Source: Candidatus Bathyarchaeota archaeon (GTDB taxonomy: Archaea > Thermoproteota > Bathyarchaeia > Bathyarchaeales > Bathycorpusculaceae). Taken from it: a DNA stretch of 64,000 nucleotides. Below are positions 1-64,000 of the stretch, one piece after another. The notes under the pieces were generated by a model. The model was not told where the DNA came from. It worked only from the letters and a program-made list of their open reading frames with translations, and did not search any database. Both the position numbers and the translations under genes were made by a program. Within the stretch, counting starts at the first letter, position 1. Each line of letters starts with the position of its first letter. Location of the stretch: the NCBI GenBank assembly GCA_026014615.1, contig JAOZHZ010000020.1:124001-188000 (forward strand), in the 5' to 3' direction.

Positions 1-773
1 AAAAAGGTCTAGAGGTTTGTCTTGAGGATACTCTGCGGGGTAAAGTCAGAACCGAAGGGCAATTTGTTCCGCTTAAAAATATGAAACCTGATTTTATGAT
101 AACTATAGGCGGAGACGGAACCGTCCTAAGAACCTGTTTAACTCTGCCTAAGCCTGAGCCTCCGATTTTTGCCGTGAACATGGGTGTGCGAGGATTCCTC
201 ACCGAAGTTGGTCCCAGTGAGGCGTGTGGTGCGGTTGACCGAATTTTGAAAGGAGAGTTCACAATTGAGAGGTGCACCAAACTTTCCGCCGTTGCCAACG
301 GAGAATCAACTCCTGACGCGTTGAACGATGTGGTGGTTTCCAGCGGGGAACCTTCAAAGATTCTTTATTTGCAGATTTTCAAGGATGATGTGCCCATTGC
401 CCAGCTTGAAGCAGACGGTGCAATAGTCTCCACACGGACAGGCTCTACGGGGTATACTCTTTCGGCGGGTGGACCTGTTTTGGACCCCGAAGTGGATGCC
501 ATTGTTTTGACGCCGATTTGTTCGCTTACGACGTTTCGGTCAATGGTTTTTCAAGCTGACGCAAAAATCAAGATTGAGCCTGTGCGTCCCAAGGAGATGC
601 TGGTTTTGGTTGATGGCGCTTACCGCCGCCTGCTGCCAGAGACGAAGTCCACGGTAACGGTTACTCGCTCGAAAAACGTGTCGTCATTTATCAGGTTCAA
701 ATCGGATTTTTACAGCCGGCTGGAAAGCAGGCTTCAATTCAAGGGTTGCGTTAAGGAACGGGATGAACAATAG
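1..773 (+). CDS. nadK: NAD kinase, 5' truncated by window edge
   Basis: Cytoplasmic enzyme that phosphorylates NAD to NADP. The reading frame is open from base 3, so the gene begins before the window; the ATG at 81 is internal. The GGDGT phosphate-binding signature of NAD kinases comes soon after it, followed by the conserved NMGVRGFLTEV stretch, the ELEADGAIVSTRTGSTGY-like region (nucleotide binding and catalytic loop) and the SAGGP motif. The visible part covers most of the two-domain NAD kinase fold; only the start of the N-terminal domain is missing. The stop is 26 bases before nob1 on the same strand, so the two may be co-transcribed. Family assignment is secure. Confidence 0.93.
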   Translation, partial: KGLEVCLEDTLRGKVRTEGQFVPLKNMKPDFMITIGGDGTVLRTCLTLPKPEPPIFAVNMGVRGFLTEVGPSEACGAVDRILKGEFTIERCTKLSAVANGESTPDALNDVVVSSGEPSKILYLQIFKDDVPIAQLEADGAIVSTRTGSTGYTLSAGGPVLDPEVDAIVLTPICSLTTFRSMVFQADAKIKIEPVRPKEMLVLVDGAYRRLLPETKSTVTVTRSKNVSSFIRFKSDFYSRLESRLQFKGCVKERDEQ

Positions 774-799
774 AAAAGAGCGGTTCAGGCAAACGCGTT

Positions 800-1306
800 A
801 TGGTTTTGGATACTTCGGCGTTTGTCGCGGGGTTTGACCCTTTTACGATACGTGAAGAGCAGATTGCGCCGCCAATGGTGGAGGAGGAAGTGAAAAGAAA
901 CGCCATGACCCTGCTAAGGTTCAGCATGGCGATTGAAAATGGACGATTGAAGATTTTTGCTCCTTCAATGCAGTTTATGGAAGCAGTTAGGGCTTGTGCG
1001 ACGTCGGTTGGGGACTCGTTTTTTCTTTCCGAGACTGACATGCAGGTTCTTGCGTTAGCCTTAGAAACCAAAGACCGAGGCGACAGCCCGCAGATTGTGA
1101 CCGACGACTACTCGATTCAGAACGTGGCAACCAAGATGGGTTTGGGGTTTGTTTCTTTGGCGACGTTTGGAATAAAACGTGTCCTCAGCTGGATTCGGTA
1201 TTGCCCCGCATGCCACAAAACCTACCCCGCCAACTTCAAAGCAACAGAATGCACAGTGTGCGGCACCACCCTCAAACGCAAACCCCAACGCACCCAAAAA
1301 CGATAA
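800..1306 (+). CDS. nob1: rRNA maturation endonuclease Nob1 (PIN domain plus zinc ribbon)
   Basis: Archaeal Nob1 cleaves the 3' end of 16S rRNA during small-subunit maturation. At 168 aa the protein has the usual archaeal size. The N-terminal PIN domain begins VLDTSAFVAG, with the first catalytic Asp at residue 4, and later shows SETDMQVLALA and TDDYSIQNVA with acidic metal ligands. The C terminus is a zinc ribbon: CPACH, about 15 residues, then CTVCG, followed by a basic tail that could bind rRNA. ATG at 800 is the only good start; no stronger upstream start is seen. It follows nadK closely on the same strand and is convergent with the DUF2070 gene, with only 5 bases between their stops. Confidence 0.9.
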   Translation: MVLDTSAFVAGFDPFTIREEQIAPPMVEEEVKRNAMTLLRFSMAIENGRLKIFAPSMQFMEAVRACATSVGDSFFLSETDMQVLALALETKDRGDSPQIVTDDYSIQNVATKMGLGFVSLATFGIKRVLSWIRYCPACHKTYPANFKATECTVCGTTLKRKPQRTQKR

Positions 1307-1311
1307 GGCAT

Positions 1312-3108
1312 CTACAAAAGGAAAAGCAGAAGAAGCAAAAACAAGCCTTCCAGTCCAAAAATCGGCAAGGTAGTTTGTTTGGCTTTTTGGATGGCCTTGT
1401 CCACGAGCCCAGTCATGATTTCCAAGCAGCCGCCGCCGATGACACGAACTTTTGGCACTATGATGCGTTGGTAGCCTGCTTTGTAGCTTTCAAGGTTGTT
1501 TGCTGCTTGTGAAGCCACGTTCACGATGTGATTGATTAGGGTCTGGTGGTCCATGGCTTCTCCGACGGGGTGGTAGCCGCGTCGCCCAATCACGACTGCG
1601 CTGACTGAGTGGGTGTCGGTTGTGAAGACTTCGCTTGCCTCAAACCCAGCCGACGCCAAAGCGGCAAGGATTTCTTCACGCAGCCCCGTTATCATGTTGT
1701 TGCCGTCTATAACCACGTAAGCAGTTTTCTGTTCATCAACTTTGACTACTATTGCGGTGATTCCGCCTGCGCCCATGCCGTCCTTCAACGTGAACTCGGA
1801 GGGGTAAACGGTGGCAGAGCCCACTTCAAAGGGATAGATGTGTTGGGAGACGGCTTTTTTGAGGCATTTCGCCGCTGCATCTTTTAGGGTTTCTATGGAA
1901 GCGTCGATTTCGTTGCTTTCCGTTAAGCTGTTATGAGCGTTAATCACCAACGCCTCCAACCCCAGTTTGGTTGCTTCTGCGCGCACAAGCCTGTCGAGTT
2001 CTTGGGGAAGGTCTTCAGTTGTTTTGGGGGCAAGGGTGAAGTTGAGGAAGGCGGTTTTGCCGAAAACTTGGCAAGAAGTGGTTACGCCGTTTTCTGAAAC
2101 TGTAACGAGCGGGGTTGCCTTGTCAGATTGGGCTTTGTAAGTGGCTTCTTGAATGACGTGGCGGATGATTTTGTGGTTTTGCGCTTGGGAGGCAGCGTCT
2201 AATTCGTGTCCAAGAATCCCCAAAGGAACGCAGACGTCGCAGGGGATGGCTTTTTCGTATTCCCGTTTAAGCAACGAGGGCAAAATGCTGCTACCGATGT
2301 TATTAAATGGTCCTGGGTGGACGAGGGGGACGATTAGGGCTGCTTTGGGTTTTGACGCGTCAAATTTTAGCAGTGAAACTTCGACGTCTGCGTCTTCGCC
2401 TGTCCTTTCAAGGTAGCGTTCCAGTGGCGCGTTAAGTGAGGCGACCCAGTTAAGCATGAACGCCTGAAACAGCGACATGGAGGGTTCGCCGTAGTCTTTT
2501 TTGCCAATCTGGTCGATTAGGTGGATGAATATGTATGCGGAAACGCAGGCGATTATAGGCATAATTACGACGTAAGGCAGAAGGGCAACTAAGTCGACGT
2601 TAACTTTTGTCCAAAAAACAGCAAATGCCACCAAGCAGGCGAAGGGCTGAAGCAGGATAGCGACTAAACGTTTTCCCCAGCCTGTCGATAACACCGCCAG
2701 AAACACAACTGCGCGCAGTGTCAGCAGAGCCGCGAATCCTAACAGGCACAGCTTAATCCACCACGTTAAGCCGAATGCGGCGCCTACAAAGAGTAAAACT
2801 ATCCAGAAGCCCCAGCTGAAAAGGGAAACCGCGAAAACTCGTCTAAGCACGAAGATGGGGTCTTTGAGAACAACTTTTGTTAAGAAAACGTCTACGGCAA
2901 GGTTTACAACAAAAAGTGCTGTGCCTAAGAGAAGCCCGTTGGATAATCCGTCTGCGGAGGGGAAGAAAATTGTGGAAGATATGCCTGCGATGATGCATAA
3001 AGCGGCGAGGGCAACTAAGGTTTTGTTGAAGGAGGGCAGGGAGAATAGTGAGCGGTAGTGTCTTTGGGCTTTGTTCATCGACTGGTTAAGGGAACCCTCA
3101 GCTGCCAA
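1312..3108 (-). CDS. DUF2070 archaeal membrane protein
   Basis: A 598-residue protein of the archaeal DUF2070 family, whose function is not known. About six or seven hydrophobic segments fill the first 215 residues. A long soluble domain follows with the conserved HPGPF motif near residue 258, NAHNS and TDTHSV motifs that resemble a metal-dependent hydrolase site, and a last hydrophobic segment (LFLLLLLFLL) at the C terminus. The start codon is TTG at 3108, supported by a strong TGAGGTGAT ribosome site five bases upstream; the next candidate is ATG at 3078. Family recognition rests on the membrane-plus-HPGPF layout. The enzymatic role is inference. Confidence 0.8.
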   Translation of the reverse strand: MAAEGSLNQSMNKAQRHYRSLFSLPSFNKTLVALAALCIIAGISSTIFFPSADGLSNGLLLGTALFVVNLAVDVFLTKVVLKDPIFVLRRVFAVSLFSWGFWIVLLFVGAAFGLTWWIKLCLLGFAALLTLRAVVFLAVLSTGWGKRLVAILLQPFACLVAFAVFWTKVNVDLVALLPYVVIMPIIACVSAYIFIHLIDQIGKKDYGEPSMSLFQAFMLNWVASLNAPLERYLERTGEDADVEVSLLKFDASKPKAALIVPLVHPGPFNNIGSSILPSLLKREYEKAIPCDVCVPLGILGHELDAASQAQNHKIIRHVIQEATYKAQSDKATPLVTVSENGVTTSCQVFGKTAFLNFTLAPKTTEDLPQELDRLVRAEATKLGLEALVINAHNSLTESNEIDASIETLKDAAAKCLKKAVSQHIYPFEVGSATVYPSEFTLKDGMGAGGITAIVVKVDEQKTAYVVIDGNNMITGLREEILAALASAGFEASEVFTTDTHSVSAVVIGRRGYHPVGEAMDHQTLINHIVNVASQAANNLESYKAGYQRIIVPKVRVIGGGCLEIMTGLVDKAIQKAKQTTLPIFGLEGLFLLLLLFLL

Positions 3109-3364
3109 TTTATCACCTCAATGGTTTGACTATGAGGTGTGCTATGCCTATTAAATTCTAGCGAAGTTGAAAGATTTTTGTTGTGTCATGAAAAGCAGTT
3201 TCCAGACAACTTCAAGGGCTGGTATAGGCGGCTTTTACACGAATCCCGCAAGAAAAAACCAGAACGCACCCATTTAATTGCAGGTTTTTCATGCATGTGC
3301 CGCTTTTTTGCTGGGGCAATTGTTTTATCCATAAGGTCCATATAGTAGTCAGTTTGCGAATGCC

Positions 3365-3670
3365 ATGCCAGAGCAAGACTTGCCCCTATCCATATTTCAC
3401 ATGCTAGAAAGAAACGTGGGCAAAAAAATCAGAGTAATCTTGGATCCCTCCTACGGGTTTGAAGGCGTCCTAATGGCGGTCACCAGCGAGCCCTCTGGGA
3501 TTTGGCTCTCCGACGCTGAGGCAATTGTTTTGCGGTCAACGATGGCGCAGCCGATTCCGCAGGTAGCAAGCAGAGAAGAAAGAAGCGAAATTATGCTTAA
3601 CCTACATTCAATTCAACGAATAGAAGTTCTCCACTCGCCGCCATCCAGCGGCAGAAGCAGAAGAGAGTAA
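3365..3670 (+). CDS. Sm-like (LSm) RNA-binding protein
   Basis: A 101-residue protein. The segment NVGKKIRVILDPSYGFEGVL followed by IWLSDAEAIVL matches the Sm1 pattern (G-K-x-V/I-x-V-x-L, then G-x-L, then a hydrophobic-acidic strand). The second half is less typical and lacks the clear RG dipeptide of canonical Sm2, so this is a divergent Sm-fold protein. Archaeal Sm proteins form rings that bind U-rich RNA. It stands between two genes on the opposite strand and seems to be transcribed alone. The Sm fold is likely; its RNA partner is unknown. Confidence 0.6.
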   Translation: MPEQDLPLSIFHMLERNVGKKIRVILDPSYGFEGVLMAVTSEPSGIWLSDAEAIVLRSTMAQPIPQVASREERSEIMLNLHSIQRIEVLHSPPSSGRSRRE

Positions 3671-3673
3671 AAT

Positions 3674-3835
3674 TTAGAAGATTTTTCCGAGTATAGAAAC
3701 CACAATCAAGCCAACAGACAGAGCCATCAGAAGTTCAGGTCTGACTTTGATGCCTTCAGTTTCTTCCTCAAAGAACCTCAGCAGCCCTGCGCTACCAGCA
3801 GGCATTGGTCCTTGGTCTTTTCGTTTTCGACTCAT
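3674..3835 (-). CDS. secG: Preprotein translocase subunit Sec61-beta/SecG
   Basis: A short gene of 53 codons read from the minus strand. The protein starts MSRKRKDQGPMPAGSAGLLR, then has FFEEETEGIKVRPELLMA and a single hydrophobic C-terminal segment SVGLIVVSILGKIF. This is the standard archaeal Sec61-beta layout: a soluble basic and glycine-rich N terminus, the E-x-x-G-x-K-V-x-P signature, and one membrane helix. It joins SecY and SecE in the translocon. Its 3' end abuts the stop of the Sm-like gene, with which it is convergent. A TTAAATA box lies about 40 bases upstream on the minus strand. Confidence 0.88.
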   Translation of the reverse strand: MSRKRKDQGPMPAGSAGLLRFFEEETEGIKVRPELLMALSVGLIVVSILGKIF

Positions 3836-3979
3836 GTGAAGCTTCCTCTTTGAAGAAGAGCAATACGCAATTCACTATTTAATGTTGCGCATTCAAGCGG
3901 GCAAATCAACCTGAAGTGCCCTACAGCGAGTTAACGCAGGAATCCCTGTTTGTGTTACGTTCAACATGCTTTTGGAGCG

Positions 3980-4056
3980 TTTTTTCACCAATAGGGTTAG
4001 ACCCCCTATCGTTTCTGCATAGATATGCTATTTGCATCCAAATAGACGCCAAATAG
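3980..4056 (-). repeat. Dispersed intergenic element, copy A
   Basis: One of three copies in the window (others at 36977-37052 and 58971-59036). Read on the minus strand it starts CTATTTGGCGTCTATTTGG, continues ATGC, a variable centre, then TATGCAGAAACGATAGGGGG and a CTATTGG.GAAAAA tail. Copies A and B share 23 identical bases at the left and 21 at the right of the variable centre. In copy A the centre can fold as GCATA-TC-TATGC. It lies between secG and rfcS, 116 bases from the rfcS start. Confidence 0.75.
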
Positions 4057-4171
4057 GTTGGTTAGACACCCTCGAGTTGCGTTTTTGTTTTTCAGGATTT
4101 GCTGTGTTTCTATTGGAAAAGTAAATTAGGAAAGTACGCCACGTTTACCTTGCTTTATTTGAGGGTTATTC

Positions 4172-5170
4172 ATGGCAGCTAACGAAGAAACGTTGATGTG
4201 GGTCGAGAAGTACCGACCAAAAAAACTGGACGAAGTCGTAGACTTAAAGGACATCGTGGAAAGCCTGAAGGCGTTCATGAGGAACCCCAAAACGATGCCG
4301 CACCTGCTCTTCGCAGGCATCCCCGGCACAGGAAAAACCACGATGGCACTCTGCATCACACGCGAATTGTTTGGTCCAAACTGGAAGACCTTTACGTTGG
4401 AGTTGAACGCCTCCGACGAAAGAGGAATCGACACCGTACGTGAAAGAGTCAAAGACTTTAGCCGCTACAGTCGAGCCGCATTCGGAAATGTACCTTTCGC
4501 GTTGATTATACTGGACGAAAGCGACCAAATGACGGGACCCGCTCAGACTGCTCTTAGACGAATCATGGAAACCAGCTCTCGCACCTCAAGATTCATACTC
4601 ATCTGCAACTATTCGGGGAAAATAATTGAGCCTATCCAGAGCCGATGTGCCGTGTTCCGCTTCTCAAAGCTTGACCCTAAAGCCATGGTTGAACACTTAG
4701 GGTACATAGCTAAACAGGAGAACGTTACGTTATCGCCTGAAGCCGCGCAGAAAATTGTAGACTACGCTGAGGGCGACTTGAGGCACGCCATTAATGCATT
4801 GCAGACGGCGGCGGTTTACAACGACGGCGTCATAGACGAAACGACTGTGCGGAACGTGGTTGGCGATGTCAGCAGCGTCAAGGTTCAGGTTATGATTAAC
4901 AAGGCGTTAAGCGGCAACTTTATCGAAGCCAGAAAAAAAATGTACGAGCTCATGGGTGAATACGGGTTCTCAGGTCCAGAAATCGTGCGTCAGATGCAGC
5001 GGGAACTGTTCAAAATGTCATTTGTTACGCCTGAACAGAAAGCCGAACTGTCAAACATCATCGGCGAATACGACTACAGGCTTACTCAAGGCGCCAACAG
5101 CGACATCCAGTTGAGTGCGTTGCTTGCTCAATTCGGTAAAGTTGGCAGTGTACAAGGGGAAAACATGTGA
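4172..5170 (+). CDS. rfcS: Replication factor C small subunit
   Basis: AAA+ subunit of the clamp loader that opens the PCNA ring at primer ends. The 332 residues show WVEKYRPKKLDEVV (RFC box II), Walker A GIPGTGKTT near residues 48-56, ELNASDERGID, Walker B with LDESD near 113 (the family usually has DEAD), the arginine-finger QSRC near 154, and the GDLRHAINALQ sensor 2 region. The C-terminal collar domain is complete. No intein is seen. The stop overlaps the GTG start of rfcL by four bases (GTGA), so the two subunits are translated as a coupled operon. Confidence 0.97.
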   Translation: MAANEETLMWVEKYRPKKLDEVVDLKDIVESLKAFMRNPKTMPHLLFAGIPGTGKTTMALCITRELFGPNWKTFTLELNASDERGIDTVRERVKDFSRYSRAAFGNVPFALIILDESDQMTGPAQTALRRIMETSSRTSRFILICNYSGKIIEPIQSRCAVFRFSKLDPKAMVEHLGYIAKQENVTLSPEAAQKIVDYAEGDLRHAINALQTAAVYNDGVIDETTVRNVVGDVSSVKVQVMINKALSGNFIEARKKMYELMGEYGFSGPEIVRQMQRELFKMSFVTPEQKAELSNIIGEYDYRLTQGANSDIQLSALLAQFGKVGSVQGENM

Positions 5171-6396
5171 GAGAAAACCTGCTCTGGGTTGAAAAATACC
5201 GTCCAACAAGAGTAGCCGACGTCGTAGGCAACGAAGAAGCAAAAGCGGCCTTCGTCGAGTGGCTTCAGAGTAAACGGCGGACGAAAAAGGCGGTGCTGCT
5301 TTATGGACCCCCTGGAGTAGGCAAAACCACGCTGGTTAATGCAGCGGCGAATGAATTCAACTTTATTGTTATTGAGATGAACGCCAGCGACACCCGCACG
5401 GAGAAAGCTGTCAAAGCCGTGGCTGGACCCGCAACCTCCTTTGTTGCGTTGGACACTTTTTCTCGAGAAAGCAAAGGAAACATGCTGTTCATGGACGAAG
5501 TCGACGGCATTGCAGGTAACCAAGACCGCGGCGGAGTAAGCGCCATCATAAAAATAGTGGATAAATCCCGCGTACCCGTCATTATGGCTGCTAATGACCC
5601 TGACTTGCAGAAACTCAGACCACTCAAGAAAGTGTGTAAGCTGGTCAGGTTCCAGCAGGTGCGCATCCCACTGATAATTGCCACCTTACGCAAGATATGC
5701 CAAAAAGAGCATGTTGAGGCAGAGTTTGAAGCTCTCGAGAAAATCGCTCAGAACAGCAGCGGTGACGTGCGGTCAGCCATAAATGACTTGCAAAGTCTTG
5801 CCGAAAGAAGCAAAACGTTAACCCTGCAAGACACCGTGGTCTTAGGCTTTAGGAACAAGGACGTGGGCATGGATGAACTGCTGAGGGATTATTTTTCGGT
5901 GAAGTCTCTGCAGGAAGCTTCGGAGTTGCTTTTCCGATCCAATATAGACTACGACAACTTCCTCATGGCTGTAGGCGACAATTTGCCTCTTCGCTACTCT
6001 GATCCTGTGCAGTTGGCGGAGGCTTACGAATATGTTTCTCAGGCGGACGTGTTCAGGGGCAGAATCGGCATCGAAAACTGGCACCTACTTAGATACTTCT
6101 TCAACAGTTTGGCACAAGCCGCAGCCGTTTCACCCACGACATACAAGCCTTTCACGCTAATTTCGCCACCCATAAGAGTCATCACGCTTTTCTGGACCAA
6201 AGGCAAACGGACAACCCTCGCAAACATCTGTGCTAAAATAGGACAGAAATGTCATGTGTCCCGCCAAACAGCCAAAGAAGACATTGTACCTTTTCTGAAG
6301 ACTATGCTTACAAAACCGAGAGCTACTGAGTTGGCTTCGTGGCTTGAGCTTGCTCCTGAAGAGGTTGAGTTTCTCAATAAGATGAGCAAGTTTTAG
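5167..6396 (+). CDS. rfcL: Replication factor C large subunit
   Basis: Large AAA+ subunit of the archaeal clamp loader, one per four small subunits. Start is GTG at 5167 inside the end of rfcS. Visible motifs are WVEKYRPTRVADVVG, Walker A GPPGVGKTT near residues 46-54, EMNASDTR, Walker B FMDEVDG near 108, and GDVRSAINDLQSLA. At 409 residues it is at the short end of the family. The C terminus ends EFLNKMSKF and has no long lysine-rich tail or obvious PCNA-interacting (PIP) box, which many RfcL proteins carry. Function is secure from motifs and the overlapping partner gene. Confidence 0.95.
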   Translation: MRENLLWVEKYRPTRVADVVGNEEAKAAFVEWLQSKRRTKKAVLLYGPPGVGKTTLVNAAANEFNFIVIEMNASDTRTEKAVKAVAGPATSFVALDTFSRESKGNMLFMDEVDGIAGNQDRGGVSAIIKIVDKSRVPVIMAANDPDLQKLRPLKKVCKLVRFQQVRIPLIIATLRKICQKEHVEAEFEALEKIAQNSSGDVRSAINDLQSLAERSKTLTLQDTVVLGFRNKDVGMDELLRDYFSVKSLQEASELLFRSNIDYDNFLMAVGDNLPLRYSDPVQLAEAYEYVSQADVFRGRIGIENWHLLRYFFNSLAQAAAVSPTTYKPFTLISPPIRVITLFWTKGKRTTLANICAKIGQKCHVSRQTAKEDIVPFLKTMLTKPRATELASWLELAPEEVEFLNKMSKF

Positions 6397-6408
6397 GAGT
6401 TGAATGAA

Positions 6409-6732
6409 ATGGTAGTTTTGAATAAGAAGGCTTTCAAGCTCCCCCGCACTGAAAAAGACAAATTTGTTCTTTTGTTGAGGCTTGGTTTGGAGTATGACCG
6501 TGCGAGTGGCACTTTCTGCATTAAGAACTACAACAACATCGAAAAGCTCATGGACACCATAGCGGAAATTCTTAAAGACAAAAACGTTGGTTTTGCACAG
6601 AGCTGTCTAATCTGCGGTAAGGATTTTCCGTGCATCGAATGTAAGTACTACGAGATGTGTGACACCAGGAACCTGCCTTTCAAATGTGTGTGCGGTCGCT
6701 GTCTTGAAGAAGGACGAGTGCTTCCAGAATAA
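6409..6732 (+). CDS. Small cysteine-rich protein downstream of rfcL
   Basis: I do not recognise a named family. The likely start is ATG at 6409, nine bases after a GGAG ribosome site; a TTG at 6400 would add three residues. The 107-residue protein has a basic N terminus and a central segment predicted helical. The C-terminal third has eight cysteines (CLICG, CIEC, CDTR, CVCGRC), probably binding one or two zinc ions. Only 12 bases separate it from rfcL, so it is likely in the rfc transcript, which makes a nucleic-acid-related role plausible but unproven. Confidence 0.65.
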   Translation: MVVLNKKAFKLPRTEKDKFVLLLRLGLEYDRASGTFCIKNYNNIEKLMDTIAEILKDKNVGFAQSCLICGKDFPCIECKYYEMCDTRNLPFKCVCGRCLEEGRVLPE

Positions 6733-6872
6733 GCCGCAGACTGCACTGTCGACAAATATTCAACATATCCATGGGCTTTTAAAATGGTTATTTTTAACAT
6801 ATAAATGTGGCTAGACATGTGTTTCATTTACCAATCTGGCGCGTCATTTTCATGCACCCATTCTATTGTAAC

Positions 6873-6882
6873 TACTATTATA
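6873..6882 (+). promoter_or_regulatory. Possible TATA box for the glutamate synthase gene
   Basis: TATTATATAG lies 74 bases before the ATG at 6956 in an AT-rich spacer of 223 bases (6733-6955). A second AT-rich box (ACATATAAAT) is near 6798. Which one is used cannot be decided from the sequence. Confidence 0.35.
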
Positions 6883-6955
6883 TAGTTGAACATTCGTACA
6901 GAATTCCTGTTTAGAACAACCTGAAAATGAGCAAATGTATAACTAAGGGATAAAA

Positions 6956-8563
6956 ATGAGTGAACGTGTACATAAAAACAGTGCCTACTTGAATGGTAAA
7001 TCAACCGTTGGAACCAACACCCGCGTCAAAGACACCAGCACAGTAAGCGGAATGTGCCCCATCTGCATCCGCGACTGCCCTGTCATGTGCGAAATCAGCT
7101 TATCCGCCTTCCGAGGACGTGAAGCCCTTTACCCTGAACCCGCCCAGTTCGGCTCAAGCACCGCTGGCGCCCTCAAGAATTTCGGTTTAGACTGGAGCCA
7201 ACTCAGCATTCAAGCAAGCTTATTCGAAGCCCAAGGCATCAAAGAAAGCAGTGAAGAAGCCATATTCCCAAACGCAAACGTCGAAACCAACGTCGGAGGC
7301 ATGCCCCTTAAACTCCCCATAATGACAGGCGCCTTCGGCTCAACGGAAGTAGCCCGCGTAAACTGGGAAGGCTTAGCAACAGGCGCAGCACTCTCAGGCG
7401 TGGCCATAATCATCGGCGAAAACGTCGTCGGCATGGACGTAGAATCCAAACTGGTAAGCGGCAAAGTTATGTCGTCACCCGAACTGAAACGCAGAGTGGA
7501 CCTGTACCGCAAATTCTGGGACGGAAAATACGGCGACGTCATCGTGCAAACAAACGTAGAAGACCAGAAACTCGGCATCGATGTCTACGCGCTTTCTCAG
7601 CTTGAAGTAAACATAATCGAACGTAAATGGGGACAAGGCGCCAAAGCCATAGGCGGCGAAGTACGCCTCAAAGACCTGCAGAAAGCGATTTTGCTCAAGA
7701 AACGCGGCTACATTGTCATCCCTGACCCTGAAGACCCCGTTGTCCAGGAAGCCTTCAAGAACGGCGTGTTCAACACCTTTGAACGTCACAGCAGAGTCGG
7801 CATACCCAAAGAACAAAACTTTGTTGAAGACATCGAGTGGCTGCGCAAGCAAGGCGCAAAAAAAGTTTTCCTCAAAACGGGCGCTTACCGTCCCTCAGCA
7901 GTAGCGTACACCATGAAGTTTGCTTCTGAAGCCAAAATCGACGCTTTAAGCTTTGACGGCGCAGGCGGCGGCACAGGCATGAGCCCTGTTCCCATGATGG
8001 ATGAAATGAGCATACCCACCGTGTACCTACAAGCCATCGTCTTAAGATGCGCTGAAATTCTCAAGAAGAAAGGCAAGCACGTTCCTGACTTGGTGATGGC
8101 AGGCGGCTTTATCGAAGAAACCAGCATCTTCAAAACCATGGCACTAAGCAACCTTGGAGAAGGCCCACTCGTCAAAGCAGTGTTGATGGGACGTTCACCC
8201 ATTACGGCAGCCATGAAATCCAGCTACTTCAAACAACTAGCCGCAGAAGGCAAGCTACCCAAACAGTTCGCATACCGCTTCGGCACTACACCAGACAAAT
8301 TCTTCATCGCCACCCCCGAACTAAAAGCCAAATACGGCGCACGCTTCAGCGACATACCCTTAGAAGCCATAGGCGTCTACACTTACCTAACTGACCGCGT
8401 CGGCGTAGGCTTAAAGCAGCTGATGGCGGGCAACCGCAAGTGGAAACTTGACTTGCTGGGCAGAGGAGACCTCATGAGCCTTTCAGAACTGGCAACAAAG
8501 GTCACGGGCATCCCGCTAGCAAGCGAAGTTGAAAAAGAAGCTGTCGAGCAAATCCTCGAATAA
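6956..8563 (+). CDS. gltB: FMN-binding glutamate synthase domain protein (archaeal GltB-like)
   Basis: A 535-residue protein matching the central FMN-binding TIM-barrel domain of glutamate synthase, which makes glutamate from 2-oxoglutarate and ammonia donated by glutamine. The N terminus has CPICIRDCPVMCE (residues 34-46), a ferredoxin-like cysteine cluster. The barrel shows FGSTEVARVNWEGLATGAALSG, the phosphate/FMN loop DGAGGGTGMSP, and PDLVMAGGFIEE. The amidotransferase and GXGXG domains of bacterial GltB are absent, as usual in archaea where they are separate genes; those partners are not in this window. A T-rich tract directly after the stop probably ends transcription. Confidence 0.85.
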   Translation: MSERVHKNSAYLNGKSTVGTNTRVKDTSTVSGMCPICIRDCPVMCEISLSAFRGREALYPEPAQFGSSTAGALKNFGLDWSQLSIQASLFEAQGIKESSEEAIFPNANVETNVGGMPLKLPIMTGAFGSTEVARVNWEGLATGAALSGVAIIIGENVVGMDVESKLVSGKVMSSPELKRRVDLYRKFWDGKYGDVIVQTNVEDQKLGIDVYALSQLEVNIIERKWGQGAKAIGGEVRLKDLQKAILLKKRGYIVIPDPEDPVVQEAFKNGVFNTFERHSRVGIPKEQNFVEDIEWLRKQGAKKVFLKTGAYRPSAVAYTMKFASEAKIDALSFDGAGGGTGMSPVPMMDEMSIPTVYLQAIVLRCAEILKKKGKHVPDLVMAGGFIEETSIFKTMALSNLGEGPLVKAVLMGRSPITAAMKSSYFKQLAAEGKLPKQFAYRFGTTPDKFFIATPELKAKYGARFSDIPLEAIGVYTYLTDRVGVGLKQLMAGNRKWKLDLLGRGDLMSLSELATKVTGIPLASEVEKEAVEQILE

Positions 8564-8567
8564 GCAA

Positions 8568-8590
8568 AACCTCTTCTTTTCCTTTTTTGT
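8568..8590 (+). terminator. T-rich terminator after the glutamate synthase gene
   Basis: The run CCTCTTCTTTTCCTTTTTTG follows the stop at 8563 within ten bases. Archaeal RNA polymerase commonly stops at such T-rich tracts. Confidence 0.45.
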
Positions 8591-8670
8591 TAAGCTTCAG
8601 TTTGGTGTTTTAGATAGATTAAATAAAAACGCTCCAGTTATGTTTTCATAAGGTTTTGGAGTACATTTTT

Positions 8671-9025
8671 ATGGTAAAAACTAAACCCAAGACCGTAGAA
8701 GAAGTTCTCAGTAAAGCTGACGACGACAAAGAAGTCTTGGCTGAGAGGCTAAGGACGCTGATTAAAAACACAGTTCCGAAAGCTGAAGAAATCGTCAGAC
8801 GAGGAAGAATCACCTTCACGTTAAATGAAAAGGATTTTGCCGCGGTCAGGTTGACAAAGCAGCATGTGGATTTGCTTTTTCTGCGAAGTGCAAGCTTGAG
8901 TTCGCCACAATTGAAGGGGGCAGGGAACCATTGTAGACCCTAAACACCTTGAAGTTTATAACTTCAAAAACTTCGATATTGACGAGGCAAAGCGGTTGCT
9001 TCGGGAAACAACGGCAACACTTTAA
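8671..9025 (+). pseudogene. DUF1801-type protein, frameshifted at a G-run
   Basis: The first part reads MVKTKPKTVEEVLSKADDD and continues to HVDLLFLRSASLSSPQLKG in one frame. The frame then breaks, and the next frame gives TIVDPKHLEVYNFKNF and DIDEAKRLLRETTATL to a TAA at 9023-9025. Both parts belong to one DUF1801/YdhG-like small domain (known for iron or ligand binding folds; role unclear). If the GGGGG run at 8916-8920 had four G instead of five, the join would read LKGQGTIVDPKHLEVY, as expected in the family. The lesion is therefore a single-base insertion, either real or a homopolymer sequencing error. A TTAAATAAAA box lies about 50 bases upstream of ATG 8671. Confidence 0.7.
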
Positions 9026-9048
9026 ACGCTCGAAAGGGAAACGGCAAC

Positions 9049-10287
9049 TCAGCCGTGTAACGTTTCGAGGTCTTTGAAGAGCTTCAAGTGGTCCTTCAGG
9101 TGCCCTACAACCAGAAAGTTCTTCCGCACATGCTCTTTCCCGTTGGCACCCATCTTTTTGGCTTCTTCAGGGTGTTTTAGCAGATGAAGCGTTTTTTCCG
9201 CAGCCTGCTCTACAGTGTCAACAAGGTAACCTGTTTTTTCGTCGAGTACTTGAAGCGGAATTCCTCCCACTCTTCGCCCCACAACAGGCACTCCCTTCCA
9301 CAGGGCTTCTGCAACGGTTAAGCCAAAACCTTCCCGCGTAGACAGTTGAAGGGCAACTTGTGAAGCCCGCTGAAAAGCATTCACTTCCAAGTCACTAACG
9401 CCTTTCAGGTCTGTTAGCAAATGGACATCAGGGTCTTCCCCCACGTGCCTTGCCGTCTTTTCAAGGTACAACCAGCCTTCAGGATCATCGGTTGCCATCC
9501 CCGCTATAAGAAGAAGCTGGACGTGAGGAAGCTCTTTCTTCACCATGCGGTAAACGTCAACGGCGCCCAACGGGTCCTTCCACGGGTCAAACCGAGCAAC
9601 CTGAGTGATAATTGGCCGCTCAGGATTTACACCAAACTTTTCAAGAATACTTTTCACAGTGCTGTCGGTGAGGGCTCGGTTCTTGTCTGTTAAGGGGTTA
9701 ATAGATGGGGGACTAACCTGAACTTTGGGAACCTGAAGCCCCGGCATAACGTACTCTTTGGCAGTGAAAATTGCGCCGTCATAACGCCTAACGTAATGCT
9801 CCAGAAAAGACCAAACAGCAAGGTTAGGCGTGGATAGATCAATGTGACACCGCCAAACCCATTTACTTTTTTGTTGACTAAACGCGATTAAAGCGGCTGG
9901 CTGGTTATCATGAACCACCACAAAATCGGTGTCCAAAACCATAGAGTCACTGTTAGTTTTGTTGTAGTCAAGGTAAATTTTCTGTTCTTCCTCAGTTAAC
10001 TGAACATTCATACCTTGAAGGGCGTTATGGATTTTCTTGGTTACGTTGAAAAATTAAAAGGTTCCCTGAATTACTTCCCAGTGGACGTCTAAACCGACGT
10101 CTTTCATTAGGGGAACCATGCTGTTCAGAATTTCAGCGACTCCGCCTCCGAAAGCCGTGGAGTTAACGTGAACAACTGATTTTTGTTTTAAGGAGTCAGC
10201 CAAAGCTCTGACAGATTTTATCTCTTTTTCGCCTACGATTTCAGTGTAGTCATCTAAGTTTATGGGTTTAAGGAGTTCAACGCGCAT
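9049..10287 (-). pseudogene. treT: Trehalose glycosyltransferring synthase TreT, interrupted by an in-frame TAA
   Basis: TreT joins an NDP-glucose to glucose to give trehalose. The upstream part (MRVELLKPINLDDYTEIVGE, then VVHVNSTAFGGGVAEIL) and the downstream part (FFNVTKKIHNALQG, then VVVHDNQPAALI, VARFDPWKDP, STREGFGLTVAEALWKG) are both typical of GT4 retaining enzymes and together give the full length of about 412 codons. They lie in the same frame and are separated by one TAA at 10054-10056, at a position where relatives usually have Glu; GAA to TAA is a one-base change. No insertion or deletion is needed. The gene is either recently inactivated or carries a sequence error. The E-x7-E motif (EGFGLTVAE) is intact. 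Confidence 0.85.
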
Positions 10288-10562
10288 GTATTAGTCAGCC
10301 TCAGTGTGTTTTATTCTAAGAAACCGCGACAGAATTATTATTAAACCAATCGGTACTAATAAGTTTGTTAAAAATTTCGTTGAAGAACCTGAATTTGACC
10401 CCTTTACTGTTCCAGTAATCGCCTAGATTCAATTTAAGCGCCCAAACAAGCTAGCTAACGTTGAATTAAGTTAACAAATATTCGAAAATAATAAATTAGT
10501 AAACTTACTATCAATGCATTCTAACTCGGTGAAAGCGTTTCGCCGCGTTTGAAGGCTTTGTA

Positions 10563-12995
10563 GTGGAACCTGAAGAATCAAGAACGCTTCCTAAAGAAAT
10601 TCCATTCTCAATTTACGCCAAGACAGGGCTTTCTTCAGAGGAAGTTGAAGAAAAACTAAGCAAATACGGACTTAACGAGATTCCGGAAAAGAAAGTGAGT
10701 GTGTTCCGCAAGCTCGTTGAGTACTTCTGGGGTCCTATTCCGTGGATGATTGAAGTTGCCGCCATCCTTTCCTTGTTAATTCAGCACTACGAAGACTTCG
10801 CAATAATCTTCACCTTACTGATAGTTAATGCGATTGTGGGCTTTTGGCAAGAACACAAGGCAGACAACGCCATTGAATTGCTCAAAAAACGCTTGGCTCC
10901 AAAAGCCCGAGTACTCAGAGACGGTAAATGGAGTGAGATTCCTTCCAAACAGCTTGTGCCAGGCGACGTTGTGCGCGTCCGGTTAGGCGACATTGTCCCA
11001 GCGGACGTTAAACTGATGAAAGGAGACTACCTCCTCACCGACGAATCCGCCTTAACCGGGGAATCCTTACCCGTAGAAAAACACGTTCATGACCTTGCCT
11101 ATTCAGGAGCCATCGTAAGGCAGGGCGAGATGGACGCGTACGTTGTAGCGACGGGTATTAGCAGTTTCTTTGGCAAAACCACCAAACTCGTAGCTGAAGC
11201 CAAAACCAGAAGCCACTTCCAAAAAGCTGTTGTTCGAATAGGCAACTACCTAATTGCGTTAGCAGCCATAATGGTTTCCACAGTTGTCATAGTTGAACTT
11301 CTTCGTCAGGCAAATCCCTTGGAGCTTCTTCAGTTCGCGCTCGTCTTGGTGGTAGCCGCAATTCCAGTCGCGTTACCCGCGGTGTTAACGGTTACTTTGG
11401 CAATTGGAGCAGTGGCGCTTGCCAAAAAAGAAGCCATCGTCAGCAAACTGGTAGCCATCGAGGAAATGGCAGGCGTCGATGTGCTCTGCGCGGACAAAAC
11501 AGGAACAATAACAAAAAATGAGCTTACAATAGCTGAAGTTCAAGCTTTCAGCGGATTCACTACTGATGATACCCTACTCTTCGGAACACTGGCGTCAAGG
11601 GAAGAAAACCGCGACCCAATTGACGACGCAGTCATCACTAAAGCTAAATCGGTCAAAGCAGTCGCCGATTCGCTTGCGGGTTACACTGTTCTTGACTTTA
11701 AGCCCTTTGACCCTGTTTCCAAACGCACTGAAGCAACCGTCAAACATGCTGATGGCCTCGCCTTCAAGGTTTCAAAGGGCGCCCCACAGGTCGGGTTATC
11801 CCTCACCGAAAACAAAACCGAGTTGGAAGCAGCTGTTAACAAAACCGTAAACGTGTTCGCCAGCAAAGGACACCGTGCTTTAGGCGTAGTCACAGAAAAC
11901 GAGAAAGGCAACTGGCAGTTTGTCGGTTTATTGGCAATTTATGACCCTCCCCGCGAAGACTCCGCTGAAACCATCAAAACCGCTCAGGAAATGGGCATAA
12001 ACGTCAAAATGGTGACAGGTGACCACATAGCCATAGCCAAAGAAATATCTCAAGAAGTAAACTTGGGCACCAACATCCGTTCGGCAGCCTCTTTTGCAGG
12101 CAAACAAGACAGCGAAATTGAAGGACTCATAGAAAACGCGGAGGGATTCGCACAAGTTTTCCCCGAGCACAAGTACCGCATTGTGGATTCTTTGCAACGT
12201 GAAGGTCACATAGTTGGTATGACGGGAGATGGCGTCAACGATGCGCCCGCCTTAAAGAAGGCAGACGCGGGGGTTGCCGTTGCAGGAGCCACGGACGCCG
12301 CAAAATCCGCCGCTGATGTAGTGCTTACTAAGCCTGGACTCTCTGTTATCATTGACACAATTAGAGAAAGCCGAAAAATCTTTGAACGCATGACAAACTA
12401 CGCCATTTACAGAATCGCCGAGACCACACGGGTACTCATCTTCCTGTCTTTGTCCATTCTTGTCTTCAGCTTCTACCCGCTTACGGCAGTTATGATTGTA
12501 ATTTTGGCGTTGCTGAACGATATACCTATAATGACTATCGCCTACGACAACGTCAGAGTCAAAGATAAACCTGTACGGTGGAACATGCGGGGCGTATTAA
12601 CCGTAGCTACCTTACTGGGAGTTACAGGTGTAGTTTCCAGTTTCTTGCTCTTCGTCATCGGCTTGGAAGTCTTCCATCTAAGCTTCAGCGCATTACAAAC
12701 CATAATCTTCCTTAAAATGACCGTTGCGGGGCACCTTACAATCTATCTGGCACGAACAGGAGTGAACCACTTCTGGAAACGCCCACTCCCAGCAGGCATC
12801 CTCTTCTTCACAACCGAAATCACACAAGTAGTCGGCACACTGTTTGCTGTCTACGGCATATTCATGGAACCGATTGGGTGGGGATTCGCAGGTTTCGTGT
12901 GGGGCTACGCGTTGCTAAGCTTCCTCATAACCGACCAGATAAAAATCCACTTCTTCAAACTTATGAGAAAAGAAGACCTATCTGCAGAAAAATAA
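10563..12995 (+). CDS. P-type proton-efflux ATPase (P3A family)
   Basis: An 810-residue membrane pump of the plasma-membrane H+-ATPase type. It has the N-terminal cation-ATPase domain (TGLSSEEVEEKLSKYGLNEI), TGES near residue 165 (actuator), the phosphorylated aspartate in DKTGT near residue 310, KGAP for nucleotide binding, and GDGVNDAPALKKADAGVAVA near 555. About ten hydrophobic helices are present, including the PVALPAVL segment before the P domain. The start is GTG at 10563. It would export protons at the cost of ATP and set the membrane potential. It stands alone after an AT-rich spacer (10288-10562) that contains AATAATAAATTAG as a possible promoter but nothing else I recognise. Confidence 0.92.
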   Translation: MEPEESRTLPKEIPFSIYAKTGLSSEEVEEKLSKYGLNEIPEKKVSVFRKLVEYFWGPIPWMIEVAAILSLLIQHYEDFAIIFTLLIVNAIVGFWQEHKADNAIELLKKRLAPKARVLRDGKWSEIPSKQLVPGDVVRVRLGDIVPADVKLMKGDYLLTDESALTGESLPVEKHVHDLAYSGAIVRQGEMDAYVVATGISSFFGKTTKLVAEAKTRSHFQKAVVRIGNYLIALAAIMVSTVVIVELLRQANPLELLQFALVLVVAAIPVALPAVLTVTLAIGAVALAKKEAIVSKLVAIEEMAGVDVLCADKTGTITKNELTIAEVQAFSGFTTDDTLLFGTLASREENRDPIDDAVITKAKSVKAVADSLAGYTVLDFKPFDPVSKRTEATVKHADGLAFKVSKGAPQVGLSLTENKTELEAAVNKTVNVFASKGHRALGVVTENEKGNWQFVGLLAIYDPPREDSAETIKTAQEMGINVKMVTGDHIAIAKEISQEVNLGTNIRSAASFAGKQDSEIEGLIENAEGFAQVFPEHKYRIVDSLQREGHIVGMTGDGVNDAPALKKADAGVAVAGATDAAKSAADVVLTKPGLSVIIDTIRESRKIFERMTNYAIYRIAETTRVLIFLSLSILVFSFYPLTAVMIVILALLNDIPIMTIAYDNVRVKDKPVRWNMRGVLTVATLLGVTGVVSSFLLFVIGLEVFHLSFSALQTIIFLKMTVAGHLTIYLARTGVNHFWKRPLPAGILFFTTEITQVVGTLFAVYGIFMEPIGWGFAGFVWGYALLSFLITDQIKIHFFKLMRKEDLSAEK

Positions 12996-13034
12996 TACAC
13001 TTACAGTAAAAAGAAGCATTTCTGCTAGGGTGGT

Positions 13035-13460
13035 TTAGAGGGCGCCGCCTCCGCGCCAAATCGCTTCCAGTATGCTTTCACTTAAGGTTCTTTTGCCAAC
13101 ATGTTTAGCAAAATCAGAAACAGTAATTATCCCAACCAACTGATTCTTCTCCACCACGGGCAACCTTCGGATTCGGTGTTCAATCATTTTTCGCGCTGCC
13201 TCGTTGAGGGAAGCGTTAGGTTCAATAGTGATTAGGGGTGTTGTCATAATATCTGAAATCTTGGTGTCCAAAGGTTTTCTTTGAGCTATCACACGCCTAA
13301 CGAAGTCCCGCTCAGTCACTATACCTTGAGGCATTCCAAGACCAACTACTATTATGTCGCCTACTTCTTTCCACGTCATCTGTTCTGATGCTTCAACAAC
13401 TGTCCTATCTGAATCAATTGTCAGAACGCCTTTTTTCATAAAATCTTTAACTTTCGGCAT
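13035..13460 (-). CDS. Two-CBS-domain protein
   Basis: About 141 residues starting MPKVKDFMKKGVLTIDSD at ATG 13460; the open frame extends to 13526 but that would overlap the upstream ORF. Two CBS motifs are visible: the first from VKDFMKKGVLTID to GIVTERDFVRRV, the second from ISDIMTTPLITIEPNA to VGIITVSDFAKHV. CBS pairs bind adenosyl ligands (AMP, ATP, SAM) and usually regulate a partner. This is a stand-alone CBS protein, common in archaea, with unknown target. Confidence 0.85.
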   Translation of the reverse strand: MPKVKDFMKKGVLTIDSDRTVVEASEQMTWKEVGDIIVVGLGMPQGIVTERDFVRRVIAQRKPLDTKISDIMTTPLITIEPNASLNEAARKMIEHRIRRLPVVEKNQLVGIITVSDFAKHVGKRTLSESILEAIWRGGGAL

Positions 13461-13504
13461 CTCTTCAACAAAGAAAAAAGGTCTGTAAACGAATAAAAAT
13501 TTTG

Positions 13505-14146
13505 CTAGAAAACCGATTCTAAGCAAAGTTTCCTAGCATCCATCCACGCAGATGTTAGAAGACCATGCTTCAGAACAATTCCGTGTCGTTCGGAGTCATG
13601 TATGTTAGAGGTCCGAGTTTGGAGGTCAGCCATTAATCCACTTGCATAGTCAATTACTGAAGCGGCTCGATATTTTCCTTGTGCAGCACTTTGCCCATTA
13701 GAGTAAAAGCTATCATAGAAGATTTGGATACTGTCTTGGGTATCGAGACCACCATAAACGATACCGACGACAGGTATCCCAAGCTGGCTCTGCAACGCGT
13801 CAAGGGCAGAAGGAACAGTACCAGTGATGAAGACCACATCTGGATTTTGGGCTGCGATAAGCTCCGAGCCACCGCCAAACTGCGGACCAATAACTGGGAG
13901 AGTTACGTATTGTGGGTAAGCCATTGTGGGGCGTCCAGCAAGAACTGGTTCCTTCTGTTCAACCCCACAAACCTTGGAAGCAGCATCGAGAGAGGTAATA
14001 AACCTTAAAGCAACGCTGAGGCCATAATTTGATTTATCAGCGTCCACGACTAAAATACGGTAACCTTTGGTTTGTAATCTTTTTGCTGATAGGGAGGCTA
14101 TGGTACTTTTGCCGCTGCCGTCTTTCCCACATATTAGGACTTTCAT
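13505..14146 (-). CDS. Chimeric ORF: CooC/MinD-type N terminus joined to a metal-ABC solute-binding domain
   Basis: 213 codons. Residues 1 to about 47 are a P-loop ATPase start of the CooC/MinD class: MKVLICGKDGSGKSTIASL and ILVVDADKSNYGL. From about residue 48 the sequence changes to that of a periplasmic iron/cobalamin-type binding protein: LRFITSLDAASKVCGVEQ, AGRPTMAYPQ, LPVIGPQFGGG, NPDVVFITG, LQSQLGIPVVGIVYGG, and RTSNIHDSER near the end. The ATPase lacks its remaining motifs and the binding domain lacks its signal peptide and C-terminal lobe, so neither half should work as usual. I read it as an in-frame recombination product and gene remnant. A functional novelty cannot be excluded. 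Confidence 0.65.
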   Translation of the reverse strand: MKVLICGKDGSGKSTIASLSAKRLQTKGYRILVVDADKSNYGLSVALRFITSLDAASKVCGVEQKEPVLAGRPTMAYPQYVTLPVIGPQFGGGSELIAAQNPDVVFITGTVPSALDALQSQLGIPVVGIVYGGLDTQDSIQIFYDSFYSNGQSAAQGKYRAASVIDYASGLMADLQTRTSNIHDSERHGIVLKHGLLTSAWMDARKLCLESVF

Positions 14147-14262
14147 TTTAAAGCCACCTATCAGTAATACCCATCACAAAAACGCGGCATTATTTTAGTG
14201 TTACGCATTAAAAAAAAGGTAACACCACACCCAAGAAGCGAAAAACAAAATCAAATCAAAGA

Positions 14263-14385
14263 TTACATAAGACCGCTTAATTGCCCCGCACTCCATTCAC
14301 TGTAAAGTTTAACTTCACCTCTACGTTTCCCGTTAGCAGCTTGAAGACTGTTCATAACGTAAACTAAATCATTTCGCAGGGGACT
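14263..14385 (-). pseudogene. Short C-terminal gene remnant
   Basis: An open stretch of 40 codons between a TAG (14386-14388) and a TAA (14263-14265), reading SPLRNDLVYVMNSLQAANGK then RRGEVKLYSEWSAGQLSGLM. It looks like real protein sequence but has no proper start and no recognised family. It lies between two decayed genes, in the 217-base spacer 14147-14363 and slightly beyond, so I take it as the tail of a lost gene. Confidence 0.3.
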
Positions 14386-15751
14386 CTACGCTTCTTCAAG
14401 ACAACAAGAAAAATTGCCAGGATTGCCAAAGCCCCAACTGTAACACCAAAAGTTACTTCGGGGATGGTGGGAGATGGCTGAACCGTTTGGGAAGGTGAGG
14501 GAAGAGGTTGCGTGGGTGTAAAATTAGTTGCATGCAGGGAAAACTTTGCTAGCCAGATTTTGTCGTATGTGGTTGTGTTCAATCCGATGTATCGTCCTAA
14601 AAAGGCGTAGTTGCCGTCGTCAACTTGTATTATGTCCATGCTGTTTTCGGAGTAGCTGGTCCACAAAGTGTCTATAGTAAGCACTTTTTGGACGTTCCCG
14701 TTTTGGTCTACTTGGGCAATGCACCGATAGCCAGCGGTCGTCGCCGCAAAAAGAAAGCCGCCTTCTTGGGACGCGATTAACGACTTGGGGTAATAGAAAG
14801 GTTGCGTGTCATAAAGTTTGAACCAGCTATAAGGTTACCCAAAGCATCCAGCCGTATGAGCACTGAAGACCCCAAAGAATACAAACCATCCCGTATCGCC
14901 CCGCAAGTAAGTAGCCACCATCGTTAACCTGTATGCCTGTTTCCGACACGAAACCTGTGAGGGAACTTGTCCACGCTACCTCAGAAGAGGACCCATTAGA
15001 GGTTAGATATATTATGGTTGAGGGGCCAGAGTAATAGTTAGACCCCAAAGCCAATAAGGTTTAGCCACCGTCTTTAGTTGATATGATTTGGTTGACGGTT
15101 GAGTAAGGTAAATCTATGCTCCACTGAACAACGCCAGCCTCATCAGTCTTCACAACATGCACAACACGGGAAGGATAGTACCCTGAGCCCCCAGCCATAA
15201 CATAACCTCCATCAGCGGCTTTTGCAAACGTGCCCAATTCGTCCCTGAAATCGAATTGTTTAACCCATTGAACGTTACCTTTGGGAGCCAGCTTTAGCCA
15301 TACAAAAGTTACGGTACGTTCCAGAATTCCGATGCAAAGTGGTCGTACCCACAAGTACATACCCTCCATCATCTGCGGGCACTATAAAAGAAAACACAAC
15401 ATCCACCGAATGTATGTCTTGGCCTTCAAAGACATCAATCGGCAAGTCCTTTCTGAAAACCGTATTGCCAGCACTGTCAGTTTTTATGAGAACCGAACTG
15501 TAGTTTATGTATTGATTACCCAATGCAGTATCGTGGGGAGTTGCGGTTTTTCCAACGAGTGCAAATCCGTCGTCGGAAGTCTGGATTAATGAGCCTCCGC
15601 TTAACGCATCGTAGGTCATGCTCCACTGCACTTTGGGCTCCTGAGAGCTTTGTGCCAAGCCAAAAGGTACTGCACTCAAGAAGGAAGAAACGAAGAATAA
15701 CGCTATCAGGATAAACGCCATTGACGATTTCTTCAAATAACAGTCCACCAA
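14364..15751 (-). pseudogene. Secreted repeat protein with C-terminal membrane anchor, multiply broken
   Basis: Adjoining frames restore one protein. It has a signal peptide (SSMAFILIALFFVSSFLSAV, then PFGLAQS), several propeller-like repeats built on DGGYVLVG, DGGYVMAGG, NDGGYLLAGRYG and QEGGFLFAAT, a Pro/Ser/Thr linker, and a final membrane helix (TFGVTVGALAILAIFLVVL) before KKRR. Four lesions are visible: a frameshift near 15303-15312 at a T-run, an in-frame TAA at 15061-15063 where a Tyr is expected, and two frameshifts near 14893 and 14833. Such a load cannot be explained by one sequencing slip, so this is a true pseudogene of a cell-surface protein. Confidence 0.8.
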
Positions 15752-15881
15752 CCCTCTAACAAAGATCTGGGAGTAAAAGGGTTTTTGTAAACATTTCTTG
15801 ATGCAAAAAATATTTCCTAATTCCAGAGTTTTGACCGCTTTCAGGAGACCTCAAGTACAGAGGTGCAGCAGAAGAGAGGAT

Positions 15882-15906
15882 GCACCAGGGAAGGGATTCG
15901 AACACC
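15882..15906 (-). repeat. Degenerate tRNA 3' end (att-like direct repeat)
   Basis: 25 bases that match 17326-17350, the acceptor/T-arm end of the tRNA-Ser gene, at 22 positions, with GGGAAGGGATTCGAAC identical. Both lie in the same orientation. This is the pattern left by an element that integrated into the tRNA 3' end. The rest of a tRNA is absent here. The surrounding spacer 15752-16100 holds nothing else I recognise. Confidence 0.65.
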
Positions 15907-16100
15907 AAAGGAAGTGATGATAACGCAAATCAAGCCGTTTCTTTGCAGCTATTTCCCTCTTTTTTGCCCTTTTGTGTCTTCTTTACAAAAGAATGAGAAA
16001 GAAAAATAGATTTAATAGAACACGACAATAGCTTACAAGCTTGCAGGAGCACTCTGTCTTGACTACCCCTGACCACCGACCCTTGGTTCATTCCCCTGAT

Positions 16101-17228
16101 ATGAAAATGATCCATAAAACCTCCAGTGGCGAGGAGATTTACCGCAATGACGATTCGATCATTGTACTGCTTCCGAAAAACAGGAATTTGATCACTACCT
16201 CTTACGTCAACGGGGGATACCAAGAGAACCTCCAAGCTGTTTTCAATCACCAGCCCGATCCCGCAAAGGGTCACAGCTCAAAAGATCTTGAAGGGGGCGG
16301 TGTCGAGGCCTACATACGTATTCATGTCGGGCGGCTGGGCCTTGATCCTGACAGGGTTGCGGCTATGATTACTGCGGCAAAGATGAAAAATGCCGCCCTC
16401 GTCACCCGCAGTTTTCGGGACCTTGAAATTACTGCGGCCATAACAGGCGGAATAGAGGTGAACGGCGGACGGGCGGGGGACCCTGCAAACTGGCATGAAG
16501 AAAAAGGAAGTATGGTCTATGTCGGGGGCACCATCAACATCATTCTCATCGTTAACGCCTACCTCCCCGCATATGTCTTGAGTAGAGCGATCATTACAGC
16601 AACGGAAGCAAAAACAGTCGCCATCCAGCAGCTGATGGCGCCAAGTAAATATTCCAACGGCATCGCCACTGGGTCGGGCACCGACCAGATTTGCATTGTA
16701 TCCAACATGGACAGCCCGAAGGTCATGACTTGGGCTGGGAAACATTCAAAACTGGGGGAACTGATCGGTAAATGCGTTATTGAGGCTACTACCGAAGCGT
16801 TGGCTATGCAGACCGGACTCACTCCCGAATCCCAGCGCGACATGCTCGTTCGCCTAGACCGCTTCGGCATTGACGAGAAAAAGTACTGGGAGACAGCATC
16901 ATCCCTCGAAGGGGAAAACTGGAAAGAACTCTTCATTAGAAACCTCCGGGATTTCTCCCGAAACCCTGCCGTTGTCGCTATGACGGCGTCCCTCCTGCAT
17001 ATCGTCGATGAGACCCAATGGGGGCTTGTCCCGGAACTTGCGGGAAAAACGACGGCACTTTCAATAATGAAAAACCTGCCCGACTTGGTGGGCGTCCATA
17101 ATCATCCGGACTTGGCGAAGCTTCTGGATGAGCGCGATACTATCATCGAAAACTGGATTCGGCTAAGTTCTTGGTGCGTAAAATGTGGGTTCACCGAATC
17201 CGACCATGACTCTCCAGTCAAATCTTGA
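16101..17228 (+). CDS. cbiZ: Adenosylcobinamide amidohydrolase CbiZ
   Basis: CbiZ removes the aminopropanol arm from adenosylcobinamide to give adenosylcobyric acid, so that salvaged corrinoids can be rebuilt. Family features are LITTSYVNGGY near the start, VAAMITAAKMKNAAL, the GGTINIILIVN strand, and ATEAKTVAIQQLMAPSKYS with a later ATGSGTDQICIVSN. I chose ATG 16101 (MKMIHKTSSGEE); the frame extends to a TTG at 16041. A C-terminal extension of about 150 residues follows the core. It lies between a tRNA-Ser gene and a copy of the tRNA 3' end, and its wording of codons looks richer in G+C than its neighbours, suggesting acquisition by transfer. CODH-linked methyl metabolism needs corrinoids, so salvage would be useful. 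Confidence 0.8.
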   Translation: MKMIHKTSSGEEIYRNDDSIIVLLPKNRNLITTSYVNGGYQENLQAVFNHQPDPAKGHSSKDLEGGGVEAYIRIHVGRLGLDPDRVAAMITAAKMKNAALVTRSFRDLEITAAITGGIEVNGGRAGDPANWHEEKGSMVYVGGTINIILIVNAYLPAYVLSRAIITATEAKTVAIQQLMAPSKYSNGIATGSGTDQICIVSNMDSPKVMTWAGKHSKLGELIGKCVIEATTEALAMQTGLTPESQRDMLVRLDRFGIDEKKYWETASSLEGENWKELFIRNLRDFSRNPAVVAMTASLLHIVDETQWGLVPELAGKTTALSIMKNLPDLVGVHNHPDLAKLLDERDTIIENWIRLSSWCVKCGFTESDHDSPVKS

Positions 17229-17323
17229 AGCTTTAACGCGGTTTATTTGGCAAAAATGACCGACGATAATGGGTAAAATCTTCAGAAACCCCACCGCGGG
17301 GGATTTATTAAAGAGGTATTTGA

Positions 17324-17451
17324 TGGCGCCGGGGAAGGGATTCGAACCCCTGCGAGCACGAAGCCCACTGGCTGGCTTGCCCATTTGGCACGGCCCTTTT
17401 GTGCAATTTTGGATCTCGAGGCCAGCGCGTTAACCACTCCGCCACCCCGGC
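17324..17451 (-). tRNA. tRNA-Ser(CGA) with anticodon-loop intron
   Basis: Read on the minus strand from 17451: acceptor GCCGGGG pairs with CCCCGGC, discriminator G, and CCA encoded (17324-17326). D-arm GCGGAGTGGTTAAC is of the serine type. Anticodon stem CTGGC pairs perfectly with GCCAG (17376-17372), loop CTCGAG-A with anticodon CGA at 17418-17416. An intron of 37 bases (17414-17378) separates position 37 from 38, the canonical archaeal site. The long variable arm GTGGGC-TTCGT-GCTCGC and T-arm AGGGG-TTCGAAT-CCCTT complete the type II structure. Intron removal needs the tRNA splicing endonuclease. Confidence 0.9.
17326..17350 (-). repeat. tRNA-Ser 3' end, partner of the att-like repeat at 15882
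   Basis: The intact member of the direct-repeat pair. The 1.4-kb segment between the two copies carries only cbiZ. Confidence 0.6.
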
Positions 17452-17734
17452 TTACCTGTAAGGATTGCGGCTTTGGGCTAAAAACGTTTCAGTCCCCAAA
17501 AAATCAAGCAGCCATTCAAACGTTCATGTAGGTGTAGGTTTTCCCAGATGTTAGAACCAAAACCTAGCCGCCCCGTTATCTGTCCATGAGTTGAACAGGC
17601 ATACCAACAACCTCTCGTTTTTTTAAATTGGTTGGTTCAAATTTATTAAACCAGCATTCTTTTCAAAAAAGCCGCTTCTAATCTGATGGCATACCTTAAG
17701 TATAGTGTATTGAGATAAAGAGAAACGATGCACC

Positions 17735-18604
17735 TTGAAGAAAAGAATTTTAGCTGCAATACTCGTGTTAGCATTGCTCATACTCTCAACTGGACTGCTC
17801 AGCACCGCATCAGCGTTTAACTTCCAGAGATTCCGTAGCTTCCCAAGATCAACACCAACAACAACACCTACAATCCCAACAACACCAACAGCAACCCCAA
17901 CACCAACATCTTCACCAACAACCCCAGCATCAGTAACTACCACAACTCAGTCATCAACAATCTACTTCTCAGGCTACACTTGGTGGGTCGAAAACACCGA
18001 GACCCCTCGAAAACCTGGTCCCAACTACTGGTCAAACAGCCCCGAAAACGTTTGGGTTGACGAAAACGGCTGGTTACACCTGCAAATCACCAACAGAAAC
18101 GGGAAATGGTACTGCGCTGAATTAACCACAACCCAAACCCTCGGATACGGCACATACGCGTTCCAAGTCGCTAGCAGAACAGACAACTTTGACAAGAACG
18201 TAGTCCTTGGATTGTTTGCATACAAAGACGACACACACGAAATCGACATTGAATTCTCGAAGTGGGGAATAGCAGACTATAAGAACGGCTGGTTCACCGT
18301 ACAGCCACGACCATATGTAGAAGGGGAAAACCAGAAAGCTTTTGATTTCCAACTGTCAGGCGACTACACTTCGCATTACTTTACTTGGAACAGCAGATCA
18401 ATATATTTTGAAAGCGCCCATGGACACTACCCAGTAGGAACCGCACCACAAGCAAACATTATCCAATCCTTCACCAGCTACAAAAGCGTAAGTGCACAAG
18501 AAGTAAAAGGCCACATTAACCTATGGCTATACAACGGCAACCCACCCTCTGACGGCAACCCTGTCGAAGTAATCATAAAAAGCTTCCAGTTCATAAGCAG
18601 CTAA
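17735..18604 (+). CDS. Secreted GH16-like (concanavalin-fold) glycan-active protein
   Basis: 289 residues: a signal peptide (KKRILAAILVLALLILSTGL), a Thr/Pro-rich linker of about 35 residues, then a beta-jelly-roll domain. The segment THEIDIEFSKWG (residues about 167-178) resembles the E-[ILV]-D-[IVF]-E catalytic motif of family 16 glycoside hydrolases, which cut beta-glucans and galactans. Aromatic residues are frequent (YTWWVENTE, YYFTWNSRSIYFES), as in sugar-binding clefts. The start is TTG at 17735; the nearby ATG is out of frame. It is convergent with the GT2 gene, with 33 bases between, so it may trim or release the polysaccharide that enzyme makes. Exact substrate unknown. Confidence 0.7.
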   Translation: MKKRILAAILVLALLILSTGLLSTASAFNFQRFRSFPRSTPTTTPTIPTTPTATPTPTSSPTTPASVTTTTQSSTIYFSGYTWWVENTETPRKPGPNYWSNSPENVWVDENGWLHLQITNRNGKWYCAELTTTQTLGYGTYAFQVASRTDNFDKNVVLGLFAYKDDTHEIDIEFSKWGIADYKNGWFTVQPRPYVEGENQKAFDFQLSGDYTSHYFTWNSRSIYFESAHGHYPVGTAPQANIIQSFTSYKSVSAQEVKGHINLWLYNGNPPSDGNPVEVIIKSFQFISS

Positions 18605-18637
18605 AAAGAAAAACTTAACCGTAAACAAGAAGAAACT

Positions 18638-20098
18638 TTAGCCACTGCGGACTTTGATGGCTTCAAGACCGCCTGACCGCTGAAGTTTCTGCCACTTCTT
18701 TTCTTTCTTCGAAAGCGCTTTGACTATGGAAACAAGGGTCACTATGTCGATGAACTGTTTGTAGATGAAGACAAAGAACGGCGAATAAACCGCGAGTTCG
18801 TTGCCTTCGTTATCTAGGGATAAAGCGAGCAATGCCACAAACAGTTGAATCAACAAAAACATAACCAACATTCTTGCAAACAGTATCGCCCCACCGGTCA
18901 GGGCAAGAACCATCCCAGAGGTGAGAGCGACAAAACTGGCAAGGGGATTAAACAAAGAAAACAGCATTATCGGAAAAACAAAGCTGTGTAATGCGCCGTA
19001 ACGTGGGTTCCCAAAAATGTCCTTATGCTTAAGCAACGTCTGGAAAGTTCCAGTTCCCCAGCGAAGCCTTTGCCTATAGAGAGCCTTCCACGTTGAGGGC
19101 ACTTCCGTGTACGCGTGGGCTTCGGAGCTGGAACTTACCGCGCCACGGGTTTTAAGCAGCTTAATGGTGATGTCAAAATCCTCAGTCAAAGTATCTGTAT
19201 CATAACCGCCTACCTCAGAAACCCGCTCCTTCTTAAAAGCACCAAAAGCACCCGGAATCACCATTACAGCGCCGAAAAGGGCAAAAGCACGCCTGATGGT
19301 GTTAATGGCCATTATGTAGTCCAGTTCCTGAATCTTTGTAAGAACAGATTTGCTGTTAAGAACTTTTATGTTGCCAGCCACAGCCACGTTGTTAGGGTCA
19401 CTTGCCATCGCTTTAACAATCATGTTTACGGCGTCTCGGGTAACCATACTGTCGGAGTCTATTGTGACTACAATTTCGCCTTTCGCAAAAAGAAGCCCAT
19501 AGTTAAGCGCGGATGCTTTCCCACCGTTAGGCTTCGTTAGGACTCTAACACCTTGCTTTTCGTATTCTTGAGCAACATACTTTGTCAGGTCGGTGGAGCC
19601 ATCGTCGATGACGATAATTTCCTTGTTTTCATATTTCAGGTTCACAAGGCTGTCCAAAGTACGGGATATCACCTCTTGCTCGTTATAGGCTGGAACAAGA
19701 ATAGACACCAACGGAGTAGAGTTAGTTTCAGCGACTTGTTCCTCCATGCCTTTGAATTTCGCGGCGGGTATTATGGGGTAGGACGTAATAAAGAAGGCAA
19801 TGCTAAAACCTACAGTCAACGTTATCCTGAAAACCGCTTGGAAAGAGGAACCGAAGAAACCCCAAAAATATAGCACCCCACAAATCACAGCGGGAACTAC
19901 TGCCACAAGCATTAAGGGAGCAATGCGGCTGCCAGTGGTTTTTGCGAACCGTTTCTTTCGGGAAAGAAGAATAACATAGATGTCGGCAACTAACGCGCAT
20001 GAAACAGCTATGTACATGTCTATGGTACCAATTACTAGAGACACTATCGTAAGTGTGACAACCACTAAGAGACCGTAGACTATTGTTTGTTTCTGCAA
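18638..20098 (-). CDS. Processive membrane glycosyltransferase 2 (cellulose/hyaluronan/PNAG synthase-like)
   Basis: 486 residues with paired N-terminal membrane helices and further helices near 65-110. The cytoplasmic GT-A domain shows VSILVPAYNEQEV, IDDGSTD, VTIDSDSMV (metal-binding D-x-D), TLTEDFDIT (catalytic TED) and QRLRWGTG near residue 347 (the QxxRW motif of processive synthases). Three or four helices follow. It would polymerise a UDP-sugar and push the chain through the membrane, as BcsA, HasA or PgaC do. The start is TTG at 20098 after an AGGT site. It lies 32 bases downstream of the TackOD1-like gene on the same strand, likely one operon. Confidence 0.88.
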   Translation of the reverse strand: MQKQTIVYGLLVVVTLTIVSLVIGTIDMYIAVSCALVADIYVILLSRKKRFAKTTGSRIAPLMLVAVVPAVICGVLYFWGFFGSSFQAVFRITLTVGFSIAFFITSYPIIPAAKFKGMEEQVAETNSTPLVSILVPAYNEQEVISRTLDSLVNLKYENKEIIVIDDGSTDLTKYVAQEYEKQGVRVLTKPNGGKASALNYGLLFAKGEIVVTIDSDSMVTRDAVNMIVKAMASDPNNVAVAGNIKVLNSKSVLTKIQELDYIMAINTIRRAFALFGAVMVIPGAFGAFKKERVSEVGGYDTDTLTEDFDITIKLLKTRGAVSSSSEAHAYTEVPSTWKALYRQRLRWGTGTFQTLLKHKDIFGNPRYGALHSFVFPIMLFSLFNPLASFVALTSGMVLALTGGAILFARMLVMFLLIQLFVALLALSLDNEGNELAVYSPFFVFIYKQFIDIVTLVSIVKALSKKEKKWQKLQRSGGLEAIKVRSG

Positions 20099-20130
20099 CT
20101 TGACCTACCCACGATGATGCTTGAGTGTGC

Positions 20131-21714
20131 TTAAGGTGAAGAGGTGTGTTTTTGAAAGAGAAGGAAAGATTGAACCACAGGCGCTTTTTCTCCTTCTTTT
20201 ACTTCACTAGCTTTTGGGATTTTTGAATCCGCCAAAGCTTCTTCGATATTCTTTCCTTCACTGACCTTCATGTGGTAAGCGGCAGCATAGTTACGAGCAT
20301 CCTGAGTCAACCCAGGTATGACAAACAGCAAGAAGTCACAGTCAATGTCACTTATCTTACCGTATATTCGAGTGATTTCCTGCATATCTACAGGTTTACC
20401 CGAGACCAGAACCTCAACCACTGTGTTGCCGTTACTATTTCGTTGTAAAGCGTTGTTTGCAGTTGAATCGTCGGATTCTAACCAGCCAACTTTGCCTAAT
20501 ATGAGGATATCAAACAAATGTTGGGTTCCGGAACGCCCGCTGACAAATGCTGGTGCAACTATGTTATACCCGAGGGATTTGAAGAACTTGGTGCAGGTAT
20601 CTATGGGTTTAATCTGCTGCAGGTCATGTAATGGCATTGAAGAGTTAGCCGTGTACTTGTAAAGGTAAACTTCGGGTTCTTCATCCATGCCAGCAGTTGA
20701 GCCGCATTCACTGCATTTGGCGGTGAGCAAGGGTTCACTGTTCAGAGTGTTACAGCTAAGGCACATATATGCAGGAGGCAAAGAGCGGTAATCGGACCCT
20801 ATGAGGCGAAGCTTTGCCTTGCATTTGGGGCAAACGAGGTCACCGTTTTTAGATTCAAATGCCGAGCGCCGTTCTACTGCTCCGCAAGAGAAGTGCTCTA
20901 AAAGAGCCTCCTTATGCAGTCTCAAAGAATTGCATTCAGGACAGGCCTTTCTTATTCGGAGATTTGTTGACCCACATACTCGGCACTTAATGATTTTATC
21001 TGAAAGCTCTGCGTAGAGGTAGCCTTTGCCAACAAGAGAATCCAGCACCTGCTTTGCCCGTTTTGTGTCCCACTCTAACTGCGGAATACCCTCAAAATAG
21101 TAGCCTTCAGAGTTATTCACGTCGATCTTGGGAACAATCTGAGTGACCTTTCCGTACAAGAACAGTTCCATTATACTCTGTTCATCTCGTTTCAGCCCTT
21201 GTTCTCCAGCAACTATGGTTAAGTCTTGGCTTTCGGTTCCTGAAAGGTCTGAAAGCGTAGAAGCTATACTGCGCGGAGCGCTCACTTTATTTCCAGTGTC
21301 TTTTGAACTTTGAGGGTTAGGTGAAGTTTTTGTAGTCGCCTCTACTTTTGGCGCTTTACTTAGGTCTTTGTTTTGGCGCAGTTTAGAGGCTATTCCAAAG
21401 CCTGAACCAAAGCCCACTTCGAATATTCCAATTAGGGTTATGACTGCCATGAGCAGGGCGTTATAATTGATTACTGAATAGGGTACAGATTCAAAGAAGG
21501 AGACATAATTTCCGATTAAAGAGATGGAAGTTAACTGGCTGTTGAAGAGCCCTGATGAAAGGAATAGGCCAATGCCAGCAACTATGGCGAAAACAATTAC
21601 GGGAATAAATTTCCGTCCCTGCATCGTTGGCGGAACGAATTTGAATTGAGCACCAACTATCATACCGACAGAAAGCGCAACCAAAGGGGGAACGGCAAAA
21701 AGAGCGGTCACCAT
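20131..21714 (-). CDS. Membrane protein with TackOD1-like zinc ribbons and a nuclease-fold C terminus
   Basis: About 527 residues from ATG 21714 (GGGGAT site seven bases upstream; TTG 21720 also possible). Four hydrophobic helices lie in the first 120 residues, then a polar linker. Residues about 243-345 carry several zinc knuckles: CRVCG, CPECN, then LEHFSCGAVERRSAF, LVCPKCKAKLRLIGSDYR and CSECGS. This LEH-x-x-C-G / CPKC-x3-LR-x-IG-x-DY pattern is that of the TackOD1 output domain described in archaeal signalling proteins. Residues about 375-480 (FDILILG, then VVEVLVSG, then YGKISDIDCDFLLFV) resemble a PD-(D/E)xK restriction-endonuclease fold, with D and E-x-x at expected places. Placed in an operon with a polysaccharide synthase, it may sense or control that activity. 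Role is inference. Confidence 0.6.
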   Translation of the reverse strand: MVTALFAVPPLVALSVGMIVGAQFKFVPPTMQGRKFIPVIVFAIVAGIGLFLSSGLFNSQLTSISLIGNYVSFFESVPYSVINYNALLMAVITLIGIFEVGFGSGFGIASKLRQNKDLSKAPKVEATTKTSPNPQSSKDTGNKVSAPRSIASTLSDLSGTESQDLTIVAGEQGLKRDEQSIMELFLYGKVTQIVPKIDVNNSEGYYFEGIPQLEWDTKRAKQVLDSLVGKGYLYAELSDKIIKCRVCGSTNLRIRKACPECNSLRLHKEALLEHFSCGAVERRSAFESKNGDLVCPKCKAKLRLIGSDYRSLPPAYMCLSCNTLNSEPLLTAKCSECGSTAGMDEEPEVYLYKYTANSSMPLHDLQQIKPIDTCTKFFKSLGYNIVAPAFVSGRSGTQHLFDILILGKVGWLESDDSTANNALQRNSNGNTVVEVLVSGKPVDMQEITRIYGKISDIDCDFLLFVIPGLTQDARNYAAAYHMKVSEGKNIEEALADSKIPKASEVKEGEKAPVVQSFLLFQKHTSSP

Positions 21715-21989
21715 GTCCAATCCCCTTTCTGGTTTTGTTTCGTTAAAGCGAAGAAACCTTCTGCATAGAGGAGGTTAGAAACAGGTAAAAAGTGTGGAAT
21801 AACAGGAGCACTCGCACTTCTACTGAAAACAATAACCGCTAAAGCATCTGCTACGCACTCATTGCAGGCCTCGTTTTTGGATCTTGTCGTCTCCAATGCG
21901 GTATTCGCGTTAATTGGCGTATTAGCTGAAAGCAATTTTCAGACCTCTCTAACAGAACGTTAGAGTATAGAGATAAGAATTCTTGAGAA

Positions 21990-22127
21990 GTGGGCTTCAC
22001 TAAATTTCCAAACCTAATAAAACCATTTCCTACAATCATCCAGATTGAAGGTAAAAAGAAGTTAATTGTGATTGAAAAGAACAAAGAAAAGTTTACGTAT
22101 TGGTTCTTAGACGACGAGGTCTGCTAA
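21990..22127 (+). CDS. Possible small ORF, 45 aa
   Basis: GTG at 21990 opens a frame MGFTKFPNLIKPFPTIIQIE, GKKKLIVIEKNKEKFTYWFL, DDEVC, ending TAA 22125-22127. The alternating pattern looks like beta-strand protein sequence. It overlaps the end of the convergent PhoU-like gene by 21 bases and has no clear ribosome site. It may equally be the tail of a lost gene. The rest of the 386-base spacer 21721-22106 shows no convincing gene in either direction. Confidence 0.25.
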   Translation: MGFTKFPNLIKPFPTIIQIEGKKKLIVIEKNKEKFTYWFLDDEVC

Positions 22128-23078
22128 GTCGACGCTGTGCTCATAGATTTGTTTTATCACTGCGATTACGCCTAGGGTTTGAGGCATAACGTCGGGTTGG
22201 TCTTTGGCGGTTTTCTCGATACTTGTTGTAAGTTCCTGAACCTTTTCCTTTAGCTGCCGAACGTGAACTGCTGTAGCGATGTCTTTGTTAATAAAGGATT
22301 TTAAGGCTTGCTCATGAGCGTCATAGCACACAGTTTCCAATTCCAAAAGCAGTTTTCGTATATCTTCCGAAGGCTTAACTCCGTTCATCTCAAGTGTTTT
22401 GTTGGCAACCTGAACGCACGCGTCACCCATGCTTTCAATTAGGCTTGCTGCCAAACGGTAGTCAAGAGATTCGATAGTAGTTAAACCCAACTTCTCGCCT
22501 AAACTAGGATTTTGAATAATCGTACGCAAAATCCTAACAAGCAAAAAATACAGTCTGTTGTTCTCGTCGTCGCGGGAAGTCACACTTTTGGCTAGTTGCA
22601 AATCTCCGTCAATCAGGGAATTAACTGCGTCTCGGTGCATACCAGCCACTATGGAGTAGTTTCGGCGCAGAATTTTTTGAGGCGGAAAACCTGAAGGCTC
22701 AAGCAAGCATTGTAATACAATCTGCGAATAGTTTTCTTCAACAATCTCTAGCCCGATTAGGGAACGTACAGTTGTTTTAACAACATTTTTTGCGTCCAGA
22801 TCTATTACGTCTTTGGCTTGAATGCGAATTATGTCGGAACCCAAAAGGTAGTGACCTATAATTTCTCGTCCAAGGTATGGTCCAGCTGTAAGGCAGGTAT
22901 CTCTTGGCTGCGGTTCGTCACCGTACTTAGGGTCGATAAAAAGTTTGCCATCGCTGGTTTCACTTAGAGCTAACATGACGCCTTTCTTTAGCCCATGTAA
23001 TTCTGACCATTTTCGTGGCAGGCAAACAAAGAAGGTGCCAGTTGGGGTGCGTTGCACTTTACGCAAATCAGTCATCAA
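22107..23078 (-). CDS. PhoU-type regulator with N-terminal AbrB-like domain
   Basis: 323 residues. The first 45 or so (RKVQRTPTGTFFVCLPRKWS, ELHGLKKG) resemble the SpoVT/AbrB swapped-hairpin DNA-binding fold. The rest is helical with two PhoU-like repeats: around RDAVNSLIDGDLQLAKSV and around ICVANKTLEMNGV-like residues 215-310 with YEHSVDLADLVV at the end. Archaeal proteins with this pairing are annotated as phosphate-uptake regulators, but no Pst transporter is nearby, so the target is unknown. The minus-strand sequence GTTTATATACG near 23133-23143 is a good TATA box about 55 bases before the start. Confidence 0.8.
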   Translation of the reverse strand: MMTDLRKVQRTPTGTFFVCLPRKWSELHGLKKGVMLALSETSDGKLFIDPKYGDEPQPRDTCLTAGPYLGREIIGHYLLGSDIIRIQAKDVIDLDAKNVVKTTVRSLIGLEIVEENYSQIVLQCLLEPSGFPPQKILRRNYSIVAGMHRDAVNSLIDGDLQLAKSVTSRDDENNRLYFLLVRILRTIIQNPSLGEKLGLTTIESLDYRLAASLIESMGDACVQVANKTLEMNGVKPSEDIRKLLLELETVCYDAHEQALKSFINKDIATAVHVRQLKEKVQELTTSIEKTAKDQPDVMPQTLGVIAVIKQIYEHSVDLADLVV

Positions 23079-23132
23079 TTCACATCCAATTCGTTACGCA
23101 TGTGAAAGTATAACGTATCAAAGGATATGTCG

Positions 23133-23143
23133 GCGTATATAAA
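23133..23143 (-). promoter_or_regulatory. TATA box of the PhoU-like gene
   Basis: Minus-strand TTTATATAC about 55 bases upstream of the start at 23078. The remaining spacer to DP1 (to 23415) also has GGCTATAAACC near 23247 on the plus strand. Confidence 0.45.
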
Positions 23144-23278
23144 CGTGGATTCTAGAGTTGTAATAAAATGAGTTCTGATAGAAGATATCGAGTTCTAAAC
23201 ACACTCAAAGGTACGAAAAAGCAGCGGGGGCAAGTCCTAAATAAAAGGCTATAAACCTGCCCGTCTAAGAATTTGGCG

Positions 23279-23410
23279 ATGACTTCGGAAAAAGTGAATA
23301 TACTAATAGAGGAGAAATCACAGAGAACAAGCAAACGGTCACCTCAAGCCAACAGTAGAAAAACAAAGAAGCAACATAACGATTTTGGAAAAAATGAAAT
23401 GAGGAAATAA
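23279..23410 (+). CDS. Possible small basic ORF upstream of DP1, 43 aa
   Basis: ATG 23279 to TAA 23408-23410 reads MTSEKVNILIEEKSQRTSKR and continues basic and polar to FGKNEMRK. It stops five bases before the DP1 GTG start, so translation could be coupled. No family is recognised and the composition is low-complexity; it may be chance. Confidence 0.25.
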   Translation: MTSEKVNILIEEKSQRTSKRSPQANSRKTKKQHNDFGKNEMRK

Positions 23411-23415
23411 TCATC

Positions 23416-24978
23416 GTGAATGAACTGGGAAAATTACAAAAAGCTGTGGAAATAACCATTGCAGCAGGGTACCAAATAGATAGGGAAGCATTTGAATTTC
23501 TCAGTTCAGACATCATAATTGATGACCCCGCTACGGTGATGGCTAAAGCTTTGCAGAAGATTGAATGCCTCGAAGAGAAACCTATGTTTATCGGGAAAAG
23601 TCTTTTGGAGGCAGTATTACAGGAGCCAGAAGCAAAGGAAGAAAAGAAATTTGTTGCTGAAGTCGAACCGGAAGAGTCAACGCATGAGGAAGAAAAGCAG
23701 TATCCTGTGGCTAGTAGCCCTTTTCACCCCTACGCAAAAAACGTAGAATCCCAAATCAAAGTACTAGAAGACCCTACGGACAACCTCAGCTCGAACGGAA
23801 CTGTGGGGGAATTTTTGGATTACTTCCAAGACCGCTTTAAACGCATAGAGAAACTTCTCAGGCAAAGGATGGACCTAAAAGCGGCTACACCGATTTCAGA
23901 GGCGCTAAAATCTCAGCATAAGGCAAAGCTGAAAATCATTGGTATGGTCACAGAGAAGCGGGAAGCAAAACAGCAGCAGTTGATAACGATAGAGGATTTG
24001 AATGCAAGCGCCACAATTCTTGTTCCCACAAAGGCTTCAGAGGAAGTTCAAAGAAAAGCGCAAGTTCTTTTGCCAGACCAAATCATATGTGCAGCCGTGG
24101 TGAAAACTAGAAGTCACCTGTTTTTGGCTGAAGACATCATCTTTCCAGAGGTGGGGCAGAAACCCATGCGTAGGGCTTCAGAGCCAGTTTATGCTGTGCT
24201 CACCTCGGACATTCATGTGGGAAGCAACAAATTCAACAAAGAAGCCTTCAAACGCTTCGTGAAGTGGCTAAATGGACAATACGGAAACGAAGCCATGCGA
24301 GAAATAGCTAGCCACGTGAAATACTGCCTTGTCGCAGGGGACCTAGTAGATGGTATTGGGGTTTACCCGGGGCAACAAAAGGAACTAACCATAAGGGATG
24401 TTCACAATCAGTACAGGTACGCGGCGAAGATTTTTTCGCGGTTGCCAGAACATATTGAAATTATAGTGTCGCCTGGAAACCATGATGCTCCAAGAAAAGC
24501 GCTTCCTCAACCTGCAATCTCAGAGGATTACTTACCAACCCTTCAAGGGTCAAGAAGAATTTATTCTCTCGGAAACCCCTGTACCGTCAGCATCCACGGA
24601 GTAGAAGTTCTAATGTTCCATGGTCGAAGCTTGGATGACATAATTGGTTCAGTCCCAGGGACAGACCATGAGCACCCAGAAAAAGCCATGAAATTGTTCA
24701 TACAGGGCAGACATTTAGCGCCAATTTACGGTGGAAAAACAACGCTGTCGCCTGAAAAAAGGGACTTTCTGGTAATAGACAAGGTACCAGACATCTTTCA
24801 CGCGGGTCACATTCACGTTTTAGGTATGTGCAACCATAGGGGTGTGTTAGTTGTGAATTCTGGTGGGTGGCAGGAACAGACGGACTACATGGCGAAGTTG
24901 GGCTTGGTTCCAACACCTGGAAAGGTTCCTGTTGTTAACTTACAAACAATGGAAGCCAGAGTTTTGTCGTTTGTTTAA
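23416..24978 (+). CDS. dp1: DNA polymerase D small subunit DP1 (3'-5' exonuclease)
   Basis: Proofreading subunit of the archaeal replicative polymerase PolD. The start is GTG at 23416 after GAGGAAATAAT. The 520 residues have a helical N terminus, an acidic linker (residues about 70-100), an OB-fold (KLKIIGMVTEKREAKQQQL and TILVPTKASEEV), and an Mre11-like phosphoesterase with metal motifs DIHVG near 264, GDLVDG near 308, SPGNHD near 353, MFHGRSLDD near 395 and HAGHIHVLG near 461. All are intact, so the exonuclease should be active. It is convergent with orc1/cdc6, which leads to the predicted origin. Its partner DP2 is at 32707. Confidence 0.96.
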   Translation: MNELGKLQKAVEITIAAGYQIDREAFEFLSSDIIIDDPATVMAKALQKIECLEEKPMFIGKSLLEAVLQEPEAKEEKKFVAEVEPEESTHEEEKQYPVASSPFHPYAKNVESQIKVLEDPTDNLSSNGTVGEFLDYFQDRFKRIEKLLRQRMDLKAATPISEALKSQHKAKLKIIGMVTEKREAKQQQLITIEDLNASATILVPTKASEEVQRKAQVLLPDQIICAAVVKTRSHLFLAEDIIFPEVGQKPMRRASEPVYAVLTSDIHVGSNKFNKEAFKRFVKWLNGQYGNEAMREIASHVKYCLVAGDLVDGIGVYPGQQKELTIRDVHNQYRYAAKIFSRLPEHIEIIVSPGNHDAPRKALPQPAISEDYLPTLQGSRRIYSLGNPCTVSIHGVEVLMFHGRSLDDIIGSVPGTDHEHPEKAMKLFIQGRHLAPIYGGKTTLSPEKRDFLVIDKVPDIFHAGHIHVLGMCNHRGVLVVNSGGWQEQTDYMAKLGLVPTPGKVPVVNLQTMEARVLSFV

Positions 24979-25024
24979 GTTATTTTGTGTACTTGCTGGG
25001 AGATTTACTAAGTATGGTACAGTG

Positions 25025-26278
25025 TTATTTTCGGCTTCTGGTGTTCGTGTTTTTGGGAATGTTTGGTTGGAAACTCATTAAACGTCCTATTCTTGCGTCG
25101 GTTCCGAAAACATCTTGAATAAGAGAGCGGGAGATTTCTAGGCGGATTTTTTTGGTGCGTCCATAGCGACCCATGCTTACCACCTTGGAGTTTAGAAGAC
25201 CTATAGCGTCTAGTTCATTTATGAGGGTGCCTATACGCCTTTGAGTAAGAAGGCTAACACCAAGTTCTCCACAAAGCTCGTTGTAGACGTCGTAGATTTC
25301 TCCTGTGGTGGCGCTGCTACCGTTTGCTTTGCCTAAATGATAAACACTTAAAAGAACAAGCTTAGCATGTAGGGTTGAATTCTTGAGTGCTTCAACGACT
25401 TTGTTGTGTTCAATGTGTTTTTCGGCTTCGCGCACATGTTCTTCAGTTACTTTGTTTGAGCCTTGACGTTCAGCAACTTCTCCTGCTACTCGAAGCAAAT
25501 CTAAAGCTCGTCGTGCATCGCCATGTTCCGCGGCAGCCAGAGCTGAGCATATGCTTAACGCTGAATCAGAAAGAGCGTCTTCAAAGAAGCCCAGCTTTGA
25601 TCTTTCAAGAAGAATATTGCGGAGTTCTCCTGCGTCGTAGGGTCGAAACACCAGTTCCTCTTCACTTAGGGAACTGAAGACACGTGGGTCAAGGAACTCT
25701 TTTAGTCGAAGGTCGTTTGATATGCCTATGAGGGCGACTTTGCTTTTCTGCAACGCTTCGTTTATACGGGTTAACTCGTACATTATGCCGTCGCCACGGT
25801 TTTTAATCAAGGCATCTATCTCATCCAAGATAATTATGAAGAGTGTACGGGTTGAATCTAATCCTGCTCGGAAGCGGTCAAAAACTTCGCCCACGGATAA
25901 GCCTGTAAAGGGGATGGACAAACCTAGACTTTGGCTTAGACTTGCGAAAACGCGGTATTCGGAGCCTGTCATGCGACAGTTCACATAGCAGAATCGTACT
26001 GGTGCACCGTATTCTTTGGCTTTTGATTCTAAATGACTGAGGACATATTTTGTTACGGCGGTTTTTCCTGTTCCTGTTTTTCCGTATATGAAGATGTTGG
26101 AACATCTTGAGCCTTTAAGGACTGGAGCTACCGCTTGGCCGAGTAAACGAATTTGGTCTTCGCGGTGAGGAAGTTTATCAGGCAGGTAGTCGTGACGTAG
26201 GACTTCGCGGTCTTTGAACAGTGTTGCTTCGTTGACGAATTTTTCAAAGACATCATCAAGTATGTTTGGATTTCCCAT
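25025..26278 (-). CDS. cdc6: Origin recognition protein Orc1/Cdc6
   Basis: AAA+ initiator of 417 residues. Motifs: YLPDKLPHREDQI, Walker A YGKTGTGKTAV near residue 65, Walker B LFIIILDEIDALI, sensor 1 ALIGISNDLRL, the arginine-finger region RVFSSLSEEELVF, and GDARRALDLLRVAGEVAE (sensor 2). The last 100 residues are a winged helix (TGEIYDVYNELCGELG, LTQRRIGTLINELDAIGLL). It binds origin recognition boxes and loads MCM. ORB-like boxes lie immediately upstream of its start (26423-26895), the usual archaeal cdc6-oriC arrangement. Confidence 0.96.
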   Translation of the reverse strand: MGNPNILDDVFEKFVNEATLFKDREVLRHDYLPDKLPHREDQIRLLGQAVAPVLKGSRCSNIFIYGKTGTGKTAVTKYVLSHLESKAKEYGAPVRFCYVNCRMTGSEYRVFASLSQSLGLSIPFTGLSVGEVFDRFRAGLDSTRTLFIIILDEIDALIKNRGDGIMYELTRINEALQKSKVALIGISNDLRLKEFLDPRVFSSLSEEELVFRPYDAGELRNILLERSKLGFFEDALSDSALSICSALAAAEHGDARRALDLLRVAGEVAERQGSNKVTEEHVREAEKHIEHNKVVEALKNSTLHAKLVLLSVYHLGKANGSSATTGEIYDVYNELCGELGVSLLTQRRIGTLINELDAIGLLNSKVVSMGRYGRTKKIRLEISRSLIQDVFGTDARIGRLMSFQPNIPKNTNTRSRK

Positions 26279-26448
26279 CTCGTTCTCCCCTTTTCTTCAG
26301 AGGCTACACCGTTATTTCGGGTGGAACAGATAAAGGCTACAGTTTAAAAAAGTAGTTTTGAAGCTTAACAATCCTAAAACCAGATGATAATCCTGCAAGA
26401 TTAGTAGTGAAGAGGTAACAGGCACACCCCAAAATTTCTATTGGAACT

Positions 26449-26505
26449 TAATAATACTCTTGTAAGTATATGTAAAAATTAATAGTAGAATAATAATACT
26501 CTGTG
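26449..26505 (+). repeat. Direct repeat TAATAATACTCT in the origin region
   Basis: TAATAATACTCT occurs at 26449-26460 and 26491-26502, 42 bases apart, in the AT-rich part between two ORB-like boxes. It may be part of the duplex-unwinding element. Confidence 0.5.
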
Positions 26506-26768
26506 AGGTATTACTTGAAGAAGCATATTAATAATTGTTGTTAAAGAAATTAGATTAGTAAACTGTATTTTTTTTTTTAAAGTCCTTTTTTTGCCTGTTT
26601 ACAGAAAATTGTTGGAGAGGAAATGGAGGGGTGTCTCTCTTTTACATCAAATCTACTTTGAATCAAGCAATTTTATTAAATGTTCCATCGTCTGAAGTAG
26701 TGATTAGCCAAGAAACTTCCCGTAGACGCTCCATAATCTCCAAGTGCCCCGTTCACAAACGCTTTTTC

Positions 26769-26784
26769 TTCACAAAACTGTGAA
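26769..26784. repeat. Inverted repeat TTCACA-AAAC-TGTGAA inside the origin
   Basis: A perfect palindrome with six-base arms and a four-base spacer. Its arms contain TGTGA, the same word that forms the iteron arrays at 28.4 and 29.6 kb. Confidence 0.5.
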
Positions 26785-27092
26785 TAACATGTGAAACAAC
26801 GCTAAAAATATCCTATTTTACTTCTTCTTTCCAGTGGAAATGCTTTATTTCTGCTCCTTTACAGTGAACCACACACCCCTACGCTTCTACTGGAGATAGC
26901 AAACCAGGCCTGTCTTGGAATTATTTTTTAATTTTAAAATCTTGTGAAACTTGTTATTCCTAAATACCTGTAAATGTTACTCCTTTACCAAAATTAGGTG
27001 TTTTTAGAGTTTTTTAAACTATTTGTTTTCACCATAACAGCTATTAGGTGTGAAGTGTAAAGTTGTGAACGCTGTTAAGGTGTATTCCCTAG

Positions 27093-27524
27093 ATGCCAGC
27101 TCGAAAAATGCGAGTGGAGCTATTCGACAGTGAAGGCAATCGATATACTGTTGCCTTTGAAGGCCAAATTACTAGGGATAAGGCTTTACGACTTTTAGAT
27201 CTTGTAGAGTTGCTTGGCGGCATGCCTGGCGAAAACCCCACTTCTGCGGCGGTAGGTACACATGTAGCTGCCCAGTCTTCTCGGTTTGAGAAAGTTCGGG
27301 CTGTGGTTCAGAAGAATTTTCCACTGGTTTGGTTCTCATCAAAAGATATTCAGGCTTTTTATGAGCAGGAACTTAAAGAGCCTATTAGTTTAAGCACAGT
27401 TTCCACCTACCTTTCACGCATGGCAACCAAAGGCTTCTTAGTCAGAACAGGAAGCGCTAGTAACTTGAAGTATAAGGTGTCTTCAGCAACTCCACAAGCT
27501 GTTATTAAGCAAAGACTGAAATAG
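27093..27524 (+). CDS. Origin-proximal winged-helix protein
   Basis: 143 residues, no named family recognised. The N terminus (KMRVELFDSEGNRYTVAFEG) looks like a small beta domain; a helix RDKALRLLDLVELLGG follows. The C-terminal half (FEKVRAVVQKNFPLVWFSSK, DIQAFYEQEL, ISLSTVSTYLSRMATKGFLV) has the pattern of a winged helix with recognition helix LSTVSTYLSRM. It diverges from orc1/cdc6 across the predicted origin, so it may be a DNA-binding regulator or replication accessory. Both roles are inference. Confidence 0.65.
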   Translation: MPARKMRVELFDSEGNRYTVAFEGQITRDKALRLLDLVELLGGMPGENPTSAAVGTHVAAQSSRFEKVRAVVQKNFPLVWFSSKDIQAFYEQELKEPISLSTVSTYLSRMATKGFLVRTGSASNLKYKVSSATPQAVIKQRLK

Positions 27525-27548
27525 CCACAAAAAATACATGACCTTTTT

Positions 27549-28349
27549 TTAGGTTGATGAAGGTTCGGGCTTCTTCAGCATATTTTCCATTTCTTTCTTT
27601 ATGCTATACTTAAAAGGCAACTTACCCGTTTCCCTCTCCAAGTAACCCTCTTCGTAAAGTTTCTTCATAAGCCTAGCCGTATGTTCTCTACTAAGTTTCA
27701 CTTTTTCTTTGATCTCTGGAGCTGTCTTTGGTCCTTCTGCGGAAAGAAACTCCAAAACTTCCACTTCTGTGTCTGTTAACGCAGCCATGGCTTTGTCCCT
27801 CTTGATGGGCATCACAGGCATAACTGGAGCCACTGCTTCAGTTACCACTTCAGGAACTGCTGCCAACTTTTCTATTTGCTCTTCCAACAAGGTGATTTTG
27901 TTTTTGAGGGCTTCTTGTGAGGATTCGATGTTTTGGAGTTTGCTTTGTATTTCGTCTGTGTCGGTGGTTGAGATTTTCTCCAAAGTTTTCACGTTAACTT
28001 CAGAAAGGCTACTCATTGTGCTGCTTATGCTTTCAATTTGAGTGTTTATCTGATTAACTTGGTCTTCAAGAGGTGCAACTACTCTCTCAAGGTACTCTGC
28101 TTTACGGTACCCTGCCTCAGCCGTGGAAGCGTTCATTTCAACTTTGTAAGTAACGTTCTGTATCTTTTCAGCTTCCCGTTTCAATTCCCTGTTAAAACTT
28201 AACACAACATCTTCAACGGTGTCTTTGGTTTTGTCATACTCTTCTTGTGCTTTTCGCAGTTGCTTGTAATACTCTACCGCTGCATAAGTAGTTGCGGCAA
28301 GCAAGACTGCTAAAAGCACTCCTACCAGAGCAGTTATGACATCTACCAA
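27549..28349 (-). CDS. Membrane-anchored coiled-coil protein with C-terminal winged helix
   Basis: 266 residues. One N-terminal membrane helix (VITALVGVLLAVLLAATTYA) is followed by about 140 residues of coiled coil (heptads through LRKAQEEYDKTKDTVEDV to LLEEQIEKLAA), a Pro/Val linker, and a MarR-like winged helix (LTDTEVEVLEFLSAEGPKTA, then LSREHTARLMKKLYEEGYLE). The layout tethers a DNA-binding domain to the membrane through a long rod. The start codon at 28349 lies 13 bases from the first unit of the left iteron array, so that array sits in its promoter or leader. It could link membrane state or the nearby origin to DNA binding; this is inference. Confidence 0.7.
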   Translation of the reverse strand: MVDVITALVGVLLAVLLAATTYAAVEYYKQLRKAQEEYDKTKDTVEDVVLSFNRELKREAEKIQNVTYKVEMNASTAEAGYRKAEYLERVVAPLEDQVNQINTQIESISSTMSSLSEVNVKTLEKISTTDTDEIQSKLQNIESSQEALKNKITLLEEQIEKLAAVPEVVTEAVAPVMPVMPIKRDKAMAALTDTEVEVLEFLSAEGPKTAPEIKEKVKLSREHTARLMKKLYEEGYLERETGKLPFKYSIKKEMENMLKKPEPSST

Positions 28350-28361
28350 AGTTTCTCCCTC

Positions 28362-28405
28362 TGTGATTTACCTGTGACCTAAGTGTGATTTACATGTAAC
28401 TATTG
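28362..28405 (+). repeat. Left iteron array: four 11-bp units of TGTGAYNTANN
   Basis: Consecutive units TGTGATTTACC, TGTGACCTAAG, TGTGATTTACA and TGTAACTATTG begin at 28362, 28373, 28384 and 28395, exactly 11 bases apart. Further TGTGAC/ATCACA words follow at 28413, 28420, 28500, 28514 and 28632 in both orientations, up to the end of the next gene (spacer 28350-28695). The array directly precedes the start of the membrane-anchored winged-helix gene. Confidence 0.8.
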
Positions 28406-28687
28406 CTGTTACATCACATATCACAGTTCTCCATGGTGAATTTAAGGCTTATGGTAATTCTTTGATGTCACGCAACATGACGTCACACATCACATAACTT
28501 GTGACATCTCCCTGTCACATGTCTATGCTTAATTATGTTAATGAAAAAAAGCTTATTTTACGCCTAATTTTCATTAAACACCTCAAATAATTATTATTTT
28601 ATAACCCTTGAAAGCAGGCTTTTAGGCACTTCCTGTCACGTGTGATTTGAAGTGCCTTAAGGCTGTTTTTGGGCTCCTTTTTGTGAT

Positions 28688-28701
28688 TTGTGACGTCACA
28701 A
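28688..28701. repeat. Perfect 14-bp palindrome TTGTGACGTCACAA
   Basis: Two head-to-head TGTGAC words joined at their ends. The palindrome contains the TGA stop codon (28696-28698 on the minus strand) of the orphan gene 28696-29190. A further TGTGAT lies at 28682. Confidence 0.8.
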
Positions 28702-29190
28702 GCTGTCTTCTGAGGGGCTAGAAAGGTGTTTTAGGCTTGATTCTAGCTCTTCTCTGATGATTGAGATGACTTTTAGGTGCTCTTCTGCCCCTTCTAAGTC
28801 CTTTGGAAGGTTCTCATGCGCCTCCATATACTCCTTCAATTTATTTGCTATTTCGAGATATGGATCAAGAGTTGTGGTCTCAAAAACACCTAGATATCCT
28901 AAGAGGAGCACTGTATATATTGATTTTATTACGTTTTCTTTAGACTGTTTTAATGTCCTGTTAAAAGATCCGCGGCTTAATTTAGCCTTGGTTAAGCGTA
29001 ATCTGGCTTTTTCATCGTATTTTAGCGGTTTACCGGCTATATTTTCGGCTAAAATGTCTATTAGAAGTGTTTCAAGCTGAGTTTTTGTTAATTGGCTATT
29101 TTTGGAGAGTATTTTAACAACGGGGTCGTTTAATGCCCCATTTAGCCATAGTTGTACGCTGTCTTTTAGTTTCAATTTGATGTTCCTCAC
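28696..29190 (-). CDS. Orphan helical protein between the two iteron arrays
   Basis: 164 residues from GTG 29190. I do not recognise a named family. It is basic and almost wholly helical. LTKTQLETLLIDILAENIAG and LRLTKAKLSRGSFNRTLKQS suggest a helix-turn-helix with SRGSFNRTLKQ as recognition helix. NVIKSIYTVLLLGYLGVFET is a hydrophobic helix, and the C terminus is an acidic amphipathic helix. Its placement between inverted TGTGAY arrays makes it a candidate for the array-binding protein, but nothing in the sequence proves this. It is flanked by long AT-rich gene-free DNA on its upstream side. Confidence 0.6.
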   Translation of the reverse strand: MRNIKLKLKDSVQLWLNGALNDPVVKILSKNSQLTKTQLETLLIDILAENIAGKPLKYDEKARLRLTKAKLSRGSFNRTLKQSKENVIKSIYTVLLLGYLGVFETTTLDPYLEIANKLKEYMEAHENLPKDLEGAEEHLKVISIIREELESSLKHLSSPSEDSL

Positions 29191-29585
29191 GTTATGCCAA
29201 ATGGATACAGTTTTGTATACTTGGTGCTTGTTTAAAACTGTTCTATATTTTTCCAGTTAAATCCCAATGGTATACTCCGCGTATAATAGCTTAAATTGAA
29301 TTTAACGCTGAATTTATCGATTAAAAATCGTTAAAAGCTTATTTTTATGTCTAAATTATATTCTGGATTTAAATTAGCCTTTAAAATTCTGTAAATTAGC
29401 CGAGTCTAGGTGGCACTATAGCTCTTATTTGTTAACAAATACAACCTGCTGAACCAAAATGTAATTGTTGGCATCAATTAATCCAACCCCAATAGATACG
29501 GTCCTACATAACTGCGTTTAAACCAATCCCCCTTCACAACCTAAATGTCTCAAAGCTGTCAATCAGGAAGCCTCTTTTTGAGTCG
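29191..29585. other. AT-rich gene-free DNA upstream of the orphan gene
   Basis: About 395 bases with no open frame of note. It contains many TTTAA words, the small hairpin CGATT-AAA-AATCG near 29318-29330, and GTATAC at two places near 29214 and 29271. With the right iteron array after it, the gene-free stretch reaches 29778. Confidence 0.5.
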
Positions 29586-29588
29586 TGA

Positions 29589-29690
29589 CGTCACCAGTCA
29601 CATCGAATCACAACCAAATCACGCCGAAATCACGTAAAAATCACGAGTGATTGTCACAGATTACTATGATATCACACGTCTGTGATACAC
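29589..29690 (-). repeat. Right iteron array: four 11-bp units of AATCACNNNNN and linked palindromes
   Basis: AATCACAACCA, AATCACGCCGA, AATCACGTAAA and AATCACGAGTG begin at 29606, 29617, 29628 and 29639, exactly 11 bases apart. On the minus strand each is GTGATT, the same word as the left array in opposite orientation. Preceding sites CGTCAC (29589) and AGTCAC (29596) extend it. AATCACGAGTGATT (29639-29652) and TATCACACGTCTGTGATA (29670-29687) are palindromes, and TGTGATTTCC follows at 29692. Confidence 0.8.
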
Positions 29691-29778
29691 CTGTGATTTC
29701 CATTCAACCCAGTCTAATCACGTTTGACGACTAGTGAATACGAAAATAAAAAGCCTGCTTTTATGTTTAGAAGCTATT

Positions 29779-30612
29779 TCAGAGGTTTTCCGAACCCTTC
29801 TTGAGTTTTTCGAAGAGTTCTGGGCGCAAATCCCTTAGCGTAGGAATGAATGCTTCGGCTGGTCTAAGGTCACCGTAGTTAACCTCACACATCACAAAGT
29901 CCTCCACGTCATACTTGGCTTTTGCCAAGACATCGCCTGTGGGGCTAACCAGTCTGCTTCCTCCCCAGAACTGCAAACCATCCTCAACCCCAACTAAATT
30001 AACGTAAGCCAGAAAAGCTGTGTTTTCCAAGGCTCTTGCCGCCGTCAAAATCTCAAAATAGTTTCTACGCACTGCAGGTGATGCCGAAATGCAAACCATT
30101 AATTGTGCTCCTTGCAGACGGGTTAAGCGGGTAACCTCGGGGAAAAAGATGTCATAGCAGATGAACAGCCCAATTTTTCCTATTGGTGTGTCAAAAGCGG
30201 CTGTTTGGTATCCTGGTCTGAAATATCTTTTCTCTTCGAAGACGCTGTGGGTGGGCAGGTACATTTTTCGGTATTTGCCGATTACTCCGTCGGGACCCAC
30301 AAAGACCGACGTGTTGAATATGGTAGCTTTTGTTTTTTCGCTCACTTCCGGCATTCCAAAAATTATATGCATTCCTGTTTCTTTGGCGATTTGCTCAATA
30401 TTCTGTGTGGAAGGTCCCGGTATGGCTTCAGCTAATTCGTAAAGCTGGTCTCTTATCACATAGCCCGTTAGGGAAAGCTCAGGAAAAATCACTAGGTCTG
30501 CACCTTGCTCCTTTGCCTTTTTGGTTGTGGTTTCGATTTTTTCGATGTTTTCTTTCTTGTTTTCCCGTTTGCTGTTCATTTGTGCTAAAGCAAGTTTAAT
30601 TTTCTCTTTCAT
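29779..30612 (-). CDS. Carbon-nitrogen hydrolase (nitrilase superfamily), probable glutaminase partner of NadE
   Basis: About 277 residues from ATG 30612 (MKEKIKLALAQMN); the longer frame to 30678 would overlap nadE and is unlikely. The Glu-Lys-Cys triad is visible: VIFPELSLTGY (Glu), YRKMYLPTHSVFEEKRYF (Lys), GLFICYDIFFPEVTR (Cys). The stop of nadE is 13 bases upstream, so they form an operon. In bacteria and eukaryotes a nitrilase domain feeds ammonia from glutamine to NAD synthetase in a fused enzyme; here it may do so as a separate subunit. Other amidase substrates are possible. Confidence 0.82.
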   Translation of the reverse strand: MKEKIKLALAQMNSKRENKKENIEKIETTTKKAKEQGADLVIFPELSLTGYVIRDQLYELAEAIPGPSTQNIEQIAKETGMHIIFGMPEVSEKTKATIFNTSVFVGPDGVIGKYRKMYLPTHSVFEEKRYFRPGYQTAAFDTPIGKIGLFICYDIFFPEVTRLTRLQGAQLMVCISASPAVRRNYFEILTAARALENTAFLAYVNLVGVEDGLQFWGGSRLVSPTGDVLAKAKYDVEDFVMCEVNYGDLRPAEAFIPTLRDLRPELFEKLKKGSENL

Positions 30613-30625
30613 CTTCTTGCGCCCG

Positions 30626-31468
30626 TTAGTATTTGCTGTGGGGAAGCCTAAAATCAGTTCCCACCGTTCGATATTCAAGTTTCGGCGTCAACGGCATACG
30701 CCTCTTATGCTCCACCGCCAGCCACCGTTTCTTTACATCCTCAACTTGGCTTACTTCCACACTAAGCTGCTCAGCAATTTCTCCCGAAGGTATGAACCGT
30801 TCCAGCCCAAACAGGATAAGGTCAAGAACCTCATAGCGAATACCCAGCTCATCTTCTGCCTTCTGATTCACCCAAAGGGCAGGAGTCGACGGTTTGGCAG
30901 CTAACTCCTCTGAGATGCCTATGTGAACGGCGAGTTTGCGAACCTGCGTCTTGTACAAATCCATTATCGGCGATATGTCTGCGGCGGCGTCTCCCCATTT
31001 AGTGAAGTAACCCATCATGGTTTCTGACTTGTCACTGCTTCCGCAAACAATGCGGTTTTGCTTGTTAGCGTGATAGTAGAGGCAGATCATTCGGGTTCTG
31101 GCTTTAATGTTGCCTTTGCATAGTCGGTCGTTGGGGTCAAAGATGGGCATCGACTTGTAGATGCCTTCCAAAGCGGCGGTCATGTCACAAACTTGTGTTT
31201 GAATGCCGAATTGGTCAGCTACTTTTTTTGCGTCTTCGATGTCTTGTGGGTTGTAGGTTTCTGCTTCGGGAAGCATAATGCCCAGCACTTTGTCGCCGCC
31301 GATAGCCAACGCTGAAAGGGCAGCGATGGTGTTGCTGTCGATTCCTCCTGACATTCCTAAGACTATGCCTTTTGCTCCAGCGTTTTCCACGTAGGTTTTG
31401 ATGAACCGTTTGATTCTGGTTTCCACGTCGTCAAAGTGAAGTTCAAGAACTGAAGCTTCAAGTTTCAA
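30626..31468 (-). CDS. nadE: NAD+ synthetase
   Basis: Amidates nicotinate adenine dinucleotide to NAD, using ATP. The 280-residue protein has the PP-loop LGMSGGIDSNTIAAL, then GNIKARTRMICLYYHAN, and VCGSSDKSETMMGYFTKWGD with DISPIMDLYKTQVRKLA, all diagnostic. It lacks its own amidotransferase domain, as usual for archaeal NadE; the following gene supplies a nitrilase-type hydrolase. The start is TTG at 31468 (MKLEASVLEL). Confidence 0.95.
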   Translation of the reverse strand: MKLEASVLELHFDDVETRIKRFIKTYVENAGAKGIVLGMSGGIDSNTIAALSALAIGGDKVLGIMLPEAETYNPQDIEDAKKVADQFGIQTQVCDMTAALEGIYKSMPIFDPNDRLCKGNIKARTRMICLYYHANKQNRIVCGSSDKSETMMGYFTKWGDAAADISPIMDLYKTQVRKLAVHIGISEELAAKPSTPALWVNQKAEDELGIRYEVLDLILFGLERFIPSGEIAEQLSVEVSQVEDVKKRWLAVEHKRRMPLTPKLEYRTVGTDFRLPHSKY

Positions 31469-31565
31469 GAGATTTCACGTGCCTTTATCTTTCTATGGAT
31501 GTAGGCAAGTATTTAAGGGCAAGCGTAAATACTACTGACGATATTCATCATTCGGGGATGTCAGT

Positions 31566-31826
31566 ATGGGCCGAAGAAGGAAAAAAGTTGTTCACATTCC
31601 AAAGAAACGTTTACCCAAGTTCTTCTCCTGCCCAAGATGCGGAAAAGAAACGGTCAGAGTGGAAATCCTGCGTGAAGAAAGCCGCGCTATAGCAGGCTGC
31701 AGCAGTTGCGGGCTTCAAGAAGAATTCCAAATCAAACCAGCCCAAGGCGAAGTGGACATCTACTGCATGTTCACAGACAAAATTTACGGTGCCTCCAGAC
31801 GGTCTGTACCCCTTAAAGATGCCTAA
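31566..31826 (+). CDS. Transcription elongation factor Elf1 homologue
   Basis: 86 residues: a basic N terminus (MGRRRKKVVHIPKKRLPKFF) followed by a zinc ribbon with FSCPRCGKETV and AGCSSCGLQEEF, and a short C-terminal part ending in IYCMFTDKIYG. This is the Elf1 fold found in many archaea and all eukaryotes, where it helps RNA polymerase II pass nucleosomes. It is followed 16 bases later by the GGGP synthase gene in the same direction. Confidence 0.85.
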   Translation: MGRRRKKVVHIPKKRLPKFFSCPRCGKETVRVEILREESRAIAGCSSCGLQEEFQIKPAQGEVDIYCMFTDKIYGASRRSVPLKDA

Positions 31827-31842
31827 TTAGGATCGTTGTTGC

Positions 31843-32595
31843 ATGCTTGGACGTGTCGAGAAATACTTAATTGAGAAAGTAAAATCAGATGGTTCACTCC
31901 ACATAACCCTTATCGACCCAGAAAAAGTGTCTCCTGAACAAGCAGCCAAAATCGCCCAGAGTTCTAAAGAGAGTGGAACAGCGGCAATAATGATTGGCGG
32001 CTCAACCTTTAATTCACAAAATCACCTTGACGAGGTTTTAGAAGCAATTCGAAACGCCGTAGACTTGCCTACTATTCTGTTTCCTAATAACATAACGGGG
32101 ATTAGCGGAAACGCCGATGCCATGTGGTTTATGTCCCTGCTGAACTCGGTTGACCCATACTTTCTGGTCGGCGCCCAAATCTTGGGTGCACCACTGGTGA
32201 AGAAGTACGGGTTAGAACCCATATCCATGGGCTACATAATCGTTGGGGACGGCGGCACCGCAGGAATCGTCGGCAAAGCCCTCCCAATCCCATACAACAA
32301 ACCCGAACTGGCAGCAGCCCACGCTTTGGCGGCACAGTATTTTGGTATGCGTTTCATCTACCTCGAAGGTGGCTCAGGCGCAAAAGACCCCGTGCCCCCC
32401 GAGATGATACGCAAAGTCAAAAGCTACGTTGATGCTACACTTATTGTTGGAGGGGGCATAAAAACCAAAGAGCAAGCGCTAACAGCTGTTTCCGCAGGCG
32501 CCGACATCATAGTCACAGGCAACCTCGTAGAATCCCTCGGATCGGAGCAGAGAGTAGCCGACATCATAAAAGGAATAAAAACCGTCAAACAATAA
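31843..32595 (+). CDS. Geranylgeranylglyceryl phosphate synthase
   Basis: First committed step of archaeal ether-lipid synthesis: joins geranylgeranyl diphosphate to sn-glycerol-1-phosphate. The 250-residue TIM barrel has HITLIDPEKVSPEQA, TAAIMIGGSTF, LPTILFPNNITGISGNADAM, GYIIVGDGGTAGIVG, FIYLEGGSGAKDPVP and VGGGIKTKEQA, which are the family's phosphate and glycerol-phosphate binding loops. Complete and unbroken. Likely co-transcribed with the Elf1 gene. A T-rich tract near 32606-32620 may end transcription. Confidence 0.95.
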   Translation: MLGRVEKYLIEKVKSDGSLHITLIDPEKVSPEQAAKIAQSSKESGTAAIMIGGSTFNSQNHLDEVLEAIRNAVDLPTILFPNNITGISGNADAMWFMSLLNSVDPYFLVGAQILGAPLVKKYGLEPISMGYIIVGDGGTAGIVGKALPIPYNKPELAAAHALAAQYFGMRFIYLEGGSGAKDPVPPEMIRKVKSYVDATLIVGGGIKTKEQALTAVSAGADIIVTGNLVESLGSEQRVADIIKGIKTVKQ

Positions 32596-32706
32596 TCTAC
32601 ACTTGCTGTTTTTTCTTTTCCAGTTTTTAAGCGGGCGTTTTGTACTTTTTATTGTTAGAAAGCCAAAATAGAGGGTTGTTCACACAGTGAATGAGGGCGA
32701 CAGCGT

Positions 32707-35700
32707 ATGAGTAACAGCATGAGCGGTTCCTACCGCATCTACATAGACTCGATGGGTAGCGAGCTACGCAAAATGTACACTGTCAGCGAAAGCGCCCGCC
32801 AAAAAGGCTTAGACCCCGCCCTGAAAGTCGAAAGCATCATAGCCCAAGACATAGCCGACTTGGTCGAGGGGTTGGTGGGTCCAAAAGGGGTCGCCGCCAG
32901 CATACGCGAACTGAACACGAAGATGGGACGTGAAGAAATCGCCTTCAAAGTCTGTGAACAAATCGTCAACGGCAAATTCGGGAAAATGGAGTCCGAACAA
33001 GCAGCAGAACAAGCCATCCGTACGGCGTTGGCTATCTTCACAGAAGGCTTAACCGCCGCCCCAATTCAGGGCGTAGCCCAAGTTAAAATCAAGCTTAACC
33101 TTGACCGCTCACGGTATTTGGCGATTTACTTTGCTGGACCCATTAGGTCCGCGGGAGGCACCGACCAAGCCCTAACACTGGTTGTCGGCGACTACGTGCG
33201 CCGTCTTTTAGAGCTTGACCGTTACAAACCCGCGCCCGAAGAAGTTGCCCGCTTCATTGAAGAACTGCGCACCTACGAACGTTCCGTGGGGCGCTTTCAG
33301 TACCACATTCCCGACGGCGAATTAAAGAAAGCCTTCGACTATTTGCCCATAGAAGTTACGGGCACCGAGTCTGACCCCATCGAAGTCTCTTCCTACCGCA
33401 ACCTACCCCGCATAGAAACCAACCGCGTCCGAGGCGGCGCCCTCCGAGTAGTCAACGACGGCATCGTAGGACGTGCTCTTAAAGTCCTTGTGATTGTTGA
33501 GAAGCTGGGTTTTCAAGGCTGGGATTGGCTACGCGAGTTCAAAAAGAAGTCGGAAAAGAAGTCAGCGGGCTTCATGGACGATGTTATCGCGGGGCGTCCC
33601 ATTTTTGCTTTTCCGTCCCGAAGAGGCGGCTTTCGACTCAGGTACGGTAGATCCAGAAACACAGGCTTGTCCGCGGTGGGCATTCACCCCGCTACCATGC
33701 TTGTTGTGGAGAACTTTTTGGCAGCGGGCACTCAGGTACGTTTGGAGCTTCCAGGCAAAGGCGGAGTTACCATGCCTGTAGATTCTGTTGAGCCGCCAGT
33801 TGTGCTGCTAAAAGACGGCTCCGTCGTAAGAGTAACCACCGAAAACTTTCCGACTGTAAAGGGTAAAGTGGCGAAGATTTTGTTTCTGGGCGACATGTTG
33901 ATTGCCTTTGGCGATTTTCTTTACTGCAACAAGAGTCTCTCGCCTTCAGGCTACGTTGAAGAATGGTGGGTGAAAGACCTCAAAACGGCAATTAAAAATG
34001 GGTTCGCAGAGGACCTGCAGAAAGCTGCTGATGCTGCAGACTTGTTGCAAAGCAAGCTGCAAATGTTGCAGAATGACCCCTTTAGTGGGGACCTTTCTGC
34101 CAGGGAAGCTGTTGCTCTGTCAAGGGGTCTGCATGTGCCTTTGCATCCCAGATTTACGTTTTTCTGGTCAAACTTATCCTCGGTTAACGACGTAGGGTTG
34201 CTGAAGGCTTGGCTGGCAAAATCTGAGGTGACTTGTGATGGTGAATTTGCCAACCGTATCGTTGGCGTCTTCGATGCAGAGGTTGCGAGGGTTCTCCAGA
34301 AAGTCTTTGCCCCTCATGTGGTCTTGGAGGAGAAGCTAGTTATTGAGGGTGAGGACGCCTGTGCTTTGGCTTTCTCGCTTGGCTACGGCAACTCCCGAGA
34401 GGTAGGCGAGGTGCCAGAGGATGCGATACTTAAAGCAGTGACGGCTCTTGCGGGCGTGGAAGTTCGTGATAAGGCGCCGTCGTTTGTGGGTGCACGTATG
34501 GGACGCCCAGAAAAAGCCAAACGCCGCGAAATGAAGCCTCTGGTGCACGTTTTGTTCCCTGTGAGTTTAGCGGGCGGTTCCCATCGAGACTTAGTGGAAG
34601 CTGGACGCAAAGGACCCGCCTTTATCCAAGTTGTTAAACGCAAATGTCCCAACTGTAAAACCTACACCTTCCGCGTTAAATGTCCAGAGTGCGGATGCGA
34701 AACTGTGCACGAGAAGAGTTGTCCGCGTTGTGGGCGACCTTTGCGGGAGAACAGTTGCTCAAACTGCAAGGCAGACGCCGTGCTTTACCAGCGGCAGACC
34801 TTGAACTTCAAGGTGATGGTTGACGCTGCCTGTCGTAACCTGAAGATTTCGCCGCCTAAGATGCTTCGAGGCGTGAAAGGGTTAACCAACGAGGACAAGA
34901 CCCCTGAAATTTTAGAGAAGGGGCTTTTGAGAGCCAAATACGACCTCTCAGTTTACAAGGATGGCACAATTCGCTTCGACGCCACCAACGCGCCTCTAAC
35001 CCACATAAAGCCGGGCGAAGTGGGAGTTTCGGTGGAAAAGCTTAGGCAACTCGGCTACACTTACGACATTTACGGTGTGCCTTTGACTGATCCTGACCAA
35101 GTGCTGGAGCTTAAAGTCCAAGACGTAGTCATCCCCAGAAACGCTGGCGAATACTTCATCCAGATTGCAGGTTTCATCGATGAGCTTTTGACCAAAGTTT
35201 ATGGGCTTCCCAGCTACTACAACATTAAAACCCCTGAAGACATCGTGGGGCAGTTGCTTTTCGGTTTGGCTCCACACACTTGCGTAGGCATTTTGGGGCG
35301 GGTGGTTGGCTTCACGGACCTTAAAGTGATTTATGCCCATCCTTTGTGGCATTCCGCCAAGCGTCGAGACTGCGATGGAGACGAAGACGCCATAATGCTT
35401 GCTATGGATACGCTTCTTAACTTCTCTAACCGTTACTTACCCGCGCAAATAGGCGGCATAATGGACGCCCCAATCCTTGTTATTCCGTTTGTTAACACAC
35501 GGGAAGTCCAACGGCAAGCCCACGACTGTGACGTGGACGCGGTTTACCCTGAAGAGTTCTACGTTAAATCTTTGGAGAAGGCTGAAGCTCGGCAAATAAG
35601 CCCCATCATGGATGTCGTTGGGCACAGGCTGGGAACCGAAGCCCAGTTTGAAGGCTTCTACTTCACCACGCCCGTTTCTGACATAAGCATGGGCAACACC

Positions 35701-36126
35701 GAAAGCAGCTACAAACAATTCAAGTCGATGGTGGACAAACTGCATATGCAGCTGGATTTAGGCGCAAAAATTGAAGCTGTCGACGTCAAGAGCGTAGCCC
35801 TGAAGGTTTTGAACAAGCACTTTCTTCGAGATATTGCTGGTAACTTGCGTGCTTTTTCGACTCAGGCTTTCCGATGCAAATCTTGCAACAAAAAGTTCCG
35901 ACGTCCTCCACTGAACGGCAAATGTACCTGTGGCGGCACGTTGACTCTTACTGTTTATCGGGGGGGTATAGAAAAGTATCTTGACGCTGCTCAGGAACTG
36001 GTGGATAAGTATGGGCTTCCTACATACTATGGTCAAAGAATTATGATGATTAAAGAAGAAATTCACTCGATGTTTGACAACAAAAAACCCATACAGACCA
36101 GCCTTTTTGACTTCGGCAAAGCCTAA
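32707..36126 (+). CDS. dp2: DNA polymerase D large subunit DP2
   Basis: Catalytic subunit of PolD, 1139 residues, complete, with no intein. The N terminus carries YFAGPIRSAGGTDQALTLVV. Zinc modules lie near 650-690 (CPNCKTYTFRVKCPECGC and CPRCGRPLRENSCSNC) and near 1055-1085 (CKSCNKKF, CTCGG). The catalytic double-psi barrel has CDGDEDAIML near residues 887-896 with the metal-binding aspartates. The extreme C terminus QTSLFDFGKA is a PCNA-interacting (PIP) box. The gene follows GGGPS after a short spacer and stands apart from DP1 (23416). Activity should be intact. Confidence 0.97.
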   Translation: MSNSMSGSYRIYIDSMGSELRKMYTVSESARQKGLDPALKVESIIAQDIADLVEGLVGPKGVAASIRELNTKMGREEIAFKVCEQIVNGKFGKMESEQAAEQAIRTALAIFTEGLTAAPIQGVAQVKIKLNLDRSRYLAIYFAGPIRSAGGTDQALTLVVGDYVRRLLELDRYKPAPEEVARFIEELRTYERSVGRFQYHIPDGELKKAFDYLPIEVTGTESDPIEVSSYRNLPRIETNRVRGGALRVVNDGIVGRALKVLVIVEKLGFQGWDWLREFKKKSEKKSAGFMDDVIAGRPIFAFPSRRGGFRLRYGRSRNTGLSAVGIHPATMLVVENFLAAGTQVRLELPGKGGVTMPVDSVEPPVVLLKDGSVVRVTTENFPTVKGKVAKILFLGDMLIAFGDFLYCNKSLSPSGYVEEWWVKDLKTAIKNGFAEDLQKAADAADLLQSKLQMLQNDPFSGDLSAREAVALSRGLHVPLHPRFTFFWSNLSSVNDVGLLKAWLAKSEVTCDGEFANRIVGVFDAEVARVLQKVFAPHVVLEEKLVIEGEDACALAFSLGYGNSREVGEVPEDAILKAVTALAGVEVRDKAPSFVGARMGRPEKAKRREMKPLVHVLFPVSLAGGSHRDLVEAGRKGPAFIQVVKRKCPNCKTYTFRVKCPECGCETVHEKSCPRCGRPLRENSCSNCKADAVLYQRQTLNFKVMVDAACRNLKISPPKMLRGVKGLTNEDKTPEILEKGLLRAKYDLSVYKDGTIRFDATNAPLTHIKPGEVGVSVEKLRQLGYTYDIYGVPLTDPDQVLELKVQDVVIPRNAGEYFIQIAGFIDELLTKVYGLPSYYNIKTPEDIVGQLLFGLAPHTCVGILGRVVGFTDLKVIYAHPLWHSAKRRDCDGDEDAIMLAMDTLLNFSNRYLPAQIGGIMDAPILVIPFVNTREVQRQAHDCDVDAVYPEEFYVKSLEKAEARQISPIMDVVGHRLGTEAQFEGFYFTTPVSDISMGNTESSYKQFKSMVDKLHMQLDLGAKIEAVDVKSVALKVLNKHFLRDIAGNLRAFSTQAFRCKSCNKKFRRPPLNGKCTCGGTLTLTVYRGGIEKYLDAAQELVDKYGLPTYYGQRIMMIKEEIHSMFDNKKPIQTSLFDFGKA

Positions 36127-36219
36127 AGCTTTTCAACACAAACCACCTATCTACTTCAAGGTGGAAAAACAATAAAAACGCCCTATCACCCAAACGCCTA
36201 CCTGCACCACATAAGAAAC

Positions 36220-36435
36220 GTGAAGAGCGGAGTCAAATCCCGAACAAAAATTCTTTTGCTGCTTGAGAAGCAGCCTGCCAGCGCAGGGGTAGTAGCCAAA
36301 AACGTAAAGATGTCATATAATGCGGTGATGCATCATCTTAAGCTTCTTTTAGAGGAAGATACGGTGAGCCGAAGGGGCAAAAGACCTTGTGTTTGGGTTT
36401 TAACGGGGCGGGGACAAACACGGCTAGTTGCTTAA
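36220..36435 (+). CDS. Small ArsR-like winged-helix protein
   Basis: 71 residues from GTG 36220: KSRTKILLLLEKQPASAGVV, then KMSYNAVMHHLKLLLEEDTV and a basic wing RRGKRPCVWVLTGRG. This is a minimal winged helix with recognition helix SYNAVMHHLKLL. DNA target unknown. Its stop overlaps by four bases the stop of the convergent MazG-like gene. Confidence 0.7.
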   Translation: MKSGVKSRTKILLLLEKQPASAGVVAKNVKMSYNAVMHHLKLLLEEDTVSRRGKRPCVWVLTGRGQTRLVA

Positions 36436-36719
36436 AAGGTGCATTGGCAGGGTGCGTGTTTGCATTTGGGGCACAGGTGCGGGTATTTGCCGAGGGCGGC
36501 TTTTTCCAAGTCAATGTCCAGCAGGTTTGCAAGCGATGACAGCCACGCCAGAACGTCTGCGAATTCTTTTTCGGTGGCTTCTTTGTCGGTTCCTTCCATG
36601 GCTTCTCCAAGCTCGTCAACTTCGTCCATGAGCCAATCGTAGGTTCCTTTTACGCCGCGTTCAGAGTCTCGGTGGAAATACAGTTTTTTCATCATTTCTT
36701 GGAACTCAGCAATTTGCAT
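36432..36719 (-). CDS. MazG-like nucleotide pyrophosphohydrolase
   Basis: About 95 residues from ATG 36719 (MQIAEFQEMMKKLYFHRD); the frame extends to 36797 without need. The metal-binding pattern DEVDELGEAME, then EKEFADVLAW, is the EXXE-(12-28)-EXXD motif of all-alpha NTP pyrophosphatases. The C terminus adds a zinc hook CPKCKHAPCQC, seen in archaeal members. These enzymes hydrolyse non-canonical or damaged NTPs to NMP and PPi. Substrate not known. Confidence 0.82.
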   Translation of the reverse strand: MQIAEFQEMMKKLYFHRDSERGVKGTYDWLMDEVDELGEAMEGTDKEATEKEFADVLAWLSSLANLLDIDLEKAALGKYPHLCPKCKHAPCQCTF

Positions 36720-36976
36720 GTATCTTTCGCCTTGCCTTAGATGTGCGTTGCCGAGTTTAAACCTGTTTGCCCTGAAGGAAAACTGGAGGTGAGACAAAAC
36801 GCTGTGTTTGGTTGATGCTTTTGTATACCAATGCGTCGTTTCTATGCTTTATTCTTTATTATTTAAAACTATATTTGTTTGGATATCGAGGAAATGTTTG
36901 TTTGAAACGTTTGAATTTTTGTATGTGATAAATGTAGTGGTGGGTATTGGGGGAAATGAACGGAACTTTTCATGAA

Positions 36977-37052
36977 CTATTTGGCGTCTATTTGGATGCT
37001 ATTAGTAATAGTATGCAGAAACGATAGGGGGTAGGTCAATATTGGCAAAAAC
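36977..37052 (+). repeat. Dispersed intergenic element, copy B
   Basis: Starts CTATTTGGCGTCTATTTGG, ATGC, then the hairpin CTATT-AGT-AATAG, then TATGCAGAAACGATAGGGGG, TAGGTCAATATTGGCAAAAA. It lies between the start of the MazG-like gene and the end of the EMAP-like gene (spacer 36720-37090), so it is not the leader of either; an independent transcript or a mobile element is more likely. Confidence 0.75.
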
Positions 37053-37090
37053 CGTATCATGGCATGTGGAAAAAGGGTGTGGAATCCCGA

Positions 37091-37453
37091 TTATCCGATT
37101 TGGCTTCCTTCCACAACATCCCTGTCAGGTTGTAAAACCGAAACCGTTCCCGCTTCATCTTCAGCGGCAAGAATCATGCACTGCGACTCAAAACCCGCCA
37201 TAGTACGCCTCTTCAGATTCAGCAGAAACAAGCATTTCTTTCCCACAAGCTCCTCAGGCTGGTAATACTGCATAAGCCCCGCGACGGCTTGCCTTTTTTC
37301 AGAGCCGAAGTCCACCATAATGCGTATGAGCTTCTTTGATTTAGGCACAGGAATAACCTCCAAAACCTTGCCCACCCGCAAATCCAACTTCAAAAAGTCA
37401 TCAAACAATATCTCAGGAATGCTCTCTTCCTGCTCTGTTTTTTCTGGTTCCAC
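37091..37453 (-). CDS. tRNA-binding (EMAP/MetRS beta-like) domain protein
   Basis: 120 residues, GTG start. After an acidic N terminus the OB-fold begins FDDFLKLDLRVGKVLEVIPV and shows KLIRIMVDFG, RQAVAGLMQYYQPEELVGK, LNLKRRTMAGFESQCMILAA. This is the C-terminal tRNA-binding module of methionyl-tRNA synthetase, coded apart from the enzyme as in several archaea. It increases tRNA affinity of the synthetase. The catalytic MetRS is not in this window. Confidence 0.85.
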   Translation of the reverse strand: MEPEKTEQEESIPEILFDDFLKLDLRVGKVLEVIPVPKSKKLIRIMVDFGSEKRQAVAGLMQYYQPEELVGKKCLFLLNLKRRTMAGFESQCMILAAEDEAGTVSVLQPDRDVVEGSQIG

Positions 37454-37492
37454 GCGTTTTGCCTCTCCTGCACTTTTTTCGTGAGCGCAGTA

Positions 37493-38200
37493 TTAAGTTT
37501 TCTGCACCACCCTCTGCTGATTAATCCTTTCAACCGCCTCTTCTACGCCCTTCCAGCCCTCAGTGGCTTTGGAACGGACTATTTCGAACGCTTCTGAGGC
37601 GTTCAGCTTGGCTAAGCCTTCGCCTGTAGCCTTCCGCGTCAAATACCAAGCGGCATCAAGCACCTGCCCGTTAAGCTGCGAATCCACGTTATCTGCTAAA
37701 TGCACCACAAGCGCTTCCACGGTTCGGGGCTTTATGGATCCGTAGCTTCCGTAGTGTGAAGCGACTATGTGAATTAGTTCAGCGGGGAAGTCTCTGCGCA
37801 CAAGCTCCGCGGTCGCCAACGAGATGTGGTCGAGTTTGTCAGCTAAGGGCGAAGACGCAAAATTGCCTTCCCCATCAACTGTGTATGTGACGGGTTTGAA
37901 GATGTCATGCAGCAGCACACCTGCCGCCGCAAGGTCCCTGTCCACTTTGCCCCCGTAAACTTGCTCAACCACATCGCAGAGGGCACAAGCTATTTTCCAT
38001 GTAGCAACCACATGGTCTACGTAGCCGCCCACGTAAGTGTGATGATGCTTAAGACCGCCCGGCGACCTGTCAAATGAAGGTCCTGAGTACACTTTGCCCT
38101 CTAAGCAAAACGTAGGGTTCTCCAAAAAAGTCGTCACTTTGTCTTTGAGTTCGGGGTTTTGAATGGTTTCAGCTATATCTTTCAGTTTCGCGTTCAACAC
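37493..38200 (-). CDS. HD-domain phosphohydrolase
   Basis: 235 residues from GTG 38200. Metal-site residues of the HD superfamily are visible: GGLKHHHTYVGGYVDHVVAT (His), AAAGVLLHDIFKPV (the HD dyad), and VVHLADNVDSQL (Asp). HIVASHYGSYGSIKP adds another His. The substrate could be a nucleotide, a cyclic nucleotide or RNA 3' ends; it cannot be decided here. The gene start overlaps the end of the endonuclease V gene by 32 bases, so the two are likely co-transcribed with the translin gene. Confidence 0.8.
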   Translation of the reverse strand: MLNAKLKDIAETIQNPELKDKVTTFLENPTFCLEGKVYSGPSFDRSPGGLKHHHTYVGGYVDHVVATWKIACALCDVVEQVYGGKVDRDLAAAGVLLHDIFKPVTYTVDGEGNFASSPLADKLDHISLATAELVRRDFPAELIHIVASHYGSYGSIKPRTVEALVVHLADNVDSQLNGQVLDAAWYLTRKATGEGLAKLNASEAFEIVRSKATEGWKGVEEAVERINQQRVVQKT

Positions 38201-38890
38201 GGCGCTCGCCTGCCTCTGTATTTGTTGCCGCTGCCATTTTGGCTTTATGCTCCTCCGAGGCTATTTTGTGTGCCACGCGAATTGGTACGGGAATGCGGTA
38301 CCGGCGGCTGCAATTTTTGACAATTTTAACCGCTGTTTCTAGCGACACCCTGTGACCGACACTCACGTAAACGGGGTGGACTCCAGCACAAGTTGCCACA
38401 GCAGCACCAATTTTTTCCCCCTCAAAAACCAAAAACGTCTCCTCTCCCAACTGTTTGACCTCGCCGACTAACCTGTTCTTTGCTACGCCTACCGTCGGCA
38501 GCCCCAAAACTACCCCCAAATGACTAGCCAGCCCCAAACGGTACGGATGCACCCTTCCATGTCCATCAACAAGGACCACGTCTGGTTTCCGCTTCAATTT
38601 CCCGATGCAAGCGGCAACTACTGGAAACTCCCTAAACGAAAGAAGCGAGGAAACATACGGAAACTTGACCTGGCGCACGGCTGTTTGCGTCTCCAAAACC
38701 TCAAGCGATTGGTGATCCAAAACTGCCACGGCACCAAACGCCATGCCCCCCACATAAGCAGCGTCAACTCCTGCCACGAAGCGAATTTCTTTGGGCAACT
38801 GGTCTTCGGTGACGACTTTTTCGCCAGAAACGCTTGGGCGCGGCGGGCTTTCGAGATGGAGAATTCAGCTACAACCGCGCTGTGGCACAT
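38169..38890 (-). pseudogene. nfi: Endonuclease V, frameshifted near its N terminus
   Basis: Endonuclease V cuts DNA or RNA one nucleotide 3' of inosine. The main part (RFVAGVDAAYVGG with the first catalytic Asp, DVVLVDGHGRVHPYRLGLAS, LPTVGVAKNRLVGEV) is complete in one frame but begins only at a TTG (38798) with no room for the N-terminal helix. That helix, MCHSAVVAEFSISKARRAQA then FLAKK, is in another frame from ATG 38890. One extra base in the T5 run 38817-38821 (A5 on the coding strand) would give LAKKVVTEDQLPKEIRFVAG, as in the family. The lesion is real decay or a homopolymer error. The gene fits exactly between translin and the HD gene. Confidence 0.8.
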
Positions 38891-38894
38891 GGGT

Positions 38895-39536
38895 TTAGCC
38901 TTGGTTACCTTTATGCCGTTCCTCAAAGCCCCGCAAGTAATCCTCCAACGCTTTCCGACGGACTTCTTGGGTCAAGTCACCGCGAGTGGCTTCGATGATT
39001 CTTCGAGAAACATCATTTTTCCTTCTCAACCCCTGAACGAGCATGTACGCCTCGTCAAGGGCTTCCAACTCCACGTAAATTTCATCCATAGTCTTCAAAC
39101 ACTGTTCCCCTTTTGCTACGTTGCCTTCCCTAAGCGCATCTAACGCGAGTCGCCTGAGTTCGCCGATGACATCTGCCAAGCCCAAAACGTACTCCACTGG
39201 GGGCACCTCAACTTCTTCAATGGTTACGAACCGTGACTCCTCCAGCAACCCCACAAAGATACATGCCTCCGAATACTCCTGTAAAGCTGCACTGAACATG
39301 CCTCCGTAAATCGTGCTGGGCTGCTCTTTTGCTTGCTCCTTGAGGTTTTTGATGAGTTCCTTGGCTTTTTCCAGCTGTTTTTTTGCTTCCGAGAGCCTTT
39401 TCTGGTGGCTCAGCAGTATCGCTTGTTTAGAAAGGCTGGTTGCTTTCCGCATGCTCTCATGGACTTCGTCACGGTTTTTCTCTTTTTGGATGAGTTCCCT
39501 TTTGATTTCCTGTAATAGATTTTTCAGCGGCGGCAA
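38895..39536 (-). CDS. Translin family protein
   Basis: 213 residues, all helical. The family signatures are HESMRKATSLSKQAILLSHQ, YSEACIFVGLLEE, VEYVLGLADVIGELRRLALD, and near the end VQGLRRKNDVSRRIIEATRG. Archaeal translins form octameric shells and cut or bind RNA and single-stranded DNA; the eukaryotic relative works in the C3PO complex. It leads a minus-strand cluster with endonuclease V and the HD protein, all possibly nucleic-acid maintenance. Confidence 0.9.
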   Translation of the reverse strand: MPPLKNLLQEIKRELIQKEKNRDEVHESMRKATSLSKQAILLSHQKRLSEAKKQLEKAKELIKNLKEQAKEQPSTIYGGMFSAALQEYSEACIFVGLLEESRFVTIEEVEVPPVEYVLGLADVIGELRRLALDALREGNVAKGEQCLKTMDEIYVELEALDEAYMLVQGLRRKNDVSRRIIEATRGDLTQEVRRKALEDYLRGFEERHKGNQG

Positions 39537-39601
39537 AACTTCTACCCCAAACTGGTTGTATATTTAAAAAATAAGTGAAAACAACGCTTATAGGTTTCCT
39601 T

Positions 39602-39799
39602 TTAGGCTTCTGCTTGTTTATCGTCAGCCCATTTCTCCACGACAAGCTTGTTATCTCCAAGCTTGAAAGTTACCTTCACAAATATTGAATCTGCTTCTTT
39701 GAACGGAAACATGCTGTCTTCAGCTAAGTCTTTTGGCAGATAAACCAAGTATTTGCCGTCTTTTCTTCGGAACAGGCGACCTCGTCCTTCGTTGACCAT
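39602..39799 (-). CDS. Small conserved archaeal protein, AbrB-like
   Basis: 65 residues: GRLFRRKDGKYLVYLPKDLA, EDSMFPFKEADSIFVKVTFK, GDNKLVVEKW. The alternation of short strands and the YLVYLPKDLA segment recall the AbrB/SpoVT swapped-hairpin fold. I cannot give it a function. It is separately placed between translin and Taw1. Confidence 0.6.
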   Translation of the reverse strand: MVNEGRGRLFRRKDGKYLVYLPKDLAEDSMFPFKEADSIFVKVTFKLGDNKLVVEKWADDKQAEA

Positions 39800-39949
39800 T
39801 ATTCACCACCCTTCAAATTTGTTGTCTGTTGTAAGATTAGGGCTCACCAAAATGGCATTTAAGGCTTCCATTCACGTTCGGCTTCAATCACTCATAATTC
39901 AACTGGGGCTTCTGGAAAAGTGAATGATTTGCGAGGTCAAATAACTCTT

Positions 39950-40981
39950 TCAAGGAGAACTGAACCGAATGGGTTTGTCCCTTTTACTTAACAAAACCAC
40001 GCGGCTATCTGGTGACTCATCCAAAATCTTGTAACCCGTTTTCTCCGAAAGCTTTCTCGCAAACTTGTACACATCCTTGTGGCTCGGCATACTATCAAAT
40101 CCCAAACGAAGACCTGAAAAACCAACATGCATGTACGCCTTAGCCTCAACATACGTCGGCTCCGCTTTCGATACGAGTTGAGCATAACCTTCAACGTCGT
40201 TCATGTTCAGGTCTTTCACCAGAGTCGAACGAATAACCGTGGGGCATCGGAAACTGGGCAAAAGCTCTAAGGTTTCGTTTAGCCGTTCCCATGCGTTAGG
40301 CACCTGCGGGCGACAAACACGCTTAAACGTTTCCTGATTTGGGGAACAAACCGAAACATAAAGTTGCGTAGGTTCCTCGTTTAGGGCGGAAAGTTTCTGG
40401 GGCAGGTTACCATTGGATACCAAAAATGTTGTTAACCCTCTGTTGTGAAGGGTCTGGATGAGTTCTCCCAGCGACGCGTAAAGCGTTGGCTCTCCCGTCA
40501 AACTTATGGCCACATGTCTTGGACGGTGCGCCTCCCTGAACTTTTGGGGGTCGGTCTTCGGATTCCCCTTGTACCCAGACAGAATCTTGCTCTGTGCCTT
40601 CACGATACCCTCCGTGATTTCTTCAGGTGAATCCCACTCAGGGAGCCGCAATTCATCCCAGTTAATCTGCAAGTCACCGTTTTGAGCTCTCCAACAGAAC
40701 AAGCATTGTTGTGTGCAGTAAAACAGCGCAGGCGACATCTGAATGCACTGGTGAGAGTTTATCCCGTAGAACTTCTGCTTGTAACATGACCTGCCGCTGG
40801 TTAACGCCTCATAGAACCATTTACAACGTTTAACGGCTGAGTGCTTGCCAACAAGGTGGTATTTTTGCTTCTTCAAGGCTTGAATGAGGGCTTTGGGAAC
40901 AAGGTCTTCCATGACTTCCACACTCGGCGCTTGGTTTCCAGCAGAAATTGTGGATGCCTTGTAATAAACTGTCTTACCCAA
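39950..40981 (-). CDS. taw1: tRNA 4-demethylwyosine synthase Taw1 (radical SAM)
   Basis: Adds a two-carbon unit from pyruvate to m1G37 of tRNA-Phe to form the tricyclic imG-14. The 343-residue protein has the SAM-binding cluster CTQQCLFCW (C-x3-C-x2-C) near residue 88 and a second cysteine set before it (RCKW, RSCYKQKFYGINSHQC). VAISLTGEPTLYASLGELI and LRSTLVKDLN-like residues later are typical. Its substrate is made by Trm5, encoded at 44014. Confidence 0.93.
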   Translation of the reverse strand: MGKTVYYKASTISAGNQAPSVEVMEDLVPKALIQALKKQKYHLVGKHSAVKRCKWFYEALTSGRSCYKQKFYGINSHQCIQMSPALFYCTQQCLFCWRAQNGDLQINWDELRLPEWDSPEEITEGIVKAQSKILSGYKGNPKTDPQKFREAHRPRHVAISLTGEPTLYASLGELIQTLHNRGLTTFLVSNGNLPQKLSALNEEPTQLYVSVCSPNQETFKRVCRPQVPNAWERLNETLELLPSFRCPTVIRSTLVKDLNMNDVEGYAQLVSKAEPTYVEAKAYMHVGFSGLRLGFDSMPSHKDVYKFARKLSEKTGYKILDESPDSRVVLLSKRDKPIRFSSP

Positions 40982-41177
40982 AAACCCTTTTCAGATGCAC
41001 AAACTTCGAAATTGAAAAGACATCTGTTGACTACAAGTAACTTTACGGAAAGCTGAAGCTCTCACAACAACCGCAAAACATTGTTGACCTCTAATTAGGG
41101 GCAAAGGTTAAAACCTTCTCAGACAGTTAATGTTCAATCTTAAAGATTAAACTGTACCGCACGTAGGAGTCATCTGG

Positions 41178-43304
41178 ATGAAGCAAAAAGCTGCTACTAT
41201 TGCTCTGTTACTTCTAATGGGCACTGCCCTTCTATTAACAGCAACATCAAGTCCGCAGGTGTTTGGGCAATCACCATACGGCTTAACAATATTCTATGTA
41301 ACCAGTCAAGGCGGCTTTGAGCAACTCCAAAACGCCACCATAGGCCAACCCGTTACTCTTCTCGCCTCCACATACACGGCTAACGGCACCTACAACCTCT
41401 ACTACAACGACCAACTCGTAAAATCCGGAGCCGCAGAAGGCTACTTCATCAGTGCAAACTTTACTATACCCGAAATGTCTGCGGGCACCTACAACTTCAT
41501 TCTGACAGACATTTCATACAATCAGAACACCACTCTCTCCTTCCCGCTGCTAACCTCCTATTCGGTAAAGCCCAGCGTTCCCGTTTCTCCTGCCCAGCTT
41601 CAAGAAGGAAACACCGTAAACCTCAACGTTACCGTTACAGGCGGGAAACCAGATACAGTATACAACGCCGAAATCATGGTCGCTTTGCCTTCCCCCTCGA
41701 ATTCAAGCTTCACCAAAAACGTTACATTAACAACTTCTTCTTTGGGCACCGCCCAAGTTCAGGTGGCTTTTCCTGACTCAAGCTTTTCGCCTTCGGGGGC
41801 AACTACCGACTATGCGGGTACATACAATGTTTACTTTAACAGGACCCAAGGCTTAGCGCAACAGAGCTTTACAATAGGCTTCACAGATTTAACACAATAC
41901 TATCGACAAGACACAGTCAACGTTAACGCGGTCGGTTACCAACCCAACCAAGCCGCCACATTAACCATTGAATACAACAACCAAACAGTCGATACCCAAT
42001 CGGTCACCGCATCCAGTCAAGGCGTCATCACAACAACATGGCAGGTTCCCTCGTCAGCAGCCATAGGGACCTACACCGCAACCATTACAACTCAATCTGA
42101 ACCCTCAAAAGAAGTACCCGACGTGCAGACGTTCAGAGTAGTTGGCTACCCAGTAACCTTTACCACGGTGAACTTAGCAGGCGAAATCGTGTCCAGCATA
42201 CTGCTTGAAGCTACAGACCAAGCTTCAGGCGAAATGTACACAGGCACCACAAACTCTGCTGGAGCCACCACAATTTCTTTGTCGCAGGGCAGCGTGAACG
42301 TTGAAGCCTTCTGGAAGCAAGTCAAAGTGGGCGAGCTGGACATTACAGTTACGGGCAACAGCAGCTTCGCAGTCACCTGTCAACTAACTGACCTTACCGT
42401 GAAGGTTCAGGACAAAAACGGCGTAGTTCTCCCTAACGCCAACCTGAACGTAACATACCCATATACGACACGGTCGGGAACAACGCAAACAGGGAGCGCC
42501 TCTGGAAAAACAGGGCTTGACGGAACCTACACCTTCAACTCTACTCTTCCAAACGTAACCTACACCATTGACGCGTACAAGTATGATGTTGTCTTTAACG
42601 CTGGAAACAACACCATCAGCAACCTTCCCGCCCAGCCAACAGTGCAAGCTACGATTGTAACTCCAGAAGAAAGTTTAACATTGCAAGTAGTTGACTGTAA
42701 CAATGCGGCAATAGCCAACGCCCGCGTCACCTTAATTGAGCAGGCAAGCGGTGTCTTCTACAGCGTAACCACCGACAGCAGTGGAAGCGCCACCTTGCAG
42801 ATGTCCTTTGGACAGTACAAAGTAAACGTTTATACCCAAAACAACGTGCTGCTTAACGAAACAGTCGTTGACGTACTAAGCAACACCCAGACCCAACTCC
42901 GCTGTGTCCTCTCCAACATTCACGTTTCCGTAAAAGTCGTAGACTACTTCGGAGCACCCATAAGCAACATCAACGTCCAACTCATGGGTCCAGAAATGAC
43001 CACCCAAACGGAAACCACAACCGCAGACGGCACAGTAACCTTCAACAATATCTCGGGAGGAAGCGTGGAAATTACCGCGTACCCAGAAGGAAACCCAGAT
43101 TCCTTTGTAGCCTCGAACCTCGCTTTAACCTCACCAAGAACCGTGACTCTCTCCATGGCCAAATTTGTGTCCTTAGGCGGCGCTTTAGTTGACACCAGTT
43201 TACTTGCTACTCTGCTGCTGATAATCGCTGCTATACTTGTGCTTCTTGTTGTCGAAGTGTTCAGGCGCGTCGGCTTCAAACTGTCCAACAAACGTCAAAT
43301 TTAA
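41178..43304 (+). CDS. Large secreted surface protein with Ig-like and carboxypeptidase-regulatory-like repeats
   Basis: 708 residues. Signal peptide (ATIALLLLMGTALLLTATSS), many Asn-x-Ser/Thr sequons for N-glycosylation, several beta-sandwich repeats of about 85-100 residues (LTVKVQDKNGVVLPNANLNV; LQVVDCNNAAIANARVTLIE; VSVKVVDYFGAPISNINVQL) that match the CarboxypepD_reg/CNA-B-like fold, and a C-terminal membrane helix SLLATLLLIIAAILVLLVV before a basic tail. It is probably an S-layer-associated or adhesive protein held in the membrane. No catalytic motif is seen. Confidence 0.75.
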   Translation: MKQKAATIALLLLMGTALLLTATSSPQVFGQSPYGLTIFYVTSQGGFEQLQNATIGQPVTLLASTYTANGTYNLYYNDQLVKSGAAEGYFISANFTIPEMSAGTYNFILTDISYNQNTTLSFPLLTSYSVKPSVPVSPAQLQEGNTVNLNVTVTGGKPDTVYNAEIMVALPSPSNSSFTKNVTLTTSSLGTAQVQVAFPDSSFSPSGATTDYAGTYNVYFNRTQGLAQQSFTIGFTDLTQYYRQDTVNVNAVGYQPNQAATLTIEYNNQTVDTQSVTASSQGVITTTWQVPSSAAIGTYTATITTQSEPSKEVPDVQTFRVVGYPVTFTTVNLAGEIVSSILLEATDQASGEMYTGTTNSAGATTISLSQGSVNVEAFWKQVKVGELDITVTGNSSFAVTCQLTDLTVKVQDKNGVVLPNANLNVTYPYTTRSGTTQTGSASGKTGLDGTYTFNSTLPNVTYTIDAYKYDVVFNAGNNTISNLPAQPTVQATIVTPEESLTLQVVDCNNAAIANARVTLIEQASGVFYSVTTDSSGSATLQMSFGQYKVNVYTQNNVLLNETVVDVLSNTQTQLRCVLSNIHVSVKVVDYFGAPISNINVQLMGPEMTTQTETTTADGTVTFNNISGGSVEITAYPEGNPDSFVASNLALTSPRTVTLSMAKFVSLGGALVDTSLLATLLLIIAAILVLLVVEVFRRVGFKLSNKRQI

Positions 43305-43332
43305 GATGAAAAACGACGCGGTTATTAGGAAA

Positions 43333-43342
43333 AAACTTTATA
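43333..43342 (+). promoter_or_regulatory. Probable TATA box for the cysteine-rich gene
   Basis: AAACTTTATATCC lies about 85 bases before the TTG start at 43420, preceded by purine-rich sequence as in archaeal BRE elements. Confidence 0.4.
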
Positions 43343-43419
43343 TCCTGTTCGGGAAATTAACCGTATTAAGAATACAAAGGGACATAAATTCTATATATGG
43401 ACACTGAGGTGTATACCTG

Positions 43420-43707
43420 TTGGCTCAATCAAAAGCCTGTTCTCCACGATGCCCATCCTTTAAATGCGCAAAAAACTCCGCGGTTTATCGCCGTGACGGT
43501 GTAATGTGCAGGTGGACTGAAGAAGCCTGCAACGTCGCCAACTGCCAATATTCTATGTGTATGAAACGCCGCTTGCTTCCTGGCGGCATCTGCGGTGAAA
43601 CCGTGCGACGTCGAACTGTGGAAAAAAGCTTTGAAGACGACTTTGCTGCGCCAGTGCGGCTTAAAGGAAAGGCACTTCGCAAATTTGGCGAACGAGAACT
43701 CTACTAA
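43420..43707 (+). CDS. Small cysteine-rich protein
   Basis: 95 residues from TTG 43420, with GAGGTG about eight bases upstream. The first 60 residues hold ten cysteines (CSPRCPSFKC, MCRWTEEACNVANCQYSMC, GGICGE), enough for two zinc or iron-sulfur sites. The C terminus is basic (RRRTVEKSF, LKGKALRKFGE). I do not recognise the family. It is convergent with rpoP. Confidence 0.55.
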   Translation: MAQSKACSPRCPSFKCAKNSAVYRRDGVMCRWTEEACNVANCQYSMCMKRRLLPGGICGETVRRRTVEKSFEDDFAAPVRLKGKALRKFGERELY

Positions 43708-43771
43708 GCAACTTATAACCTGAAAAGGAAAATAAACCGCGCCGTTAGCTAGGCGTATTCATTCTCATTTC

Positions 43772-43933
43772 TTATTTAGCTTGGATACGTTTGACAACTG
43801 GTGGTTTAACTTTTTTCAAAATCCTGTAACCGCAGATTATGCATTTGGTTTCTCCACCGCGAAGATCTAACTCGTCAGCAGGAACTCTTGCCCCGCAACG
43901 CATGCACTCGTAAATAATTCCAGATCTTTCCAT
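43772..43933 (-). CDS. rpoP: RNA polymerase subunit P (Rpo12)
   Basis: A 53-codon gene. The protein reads MERSGIIYECMRCGARVPAD, ELDLRGGETKCIICGYRILK, KVKPPVVKRIQAK. CMRCG and CIICGYRIL form the single zinc ribbon of Rpo12/RPB12, and the R-I-L-K-K-x-x-P-P-V-V-K-R tail is highly diagnostic. It docks on the Rpo3-Rpo10 assembly platform of archaeal RNA polymerase. The usual neighbour rpl37ae is not adjacent here. Confidence 0.95.
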   Translation of the reverse strand: MERSGIIYECMRCGARVPADELDLRGGETKCIICGYRILKKVKPPVVKRIQAK

Positions 43934-44013
43934 GAAAGCATCCTCTTTGTAGAAAGGAAACGTTTTTTGCTTTTAAACGTTTCACTGAGTTTTCGGTAAC
44001 TGAAGGTCAGAAT

Positions 44014-44880
44014 TTGCGGAAAAAACTAAAGCATTCACTAAGTCAAACTGGCGGAACAGAAAAGACATTTTGTGTTTACAATTCCTTTGACATTATAGGC
44101 GATTTAGCCATAACCAAACTACCTGACAACTCCTCAGCTAACGCCCAAGCAGTCGCAGAAGCCATCATGAACCGCCACAGAAACGTCAAAGCAGTTTTTG
44201 CACAGGAATCCGCAGTCGTTGGTGAATACCGTCTGCGCAGATTAACATGCCTCAAGGGCGAAAACCGAACCTGCGCGGTCCATAAGGAATCAGGATGCCT
44301 TTTCTCTGTAGATGTGGGGTCATGCTATTTTTCTCCTCGGCTGTCAGGTGAACGCCTGCGAATCGCGCAGCTGGTTCAACCCAACGAGGCGGTCATAAAC
44401 ATGTTTGCAGGCGTCGGATGCTTCAGTATACTCATCGCCAAACATGTGCCCTCAGCTAAAGTATACTCCATTGACATTAACCCAGAAGCGTTCGTTTTCA
44501 TGCAGAAAAACATCCAGGTCAACCGCGTCTACGGCAAAGTCACCCCCATACTTGGCGACGCTAAAAAAGTAATAGAAACCAGTCTTCAAGGCTGGGCTGA
44601 CCGGGTTCTGATGCCTCTGCCAGAAAAAGCCGTAGCTTACTTGCCTGCTGCCGTGGCGGCGCTCAAGCCGTCAGGAGGCTGGATTCATGTACATCTTTTT
44701 GAGCATGCCTCTAAAAACCAGAATCCTGCGGATAAGGCGAAACAGAAAGTGGCTGACGCGCTGGCTCCTTTGGGTCTGTCCTTTGACGTAACTTTTGTTC
44801 GCAAGGTGCGGAGTACTGGTCCAAACTGGTGCCAACTTGTTCTTGATGTTTTTATTCGCCGTTTTGACTCCCTCAGATGA
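44014..44880 (+). CDS. trm5: tRNA (guanine37-N1)-methyltransferase Trm5
   Basis: Methylates G37 beside the anticodon, preventing frameshifts and giving the substrate for Taw1. 288 residues from TTG 44014 with AAGGT upstream. The N-terminal part (YNSFDIIGDLAITKLPDN) and VDVGSCYFSPRLSGERLRIA precede the SAM-binding Rossmann fold: VINMFAGVGCFSILIAKH, VYSIDINPEAFVFMQKNI, LGDAKKV, and ADRVLMPLPEKAV, where most relatives have NLP. The full-length D1 domain of some Trm5 types is absent. A Taw2-like role is less likely because of this motif. Confidence 0.88.
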   Translation: MRKKLKHSLSQTGGTEKTFCVYNSFDIIGDLAITKLPDNSSANAQAVAEAIMNRHRNVKAVFAQESAVVGEYRLRRLTCLKGENRTCAVHKESGCLFSVDVGSCYFSPRLSGERLRIAQLVQPNEAVINMFAGVGCFSILIAKHVPSAKVYSIDINPEAFVFMQKNIQVNRVYGKVTPILGDAKKVIETSLQGWADRVLMPLPEKAVAYLPAAVAALKPSGGWIHVHLFEHASKNQNPADKAKQKVADALAPLGLSFDVTFVRKVRSTGPNWCQLVLDVFIRRFDSLR

Positions 44881-44960
44881 TGGATTCAAACTTTGAGAAA
44901 ACTAAGGAACGCTTGAAAATGCTTTGCTGGAAAAAAGTTTCTGGTTTGGCAGCCGTGTAA

Positions 44961-45803
44961 TTACTGTGCCTCAACTAATTGTTTTTTATTCCTTTTTTGC
45001 TTATTTTTAGTTGGGTACTCGTGTGCTTCATTCCATATTTTGTCGAAATGGCTCTGAAACATCTCTATACAGCCTGAATGGTTAGAAAACAGTTGAGTTT
45101 TTTTGATGTATTCTTCATGTGGAAACAGGCTCACTACTGCAGCTTTCTTGTCAACTATAATTAATTCTGTTTTAGGCTCTTCGCGAATGTACCTAATTTG
45201 AAAATTTGGTTCCGCGATGAAGTTAGTCAGTTCTTTTGTTACATCTATATCAATATATTCACTGACTATCCGGTATTTTACTCCTCTTTTGACGCAGCCT
45301 AATTGATATTCAGCTAAATCAATTATGGTGAGAAACACAGCTTTCCTGTTAAGTATGAAATCTATGCTCTCTTTTGCTGTCTCGCAACAATGCTTTGCTC
45401 CTCTGCGCGTTTTTTCTTTTGCCGTTTTAACAATACTGAATTCGCAGTCTCTCGCTTTGGGTGTGAAATCGTCTGCTGATGATATCCGTTTTAACTCTTC
45501 AGCCACTTCCTGCATTTCTTCGTATTCATCCTTTTTCTGGTCTATAAGCGCTGAAACTGCGTCCTTGAGTGGCACAGCACGGTAAAGGTTTGGTATACCC
45601 AAAATTTTTGTGACTAACCCCATTTTTTGAAGTTGGAGAATTGTTCGGTATGTATTCGAGCGGTCAGCGTTGGCCATTTTAGAAATTGTCAATGTTTTTT
45701 CTTTTCCTGCTCGAACTAAAACCATGTAAATTTTTGCCTGCAGTGATGTTAAGCCTATTTTTTGTAGACTTCGAGAGTATTCCTCTTCTAAGAATAGTTC
45801 CAT
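44961..45803 (-). CDS. TrmB family transcriptional regulator
   Basis: 280 residues. The N-terminal winged helix (LTSLQAKIYMVLVRAGKEKT, ISKMANADRSNTYRTILQLQ, KMGLVTKIL) is the TrmB DNA-binding domain. A coiled coil (DQKKDEYEEMQEVAEELKRI) and a TrmB-like effector domain follow. It diverges from the large PQQ-propeller surface gene, whose start is 147 bases away, and is likely to regulate it or itself. Ligand unknown, though sugars are usual for the family. Confidence 0.85.
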   Translation of the reverse strand: MELFLEEEYSRSLQKIGLTSLQAKIYMVLVRAGKEKTLTISKMANADRSNTYRTILQLQKMGLVTKILGIPNLYRAVPLKDAVSALIDQKKDEYEEMQEVAEELKRISSADDFTPKARDCEFSIVKTAKEKTRRGAKHCCETAKESIDFILNRKAVFLTIIDLAEYQLGCVKRGVKYRIVSEYIDIDVTKELTNFIAEPNFQIRYIREEPKTELIIVDKKAAVVSLFPHEEYIKKTQLFSNHSGCIEMFQSHFDKIWNEAHEYPTKNKQKRNKKQLVEAQ

Positions 45804-45949
45804 TGCTCCCTCTCTTGAACCTTGCTCGCTTTTCAGTATGCCGTTTAATATATTTCAGGATTTCTGTTGTTGTGTACGTGATACACCACTTTTTTTAAAG
45901 AGTGTGCAACGCCTCATTCTTTCTATTTCTGATAAAGGAGAAAAGCAAC

Positions 45950-48700
45950 ATGTATGAAATAATCATGAGAAAAAAAATACGACCAACAAAGACAACGATT
46001 GCTGCTATGATTCTGTTGATATCTTTTGCAATATCAATATTTGCTGCACCTTCAGCTTCTGCACATGACCCACCAATAGACATCCCAACCTACGCTTACC
46101 TTTCAATTTCACCCGACCCTGCAGGCGTTGACCAAAGTGTTTTCCTTGTTATGTGGCTGCACGGTGCTCCACCCACGGCGTATGGCATTGCAGGTGACAG
46201 ATGGCACGACTTCTACATCGAAGTAACTAAACCCGATGGGGCCGTTGAAAATCTAGGTCCATTTGTTTCTGACCCAACTGGTTCTTCATTCACAATCTAC
46301 ACACCCGACCAAATTGGCACATACACTTTCGAGTTCACTTATACTGGGCAAGTGTTGGGGTTAGTAAATCCAACAAATGGCATAGCTGTTGACCCTGCTG
46401 AACCTATGCTTGCAATGATGGGCGGATTGGTTTATGTTGGCGACAACTATCTGCCAAGCAGCACAACCGCAACTCTAACTGTGCAAACTGAAGACGCAAA
46501 AACCCCTGAAAATTATCCGCTTCCAACTGAATACTGGAACCGCCCAATTGAAGGACAGAACACAAATTGGGCAAGCATAACATCTAACTGGCTTCAAGGT
46601 GCGCAACTCGGCGCTGGCGGATTTGGCGGTGGTGATCTCTGGCAGAAGAACGGTGTCGCACCAGATACGGCTCACGTGATGTGGACTATGCCCATAGAGT
46701 TCGGAGGTATAGTCGGCGGAAGCAACGAAATCTCTGGCGTTGGCTACTACTCAGGCGGCGCATACGAAGGCAGATTCCAAAGTGCAATTATCATGAATGG
46801 GCGGCTCTACTTCAATTTGCCTCTTGGGCATGAGGGAGGAAACGGTGGATACGTTTGCGTTGACTTGCGTACAGGAGAGGAAGTGTGGTATCTTGATGAT
46901 CTTGGAACACGAACCAACCCCACTCCGACAAAAGGACAACTTTACGACTATGAATCTATGAACCAACATGGTGTTGTCGGCGGCATCTTGTGGCAGGTCT
47001 CAGGTGGCGGTGGCTACTTTGGAATGGCCGCCTCAGAAAGCTGGGTAGCATATGACGCATTCACTGGACAATGGCTATATAACTTGACAAGCGTTGGTTC
47101 AGGCACAGAAGTTTACATGCCTGACGGCGAAATAGTGCGATACCAACTTGACGCCATGGGCGGTTGGTTAGCTCTGTGGAACAGCACCGCAGAACAACAA
47201 GGGCTACATGGTGCATTAGGCACAGGCACCGACGCATACCAATGGAGACCTAATGGAAAATCCGTTAACATGAGCCAAGCCTACACATGGAACGTGACAA
47301 TCCCTGCTTTACCAGGAAATGGAATGCCAAGTATCTATCAAGTTATCTCTGGCGACGTAATCCTTGGTACAAGTAGTGCAGTAACTAGTTTCGGAACCAG
47401 CTTCACCCCTGATCCCTACACGGTTTGGGCGCTGAGCGACGACCCTGAATCCCGTGGAGAGCTACTGTGGATAAGGAGCTACCCAGCGCCAGAGGGCAAT
47501 ATTACAAGAAAGATGGGTCCTGTGGACATCGTCAACCGTGTATGGACAATGTATGACACTGAAACTATGCAGTGGTTAGGCTACGGTCTTGACAACGGTG
47601 ACCCTCTGTGGGGTCCAACAGAAACAGAAGTGCGTGACTTCGGCTACTATGGCAGTGGTATGGGCGCAGGTCAAGTGGGATTTGCTGCATACGGAAACAT
47701 TTACACGCAAGGCTACGGTGGAGAAATCTTTTGCTATGACACCTTAACTGGTGATTTGGTCTGGAAATACAACAACACCCAAAGCGGCGCAGAAACACCC
47801 TGGGGACTTTACCCGACATTTATAGCTGCAATCGGCGACGGAAAAGTCTACGTCTTTAGCAACGAACACTCACCAAACTACCCGTTATACAAAGACGAAC
47901 AAGTACGGTGCATTGATGCATACACTGGCGAGGAAATTTGGACAGTAATGGGCTGGGCTGGTCAAACTGGCGGTCCAGGATCATCAACAGCTGTCCTTGC
48001 AGACGGTTTTTTAGCGTACTACAACTACTATGACAACCAAGTCTACTGCATCGGCAAAGGTCCAAGCGCTACCACAGTGACAGTCGGACCCAAGGTTTCA
48101 ACAAGCGGTAGTAGTGTATTAATCGAAGGCACAGTAGTCGACACCGCCCCAGGCTCAAACCAAGACGAACAGGCAAAACGGTTCCCGAATGGTGTTCCTG
48201 CTGTTTCTGATGATTGTATGAGTGCGTGGATGGAGTATGTGTATATGCAGAAGCCCAAGCCTGTTGACGTGACAGGTGTGCAGGTTCATTTGACGGCTAT
48301 TGATCCGAATGGTAACTTCCAAGACATAGGTTACGTAACTACTGACGAGCTAGGCAACTATGTAGTTGATTGGACACCGCCCGTTCCCGGAACCTACAAA
48401 GTAACTGCTGCCTTTGAGGGCTCGGGTTCCTACTACAGTAGCGAGGCAGGCACTTACTTTGTGGTTTCAGAAGCAGCCGCAGTTGAACCAGTACCGCAAG
48501 TGTCGCAGACACCAGCCGAAACAGTAGCACCAACAGATTCTACGTTGACTCCAATTCAGTCTGTTTCGCCTTCGCCTAGTGAGGCTCCTCAGCCTTCTAC
48601 CAGTGCAGGCACGCCAATGTTGACCTACATTGCCATAGGCGCAGTAGTCATAGTTATCGTCGCAGCCGCAGCCGTGCTAGTGTTGAGGAAGCATAAGTAG
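45950..48700 (+). CDS. Secreted PQQ-like beta-propeller surface protein
   Basis: 916 residues from ATG 45950, nine bases after AAAGGAG; the GTG at 45902 is not needed. A signal peptide (TTIAAMILLISFAISIFAAP then SASA) is followed by a beta-sandwich region, then propeller blades with YVCVDLRTGEEVWYLDD, WVAYDAFTGQWLYNL, IFCYDTLTGDLVWKYNN and VRCIDAYTGEEIWTVMG. An Ig-like domain (VDWTPPVPGTYKVTAAFEGS), a Pro/Thr/Ser stalk and one membrane helix (YIAIGAVVIVIVAAAAVLVL) before RKHK close the protein. It is probably a cell-surface structural or binding protein; PQQ itself need not be bound. Confidence 0.8.
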   Translation: MYEIIMRKKIRPTKTTIAAMILLISFAISIFAAPSASAHDPPIDIPTYAYLSISPDPAGVDQSVFLVMWLHGAPPTAYGIAGDRWHDFYIEVTKPDGAVENLGPFVSDPTGSSFTIYTPDQIGTYTFEFTYTGQVLGLVNPTNGIAVDPAEPMLAMMGGLVYVGDNYLPSSTTATLTVQTEDAKTPENYPLPTEYWNRPIEGQNTNWASITSNWLQGAQLGAGGFGGGDLWQKNGVAPDTAHVMWTMPIEFGGIVGGSNEISGVGYYSGGAYEGRFQSAIIMNGRLYFNLPLGHEGGNGGYVCVDLRTGEEVWYLDDLGTRTNPTPTKGQLYDYESMNQHGVVGGILWQVSGGGGYFGMAASESWVAYDAFTGQWLYNLTSVGSGTEVYMPDGEIVRYQLDAMGGWLALWNSTAEQQGLHGALGTGTDAYQWRPNGKSVNMSQAYTWNVTIPALPGNGMPSIYQVISGDVILGTSSAVTSFGTSFTPDPYTVWALSDDPESRGELLWIRSYPAPEGNITRKMGPVDIVNRVWTMYDTETMQWLGYGLDNGDPLWGPTETEVRDFGYYGSGMGAGQVGFAAYGNIYTQGYGGEIFCYDTLTGDLVWKYNNTQSGAETPWGLYPTFIAAIGDGKVYVFSNEHSPNYPLYKDEQVRCIDAYTGEEIWTVMGWAGQTGGPGSSTAVLADGFLAYYNYYDNQVYCIGKGPSATTVTVGPKVSTSGSSVLIEGTVVDTAPGSNQDEQAKRFPNGVPAVSDDCMSAWMEYVYMQKPKPVDVTGVQVHLTAIDPNGNFQDIGYVTTDELGNYVVDWTPPVPGTYKVTAAFEGSGSYYSSEAGTYFVVSEAAAVEPVPQVSQTPAETVAPTDSTLTPIQSVSPSPSEAPQPSTSAGTPMLTYIAIGAVVIVIVAAAAVLVLRKHK

Positions 48701-48716
48701 GCAGTTGAAAAAATCA

Positions 48717-48737
48717 ACTTTCTCTTCCTTTTTTTGT
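48717..48737 (+). terminator. Pyrimidine-rich terminator after the propeller gene
   Basis: CTTTCTCTTCCTTTTTTTG follows the stop at 48700 by about 17 bases. Confidence 0.4.
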
Positions 48738-48761
48738 TGAGGAAGAGTATCGGAAAAAAGC

Positions 48762-48843
48762 GGGGCTGAGAGGGCTCTGGAAATGACATTCCAACTTGCT
48801 CGTTGGTTTTTCATTTCTTCTCTCCTATTTGCGTCCAGAGCCC
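48762..48843 (+). ncRNA. Possible structured RNA with a perfect 10-bp stem
   Basis: GGGCTCTGGA (48772-48781) pairs with TCCAGAGCCC (48834-48843) without mismatch. The enclosed 52 bases hold a second hairpin CCAAC-TTGCTC-GTTGG (48791-48806). The preceding GGGGCT (48762-48767) could compete for AGCCCC, as in a switch. It lies in the gene-poor spacer 48701-49200. I cannot place it in a known RNA family; SRP RNA and RNase P signatures are missing. Confidence 0.35.
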
Positions 48844-49200
48844 CGGCGAACCCACCTTTTCCCTAGTCAGAGTTCAGCTTCCGCCGTGCCCTTATGTGAG
48901 GAGTCATTTTTTCCGTGCTGATTAGTTAACCAAAGCGATTATTTCTAAGGCTTTTGAACACGTGGGACAGGACACACGCAACGGGCACTTTGCATCTGTT
49001 TGTAGCCGCCTGCACGACCCAAACAACCCAGAAAATAAATCCCAACCCAAAACACAAAGCTCCAGAAGTTGTTGGGCATCGCAACCAGACGGCAACAGCA
49101 TAGAACAAGAAACCGAAACATGGCAAAAGCCAAAAAGCGGTCCAATAACAAATTTCAAATATCACCCCTTTTATCTCTTCCAAGAAAAAGGTGCATATTA

Positions 49201-50265
49201 ATGAGTGATTCATATTTCCAAAAGAAGCTTCAGCCCATCCATGTTAAGCCTAAAACCGTTAACGAACTTTTGACGGAGATGGCAAAAACCGCCTACCAAG
49301 GCAGAAAATTGGGCGAAGCCGTTGACGTATGGGAAAAGATGGTTAAAGACGAAAACCTCACCATCGTCATGGGTTACGCTGGCAGCATGGGTACGGCAGG
49401 ACAGTGGACCATTGTCAACTGGCTCATCGAAAACCGCTTCATCGACGTCCTCGTAAGCACAGGCGCAAACGTTTCAGAGGACATCGTGGTCGCTATGGGA
49501 TTCGGCTACTATCAAGGCAGCCACATGGTTAACGACCAAGAACTCCTGGAAGCAGACGTAAACCGCTACTACGACGTTTTCGGCAAAGAAACCGACTACC
49601 GCAAAATGGAAGAACTCATCACAGACTTCGTTATGACCCTAAAAACCGACTACCCTTACAGTAGCCACGAATTCTTCTACCTGCTCGGAAAGTTCCTAAG
49701 CGAGAAGAAAATCCCAGCCATAGCAGCCAAAGCATACGAAAACGGTGTTCCCATTTTCAGCCCCGCGTTTCTAGACAGCGCCTACGGCGAGACCATCCTC
49801 ATGGCAAAAAACAGCGGTCACCCAATCATAGTGGACTCAGCCAAAGAATTTGAACAATTCGTCAAAATAGGCACCAAAACCAAAGACGTAGCCGTAGTCT
49901 ACATCGGCGGCGGAGTCCCCAAAGACTTAACCCAACTCATAGCCATTTCGGTTTCGCCTATGACAAAAGACCAAGGTGTGGAAGGCAGAAAAGGTGGTCT
50001 ACGTAAAAGCTTGCAGGAATACTACTACCCGCACAAGTACGCCATACAAATTACGACTGACGCTCCACAGTGGGGCGGCTTAAGCGGCTGCACGCTGGAG
50101 GAAGCCATAAGCTGGGGCAAAATCAACAACGAGGACAACACCCGCGCCGTCTGCTACAGCGACGCCACCATCGCACTACCACTGGTGGCCCACGCGCTAT
50201 GCGAACGAGTACCGACAAAACGGAGTGGACCCGACTTTAGCTGGCTATTCCAAGGCGTCCAATAA
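49201..50265 (+). CDS. Deoxyhypusine synthase-like protein, paralogue 1
   Basis: 354 residues from ATG 49201; the frame extends to 49069 but that part is low-complexity. NAD-binding and active-site features of the DHS fold: VMGYAGSMGTAGQWTIVNWL, DVLVSTGANVSEDIV, VVYIGGGVPKDL, QITTDAPQWGGLSGCTLEEA then ISWGKIN with the catalytic-type Lys. The PQWGGLSGCTLEEA wording is that of the bacterial-type DHS-like branch, while true eIF5A-modifying enzymes read EWDGS-SGARP. It may make homospermidine or act on another amine. The eIF5A-specific enzyme is more likely the gene at 50929. Confidence 0.8.
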   Translation: MSDSYFQKKLQPIHVKPKTVNELLTEMAKTAYQGRKLGEAVDVWEKMVKDENLTIVMGYAGSMGTAGQWTIVNWLIENRFIDVLVSTGANVSEDIVVAMGFGYYQGSHMVNDQELLEADVNRYYDVFGKETDYRKMEELITDFVMTLKTDYPYSSHEFFYLLGKFLSEKKIPAIAAKAYENGVPIFSPAFLDSAYGETILMAKNSGHPIIVDSAKEFEQFVKIGTKTKDVAVVYIGGGVPKDLTQLIAISVSPMTKDQGVEGRKGGLRKSLQEYYYPHKYAIQITTDAPQWGGLSGCTLEEAISWGKINNEDNTRAVCYSDATIALPLVAHALCERVPTKRSGPDFSWLFQGVQ

Positions 50266-50288
50266 CGTCTCTTTCTTTTTAAGTTTGA

Positions 50289-50852
50289 TTATGTTGCCAA
50301 AAACCTACGTTCCAGTCGCCTTAACCATGCAGGCGTTTTTCGAAGTGCATACACAAGCGTTGCAAGCAAAGCCACTTCAAATACAATTCCCAGTGGCGCA
50401 ATCAACAACATCAGCACCGGAACGCCGCCCTGAGTGAGCATAGAAAACACCAAACCTGACGATACTGCAATAACGATTGAAGCAGCAACTATGCCTATAA
50501 TCAGGAATAATTTCACTGTTGGCTCAAGACTATTTCTTTGTGCCCGCGCAGTAATTCTGAGGTATTTCTCATCGTCTGCTGTGACTTCAGAGGTCAACTG
50601 TTGCAGTTGGTTGCCAGCTTTTTTACCCAAAGACGTCAGAACATACCGGCGGACTTGATTCTTTTCTATCAAACCCGATAGCTGTTCAAGATGGTAGTTC
50701 ATTTTACCCGTTGAAAGACCCAACTCAGTGATTAACTCTGTATAGAGGGTTCCTTCAGGGTTTGCTTCCAAAATCGTTATTATGGTACGTCTCATGGGAT
50801 GGGAAAGTGCTTGGAACACTACTGTTTCAATTTCATCGTTGCGTTTTGTCAA
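50289..50852 (-). CDS. ArsR-like winged-helix protein with two C-terminal membrane helices
   Basis: 187 residues. Residues 10-90 form a winged helix (ALSHPMRRTIITILEANPEG, LGLSTGKMNYHLEQLSGLIE). After a short linker two hydrophobic helices follow (VKLFLIIGIVAASIVIAVSS and VLMLLIAPLGIVFEVALLAT), then a basic tail. A membrane-bound repressor-type architecture, common in archaea and mostly uncharacterised. It stands between the two DHS paralogues, on the same strand as the second. Confidence 0.75.
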   Translation of the reverse strand: MTKRNDEIETVVFQALSHPMRRTIITILEANPEGTLYTELITELGLSTGKMNYHLEQLSGLIEKNQVRRYVLTSLGKKAGNQLQQLTSEVTADDEKYLRITARAQRNSLEPTVKLFLIIGIVAASIVIAVSSGLVFSMLTQGGVPVLMLLIAPLGIVFEVALLATLVYALRKTPAWLRRLERRFLAT

Positions 50853-50928
50853 CCTTAACCCCGTTTGTTTAGAGGGCGGTTTGTGTTTAAATCAGTTTTC
50901 GACAAGAATTGTTTGACAACTATTCCTG

Positions 50929-51903
50929 TCAAGGTTTAAGTTTGTTTTTGCCCAACCGGCTTAACAGTGCACTTGTCATCACTGGCAACACAATCGTGAT
51001 GTCACCTTCAATCATTACACGTTTAGCTCTCTCACTGATTTTACCCCAAGAAACCGCCTCCCGAGGTCGCGCACCGCTCAGGCTTCCGTCCCACTCAACT
51101 GCGGTGCTCACGTAAACCACATAATCCAAGCCGTCTTTGAACTGGTTCCACCATATGGTGTGGTGTTTGCTGATGCCTCCGCCGAGGATTAAAGCGCCGC
51201 TCTTCTTAGCATCAAAAATTATGTTGCTTAGTTCACCTTCATCTTTTAACAGGTTGATTTTGAAGTCTTGGTGGTCTTGACTGAAGAACCAAAGCTGGTA
51301 GCCAACGGCGCCGTCAGTAATTCCCGGCACGAAGACGGGTATGTTGTTTTTGGCTGCCCAGTACAAAATTGAAGTTTCGTCACAGCAGCGTAAACCGATT
51401 TCACGCGAGAGCTCAGCGGTTGAGAGTTCTCGTTTGCCTTCTTTATAGAGGTCATTTAGCATAGCTTGAATTTTTTGTTCTAAAATTATGCCGTAGCTGT
51501 CGTTAGGTACAAGTACGTTGCCGAGACGGTTTACTTCTTCACGGTGAAGTTTAGAGTCACTCATCATAAAGTTACCCTTATAATATTCTTTCCAGCAGCG
51601 CGCCACGTCATGGTCAAGTGTGCCACAAGTGGTGATTATTATGTCGACCAGTTTTTTTTTAACCAGCTCTTTGATGACGCCTCGGGTGCCCGTTGCAATA
51701 ATGTCAGCGGGAAACGAGAGAAAATTAACACAGCCCTTCGCCTTAATCATATCTTCTAAAATGTTCACGCCTGTAGCAAGTTTGCCCGCCGTGAATCCCC
51801 ACGCTTGTTCCATCTGGTTGACAAGCTCGTCTACGCTCATGTCCTTGGTTAATTGGTAATCTTTTACGGCTTCTTTCAAGTTTCTGGACTCCTTTACTAC
51901 CAT
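50929..51903 (-). CDS. dys: Deoxyhypusine synthase, paralogue 2
   Basis: Transfers the aminobutyl group of spermidine to a lysine of aIF5A, first step to hypusine. 324 residues with MEQAWGFTAGKLATGVNILE, VNFLSFPADIIATGTRGVIK, DIIITTCGTLDHDVAR, ALILGGGISKHHTIWWNQFK, VYVSTAVEWDGSLSGARPRE then AVSWGKIS with the active-site lysine. All positions expected of canonical archaeal and eukaryotic DHS are present. The start is ATG 51903. An AT-rich promoter (TTTATCTTTACTC on the minus strand) lies about 20 bases upstream. Confidence 0.93.
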   Translation of the reverse strand: MVVKESRNLKEAVKDYQLTKDMSVDELVNQMEQAWGFTAGKLATGVNILEDMIKAKGCVNFLSFPADIIATGTRGVIKELVKKKLVDIIITTCGTLDHDVARCWKEYYKGNFMMSDSKLHREEVNRLGNVLVPNDSYGIILEQKIQAMLNDLYKEGKRELSTAELSREIGLRCCDETSILYWAAKNNIPVFVPGITDGAVGYQLWFFSQDHQDFKINLLKDEGELSNIIFDAKKSGALILGGGISKHHTIWWNQFKDGLDYVVYVSTAVEWDGSLSGARPREAVSWGKISERAKRVMIEGDITIVLPVMTSALLSRLGKNKLKP

Positions 51904-52463
51904 TAATGGAATATTTGAGTAAAGATAAATACATGTCGAAAAAGGAGAAAAGGGAGATCGTAACGAGCTTGTTATTCCGTAAGGTATAGTCTACCGTGCA
52001 AGTTTTTCGTTGAAGTTGGAAAAATTGTATTTTTCAACAAAACATGCTATTTTGGGCAACTAAGTGTTCTCCACCACTCATGTGGCGCCAGATATTTAAT
52101 TGGTCGAATATCGCGAAGGATATTTAAGGTTGCCTATCTGCTTTTAGAGACCCTGGCATAGAAAAAGAATCATACGTTATCGAACCACTTCTATGTACTG
52201 CGTTTTCTGGGTCACATTGTGCTGCAATATTTCCGACTGATTGCGCTTTTACCCTATAAAAAGGGGGCAGTTAATAAGTGAATTTACAATTTTGGCTCAA
52301 TATGGTGAATAGTTCTGATATTTCTATGAGGATTAATTCAGTAATGTGGATGTTGCTAGAAAGAGTGAACTTGGTTGGATTTAATTTGTGTATTTTTAGA
52401 CTATTTTGACTGCAAACAATTTAACTATAAAGCTAATAAACATAACTTTTGCGTGGAAGCGTC
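51904..52463. other. Gene-free spacer of 560 bases
   Basis: AT-rich. It holds the promoter of the DHS gene at its left end and no convincing open frame, tRNA or repeat. TATTTAAT and TATTTAAG words near 52093 and 52129 could be promoter boxes for a small transcript, but nothing more can be supported. Confidence 0.5.
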
Positions 52464-52736
52464 ATGTTAAGGCGCGAAGCAATTCAACTTTTCCAAGAGA
52501 TTTGCAAGTGTATACCCGAGCAGTCTATGCTTCGAAGCGTATTTCTAAAGCCACACACCAGAGAAGCCGACTCCACGGGCGAAAACTTTGAACTGTGGAT
52601 AAACGTTGCTCTTGACGAAACCAGCCTCAAATATGTAAAACAAATCGTGAAAAACCATAAACTGTCCATTGGCGAAACCAGCGGCTCCCTTGTTATCTAT
52701 AAACCTGAAGCAAGAAGACTGGTGGTTCTTGCGTAG
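52464..52736 (+). CDS. Hypothetical protein, 90 aa
   Basis: ATG 52464 opens MLRREAIQLFQEICKCIPEQ and ends SGSLVIYKPEARRLVVLA. The sequence alternates helix and strand (ENFELWINVALDETSLKYVK, QIVKNHKLSIGETSGSLVIY) like a compact alpha-beta domain. No family recognised and no neighbour that helps. Confidence 0.5.
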   Translation: MLRREAIQLFQEICKCIPEQSMLRSVFLKPHTREADSTGENFELWINVALDETSLKYVKQIVKNHKLSIGETSGSLVIYKPEARRLVVLA

Positions 52737-53067
52737 CATTTTGAGCGTTGATTCTTACCTTAAGGGTATCTATGCAGGTCGAAAATATAGTGGAACTATG
52801 TGTCTTGTTTTCGCAATTAAGGTAGACTAAGGTTGCATTTAGATGCTTCCAAAGTGGAGATTATGAGGTTGCTTTGAGCTTGATGCTGACTCATTGCGGG
52901 CTATTCTAAAAATTCCTACGCCTTTAACCTTCAAGATTGGCGAGAATGATTTGCCTAAAGAAGTTGCAGAGAAACTAGGAATCAAACCCTTGATGTCTCT
53001 TTTTTTGCATCATGTTAATAAGTTGCCAAAACTAAACTGTAAAATGCACGTTGTTAAGTGATAGCGA
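52737..53067 (+). other. Spacer with possible gene remnant
   Basis: The frame reading GCFELDADSLRAILKIPTPL then TFKIGENDLPKEVAEKLGIK, near 52870-52995, looks like protein but is preceded by a stop and has no start; its tail degenerates before a TGA near 53061. I take it as the trace of a lost gene. Confidence 0.25.
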
Positions 53068-53610
53068 ATGGTCCTCAAAGAAGTAGAACGGAAGATGCTT
53101 TCCGAACTGATTAAGAATTCCAGACGAAGCGACAGAGAGTTAGCTAAGGCAATAGGTATTTCACAGCCTACAGCAACACGCATAAGAACTAAGCTGGAAA
53201 AAGAGGGGTACGTTAAAGAGTACACAACAATTCCTAACCTAAGCAAAATCGGCTACGCAATACTGGCTTTAACTTTCCTAAAAATAGATGTGAAGCATTC
53301 TTTAGACGCCAAAGAAGTTATTGACTTCAAGAAAATACATTACACTGCATTAGCCAAGAATCCAAGTGCCCTGATGCTTGTTAAAAGGGGTATGGGTTTA
53401 GGGTACGACGCTGTGGTTATGTCTCTTCATGAAGATTACTCTTCATGTGACAAGTTCCGCACTTTCATCAGGCAAAGCATGACGGAAAGAATCGCCAGCA
53501 TGGACACTTTCCTAGTAAACCTCGAAGAAGAATACAACAGTTTGCCCTTCAGCTTCAGCTTGTTAGCCAGTCAAATGTTAGAATTCCGCGAGAAAGAAAA
53601 AACTGAATAA
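53068..53610 (+). CDS. Lrp/AsnC-family transcriptional regulator
   Basis: 180 residues. The N-terminal helix-turn-helix is KEVERKMLSELIKNSRRSDR, ELAKAIGISQPTATRIRTKL, EKEGYVKEYT. The C-terminal half (IGYAILALTFLKIDV, LMLVKRGMGLGYDAVVMSLH) is a divergent ligand-binding RAM-like domain. It probably responds to an amino acid. It is convergent with the SCP2 gene across a T-rich spacer. Confidence 0.85.
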   Translation: MVLKEVERKMLSELIKNSRRSDRELAKAIGISQPTATRIRTKLEKEGYVKEYTTIPNLSKIGYAILALTFLKIDVKHSLDAKEVIDFKKIHYTALAKNPSALMLVKRGMGLGYDAVVMSLHEDYSSCDKFRTFIRQSMTERIASMDTFLVNLEEEYNSLPFSFSLLASQMLEFREKEKTE

Positions 53611-53639
53611 ACACGTTTTTTACGCTTTTTTCTTGTCTT

Positions 53640-53969
53640 TCAGAGAAACCCTGCTTCTTTAAGCTTTAACGCCAACGCGATGTTGCCCTTGAACTGAACT
53701 TTTCCTGTGAAGAAGGCTTTCTCTGCGCTTATCTTTTTGTTAATCAAATCCAGATAGTCCTTTTCAGCCATCTTCAGCGACAAATTAGGCGACTCGTGGA
53801 CGCCTTCTTTTACGTCCAAGTTTTGGTTTTTTATGGTGACAATCCAGTCGCCGCCGTTTTCACCTGTTATTGTAATCTGAACGGTGACGTCGACACCTTC
53901 CGCTTCATCGGGGTTGAATCGTTCGGGAAGAGCTTTTTCAAAAAAATCCTTTGGTGATGTTACTTCCAC
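53640..53969 (-). CDS. SCP2 sterol-carrier-like domain protein
   Basis: 109 residues, the size of a lone SCP2 domain: VTVQITITGENGGDWIVTIK, SLKMAEKDYLDLINKKISAE, KAFFTGKVQFKGNIALALKL. The fold makes a hydrophobic tunnel that binds lipids or acyl groups. In archaea the ligand is unknown. It lies 22 bases downstream of cofE on the same strand. Confidence 0.85.
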   Translation of the reverse strand: MEVTSPKDFFEKALPERFNPDEAEGVDVTVQITITGENGGDWIVTIKNQNLDVKEGVHESPNLSLKMAEKDYLDLINKKISAEKAFFTGKVQFKGNIALALKLKEAGFL

Positions 53970-53991
53970 TCTTTTTGCATCTCCACAATTT

Positions 53992-54750
53992 TTATCTGAA
54001 CATGTCTTTTTCTTTAGGTCTGGTTAGGTCTTTAGCAGAAACGTTCTCGGAAGCTATATACTTATACCCCCTAATAATGGCAGCGGGGATGCCTTCGTTT
54101 GCCTGCCCCATTACCAGTTCTGCTGCTGAAGCCAATTCATCCGCAACGCACGTTTGCTTCATGTGCAGGACATAGCCGTAAAGGTCTTTTTCGCCTCTGC
54201 GGTCTCTTATCGGCTTCATTCCCGCCACGCCTATAGCTATGTTTATTTCGCCCATACGCAGCGGTCGTCCATGAGTATCTGAAACAATCACCGCCACGTT
54301 ACATCCCGTACGGTCAATTATCTCCTGCCTAATATTCCGAGCGGAAGCATCAGGATCAACTGGCAGCAAAGCCACGTTTCGGTTGCCTTCAACGTTTGAC
54401 CTGTCTACTCCCGCGTTCGCAGAGACCGTGCCGCTTTTAGTTTCTGTTATCAGACTGTTAGGACCTAACCGTACAATCTCTTTGGTTTCTCTCAAAATAA
54501 CTTCTAACAAGGCGGGATCTTTGCCGACTTTAGCTGCCACTTCCCGTGCACGCTCTGAAGGTGTCACTTCGTTGAGGTTAACCACGTTTCCCTCCGCCTT
54601 GGAGACAGCGACGTGAGTAACCACTAACACGTCGTTTTCCAAAATAGATGTGCCTTGGTTCTGGGTGGCTTCGCATATGAGTTGTCCTATGTTGTTGCCT
54701 TTCCTTAGCAACGGCAAGTTTTCAATTGCAATTACTTTGACGGCTTCCAC
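53992..54750 (-). CDS. cofE: Coenzyme F420-0:L-glutamate ligase
   Basis: Adds glutamates to F420-0 using GTP. 252 residues with VTHVAVSKAEGNVVNLNEV, ILRETKEIVR, LITETKSGTVSANAGVDRSN, LLPVDPDASARNIRQEI, VIVSDTHGRPLRMGEINIAI, GVAGMKPIRDRRGEKDLYG: the complete CofE/FbiB-N set of GTP and metal motifs. Its presence shows that the organism uses F420, which bears on the FrhB-like protein at the right end of the window. Confidence 0.95.
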   Translation of the reverse strand: MEAVKVIAIENLPLLRKGNNIGQLICEATQNQGTSILENDVLVVTHVAVSKAEGNVVNLNEVTPSERAREVAAKVGKDPALLEVILRETKEIVRLGPNSLITETKSGTVSANAGVDRSNVEGNRNVALLPVDPDASARNIRQEIIDRTGCNVAVIVSDTHGRPLRMGEINIAIGVAGMKPIRDRRGEKDLYGYVLHMKQTCVADELASAAELVMGQANEGIPAAIIRGYKYIASENVSAKDLTRPKEKDMFR

Positions 54751-54941
54751 GGATGATGCCTCGGTTTTGTTGAGGTGCTTTACTACACGGGAGCCCTTTA
54801 AAGCTTATCTGGGCTTTCACCGTGAAAAATGAAAGGCCAGTTTGCAAATTGGAAACTAAATCCTGCTGATAGGCAAGTTTTATAACTGCATAAAACAAAA
54901 GACGAATACGGTCTATTCTGCAACGCAGGTGAACAACAGCT

Positions 54942-57611
54942 TTGAGCATCGAAAACCTCCGCTACATCTTTAACCCTAAACAAGTTGCTGTTATAGGTGC
55001 AAGTGAACGTGAAGTCTCGTTCGGCGCAAGAATTTTACGTAATCTATCGGGTGCTTATGCAGGAACTGTTTTTCCTGTCAACCCTTTTCGCCGAATCGTG
55101 CAGGGCATACCTGCTTATCCGTCCATTGGAAAGGTTCCCGCCAAAATAGACCTAGCCATAGTCGCAACACCTGCCCACACTGTCCCGCAGATTGTGGAAG
55201 AATGTGGCGAAGCACACGTTTTAGGCGTAATAATAACTTCCGCGGGTTTTCGTGAAGCAGGAAAAGAAGGACAAATCCTTGAGCAGCAGCTTCTTGAACA
55301 CCAAAAAACCTATGGGATGCGCATAATTGGACCCAACAGTTACGGTGTAATACGCCCCAGCATAAACCTGTACGCCACCTTTGGTGCTCAACAGGTACCC
55401 AAAGGAAAAATCGCTTTCATCTCCCAAAGTGCCGCGTTGTGTTCTTCAGCTTTGGATTGGGCTGCGGAAACTCAAGTCGGCTTAAGTGCAGTGGTTTCGA
55501 CAGGTTCCATGCTGGACGTGGACCTTGGTGATCTGATTGACTTTTTCGGAGCAGACCCCCAAACAAGAAGCATCGTACTTTACGTTGAATCCCTTAAGAA
55601 TCCAAGAAAATTCATGAGTGCAGCGCGAGGTTTCGCACGGACTAAGCCAATAATCGTTGTCAAAGCTGGACGTTTTGGGGAAACTACAGCTCCGATGCTT
55701 TCGCACAGCGGGCGTCTGGGCGGGCAAGACTCGGTCCATGACGCCGCGTTCAGGCGCGTAGGCGTAGTTCGCGTTAGAGCAGTAAATGAGCTTTTCAACG
55801 TTGCCGAAGCCCTAGCTGCCCAACCTAACCCCCTTGGACCAAACCCCGCAATAATCACCAATGCTGGTGGTCCTGGAATAAGGGCGGCTGACCGCCTCAT
55901 AGCTTTGGGCGGAAAACTTTCACAGCTGAGCGCAGAATCCATTAAAGCATTAAAGCAGGCCTTGCCGTTTTACTGTAGCCTTGCGAACCCGCTGGACATT
56001 TTTGAGGACGCCACGCCAGAACGCTTCAGAAGCGCGCTGCAAATTTGTTTATGTGACCTAAACAACAGCGGTGCGGTCGTGATTTTTACTCCTCAAGGCG
56101 CAACCGACGCCGTAGACTTGGCTAAGGTTGTTGTGGCTGTTTCGGGGCAAACCCAAAAGCCTGTTCTTGTGGCTTTAACAGGTGAAAATGACAATTGCCG
56201 CGAAGCTCGTGCCCTTCTCCACAAGAGTGGGGTTCCTGCTTTTCGGACGCCTGAAGAGGCGGTTTCCACTTTCATGTACATGTGGCGTTACACTCAAAAT
56301 CTGGAGCTTCTATACCAGACCCCAAAAGATTACCCCGTGGACTTTTCTGTTCCCGTTTTCCTCAAAGACATCTTACGGCGGGCTTACTGCGAAGGACGCG
56401 AAGTCCTCACTTTACCCGAATCCCTGCAGTTCCTTAAGGCATACAGCATACCTACTTTGGAGACTTTGGTGGCGAAAACCGCTGAGGAAGCCGTGGCTTT
56501 GTCCTCAAAGCTTGGGTTTCCAGTAGTCATGAAAGCTTTGTCTCCGCAGTTCACCCACAAATCAGAAGTCGACGGCGTCATCCTAAACGTCTATTCCCCC
56601 CCACAAGTTCAGGCGTGTTTTGACGAATTAGAGCACAAAATCAGAAACTCCCATGTTGTAGCGGAATTTCAAGGCGTCGCCCTTCAACGTATGGTCCGCA
56701 AGAAAACCTGCGAAATTCTTGTCGGGTCAAAAAGGGAGCCCAACTTTGGCTCGGTGATAGTTTTCGGTGCAGGCGGAACTTCCGCTGAAATGCTTCAAGA
56801 CACAAGCATCGGTTTTCCACCGCTTAACCAAGCACTCGCAAGACGCCTAATGGAGAACACTTCTATCTACAAGCAAATGCAGTCTAGTAAGCACCCGCTG
56901 AATGCTTCGGTTCTGGAGGAGGTTTTGGTTAATTTTTCTCAGTTGGTTATGGATTTTCCTGAAATAGCCGAGATTGACATCAACCCCATTCTGGCAGATG
57001 AAGGCAGTGCGGTTGCAGTTGACGCCCGCATCGTTGTAGACACAAGCAGGTTGATGCGGCAAGGCGCCGACCACCATCAACATATGGTTATCGCTCCTTA
57101 TCCCAAGCAGTATGTTTCCACTCGTGAACTGAAAAACGGCATCCGCGTAACCCTGCGGCCGATAAAACCTGAAGATGAAAACCGATTCAATGAACTCTTC
57201 AAGTCTCTTTCTAAAGAGTCGATGCGGTTCAGGTTCTTCGAACTCATCAAAGAGCTGTCCCATGACACCTTGACAAGGTACTGCAATCTGGATTATGACC
57301 GCGAAATAGCCATAGTCGCCGAGTTGCCGGCGTCTGAAAAGAAAATAATCGGCGTGGTACGCCTGATTCTTGACACCAACGGCGTAAGCGGAGAATTTGC
57401 GATCCTAATCGGCGACGCTTGGCAGGGTCTTGGTCTCGGTTCTAAACTCATGGACTTCCTCATTACCATCGCCAAAGACATGCGGGTGCAAAAAATCTAC
57501 AGCTGCATACTCACTGACAATAAAAAAATGCTGCAGTTATGCCGTAAAAAAGGTTTTAAAATAGAAATATTGGATGAAGAGACGGCAAAAGCGTCCCTCA
57601 TCTTAGGGTGA
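54942..57611 (+). CDS. ADP-forming acyl-CoA synthetase (alpha and beta fused) with C-terminal GNAT domain
   Basis: 889 residues from TTG 54942. Order: CoA-binding Rossmann domain (PKQVAVIGASEREVSFGARI; IIGPNSYGVI), succinyl-CoA ligase-like domain with AFISQSAALCSSALDWAAE and LSHSGRLGGQDSVHDAAFRR, an ATP-grasp domain (SLQFLKAYSIPTLETLVAKT; GFPVVMKALSPQFTHKSEVD; PILADEGSAVAVDARIVVD), and residues about 720-889 a GNAT acetyltransferase (ITLRP-like VTLRPIKPEDENRF; GDAWQGLGLGSKLMDFLI). This is the layout of Pat-type protein lysine acetyltransferases. It may make acetate and ATP from acetyl-CoA, acetylate proteins, or both. Confidence 0.87.
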   Translation: MSIENLRYIFNPKQVAVIGASEREVSFGARILRNLSGAYAGTVFPVNPFRRIVQGIPAYPSIGKVPAKIDLAIVATPAHTVPQIVEECGEAHVLGVIITSAGFREAGKEGQILEQQLLEHQKTYGMRIIGPNSYGVIRPSINLYATFGAQQVPKGKIAFISQSAALCSSALDWAAETQVGLSAVVSTGSMLDVDLGDLIDFFGADPQTRSIVLYVESLKNPRKFMSAARGFARTKPIIVVKAGRFGETTAPMLSHSGRLGGQDSVHDAAFRRVGVVRVRAVNELFNVAEALAAQPNPLGPNPAIITNAGGPGIRAADRLIALGGKLSQLSAESIKALKQALPFYCSLANPLDIFEDATPERFRSALQICLCDLNNSGAVVIFTPQGATDAVDLAKVVVAVSGQTQKPVLVALTGENDNCREARALLHKSGVPAFRTPEEAVSTFMYMWRYTQNLELLYQTPKDYPVDFSVPVFLKDILRRAYCEGREVLTLPESLQFLKAYSIPTLETLVAKTAEEAVALSSKLGFPVVMKALSPQFTHKSEVDGVILNVYSPPQVQACFDELEHKIRNSHVVAEFQGVALQRMVRKKTCEILVGSKREPNFGSVIVFGAGGTSAEMLQDTSIGFPPLNQALARRLMENTSIYKQMQSSKHPLNASVLEEVLVNFSQLVMDFPEIAEIDINPILADEGSAVAVDARIVVDTSRLMRQGADHHQHMVIAPYPKQYVSTRELKNGIRVTLRPIKPEDENRFNELFKSLSKESMRFRFFELIKELSHDTLTRYCNLDYDREIAIVAELPASEKKIIGVVRLILDTNGVSGEFAILIGDAWQGLGLGSKLMDFLITIAKDMRVQKIYSCILTDNKKMLQLCRKKGFKIEILDEETAKASLILG

Positions 57612-58343
57612 GAGTTTATTGTTTCGGAATTTCTGCAGTTTCTGCAGCATTTCTTTGTCGCCTTCGGCGTCGCCTGCGCATGTGGCGATTATGCCGTCGA
57701 CTAAGCCTTCCAGTTGTGCTGCTTTCTCTTCTACTGTTTCCATAGTTGCGGCGACTGGCCAGCCAATCATCTTTACGGTTTCTACGTTTTTAGGTGTGCC
57801 AACAAGGAAGTATGCATAGATGGGTTTGTTTAGGCGTTTGCATTCTTTGGCTACTGCTTCAAGAGTCGCGAAGGATTTGTCTTCTAACCTCATGAAGTAA
57901 ATGAAGTCCCAGTCGCCTCTGACGCGTTCAAGGGTTTCCTCAAGGGAACGGCGTGCAGTTAGTAAGCAGCCGAGTTTTAGGTTCTTCAGTTTGACTTTTG
58001 TGCGTAGGAAGTCTCGGGCTTCTTCGGAGGATGCAAGCATCTTTATTGGTTCCCCATATGCTGGTTTGTCGCCCATGGTGACTGCCAATCCGTCAACGCC
58101 TACGATGTCGGATGCTAACGCCAAACCGCCCACTTCAACTGGTCCTTTATAGTGGAGAATGAATATGGGCACTATTTCTTTGTCAGGATACTTGGATTTC
58201 AGTACGGCGCTAACGACAACGCCGCTGGCTGCAGGGAAACCCGCTGCGCTGTCAGTGACGTTCCATCCGTCAACTAAGTCTTTGATTTCTTCTGCGAGCT
58301 TGAGAAATTTGCGTGTTGGTACAAACTCGTTTAGTATTTTCAT
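57603..58343 (-). CDS. Methylenetetrahydrofolate reductase-like protein
   Basis: 246 residues of a TIM-barrel related to MTHFR (MetF). It has FLKLAEEIKDLVDGWNVTDS, VPIFILHYKGPVEVGGLALA, VDGLAVTMGDKP (compare the LTGD loop of MetF), LKLGCLLTARRSLEETLERV, FIYFMRLEDKS, and PIYAYFLVG with a later GIIATCAGDAEG. It is shorter than bacterial MetF (about 290) and so may be a pterin-specific or partner-dependent variant. Next to the CODH genes it could supply the methyl branch of the Wood-Ljungdahl pathway. It overlaps the end of the acyl-CoA synthetase gene by nine bases, convergently. Confidence 0.72.
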   Translation of the reverse strand: MKILNEFVPTRKFLKLAEEIKDLVDGWNVTDSAAGFPAASGVVVSAVLKSKYPDKEIVPIFILHYKGPVEVGGLALASDIVGVDGLAVTMGDKPAYGEPIKMLASSEEARDFLRTKVKLKNLKLGCLLTARRSLEETLERVRGDWDFIYFMRLEDKSFATLEAVAKECKRLNKPIYAYFLVGTPKNVETVKMIGWPVAATMETVEEKAAQLEGLVDGIIATCAGDAEGDKEMLQKLQKFRNNKLSP

Positions 58344-58485
58344 AGAGGCATCATCTTGGCTAAAGATGGATAGGTTTGACCTAAAAAGCCTTTTGCATAG
58401 GCGTAGTGGGGCTGTTTTTGCTGGCTAACTGTGCGGCTAAGGCTTAAATGGGAACGCAAAGCTTCTATCAGTATTACAGAAGGCA

Positions 58486-58962
58486 GTGATTTCCCTGAAA
58501 AAACTCAGTGTCATGCTTGTTTCTGGCGGTGAAACCCTACTCGACGAAGTCAACGAGCTCTGGCAGAAACTAAACAACATGCTCTTGGGCTGCTCTAAAG
58601 ATTTCAAACAACATTACAGGACATTAACCTTTGAAAAACGTAAACTTGCCCTGCAAAAGAAAGCCGCCAACGGAGAAATCAGAGTTACCCTCGCCGTAAA
58701 CCAGAACGCCAACGAAAAAGCTGGGTACTGCATAAGCATCTTAAACGACGAAAAGGTTGGCGAAGTTGAATCGCTTTTTGTTTCATCCGCTTACAGGGGC
58801 AGAGGAATCGGAGATGCCCTCATGAAGGATGCTTTGGCTTGGATGAACGTGAACGGTGTAGAAAAGAAGTTGGTGGCGTTTTCAGCGGGCAACGAGCAGG
58901 TTTTTGGGTTTTACATGCGATACGGGTTTCGGTTACGAAGAACGGTGCTGGAACAGGTTTAG
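58486..58962 (+). CDS. GNAT family N-acetyltransferase
   Basis: 158 residues from GTG 58486. The core GNAT motif is VGEVESLFVSSAYRGRGIGD then ALMKDALAWM, with the Arg/Gly acetyl-CoA loop, and FSAGNEQVFGFYMRYGFRLR as the last strand pair. The N-terminal helices are typical for substrate binding. The acceptor cannot be named. It precedes copy C of the dispersed element and the CODH genes. Confidence 0.8.
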   Translation: MISLKKLSVMLVSGGETLLDEVNELWQKLNNMLLGCSKDFKQHYRTLTFEKRKLALQKKAANGEIRVTLAVNQNANEKAGYCISILNDEKVGEVESLFVSSAYRGRGIGDALMKDALAWMNVNGVEKKLVAFSAGNEQVFGFYMRYGFRLRRTVLEQV

Positions 58963-58970
58963 CCGCCATC

Positions 58971-59036
58971 CTATTTGGATGCTAATATTGATTCATTGCA
59001 GAAACCTATAGGGGGTAGGTCCCTATTGACAATTTT
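58971..59036 (+). repeat. Dispersed intergenic element, copy C
   Basis: The most diverged copy: CTATTTGGATGCTAAT, a variable centre, then TTGCAGAAACCTATAGGGGG, TAGGTCCCTATTGACAA. The first CTATTTGGCGT unit of copies A and B is missing. CCTAT at the left can pair with ATAGG at the right. It ends 112 bases before the cooC1 start. Confidence 0.7.
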
Positions 59037-59147
59037 TCCAGCCAAAAAAGGTATTCAGCCTTTTTCTGGCACACTTGCATTCTTTATCCTCCTTTTTCAA
59101 GGAAATGTAAATTAACGCTGAATCGAAAATTATTTGGTTGTGGTATT

Positions 59148-59927
59148 ATGAAGGTTGCAGTTTCTGGTAAAGGTGGTGTTGGCAAAACTCTTATCGCAGG
59201 CGGCTTGGCTAGAGGGTTTTTTGAACGCGGCTTCAAATCAATGGCTATTGACGCGGATTCTTCGCCTAACCTTGCTTTGACGTTGGGTTTGACGGCTGAG
59301 GAAGCCCGCAAAATCGTGCCCCTGACCGAGAACAAGGAGCTTGTGGACTCTAAAACAAGCACGGGTTACTCGGGAGTTTACAACCTGAACTTCAAGGTAG
59401 ACGATATTATTCGTGATTACGCCGTGAAAACCCCGCTGGGTGTAGACCTAATTGTTATGGGCACCGTGAAAGCAATGGGTTCAGGTTGCATGTGCGCACC
59501 AAACGCCATAGTGCGTGCATTGCTGAGGCATCTGATGGTGGAACGTAACGAAGCGGTTGTTTTGGATTTGGAGGCAGGTGTGGAGCACATCGGTAGAGGA
59601 ACAGCCCGCGCTGTGGATATTCTGCTTATAATAGCAGACTCTAATTTGAAATCCCTAGAAATCGCCAAACACATTCATGATTTGACCTCTGCATCAGAAA
59701 TGAAGAAAGCTTACCTTGTCGGCAACAGAGTCATGAACCAAACACAGGAAGCTGCAATTAAGAGCTTTGCTGACAAAAACGGGTTAGACCTTCTCACTTT
59801 TGTGCCCTTTGATCAAAAAGTTATCGAAGCCGACATGCTTGGACAAACTCCCTTAATTAATAATGAAATGGCGGCAGTGCAGACCATAGACAATATATGC
59901 GACACACTGCTTAAGGAAGCCAACTGA
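59148..59927 (+). CDS. cooC: CODH nickel-insertion ATPase CooC, paralogue 1
   Basis: 259 residues of the MinD/SIMIBI class. Walker A with signature lysine KVAVSGKGGVGKTLIAGGLA, ADSSPNLALTLGL, and GSGCMCAPNA with the CxC pair that binds nickel or zinc at the dimer interface. VLDLEAGVEHIGRG is the Walker B region. CooC matures the C-cluster of carbon monoxide dehydrogenase. A second paralogue follows 20 bases after its stop. Confidence 0.93.
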   Translation: MKVAVSGKGGVGKTLIAGGLARGFFERGFKSMAIDADSSPNLALTLGLTAEEARKIVPLTENKELVDSKTSTGYSGVYNLNFKVDDIIRDYAVKTPLGVDLIVMGTVKAMGSGCMCAPNAIVRALLRHLMVERNEAVVLDLEAGVEHIGRGTARAVDILLIIADSNLKSLEIAKHIHDLTSASEMKKAYLVGNRVMNQTQEAAIKSFADKNGLDLLTFVPFDQKVIEADMLGQTPLINNEMAAVQTIDNICDTLLKEAN

Positions 59928-59947
59928 CCTTACAGGGTTGACTTATA

Positions 59948-60718
59948 ATGAAAACTCTTGTTACTATAGGACGTGGCGGAACAGGAAAATCCAGTTTCAC
60001 CTCGTTGATTGCAAAAGCTTTCATAGAAGCAGGTGCTTCCCCGTTGCTGCTGGTGGACGCTGACCCCGATCAGAACCTTGCTGAGATGCTCGGTGTAGAC
60101 CTTAACGAGGCAGGCAAAGCTACGTTAGCGGACTTAATTGTTGACACATTCATCCAGAAAGGTGGAACCACAGTGGGAGTTTCGCCTACAGATCGTATGG
60201 AAAGCAGCATCTGGGCTAAAGGGCTCTACGAAGGTGCTGATTTTGACTTTATTTCTGTGGGCACAAAATGGGTGGAAGGCTGCTACTGTATGCCTAACTC
60301 CGCGTTGAAAGCTGCACTGGAACACTTAACAAAAAACTATCAGTACGTAATCATAGACTCCCCCGCGGGGCTGGAACACTTGAACCGACGCATCGCCTCA
60401 AAAGTCAACGACATCTTTGAAATGTTGGATCACTCCAAGAAAAGCATTGACCACGCCAAACGTGCCTACCGCATCGCTAAGGAAGTTGACATGGAGTTCG
60501 ACAACTTTTACCTCGTCGGCGGCTACCGTTTCCCCGATGAATATGCAAGCAAAGCTGAAAAAGAGTTGGACTTTAAGTACGTAGGTAAAATACTTGCCGA
60601 TGAAAAGGTAGATGATTACGTTCTTACTGGAAAGTCGCTTTTGGAGTTACCTTCAGACAATATAGCGTTCACTTCTGTAAAGGCAATCATGAATGCGACT
60701 GGTTACATACAACAATAA
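59948..60718 (+). CDS. cooC: CODH nickel-insertion ATPase CooC, paralogue 2
   Basis: 256 residues. Walker A VTIGRGGTGKSSFTSLIAKA lacks the usual signature lysine of the KGGxGKT form (RGGTGKS instead). DADPDQNLAEML, VEGCYCMPNSAL with the CxC pair, and IIDSPAGLEHLNRRIAS are conserved. The pair of unequal CooC proteins may act together as a heterodimer or serve different metal sites (CODH and ACS). Same operon as paralogue 1. Confidence 0.9.
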   Translation: MKTLVTIGRGGTGKSSFTSLIAKAFIEAGASPLLLVDADPDQNLAEMLGVDLNEAGKATLADLIVDTFIQKGGTTVGVSPTDRMESSIWAKGLYEGADFDFISVGTKWVEGCYCMPNSALKAALEHLTKNYQYVIIDSPAGLEHLNRRIASKVNDIFEMLDHSKKSIDHAKRAYRIAKEVDMEFDNFYLVGGYRFPDEYASKAEKELDFKYVGKILADEKVDDYVLTGKSLLELPSDNIAFTSVKAIMNATGYIQQ

Positions 60719-60804
60719 CCCTTCATATTTTTGTCCAAATTTTGGACATTCGCGCTTACATTATTCGGGTGCAACATGACTTTTCAGTGGGAGCGCTGGA
60801 AAGG

Positions 60805-60811
60805 TTTAAAA
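60805..60811 (+). promoter_or_regulatory. Possible internal TATA box before cdhA
   Basis: GGAAAGGTTTAAAACAG, with TTTAAAA at 60805-60811, lies about 45 bases upstream of the cdhA start in the 132-base gap after cooC2. It suggests that cdhA can be transcribed apart from the cooC genes. Confidence 0.4.
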
Positions 60812-60850
60812 CAGGGCGCCTTAAGGTATAATTAAAACCTTTACTGAGGT

Positions 60851-63205
60851 TTGAACTTGACCACCAAAAACGTCCGCATGAAAATTGGCGAATTAAAGAC
60901 CAATAATGGTCTGATAAAAAACCTCGACTTATCCATAGGGAAAATTGTTGATGATTCATGGGTTGAACCCATGGGGCCTACACCTTTTCCGTCCATTGCT
61001 ACCCTTAGGGACTGGGACATGAAACTTCTTAACAGATACAAGCCCTTTTACATGCCTGCTTGTGACCTCTGCTGTCTCTGTACTTATGGAAAATGTGACC
61101 TAACCGCTGGCAAACGCGGTGCTTGCGGGATAGACATGGCTGCTCAGTCGTCACGTATTGTGCTTTTGTCTTGTTGCATTGGCGCAGCAACTCACACTGC
61201 ACATGCAAGACACGTGGTGCATCACTTAATCGACAAATATGGGCGCAGATACCCCTTAGATGTTGGCGGCTTAAACATCAAAGTTGAAGCCCCAATAACA
61301 CGTCTTGTCTGCGGCATGAAACCCGAAACCATAGGTGACTTAGAAGACGCGCTGGATTATGCTGAAGAACAAGTTACACAGTGTCTAGCATCTACTCATA
61401 CTGGTCAAGAGGGAAATAACCTTGACTTCGAATCAAAGGCGTTTCACGCCGGTATGATTGACCACCTCGGCATGGAAATCGCTGATATCGCTCAAATTTC
61501 AGTTTTTGATTTTCCTAAAGGCGATCCTGAAGCACCTTTGATTGAGATGGGCATTGGGACAGTTGACCAAACCAAACCTGTTATAATGTGCATTGGACAC
61601 AACGTGGTTCCTTCTGTTGGAATAATTGACTATATGCAAGACACAGGTGTTGCCGATAACATTGAAGTGGTCGGCTTATGCTGCACCGCAATAGACAACA
61701 CAAGATACTACGCCCGCGGCAAAATCGTTGGACCCATCTCATGGCAACTGCGCTTTATACGTAGCGGATTTGCTGATGTGGTCGTTTTAGACGAACAATG
61801 TGTCCGAACAGACGCTTACCTTGAAGCTCAAAACGTTAAAGCTCCGGTAATTGCCGCCTCTGAAAAGAACTGCTTAGGCTTCCAGAACCGAACAAATGAC
61901 CCTGCTGACGAGATTGTGCAAGACCTTGTAAGCGGTAAAGTACCTGGTGTTCTTATACTTGACCCTGAAAAAGTCGGTGAAGTTGCAGTTAAAACGGTTC
62001 AAAAAGTAGCTCCGCTACGAAAGAAATACAAGGTTCTTCCTTCAACTGACGAAATAATCCAGCTATCCTCCACCTGCCGGCAATGCAACCTGTGCCAAAG
62101 AGCTTGTCCTCAAAACCTTCCAGTTACCGAAGCAGTAAAAGCAGCCTCTGAAGGCGACTTGTCTTTACTGAACGAAATTTACGAAGCATGCATCGGCTGC
62201 GGAAGATGCGAAGAAGTCTGCCCGCTACACCTTCAACTACACAGCTTTATAGTGAAAGCTGGCGAACGCGAGATGAGTGAAGAAAAGAACTTCTGCCGCT
62301 CAGGACGAGGTGCAATCCAAGACGTCGAAATCCGAAGTGTCGGGGGTCCACTTGTGCTTGGTGAAATTCCTGGTATTCTTGCAGTTGTAGGCTGTGCTAA
62401 CTATCCAAACGGTGGTAAGGATGTCTATGATATATGCAGAGAATTTGCAAAACGCCGTTTCATTGTTACTACAACTGGTTGTTCTGCAATGTCTGCTGGC
62501 TCGTACAAGAACGAAGATGGTAAAACACTTTACGAAGAATTCCCAGGAGACTTCGCCGCTGGTGGTGTAGTGAATGTTGGCTCTTGCGTTTCTAATTCAC
62601 ACATATCAGGCGCTGCAGTAAAAGTTGCAAATATCTTTGCCAAACGACCTCTGAGAGGGAACTATGAAGAAATCGCCGATTATATCTATAACCGTGTTGG
62701 CGCAGTTGGTTTAGCTTGGGGCGCTTTCTCCCAGAAAGCGTCTTCAATTGCCTCTGGGTTCTGGCGATTAGGTATACCTGTACTTGTTGGTCCGCATGGT
62801 AGCAAATACAGGCGTGCGCTTCTAGGTAGATCTGACAAGGATGAAGACTGGTACACCATAGATGCACGTACTAGTGAAAAAGTTTACACTGGACCTGCAC
62901 CTGAGCACCTGTTCCAAACCGTGGAAACTAAGGAAGAAGCAATGGTTGCTATAGCTAAACTTACGATGCGTCCAAACGATACCTGGAAGGGACGTGCAGG
63001 AAAACTTTCGCATTACATTGACTTGCATAAACGTCACTACGGTTCAATGCCGCGAGACGTGAACTTGTTTGTTCGTACGCTTGCTGATGTTCCAATAACA
63101 ATGAAAGATGAAATTTTGAAGGTCTTAGAAGCGAAAGACTGGAAAGAACGATCCATTCCAGACCCCACAATGCTTCCAAGAATGGTGAGGACGATAAAGG
63201 AGTAG
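60851..63205 (+). CDS. cdhA: CO dehydrogenase / acetyl-CoA decarbonylase-synthase alpha subunit
   Basis: Oxidises CO or reduces CO2 at a Ni-Fe-S C-cluster; in archaea this is the CODH part of the ACDS complex. 784 residues from TTG 60851 (TTG 60857 with TGAGGT upstream also fits). Near residues 70-95 CDLCCLCTYGKCDL and RGACGIDM bind the B and D clusters. Later come HTAHARHVVHHLI, VGLCCTAIDNTRYY, and the archaeal ferredoxin insert CRQCNLCQRAC (about 409) plus CIGCGRCEEVC (about 447), then VVGCANYPN, TTGCSAMSAG, NVGSCVSNSH with C-cluster ligands. The ferredoxin insert marks CdhA over bacterial CooS. Confidence 0.95.
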   Translation: MNLTTKNVRMKIGELKTNNGLIKNLDLSIGKIVDDSWVEPMGPTPFPSIATLRDWDMKLLNRYKPFYMPACDLCCLCTYGKCDLTAGKRGACGIDMAAQSSRIVLLSCCIGAATHTAHARHVVHHLIDKYGRRYPLDVGGLNIKVEAPITRLVCGMKPETIGDLEDALDYAEEQVTQCLASTHTGQEGNNLDFESKAFHAGMIDHLGMEIADIAQISVFDFPKGDPEAPLIEMGIGTVDQTKPVIMCIGHNVVPSVGIIDYMQDTGVADNIEVVGLCCTAIDNTRYYARGKIVGPISWQLRFIRSGFADVVVLDEQCVRTDAYLEAQNVKAPVIAASEKNCLGFQNRTNDPADEIVQDLVSGKVPGVLILDPEKVGEVAVKTVQKVAPLRKKYKVLPSTDEIIQLSSTCRQCNLCQRACPQNLPVTEAVKAASEGDLSLLNEIYEACIGCGRCEEVCPLHLQLHSFIVKAGEREMSEEKNFCRSGRGAIQDVEIRSVGGPLVLGEIPGILAVVGCANYPNGGKDVYDICREFAKRRFIVTTTGCSAMSAGSYKNEDGKTLYEEFPGDFAAGGVVNVGSCVSNSHISGAAVKVANIFAKRPLRGNYEEIADYIYNRVGAVGLAWGAFSQKASSIASGFWRLGIPVLVGPHGSKYRRALLGRSDKDEDWYTIDARTSEKVYTGPAPEHLFQTVETKEEAMVAIAKLTMRPNDTWKGRAGKLSHYIDLHKRHYGSMPRDVNLFVRTLADVPITMKDEILKVLEAKDWKERSIPDPTMLPRMVRTIKE

Positions 63206-63216
63206 GTGAAAAACAA

Positions 63217-64000
63217 ATGATGGACCCACAGAAAACCAAAGAAGTAACCATAGTAATTGACGGTAAAGAAGTTAAAGCGTCCGAAGGCACCACTGTCCTG
63301 AACGTAGCAAGGCAACTCGGAATCTACATTCCTACTTTATGCTACCATGCCGAAGTTTCACCCTTCGGTGCCTGCCGCCTTTGCTCAGTCGAAGTCACAA
63401 AAAACGGACGAACCAAAGTCGTAACCTCCTGCAACTACCCCGTCGAAGAAGGCATAGTCGTCCAAACAAGCTCTGAAAAAATCAAGAAAGTCCGCAAAGG
63501 CATACTTGCCCTGCTGATGGCGCGCTGTCCAAAATCCGTTAAACTGAAGAACTTGGGAAAAGCCTACGGAATAGAAGAGCATGGTCTTTGGGAATCTGAC
63601 CCCGATGAAGACTGCATCCTCTGCGGCTTGTGTGTACGTGTCTGCAAAGAGTTAGTTGGTGTTTCTGCCATAAACTTTGCTCAACGTGGTGTTGAACGTG
63701 AAGTTACTGCACCTTATCACAGATTCTCAGAGGCATGCATTGGCTGCGGCGCATGTGCACTGGTTTGCCCCACAGGCTCAAAGAAAATCCGAATTCACAC
63801 CTACGCCACAATGGCTCCCATGAAAGGAACGCGTGACGACATCTTTGGTGTCCACACTGAAATGTTCTCAGCAAAAACTTCTGCTGCTGAAGGTGACTTC
63901 GTTAAAGCTCTGCTGGTTGCTGGACTCAAAAACGACCTGTTTGACACGGTTGTTTTTGCTCAACGAAAAGACGGCTACTCCGCTGAGGCAGTTATTGTTG
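63217..64000 (+). CDS. 2Fe-2S / 4Fe-4S electron-transfer protein with FrhB-like domain, 3' truncated
   Basis: ATG 63217 (or 63220) 11 bases after cdhA, with AGGTG upstream. 261 codons are visible before the window ends. Residues 10-90 are a 2Fe-2S ferredoxin domain (LCYHAEVSPFGACRLCSVEV then TSCNYPVEEG). Residues about 130-195 hold CILCGLCVRVCKE and CIGCGACALVCP, two 4Fe-4S clusters, as in HoxU/NuoG-type subunits. From about residue 215 EGDFVKALLVAGLKNDLFDT resembles the start of the FrhB/FdhB F420-binding domain. It probably carries electrons between CdhA and F420 or another acceptor. Confidence 0.8.
   Translation, partial: MMDPQKTKEVTIVIDGKEVKASEGTTVLNVARQLGIYIPTLCYHAEVSPFGACRLCSVEVTKNGRTKVVTSCNYPVEEGIVVQTSSEKIKKVRKGILALLMARCPKSVKLKNLGKAYGIEEHGLWESDPDEDCILCGLCVRVCKELVGVSAINFAQRGVEREVTAPYHRFSEACIGCGACALVCPTGSKKIRIHTYATMAPMKGTRDDIFGVHTEMFSAKTSAAEGDFVKALLVAGLKNDLFDTVVFAQRKDGYSAEAVIV

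Follow-up and report, generated by a model that had tools for sequence, protein, structure and literature searches.

Why should a small gene of a Candidatus Bathyarchaeota archaeon be flanked at both ends by arrays of one short word, close to a predicted replication origin, and which protein would read them? The window analysed here, a stretch of 64,000 nt, comprises positions 124,001-188,000 of contig JAOZHZ010000020.1 (GCA_026014615.1). The features at issue are given below in window coordinates, with the evidence for each in brackets.

25025-26278, minus strand: Orc1/Cdc6 initiator gene (Cdc6_C, 1e-26; Cdc6_lid, 2e-25).
26279-27092, no strand: AT-rich, oriC-like intergenic region with ORB-like words, TTTCCAGTGGAAA at 26828-26840 (word search).
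27093-27524, plus strand: wH143, a small winged-helix-like protein encoded between oriC and TMccwH (synteny; sub-threshold winged-helix match in Pfam).
27549-28349, minus strand: TMccwH, with an N-terminal membrane helix, a long coiled coil and a C-terminal, TrmB/MarR-like winged helix; candidate binder (profile match, hydropathy, model, co-occurrence).
28362-28400, plus strand: left direct-repeat run, in which four units (TGTGAY/TGTAAC) recur every 11 bp (positions, shuffles, assembly search).
28407-28425, minus strand: composite I, TGTGATATGTGATGTAACA, 7-bp step, immediately upstream of the TMccwH gene (order-wide conservation).
28478-28494, minus strand: composite II, TGTGATGTGTGACGTCA (conserved about 70 bp from composite I).
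28682-28700, plus strand: composite III, TGTGATTTGTGACGTCACA, which overlaps the orphan stop codon (recurrence of TGTGAYNTGTGAYRTCACA among Bathyarchaeia, counted below).
28696-29190, minus strand: orphan gene, encoding a 164-aa all-helical protein of no known family with an HTH-like core; proposed partner (searches, model, homologues).
29585-29651, plus strand: right composite with 11-bp expansion units, GTGACGTCAC..GTCAC..ATCAC(x4)..GAGTGAT (architecture as in the element within the aminotransferase coding sequence of relatives).
29652-29721, no strand: additional sites of the right block, namely GTCACA, ATCACA, two TGTGAT at 11 bp, and ATCAC (site listing).

The preliminary description of this locus had listed eight array units, all of which proved exact on re-check: TGTGAT at 28362, TGTGAC at 28373, TGTGAT at 28384 and TGTAAC at 28395 in the left block, and AATCAC at 29606, 29617, 29628 and 29639 in the right block. 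It had also named, as a possible objection, that 11-bp-phased TGTGAY might be as frequent elsewhere by chance, which is not the case: the window contained three matches to TGTGAY-N5-TGTGAY, where dinucleotide shuffles predict 0.02, and in the whole 2.63-Mb assembly it occurred only at the same three places, all in the array locus. Clustering was checked on one 419-kb contig (C2; 418,871 bp), in addition to the genome-wide pattern searches. On this contig, the two blocks were the densest in GTGAY per 350 bp (15 and 15; mean, 0.92; next best, 8) and again ranked top for TGTGAY (13 and 7; next, 3), and six same-strand pairs with an 11-bp step fell in the 1.5-kb locus versus three in the remaining 417 kb. 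An Rfam scan of the window and of the related locus L034, and tRNA scans of six relatives, detected no RNA genes at the locus. Elsewhere in the window, a 125-nt tRNA covariance match at 17327-17451 (minus strand) is probably an intron-containing archaeal tRNA.

The portrayal of these blocks as 11-bp iterons was confirmed but incomplete: the arrays are real, yet composites with a 7-bp step had been missed and the right-hand 11-bp runs are apparent expansions. In order-level relatives, 900 sites in the vicinity of the orphan gene were compared: sites on the same strand showed spacing peaks of 7 bp (154 pairs) and 11 bp (123), while GTGAY-to-RTCAC spacings peaked at 5 (90) and 12 (86), and RTCAC-to-GTGAY spacings at 7 (43) and 18 (34). 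These peaks identify the unit as a GTGAY half-site, preferably TGTGAT, that forms abutting palindromes, tandem pairs with a 7-bp step and tandem runs with an 11-bp step; the 11-bp iterons are a single component of a stricter grammar with spacings of 5, 7 and 11 bp. The most conserved parts of the left block are its three 7-bp-stepped composites (28407-28425, 28478-28494 and 28682-28700), composite I being kept across the order in the form ..GTTGCATCACACATCACAG.., and the conserved right composite reads GTGAYRTCAC-N2-RTCAC-N6-RTCAC-N2-GTGAY, within which the right-side 11-bp runs look like lineage-specific expansions.

Within a set of 163 Bathyarchaeia genomes, the 19-bp composite TGTGAYNTGTGAYRTCACA was found in 75, with one copy in nearly all, and it adjoined the orphan gene in every case compared by contig and coordinate, while the reversed TGTGAYNTGTGAYRTCACA used as a control gave no match in the 163 genomes. 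The right composite was exact in 26 of the 163 (control, 0). Conservation of the arrays in relatives that keep the orphan gene, on which the earlier interpretation had been made to depend, was found wherever the neighbouring TMccwH gene is also kept. The order cdc6-wH143-TMccwH-(sites)-orphan-(sites)-..DP2 is syntenic order-wide, with insertions; cdc6, wH143, nitrilase, NadE, GGGPS and DP2 are the conserved neighbours at the locus, and in amoA-bearing genomes cdc6, wH143, TMccwH, orphan, GGGPS and DP2 lie mostly together. As far as sequence comparison goes, the locus is common to two archaeal classes, the Bathyarchaeia and the ammonia-oxidising Nitrososphaeria.

Where relatives carry an aminotransferase gene between the orphan and nitrilase genes, the right array lies inside the aminotransferase coding sequence, whose codons on the element run GTG AYR TCA CNN ATC ACN .. 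TCA CGT GTG AY (20 orthologues). In these orthologues, the synonymous-identity excess on the element reached 0.30 (9-codon window) against a mean of 0.00 and an sd of 0.06, a 5-sd peak, and the eleven windows of highest excess in the coding sequence all fell on the array element. Five such loci (L034, L043, L049, L059 and L062) carry the overprinted element at about +1085 from the orphan 3' end, with the peptide ..VTSLITKKSRVII.. written in near-invariant codons. Relatives without the aminotransferase gene (L028, L030, L032 and L040) hold the composite in noncoding DNA, and in the window it is looser; we infer that the gene was lost while the element stayed. The peak of synonymous conservation on the sites, together with the same composite in noncoding DNA elsewhere, indicates selection on DNA and not on protein. 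At the end of the nitrilase coding sequence (29883-29895), a TCACACATCACA pair recurs in relatives; it encodes the peptide VMCEV, so it may be a coincidence.

Sites are also written into the genes of the locus itself, in genomes whose status as ammonia oxidisers follows from the presence of amoA. Across 30 genomes, mostly of ammonia oxidisers, GTGAY occurred 261 times inside TMccwH and 145 times inside the orphan gene, versus 110 and 87, respectively, expected from within-gene synonymous shuffling. The conserved TMccwH sites in these 30 genomes displayed a synonymous-identity excess (P = 6e-6); for the orphan-gene sites the excess was not significant (P = 0.20). Overall, the site array is almost certainly a real, ancient and selected DNA element.

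The two site blocks (28362-28700 and 29585-29721) lie 1.3-2.6 kb from the ORB-bearing, oriC-like region, which bears out the proximity to the predicted oriC noted previously. ORB boxes, with a TTCCAGTGGAAAC-like consensus, are bound by Orc1/Cdc6. This consensus is missing from the GTGAY arrays, and ORB-like words are found instead in 26279-27092; the oriC-like region is in turn nearly free of half-sites, with one GTGAY in 26300-27100. In an ammonia oxidiser (L206), a long direct repeat (TTAGTTAAATAGATATTTTCTACCCCTGTATTTCCACTG) at about -960 to -850 from the orphan gene, on the cdc6-proximal side, is probably ORB-like. The wH143 gene is conserved across Bathyarchaeia and ammonia oxidisers and is retained in several genomes devoid of TMccwH and of sites; as several site-less loci keep it, wH143 is not the obvious binder.

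TMccwH, in turn, combines several relevant properties. Its winged helix matched both TrmB and MarR in Pfam above cut-off (30 bits each), a membrane helix was detected by hydropathy in 100 of 110 homologues, and the predicted structure consists of a long N-terminal helix, continuous over about 125 residues including the membrane segment, followed by the winged helix. The recognition helix, (S/T)REHT.R.MK.L, is invariant in the class alignment save for a few positions, and nearly so phylum-wide. The 121 loci scored fell into those with TMccwH and sites (n = 96), those with TMccwH but below the site threshold, several marginally (n = 12), and those with neither (n = 13); none had sites only. All 13 TMccwH-less loci were without sites, yet retained the orphan gene, and in f11, f12, f13 and f15 TMccwH is missing genome-wide, with the orphan still there. 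This count left out L184, an apparent exception in which the sequence is N-masked near the orphan gene, L221 (f10), where TMccwH was not found though relatives have it, and loci at contig ends. Co-loss of TMccwH and sites amounts to about seven changes on the tree, only one of them on well-supported branches, which leaves too few independent pairs for a sign test on supported branches; on these data the association is a strong co-occurrence, not a proven replicated co-loss. Where TMccwH is short (f30/f34 genomes), site enrichment is weak. The main discordant fact is that the f10 family and a few others retain sites with a TMccwH devoid of the membrane helix, suggesting that anchoring is not strictly required, or that it would occur via a partner. 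Loci of f10, including L195 and L197, show GTGAYGTCAC palindromes near the TMccwH start codon and the orphan 3' end. Since none of the 13 TMccwH-less loci has sites and 96 of the 108 TMccwH-bearing loci do, we consider TMccwH quite probably the array binder.

The orphan gene does not deserve that label, being present in 150 of the 163 Bathyarchaeia genomes, nearly always in single copy, and in much of Thermoproteota. Its protein was found in 51 of 61 relatives and, including weaker matches in distant families, in 125 of 299 sampled Thermoproteota genomes. The model is all-helical (pLDDT 84); a Foldseek search with it returned no match at E <= 0.001, and sequence searches of PDB, Pfam and NCBIfam gave no significant match. 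The protein has an HTH-like core (iSrGafnRtlkQakeN), many homologues are basic, and one displays a weak, below-cut-off match to HTH_10 (E = 0.044). A role as the likely binder is at odds with its persistence in the 13 loci lacking both sites and TMccwH, and its survival in site-less genomes rules it out as sole binder; it would probably contribute to a complex as a further subunit, with a DNA-binding or bridging role. Many orphan homologues are without a clear ATG, GTG or TTG start and show an in-frame upstream extension, VYKTVSI or YTKLYP; the extension resembles a conserved TATA-like promoter (GTATACAAAACTGTATCC), which suggests leaderless or non-canonical starts.

Taken together, both arrays may be regarded as one cis-acting locus of about 30 GTGAY half-sites over 1.4 kb, to which the TMccwH winged helix would bind cooperatively. 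The coiled coil (about 100 residues or more) and the membrane helix would then attach the freshly replicated origin region to the membrane and keep it there, perhaps with the two blocks bridged into a loop; the orphan protein may join this complex, and sites in the TMccwH promoter would add feedback control of TMccwH expression, composite I probably regulating this gene as well. An array that acts with TMccwH as an origin-proximal, centromere-like membrane tether is what a membrane-spanning, coiled-coil, winged-helix protein with a site array beside the origin points to, and we hold this reading to be about evenly balanced between right and wrong. The centromere-like, cooperative binding sites near oriC proposed in the preliminary description are in line with it and appear to be the best interpretation. 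More tentatively, and with slightly less than an even chance of being correct, there would be an ancient archaeal centromere-like system common to Bathyarchaeia and Nitrososphaeria, in which TMccwH, assisted by a small helical protein, would hold the origin at the membrane. On this reading, conservation of the site array extends to cases where it has to be accommodated within the codons of unrelated genes. For origin positioning and segregation in archaea outside the Sulfolobales, the locus offers a specific candidate, protein and sites together, and its carriers include ammonia oxidisers available in culture. It also illustrates clearly how a DNA element of the chromosome is superimposed on protein-coding genes and maintained by selection at synonymous positions.

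Three other accounts start from the same proteins. TMccwH could be a membrane-bound regulator whose sites form an autoregulatory operator controlling only its own operon and the orphan gene, as is suggested by the position of composite I at the TMccwH promoter, by the 11-bp run between composite I and the start codon, and by the fact that TrmB/MarR-type winged helices are mostly regulators. However, some 30 sites over 1.4 kb, flanking the orphan gene at both ends, are more than an operator needs; the right block is located upstream of the orphan gene at a distance of about 400 bp and, in many relatives, within an unrelated aminotransferase coding sequence, and the sites of ammonia oxidisers sit deep within coding sequence. 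An array of this size, not tied to particular promoters and located both on either side of a gene and within unrelated coding sequence, thus speaks against a plain operator, which we judge unlikely. Decidedly unlikely, too, is that TMccwH and the orphan protein sequester or license oriC at the membrane in a SeqA- or datA-like manner, with an effect on initiation timing and not on segregation: the sites differ from ORB boxes and are nearly absent from the oriC region between cdc6 and wH143, and in some class members cdc6 is relocated while the sites remain with TMccwH and the orphan gene. In favour of this account are the constant location close to oriC and cdc6 throughout the order, the position beside cdc6 in ammonia oxidisers and the membrane anchor of TMccwH.

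That the orphan protein binds the array, with TMccwH merely its membrane partner, is very improbable. It would fit the HTH-like core, the basic homologues, the single sub-threshold HTH_10 match and the flanking of the orphan gene by sites in nearly all TMccwH-bearing loci, but the 13 loci that keep the orphan without TMccwH are all without sites. Chance clustering, or conserved peptide motifs in place of DNA sites, has a negligible probability and is already refuted for the main blocks by the shuffles, the genome-wide uniqueness, the synonymous conservation in two genes and the noncoding copy of the composite, even though some GTGAY words in coding sequence encode conserved V-I, S-R-V or V-I-S-D and the orphan coding sequence of ammonia oxidisers lacks a significant synonymous excess.

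How, then, would a membrane tether built from TMccwH and its array compare with known systems? The claim that no archaeal counterpart has been described is upheld within the open-access literature: full-text searches on Bathyarchaeota or thaumarchaeal origins in connection with membrane or winged-helix factors retrieved no description of the locus, a provisional result with subscription papers outside its scope. The plasmid iterons suggested earlier are not supported, as the locus is chromosomal, next to cdc6, DP1 and DP2, and syntenic across the order, which rules out an iteron plasmid origin or partition locus. With ParB-parS, the locus shares clustered short sites near the origin and, in candidate form, a dedicated HTH protein; it differs in that its sites are arrays of GTGAY half-sites, partly within genes. 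No ParB domain was among the Pfam matches shown for TMccwH, wH143 and the orphan protein, and no ParA gene was found beside the locus, ParA-superfamily matches being located elsewhere. Two weak AAA_31 (ParA-superfamily) matches lie close together at 59166-60394, with a similar pair in G006, and are possibly Mrp/MinD-like.

Among archaeal systems, SegAB of the Sulfolobales is likewise a segregation system that binds DNA sites (segregation being proposed here), with SegB foci leaning to the cell periphery; the segA and segB genes overlap, include an ATPase gene and lie in a variable neighbourhood (PMC12284271), whereas the present locus has no ParA-type ATPase gene and its gene surroundings are strongly conserved. 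UBP, which binds the conserved ucm element in Sulfolobus origins (PMC12141716), resembles TMccwH, the candidate here, as an archaeal protein for a conserved element at origins; it is a beta-hairpin nucleoid protein of 111 aa that has hundreds of sites in the genome. Homology is rejected on the reported fold and size of UBP (PMC12141716), TMccwH being winged-helix and the orphan protein all-helical. Archaeal regulators of the TrmB/MarR type belong to the same winged-helix superfamily as TMccwH; in contrast to them, TMccwH bears a membrane helix plus a long coiled coil where they have an effector domain, and its associated sites reach far beyond the promoter, into coding sequence in relatives. 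By analogy of working principle, the closest system is RacA/ram of Bacillus subtilis, to which the present one is unrelated. RacA combines an HTH with a coiled coil, its centromere-like sites are dense near oriC, as are the clustered sites here, and the origin is tethered to the membrane via DivIVA (PMC6593407). The domain order is reversed, however, from N-terminal HTH and C-terminal coiled coil in RacA to membrane helix, coiled coil and winged helix in TMccwH; RacA, which functions in sporulation, depends on DivIVA for its contact with the membrane, whereas TMccwH carries a membrane helix of its own, and ram sites also occur elsewhere on the chromosome (PMC6593407), while the strongest sites here are at one locus. 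To judge from its sequences, the system is new, falling outside every known family tested apart from the TrmB/MarR-type winged helix, and its proposed mode of action resembles that of the bacterial origin tethers.
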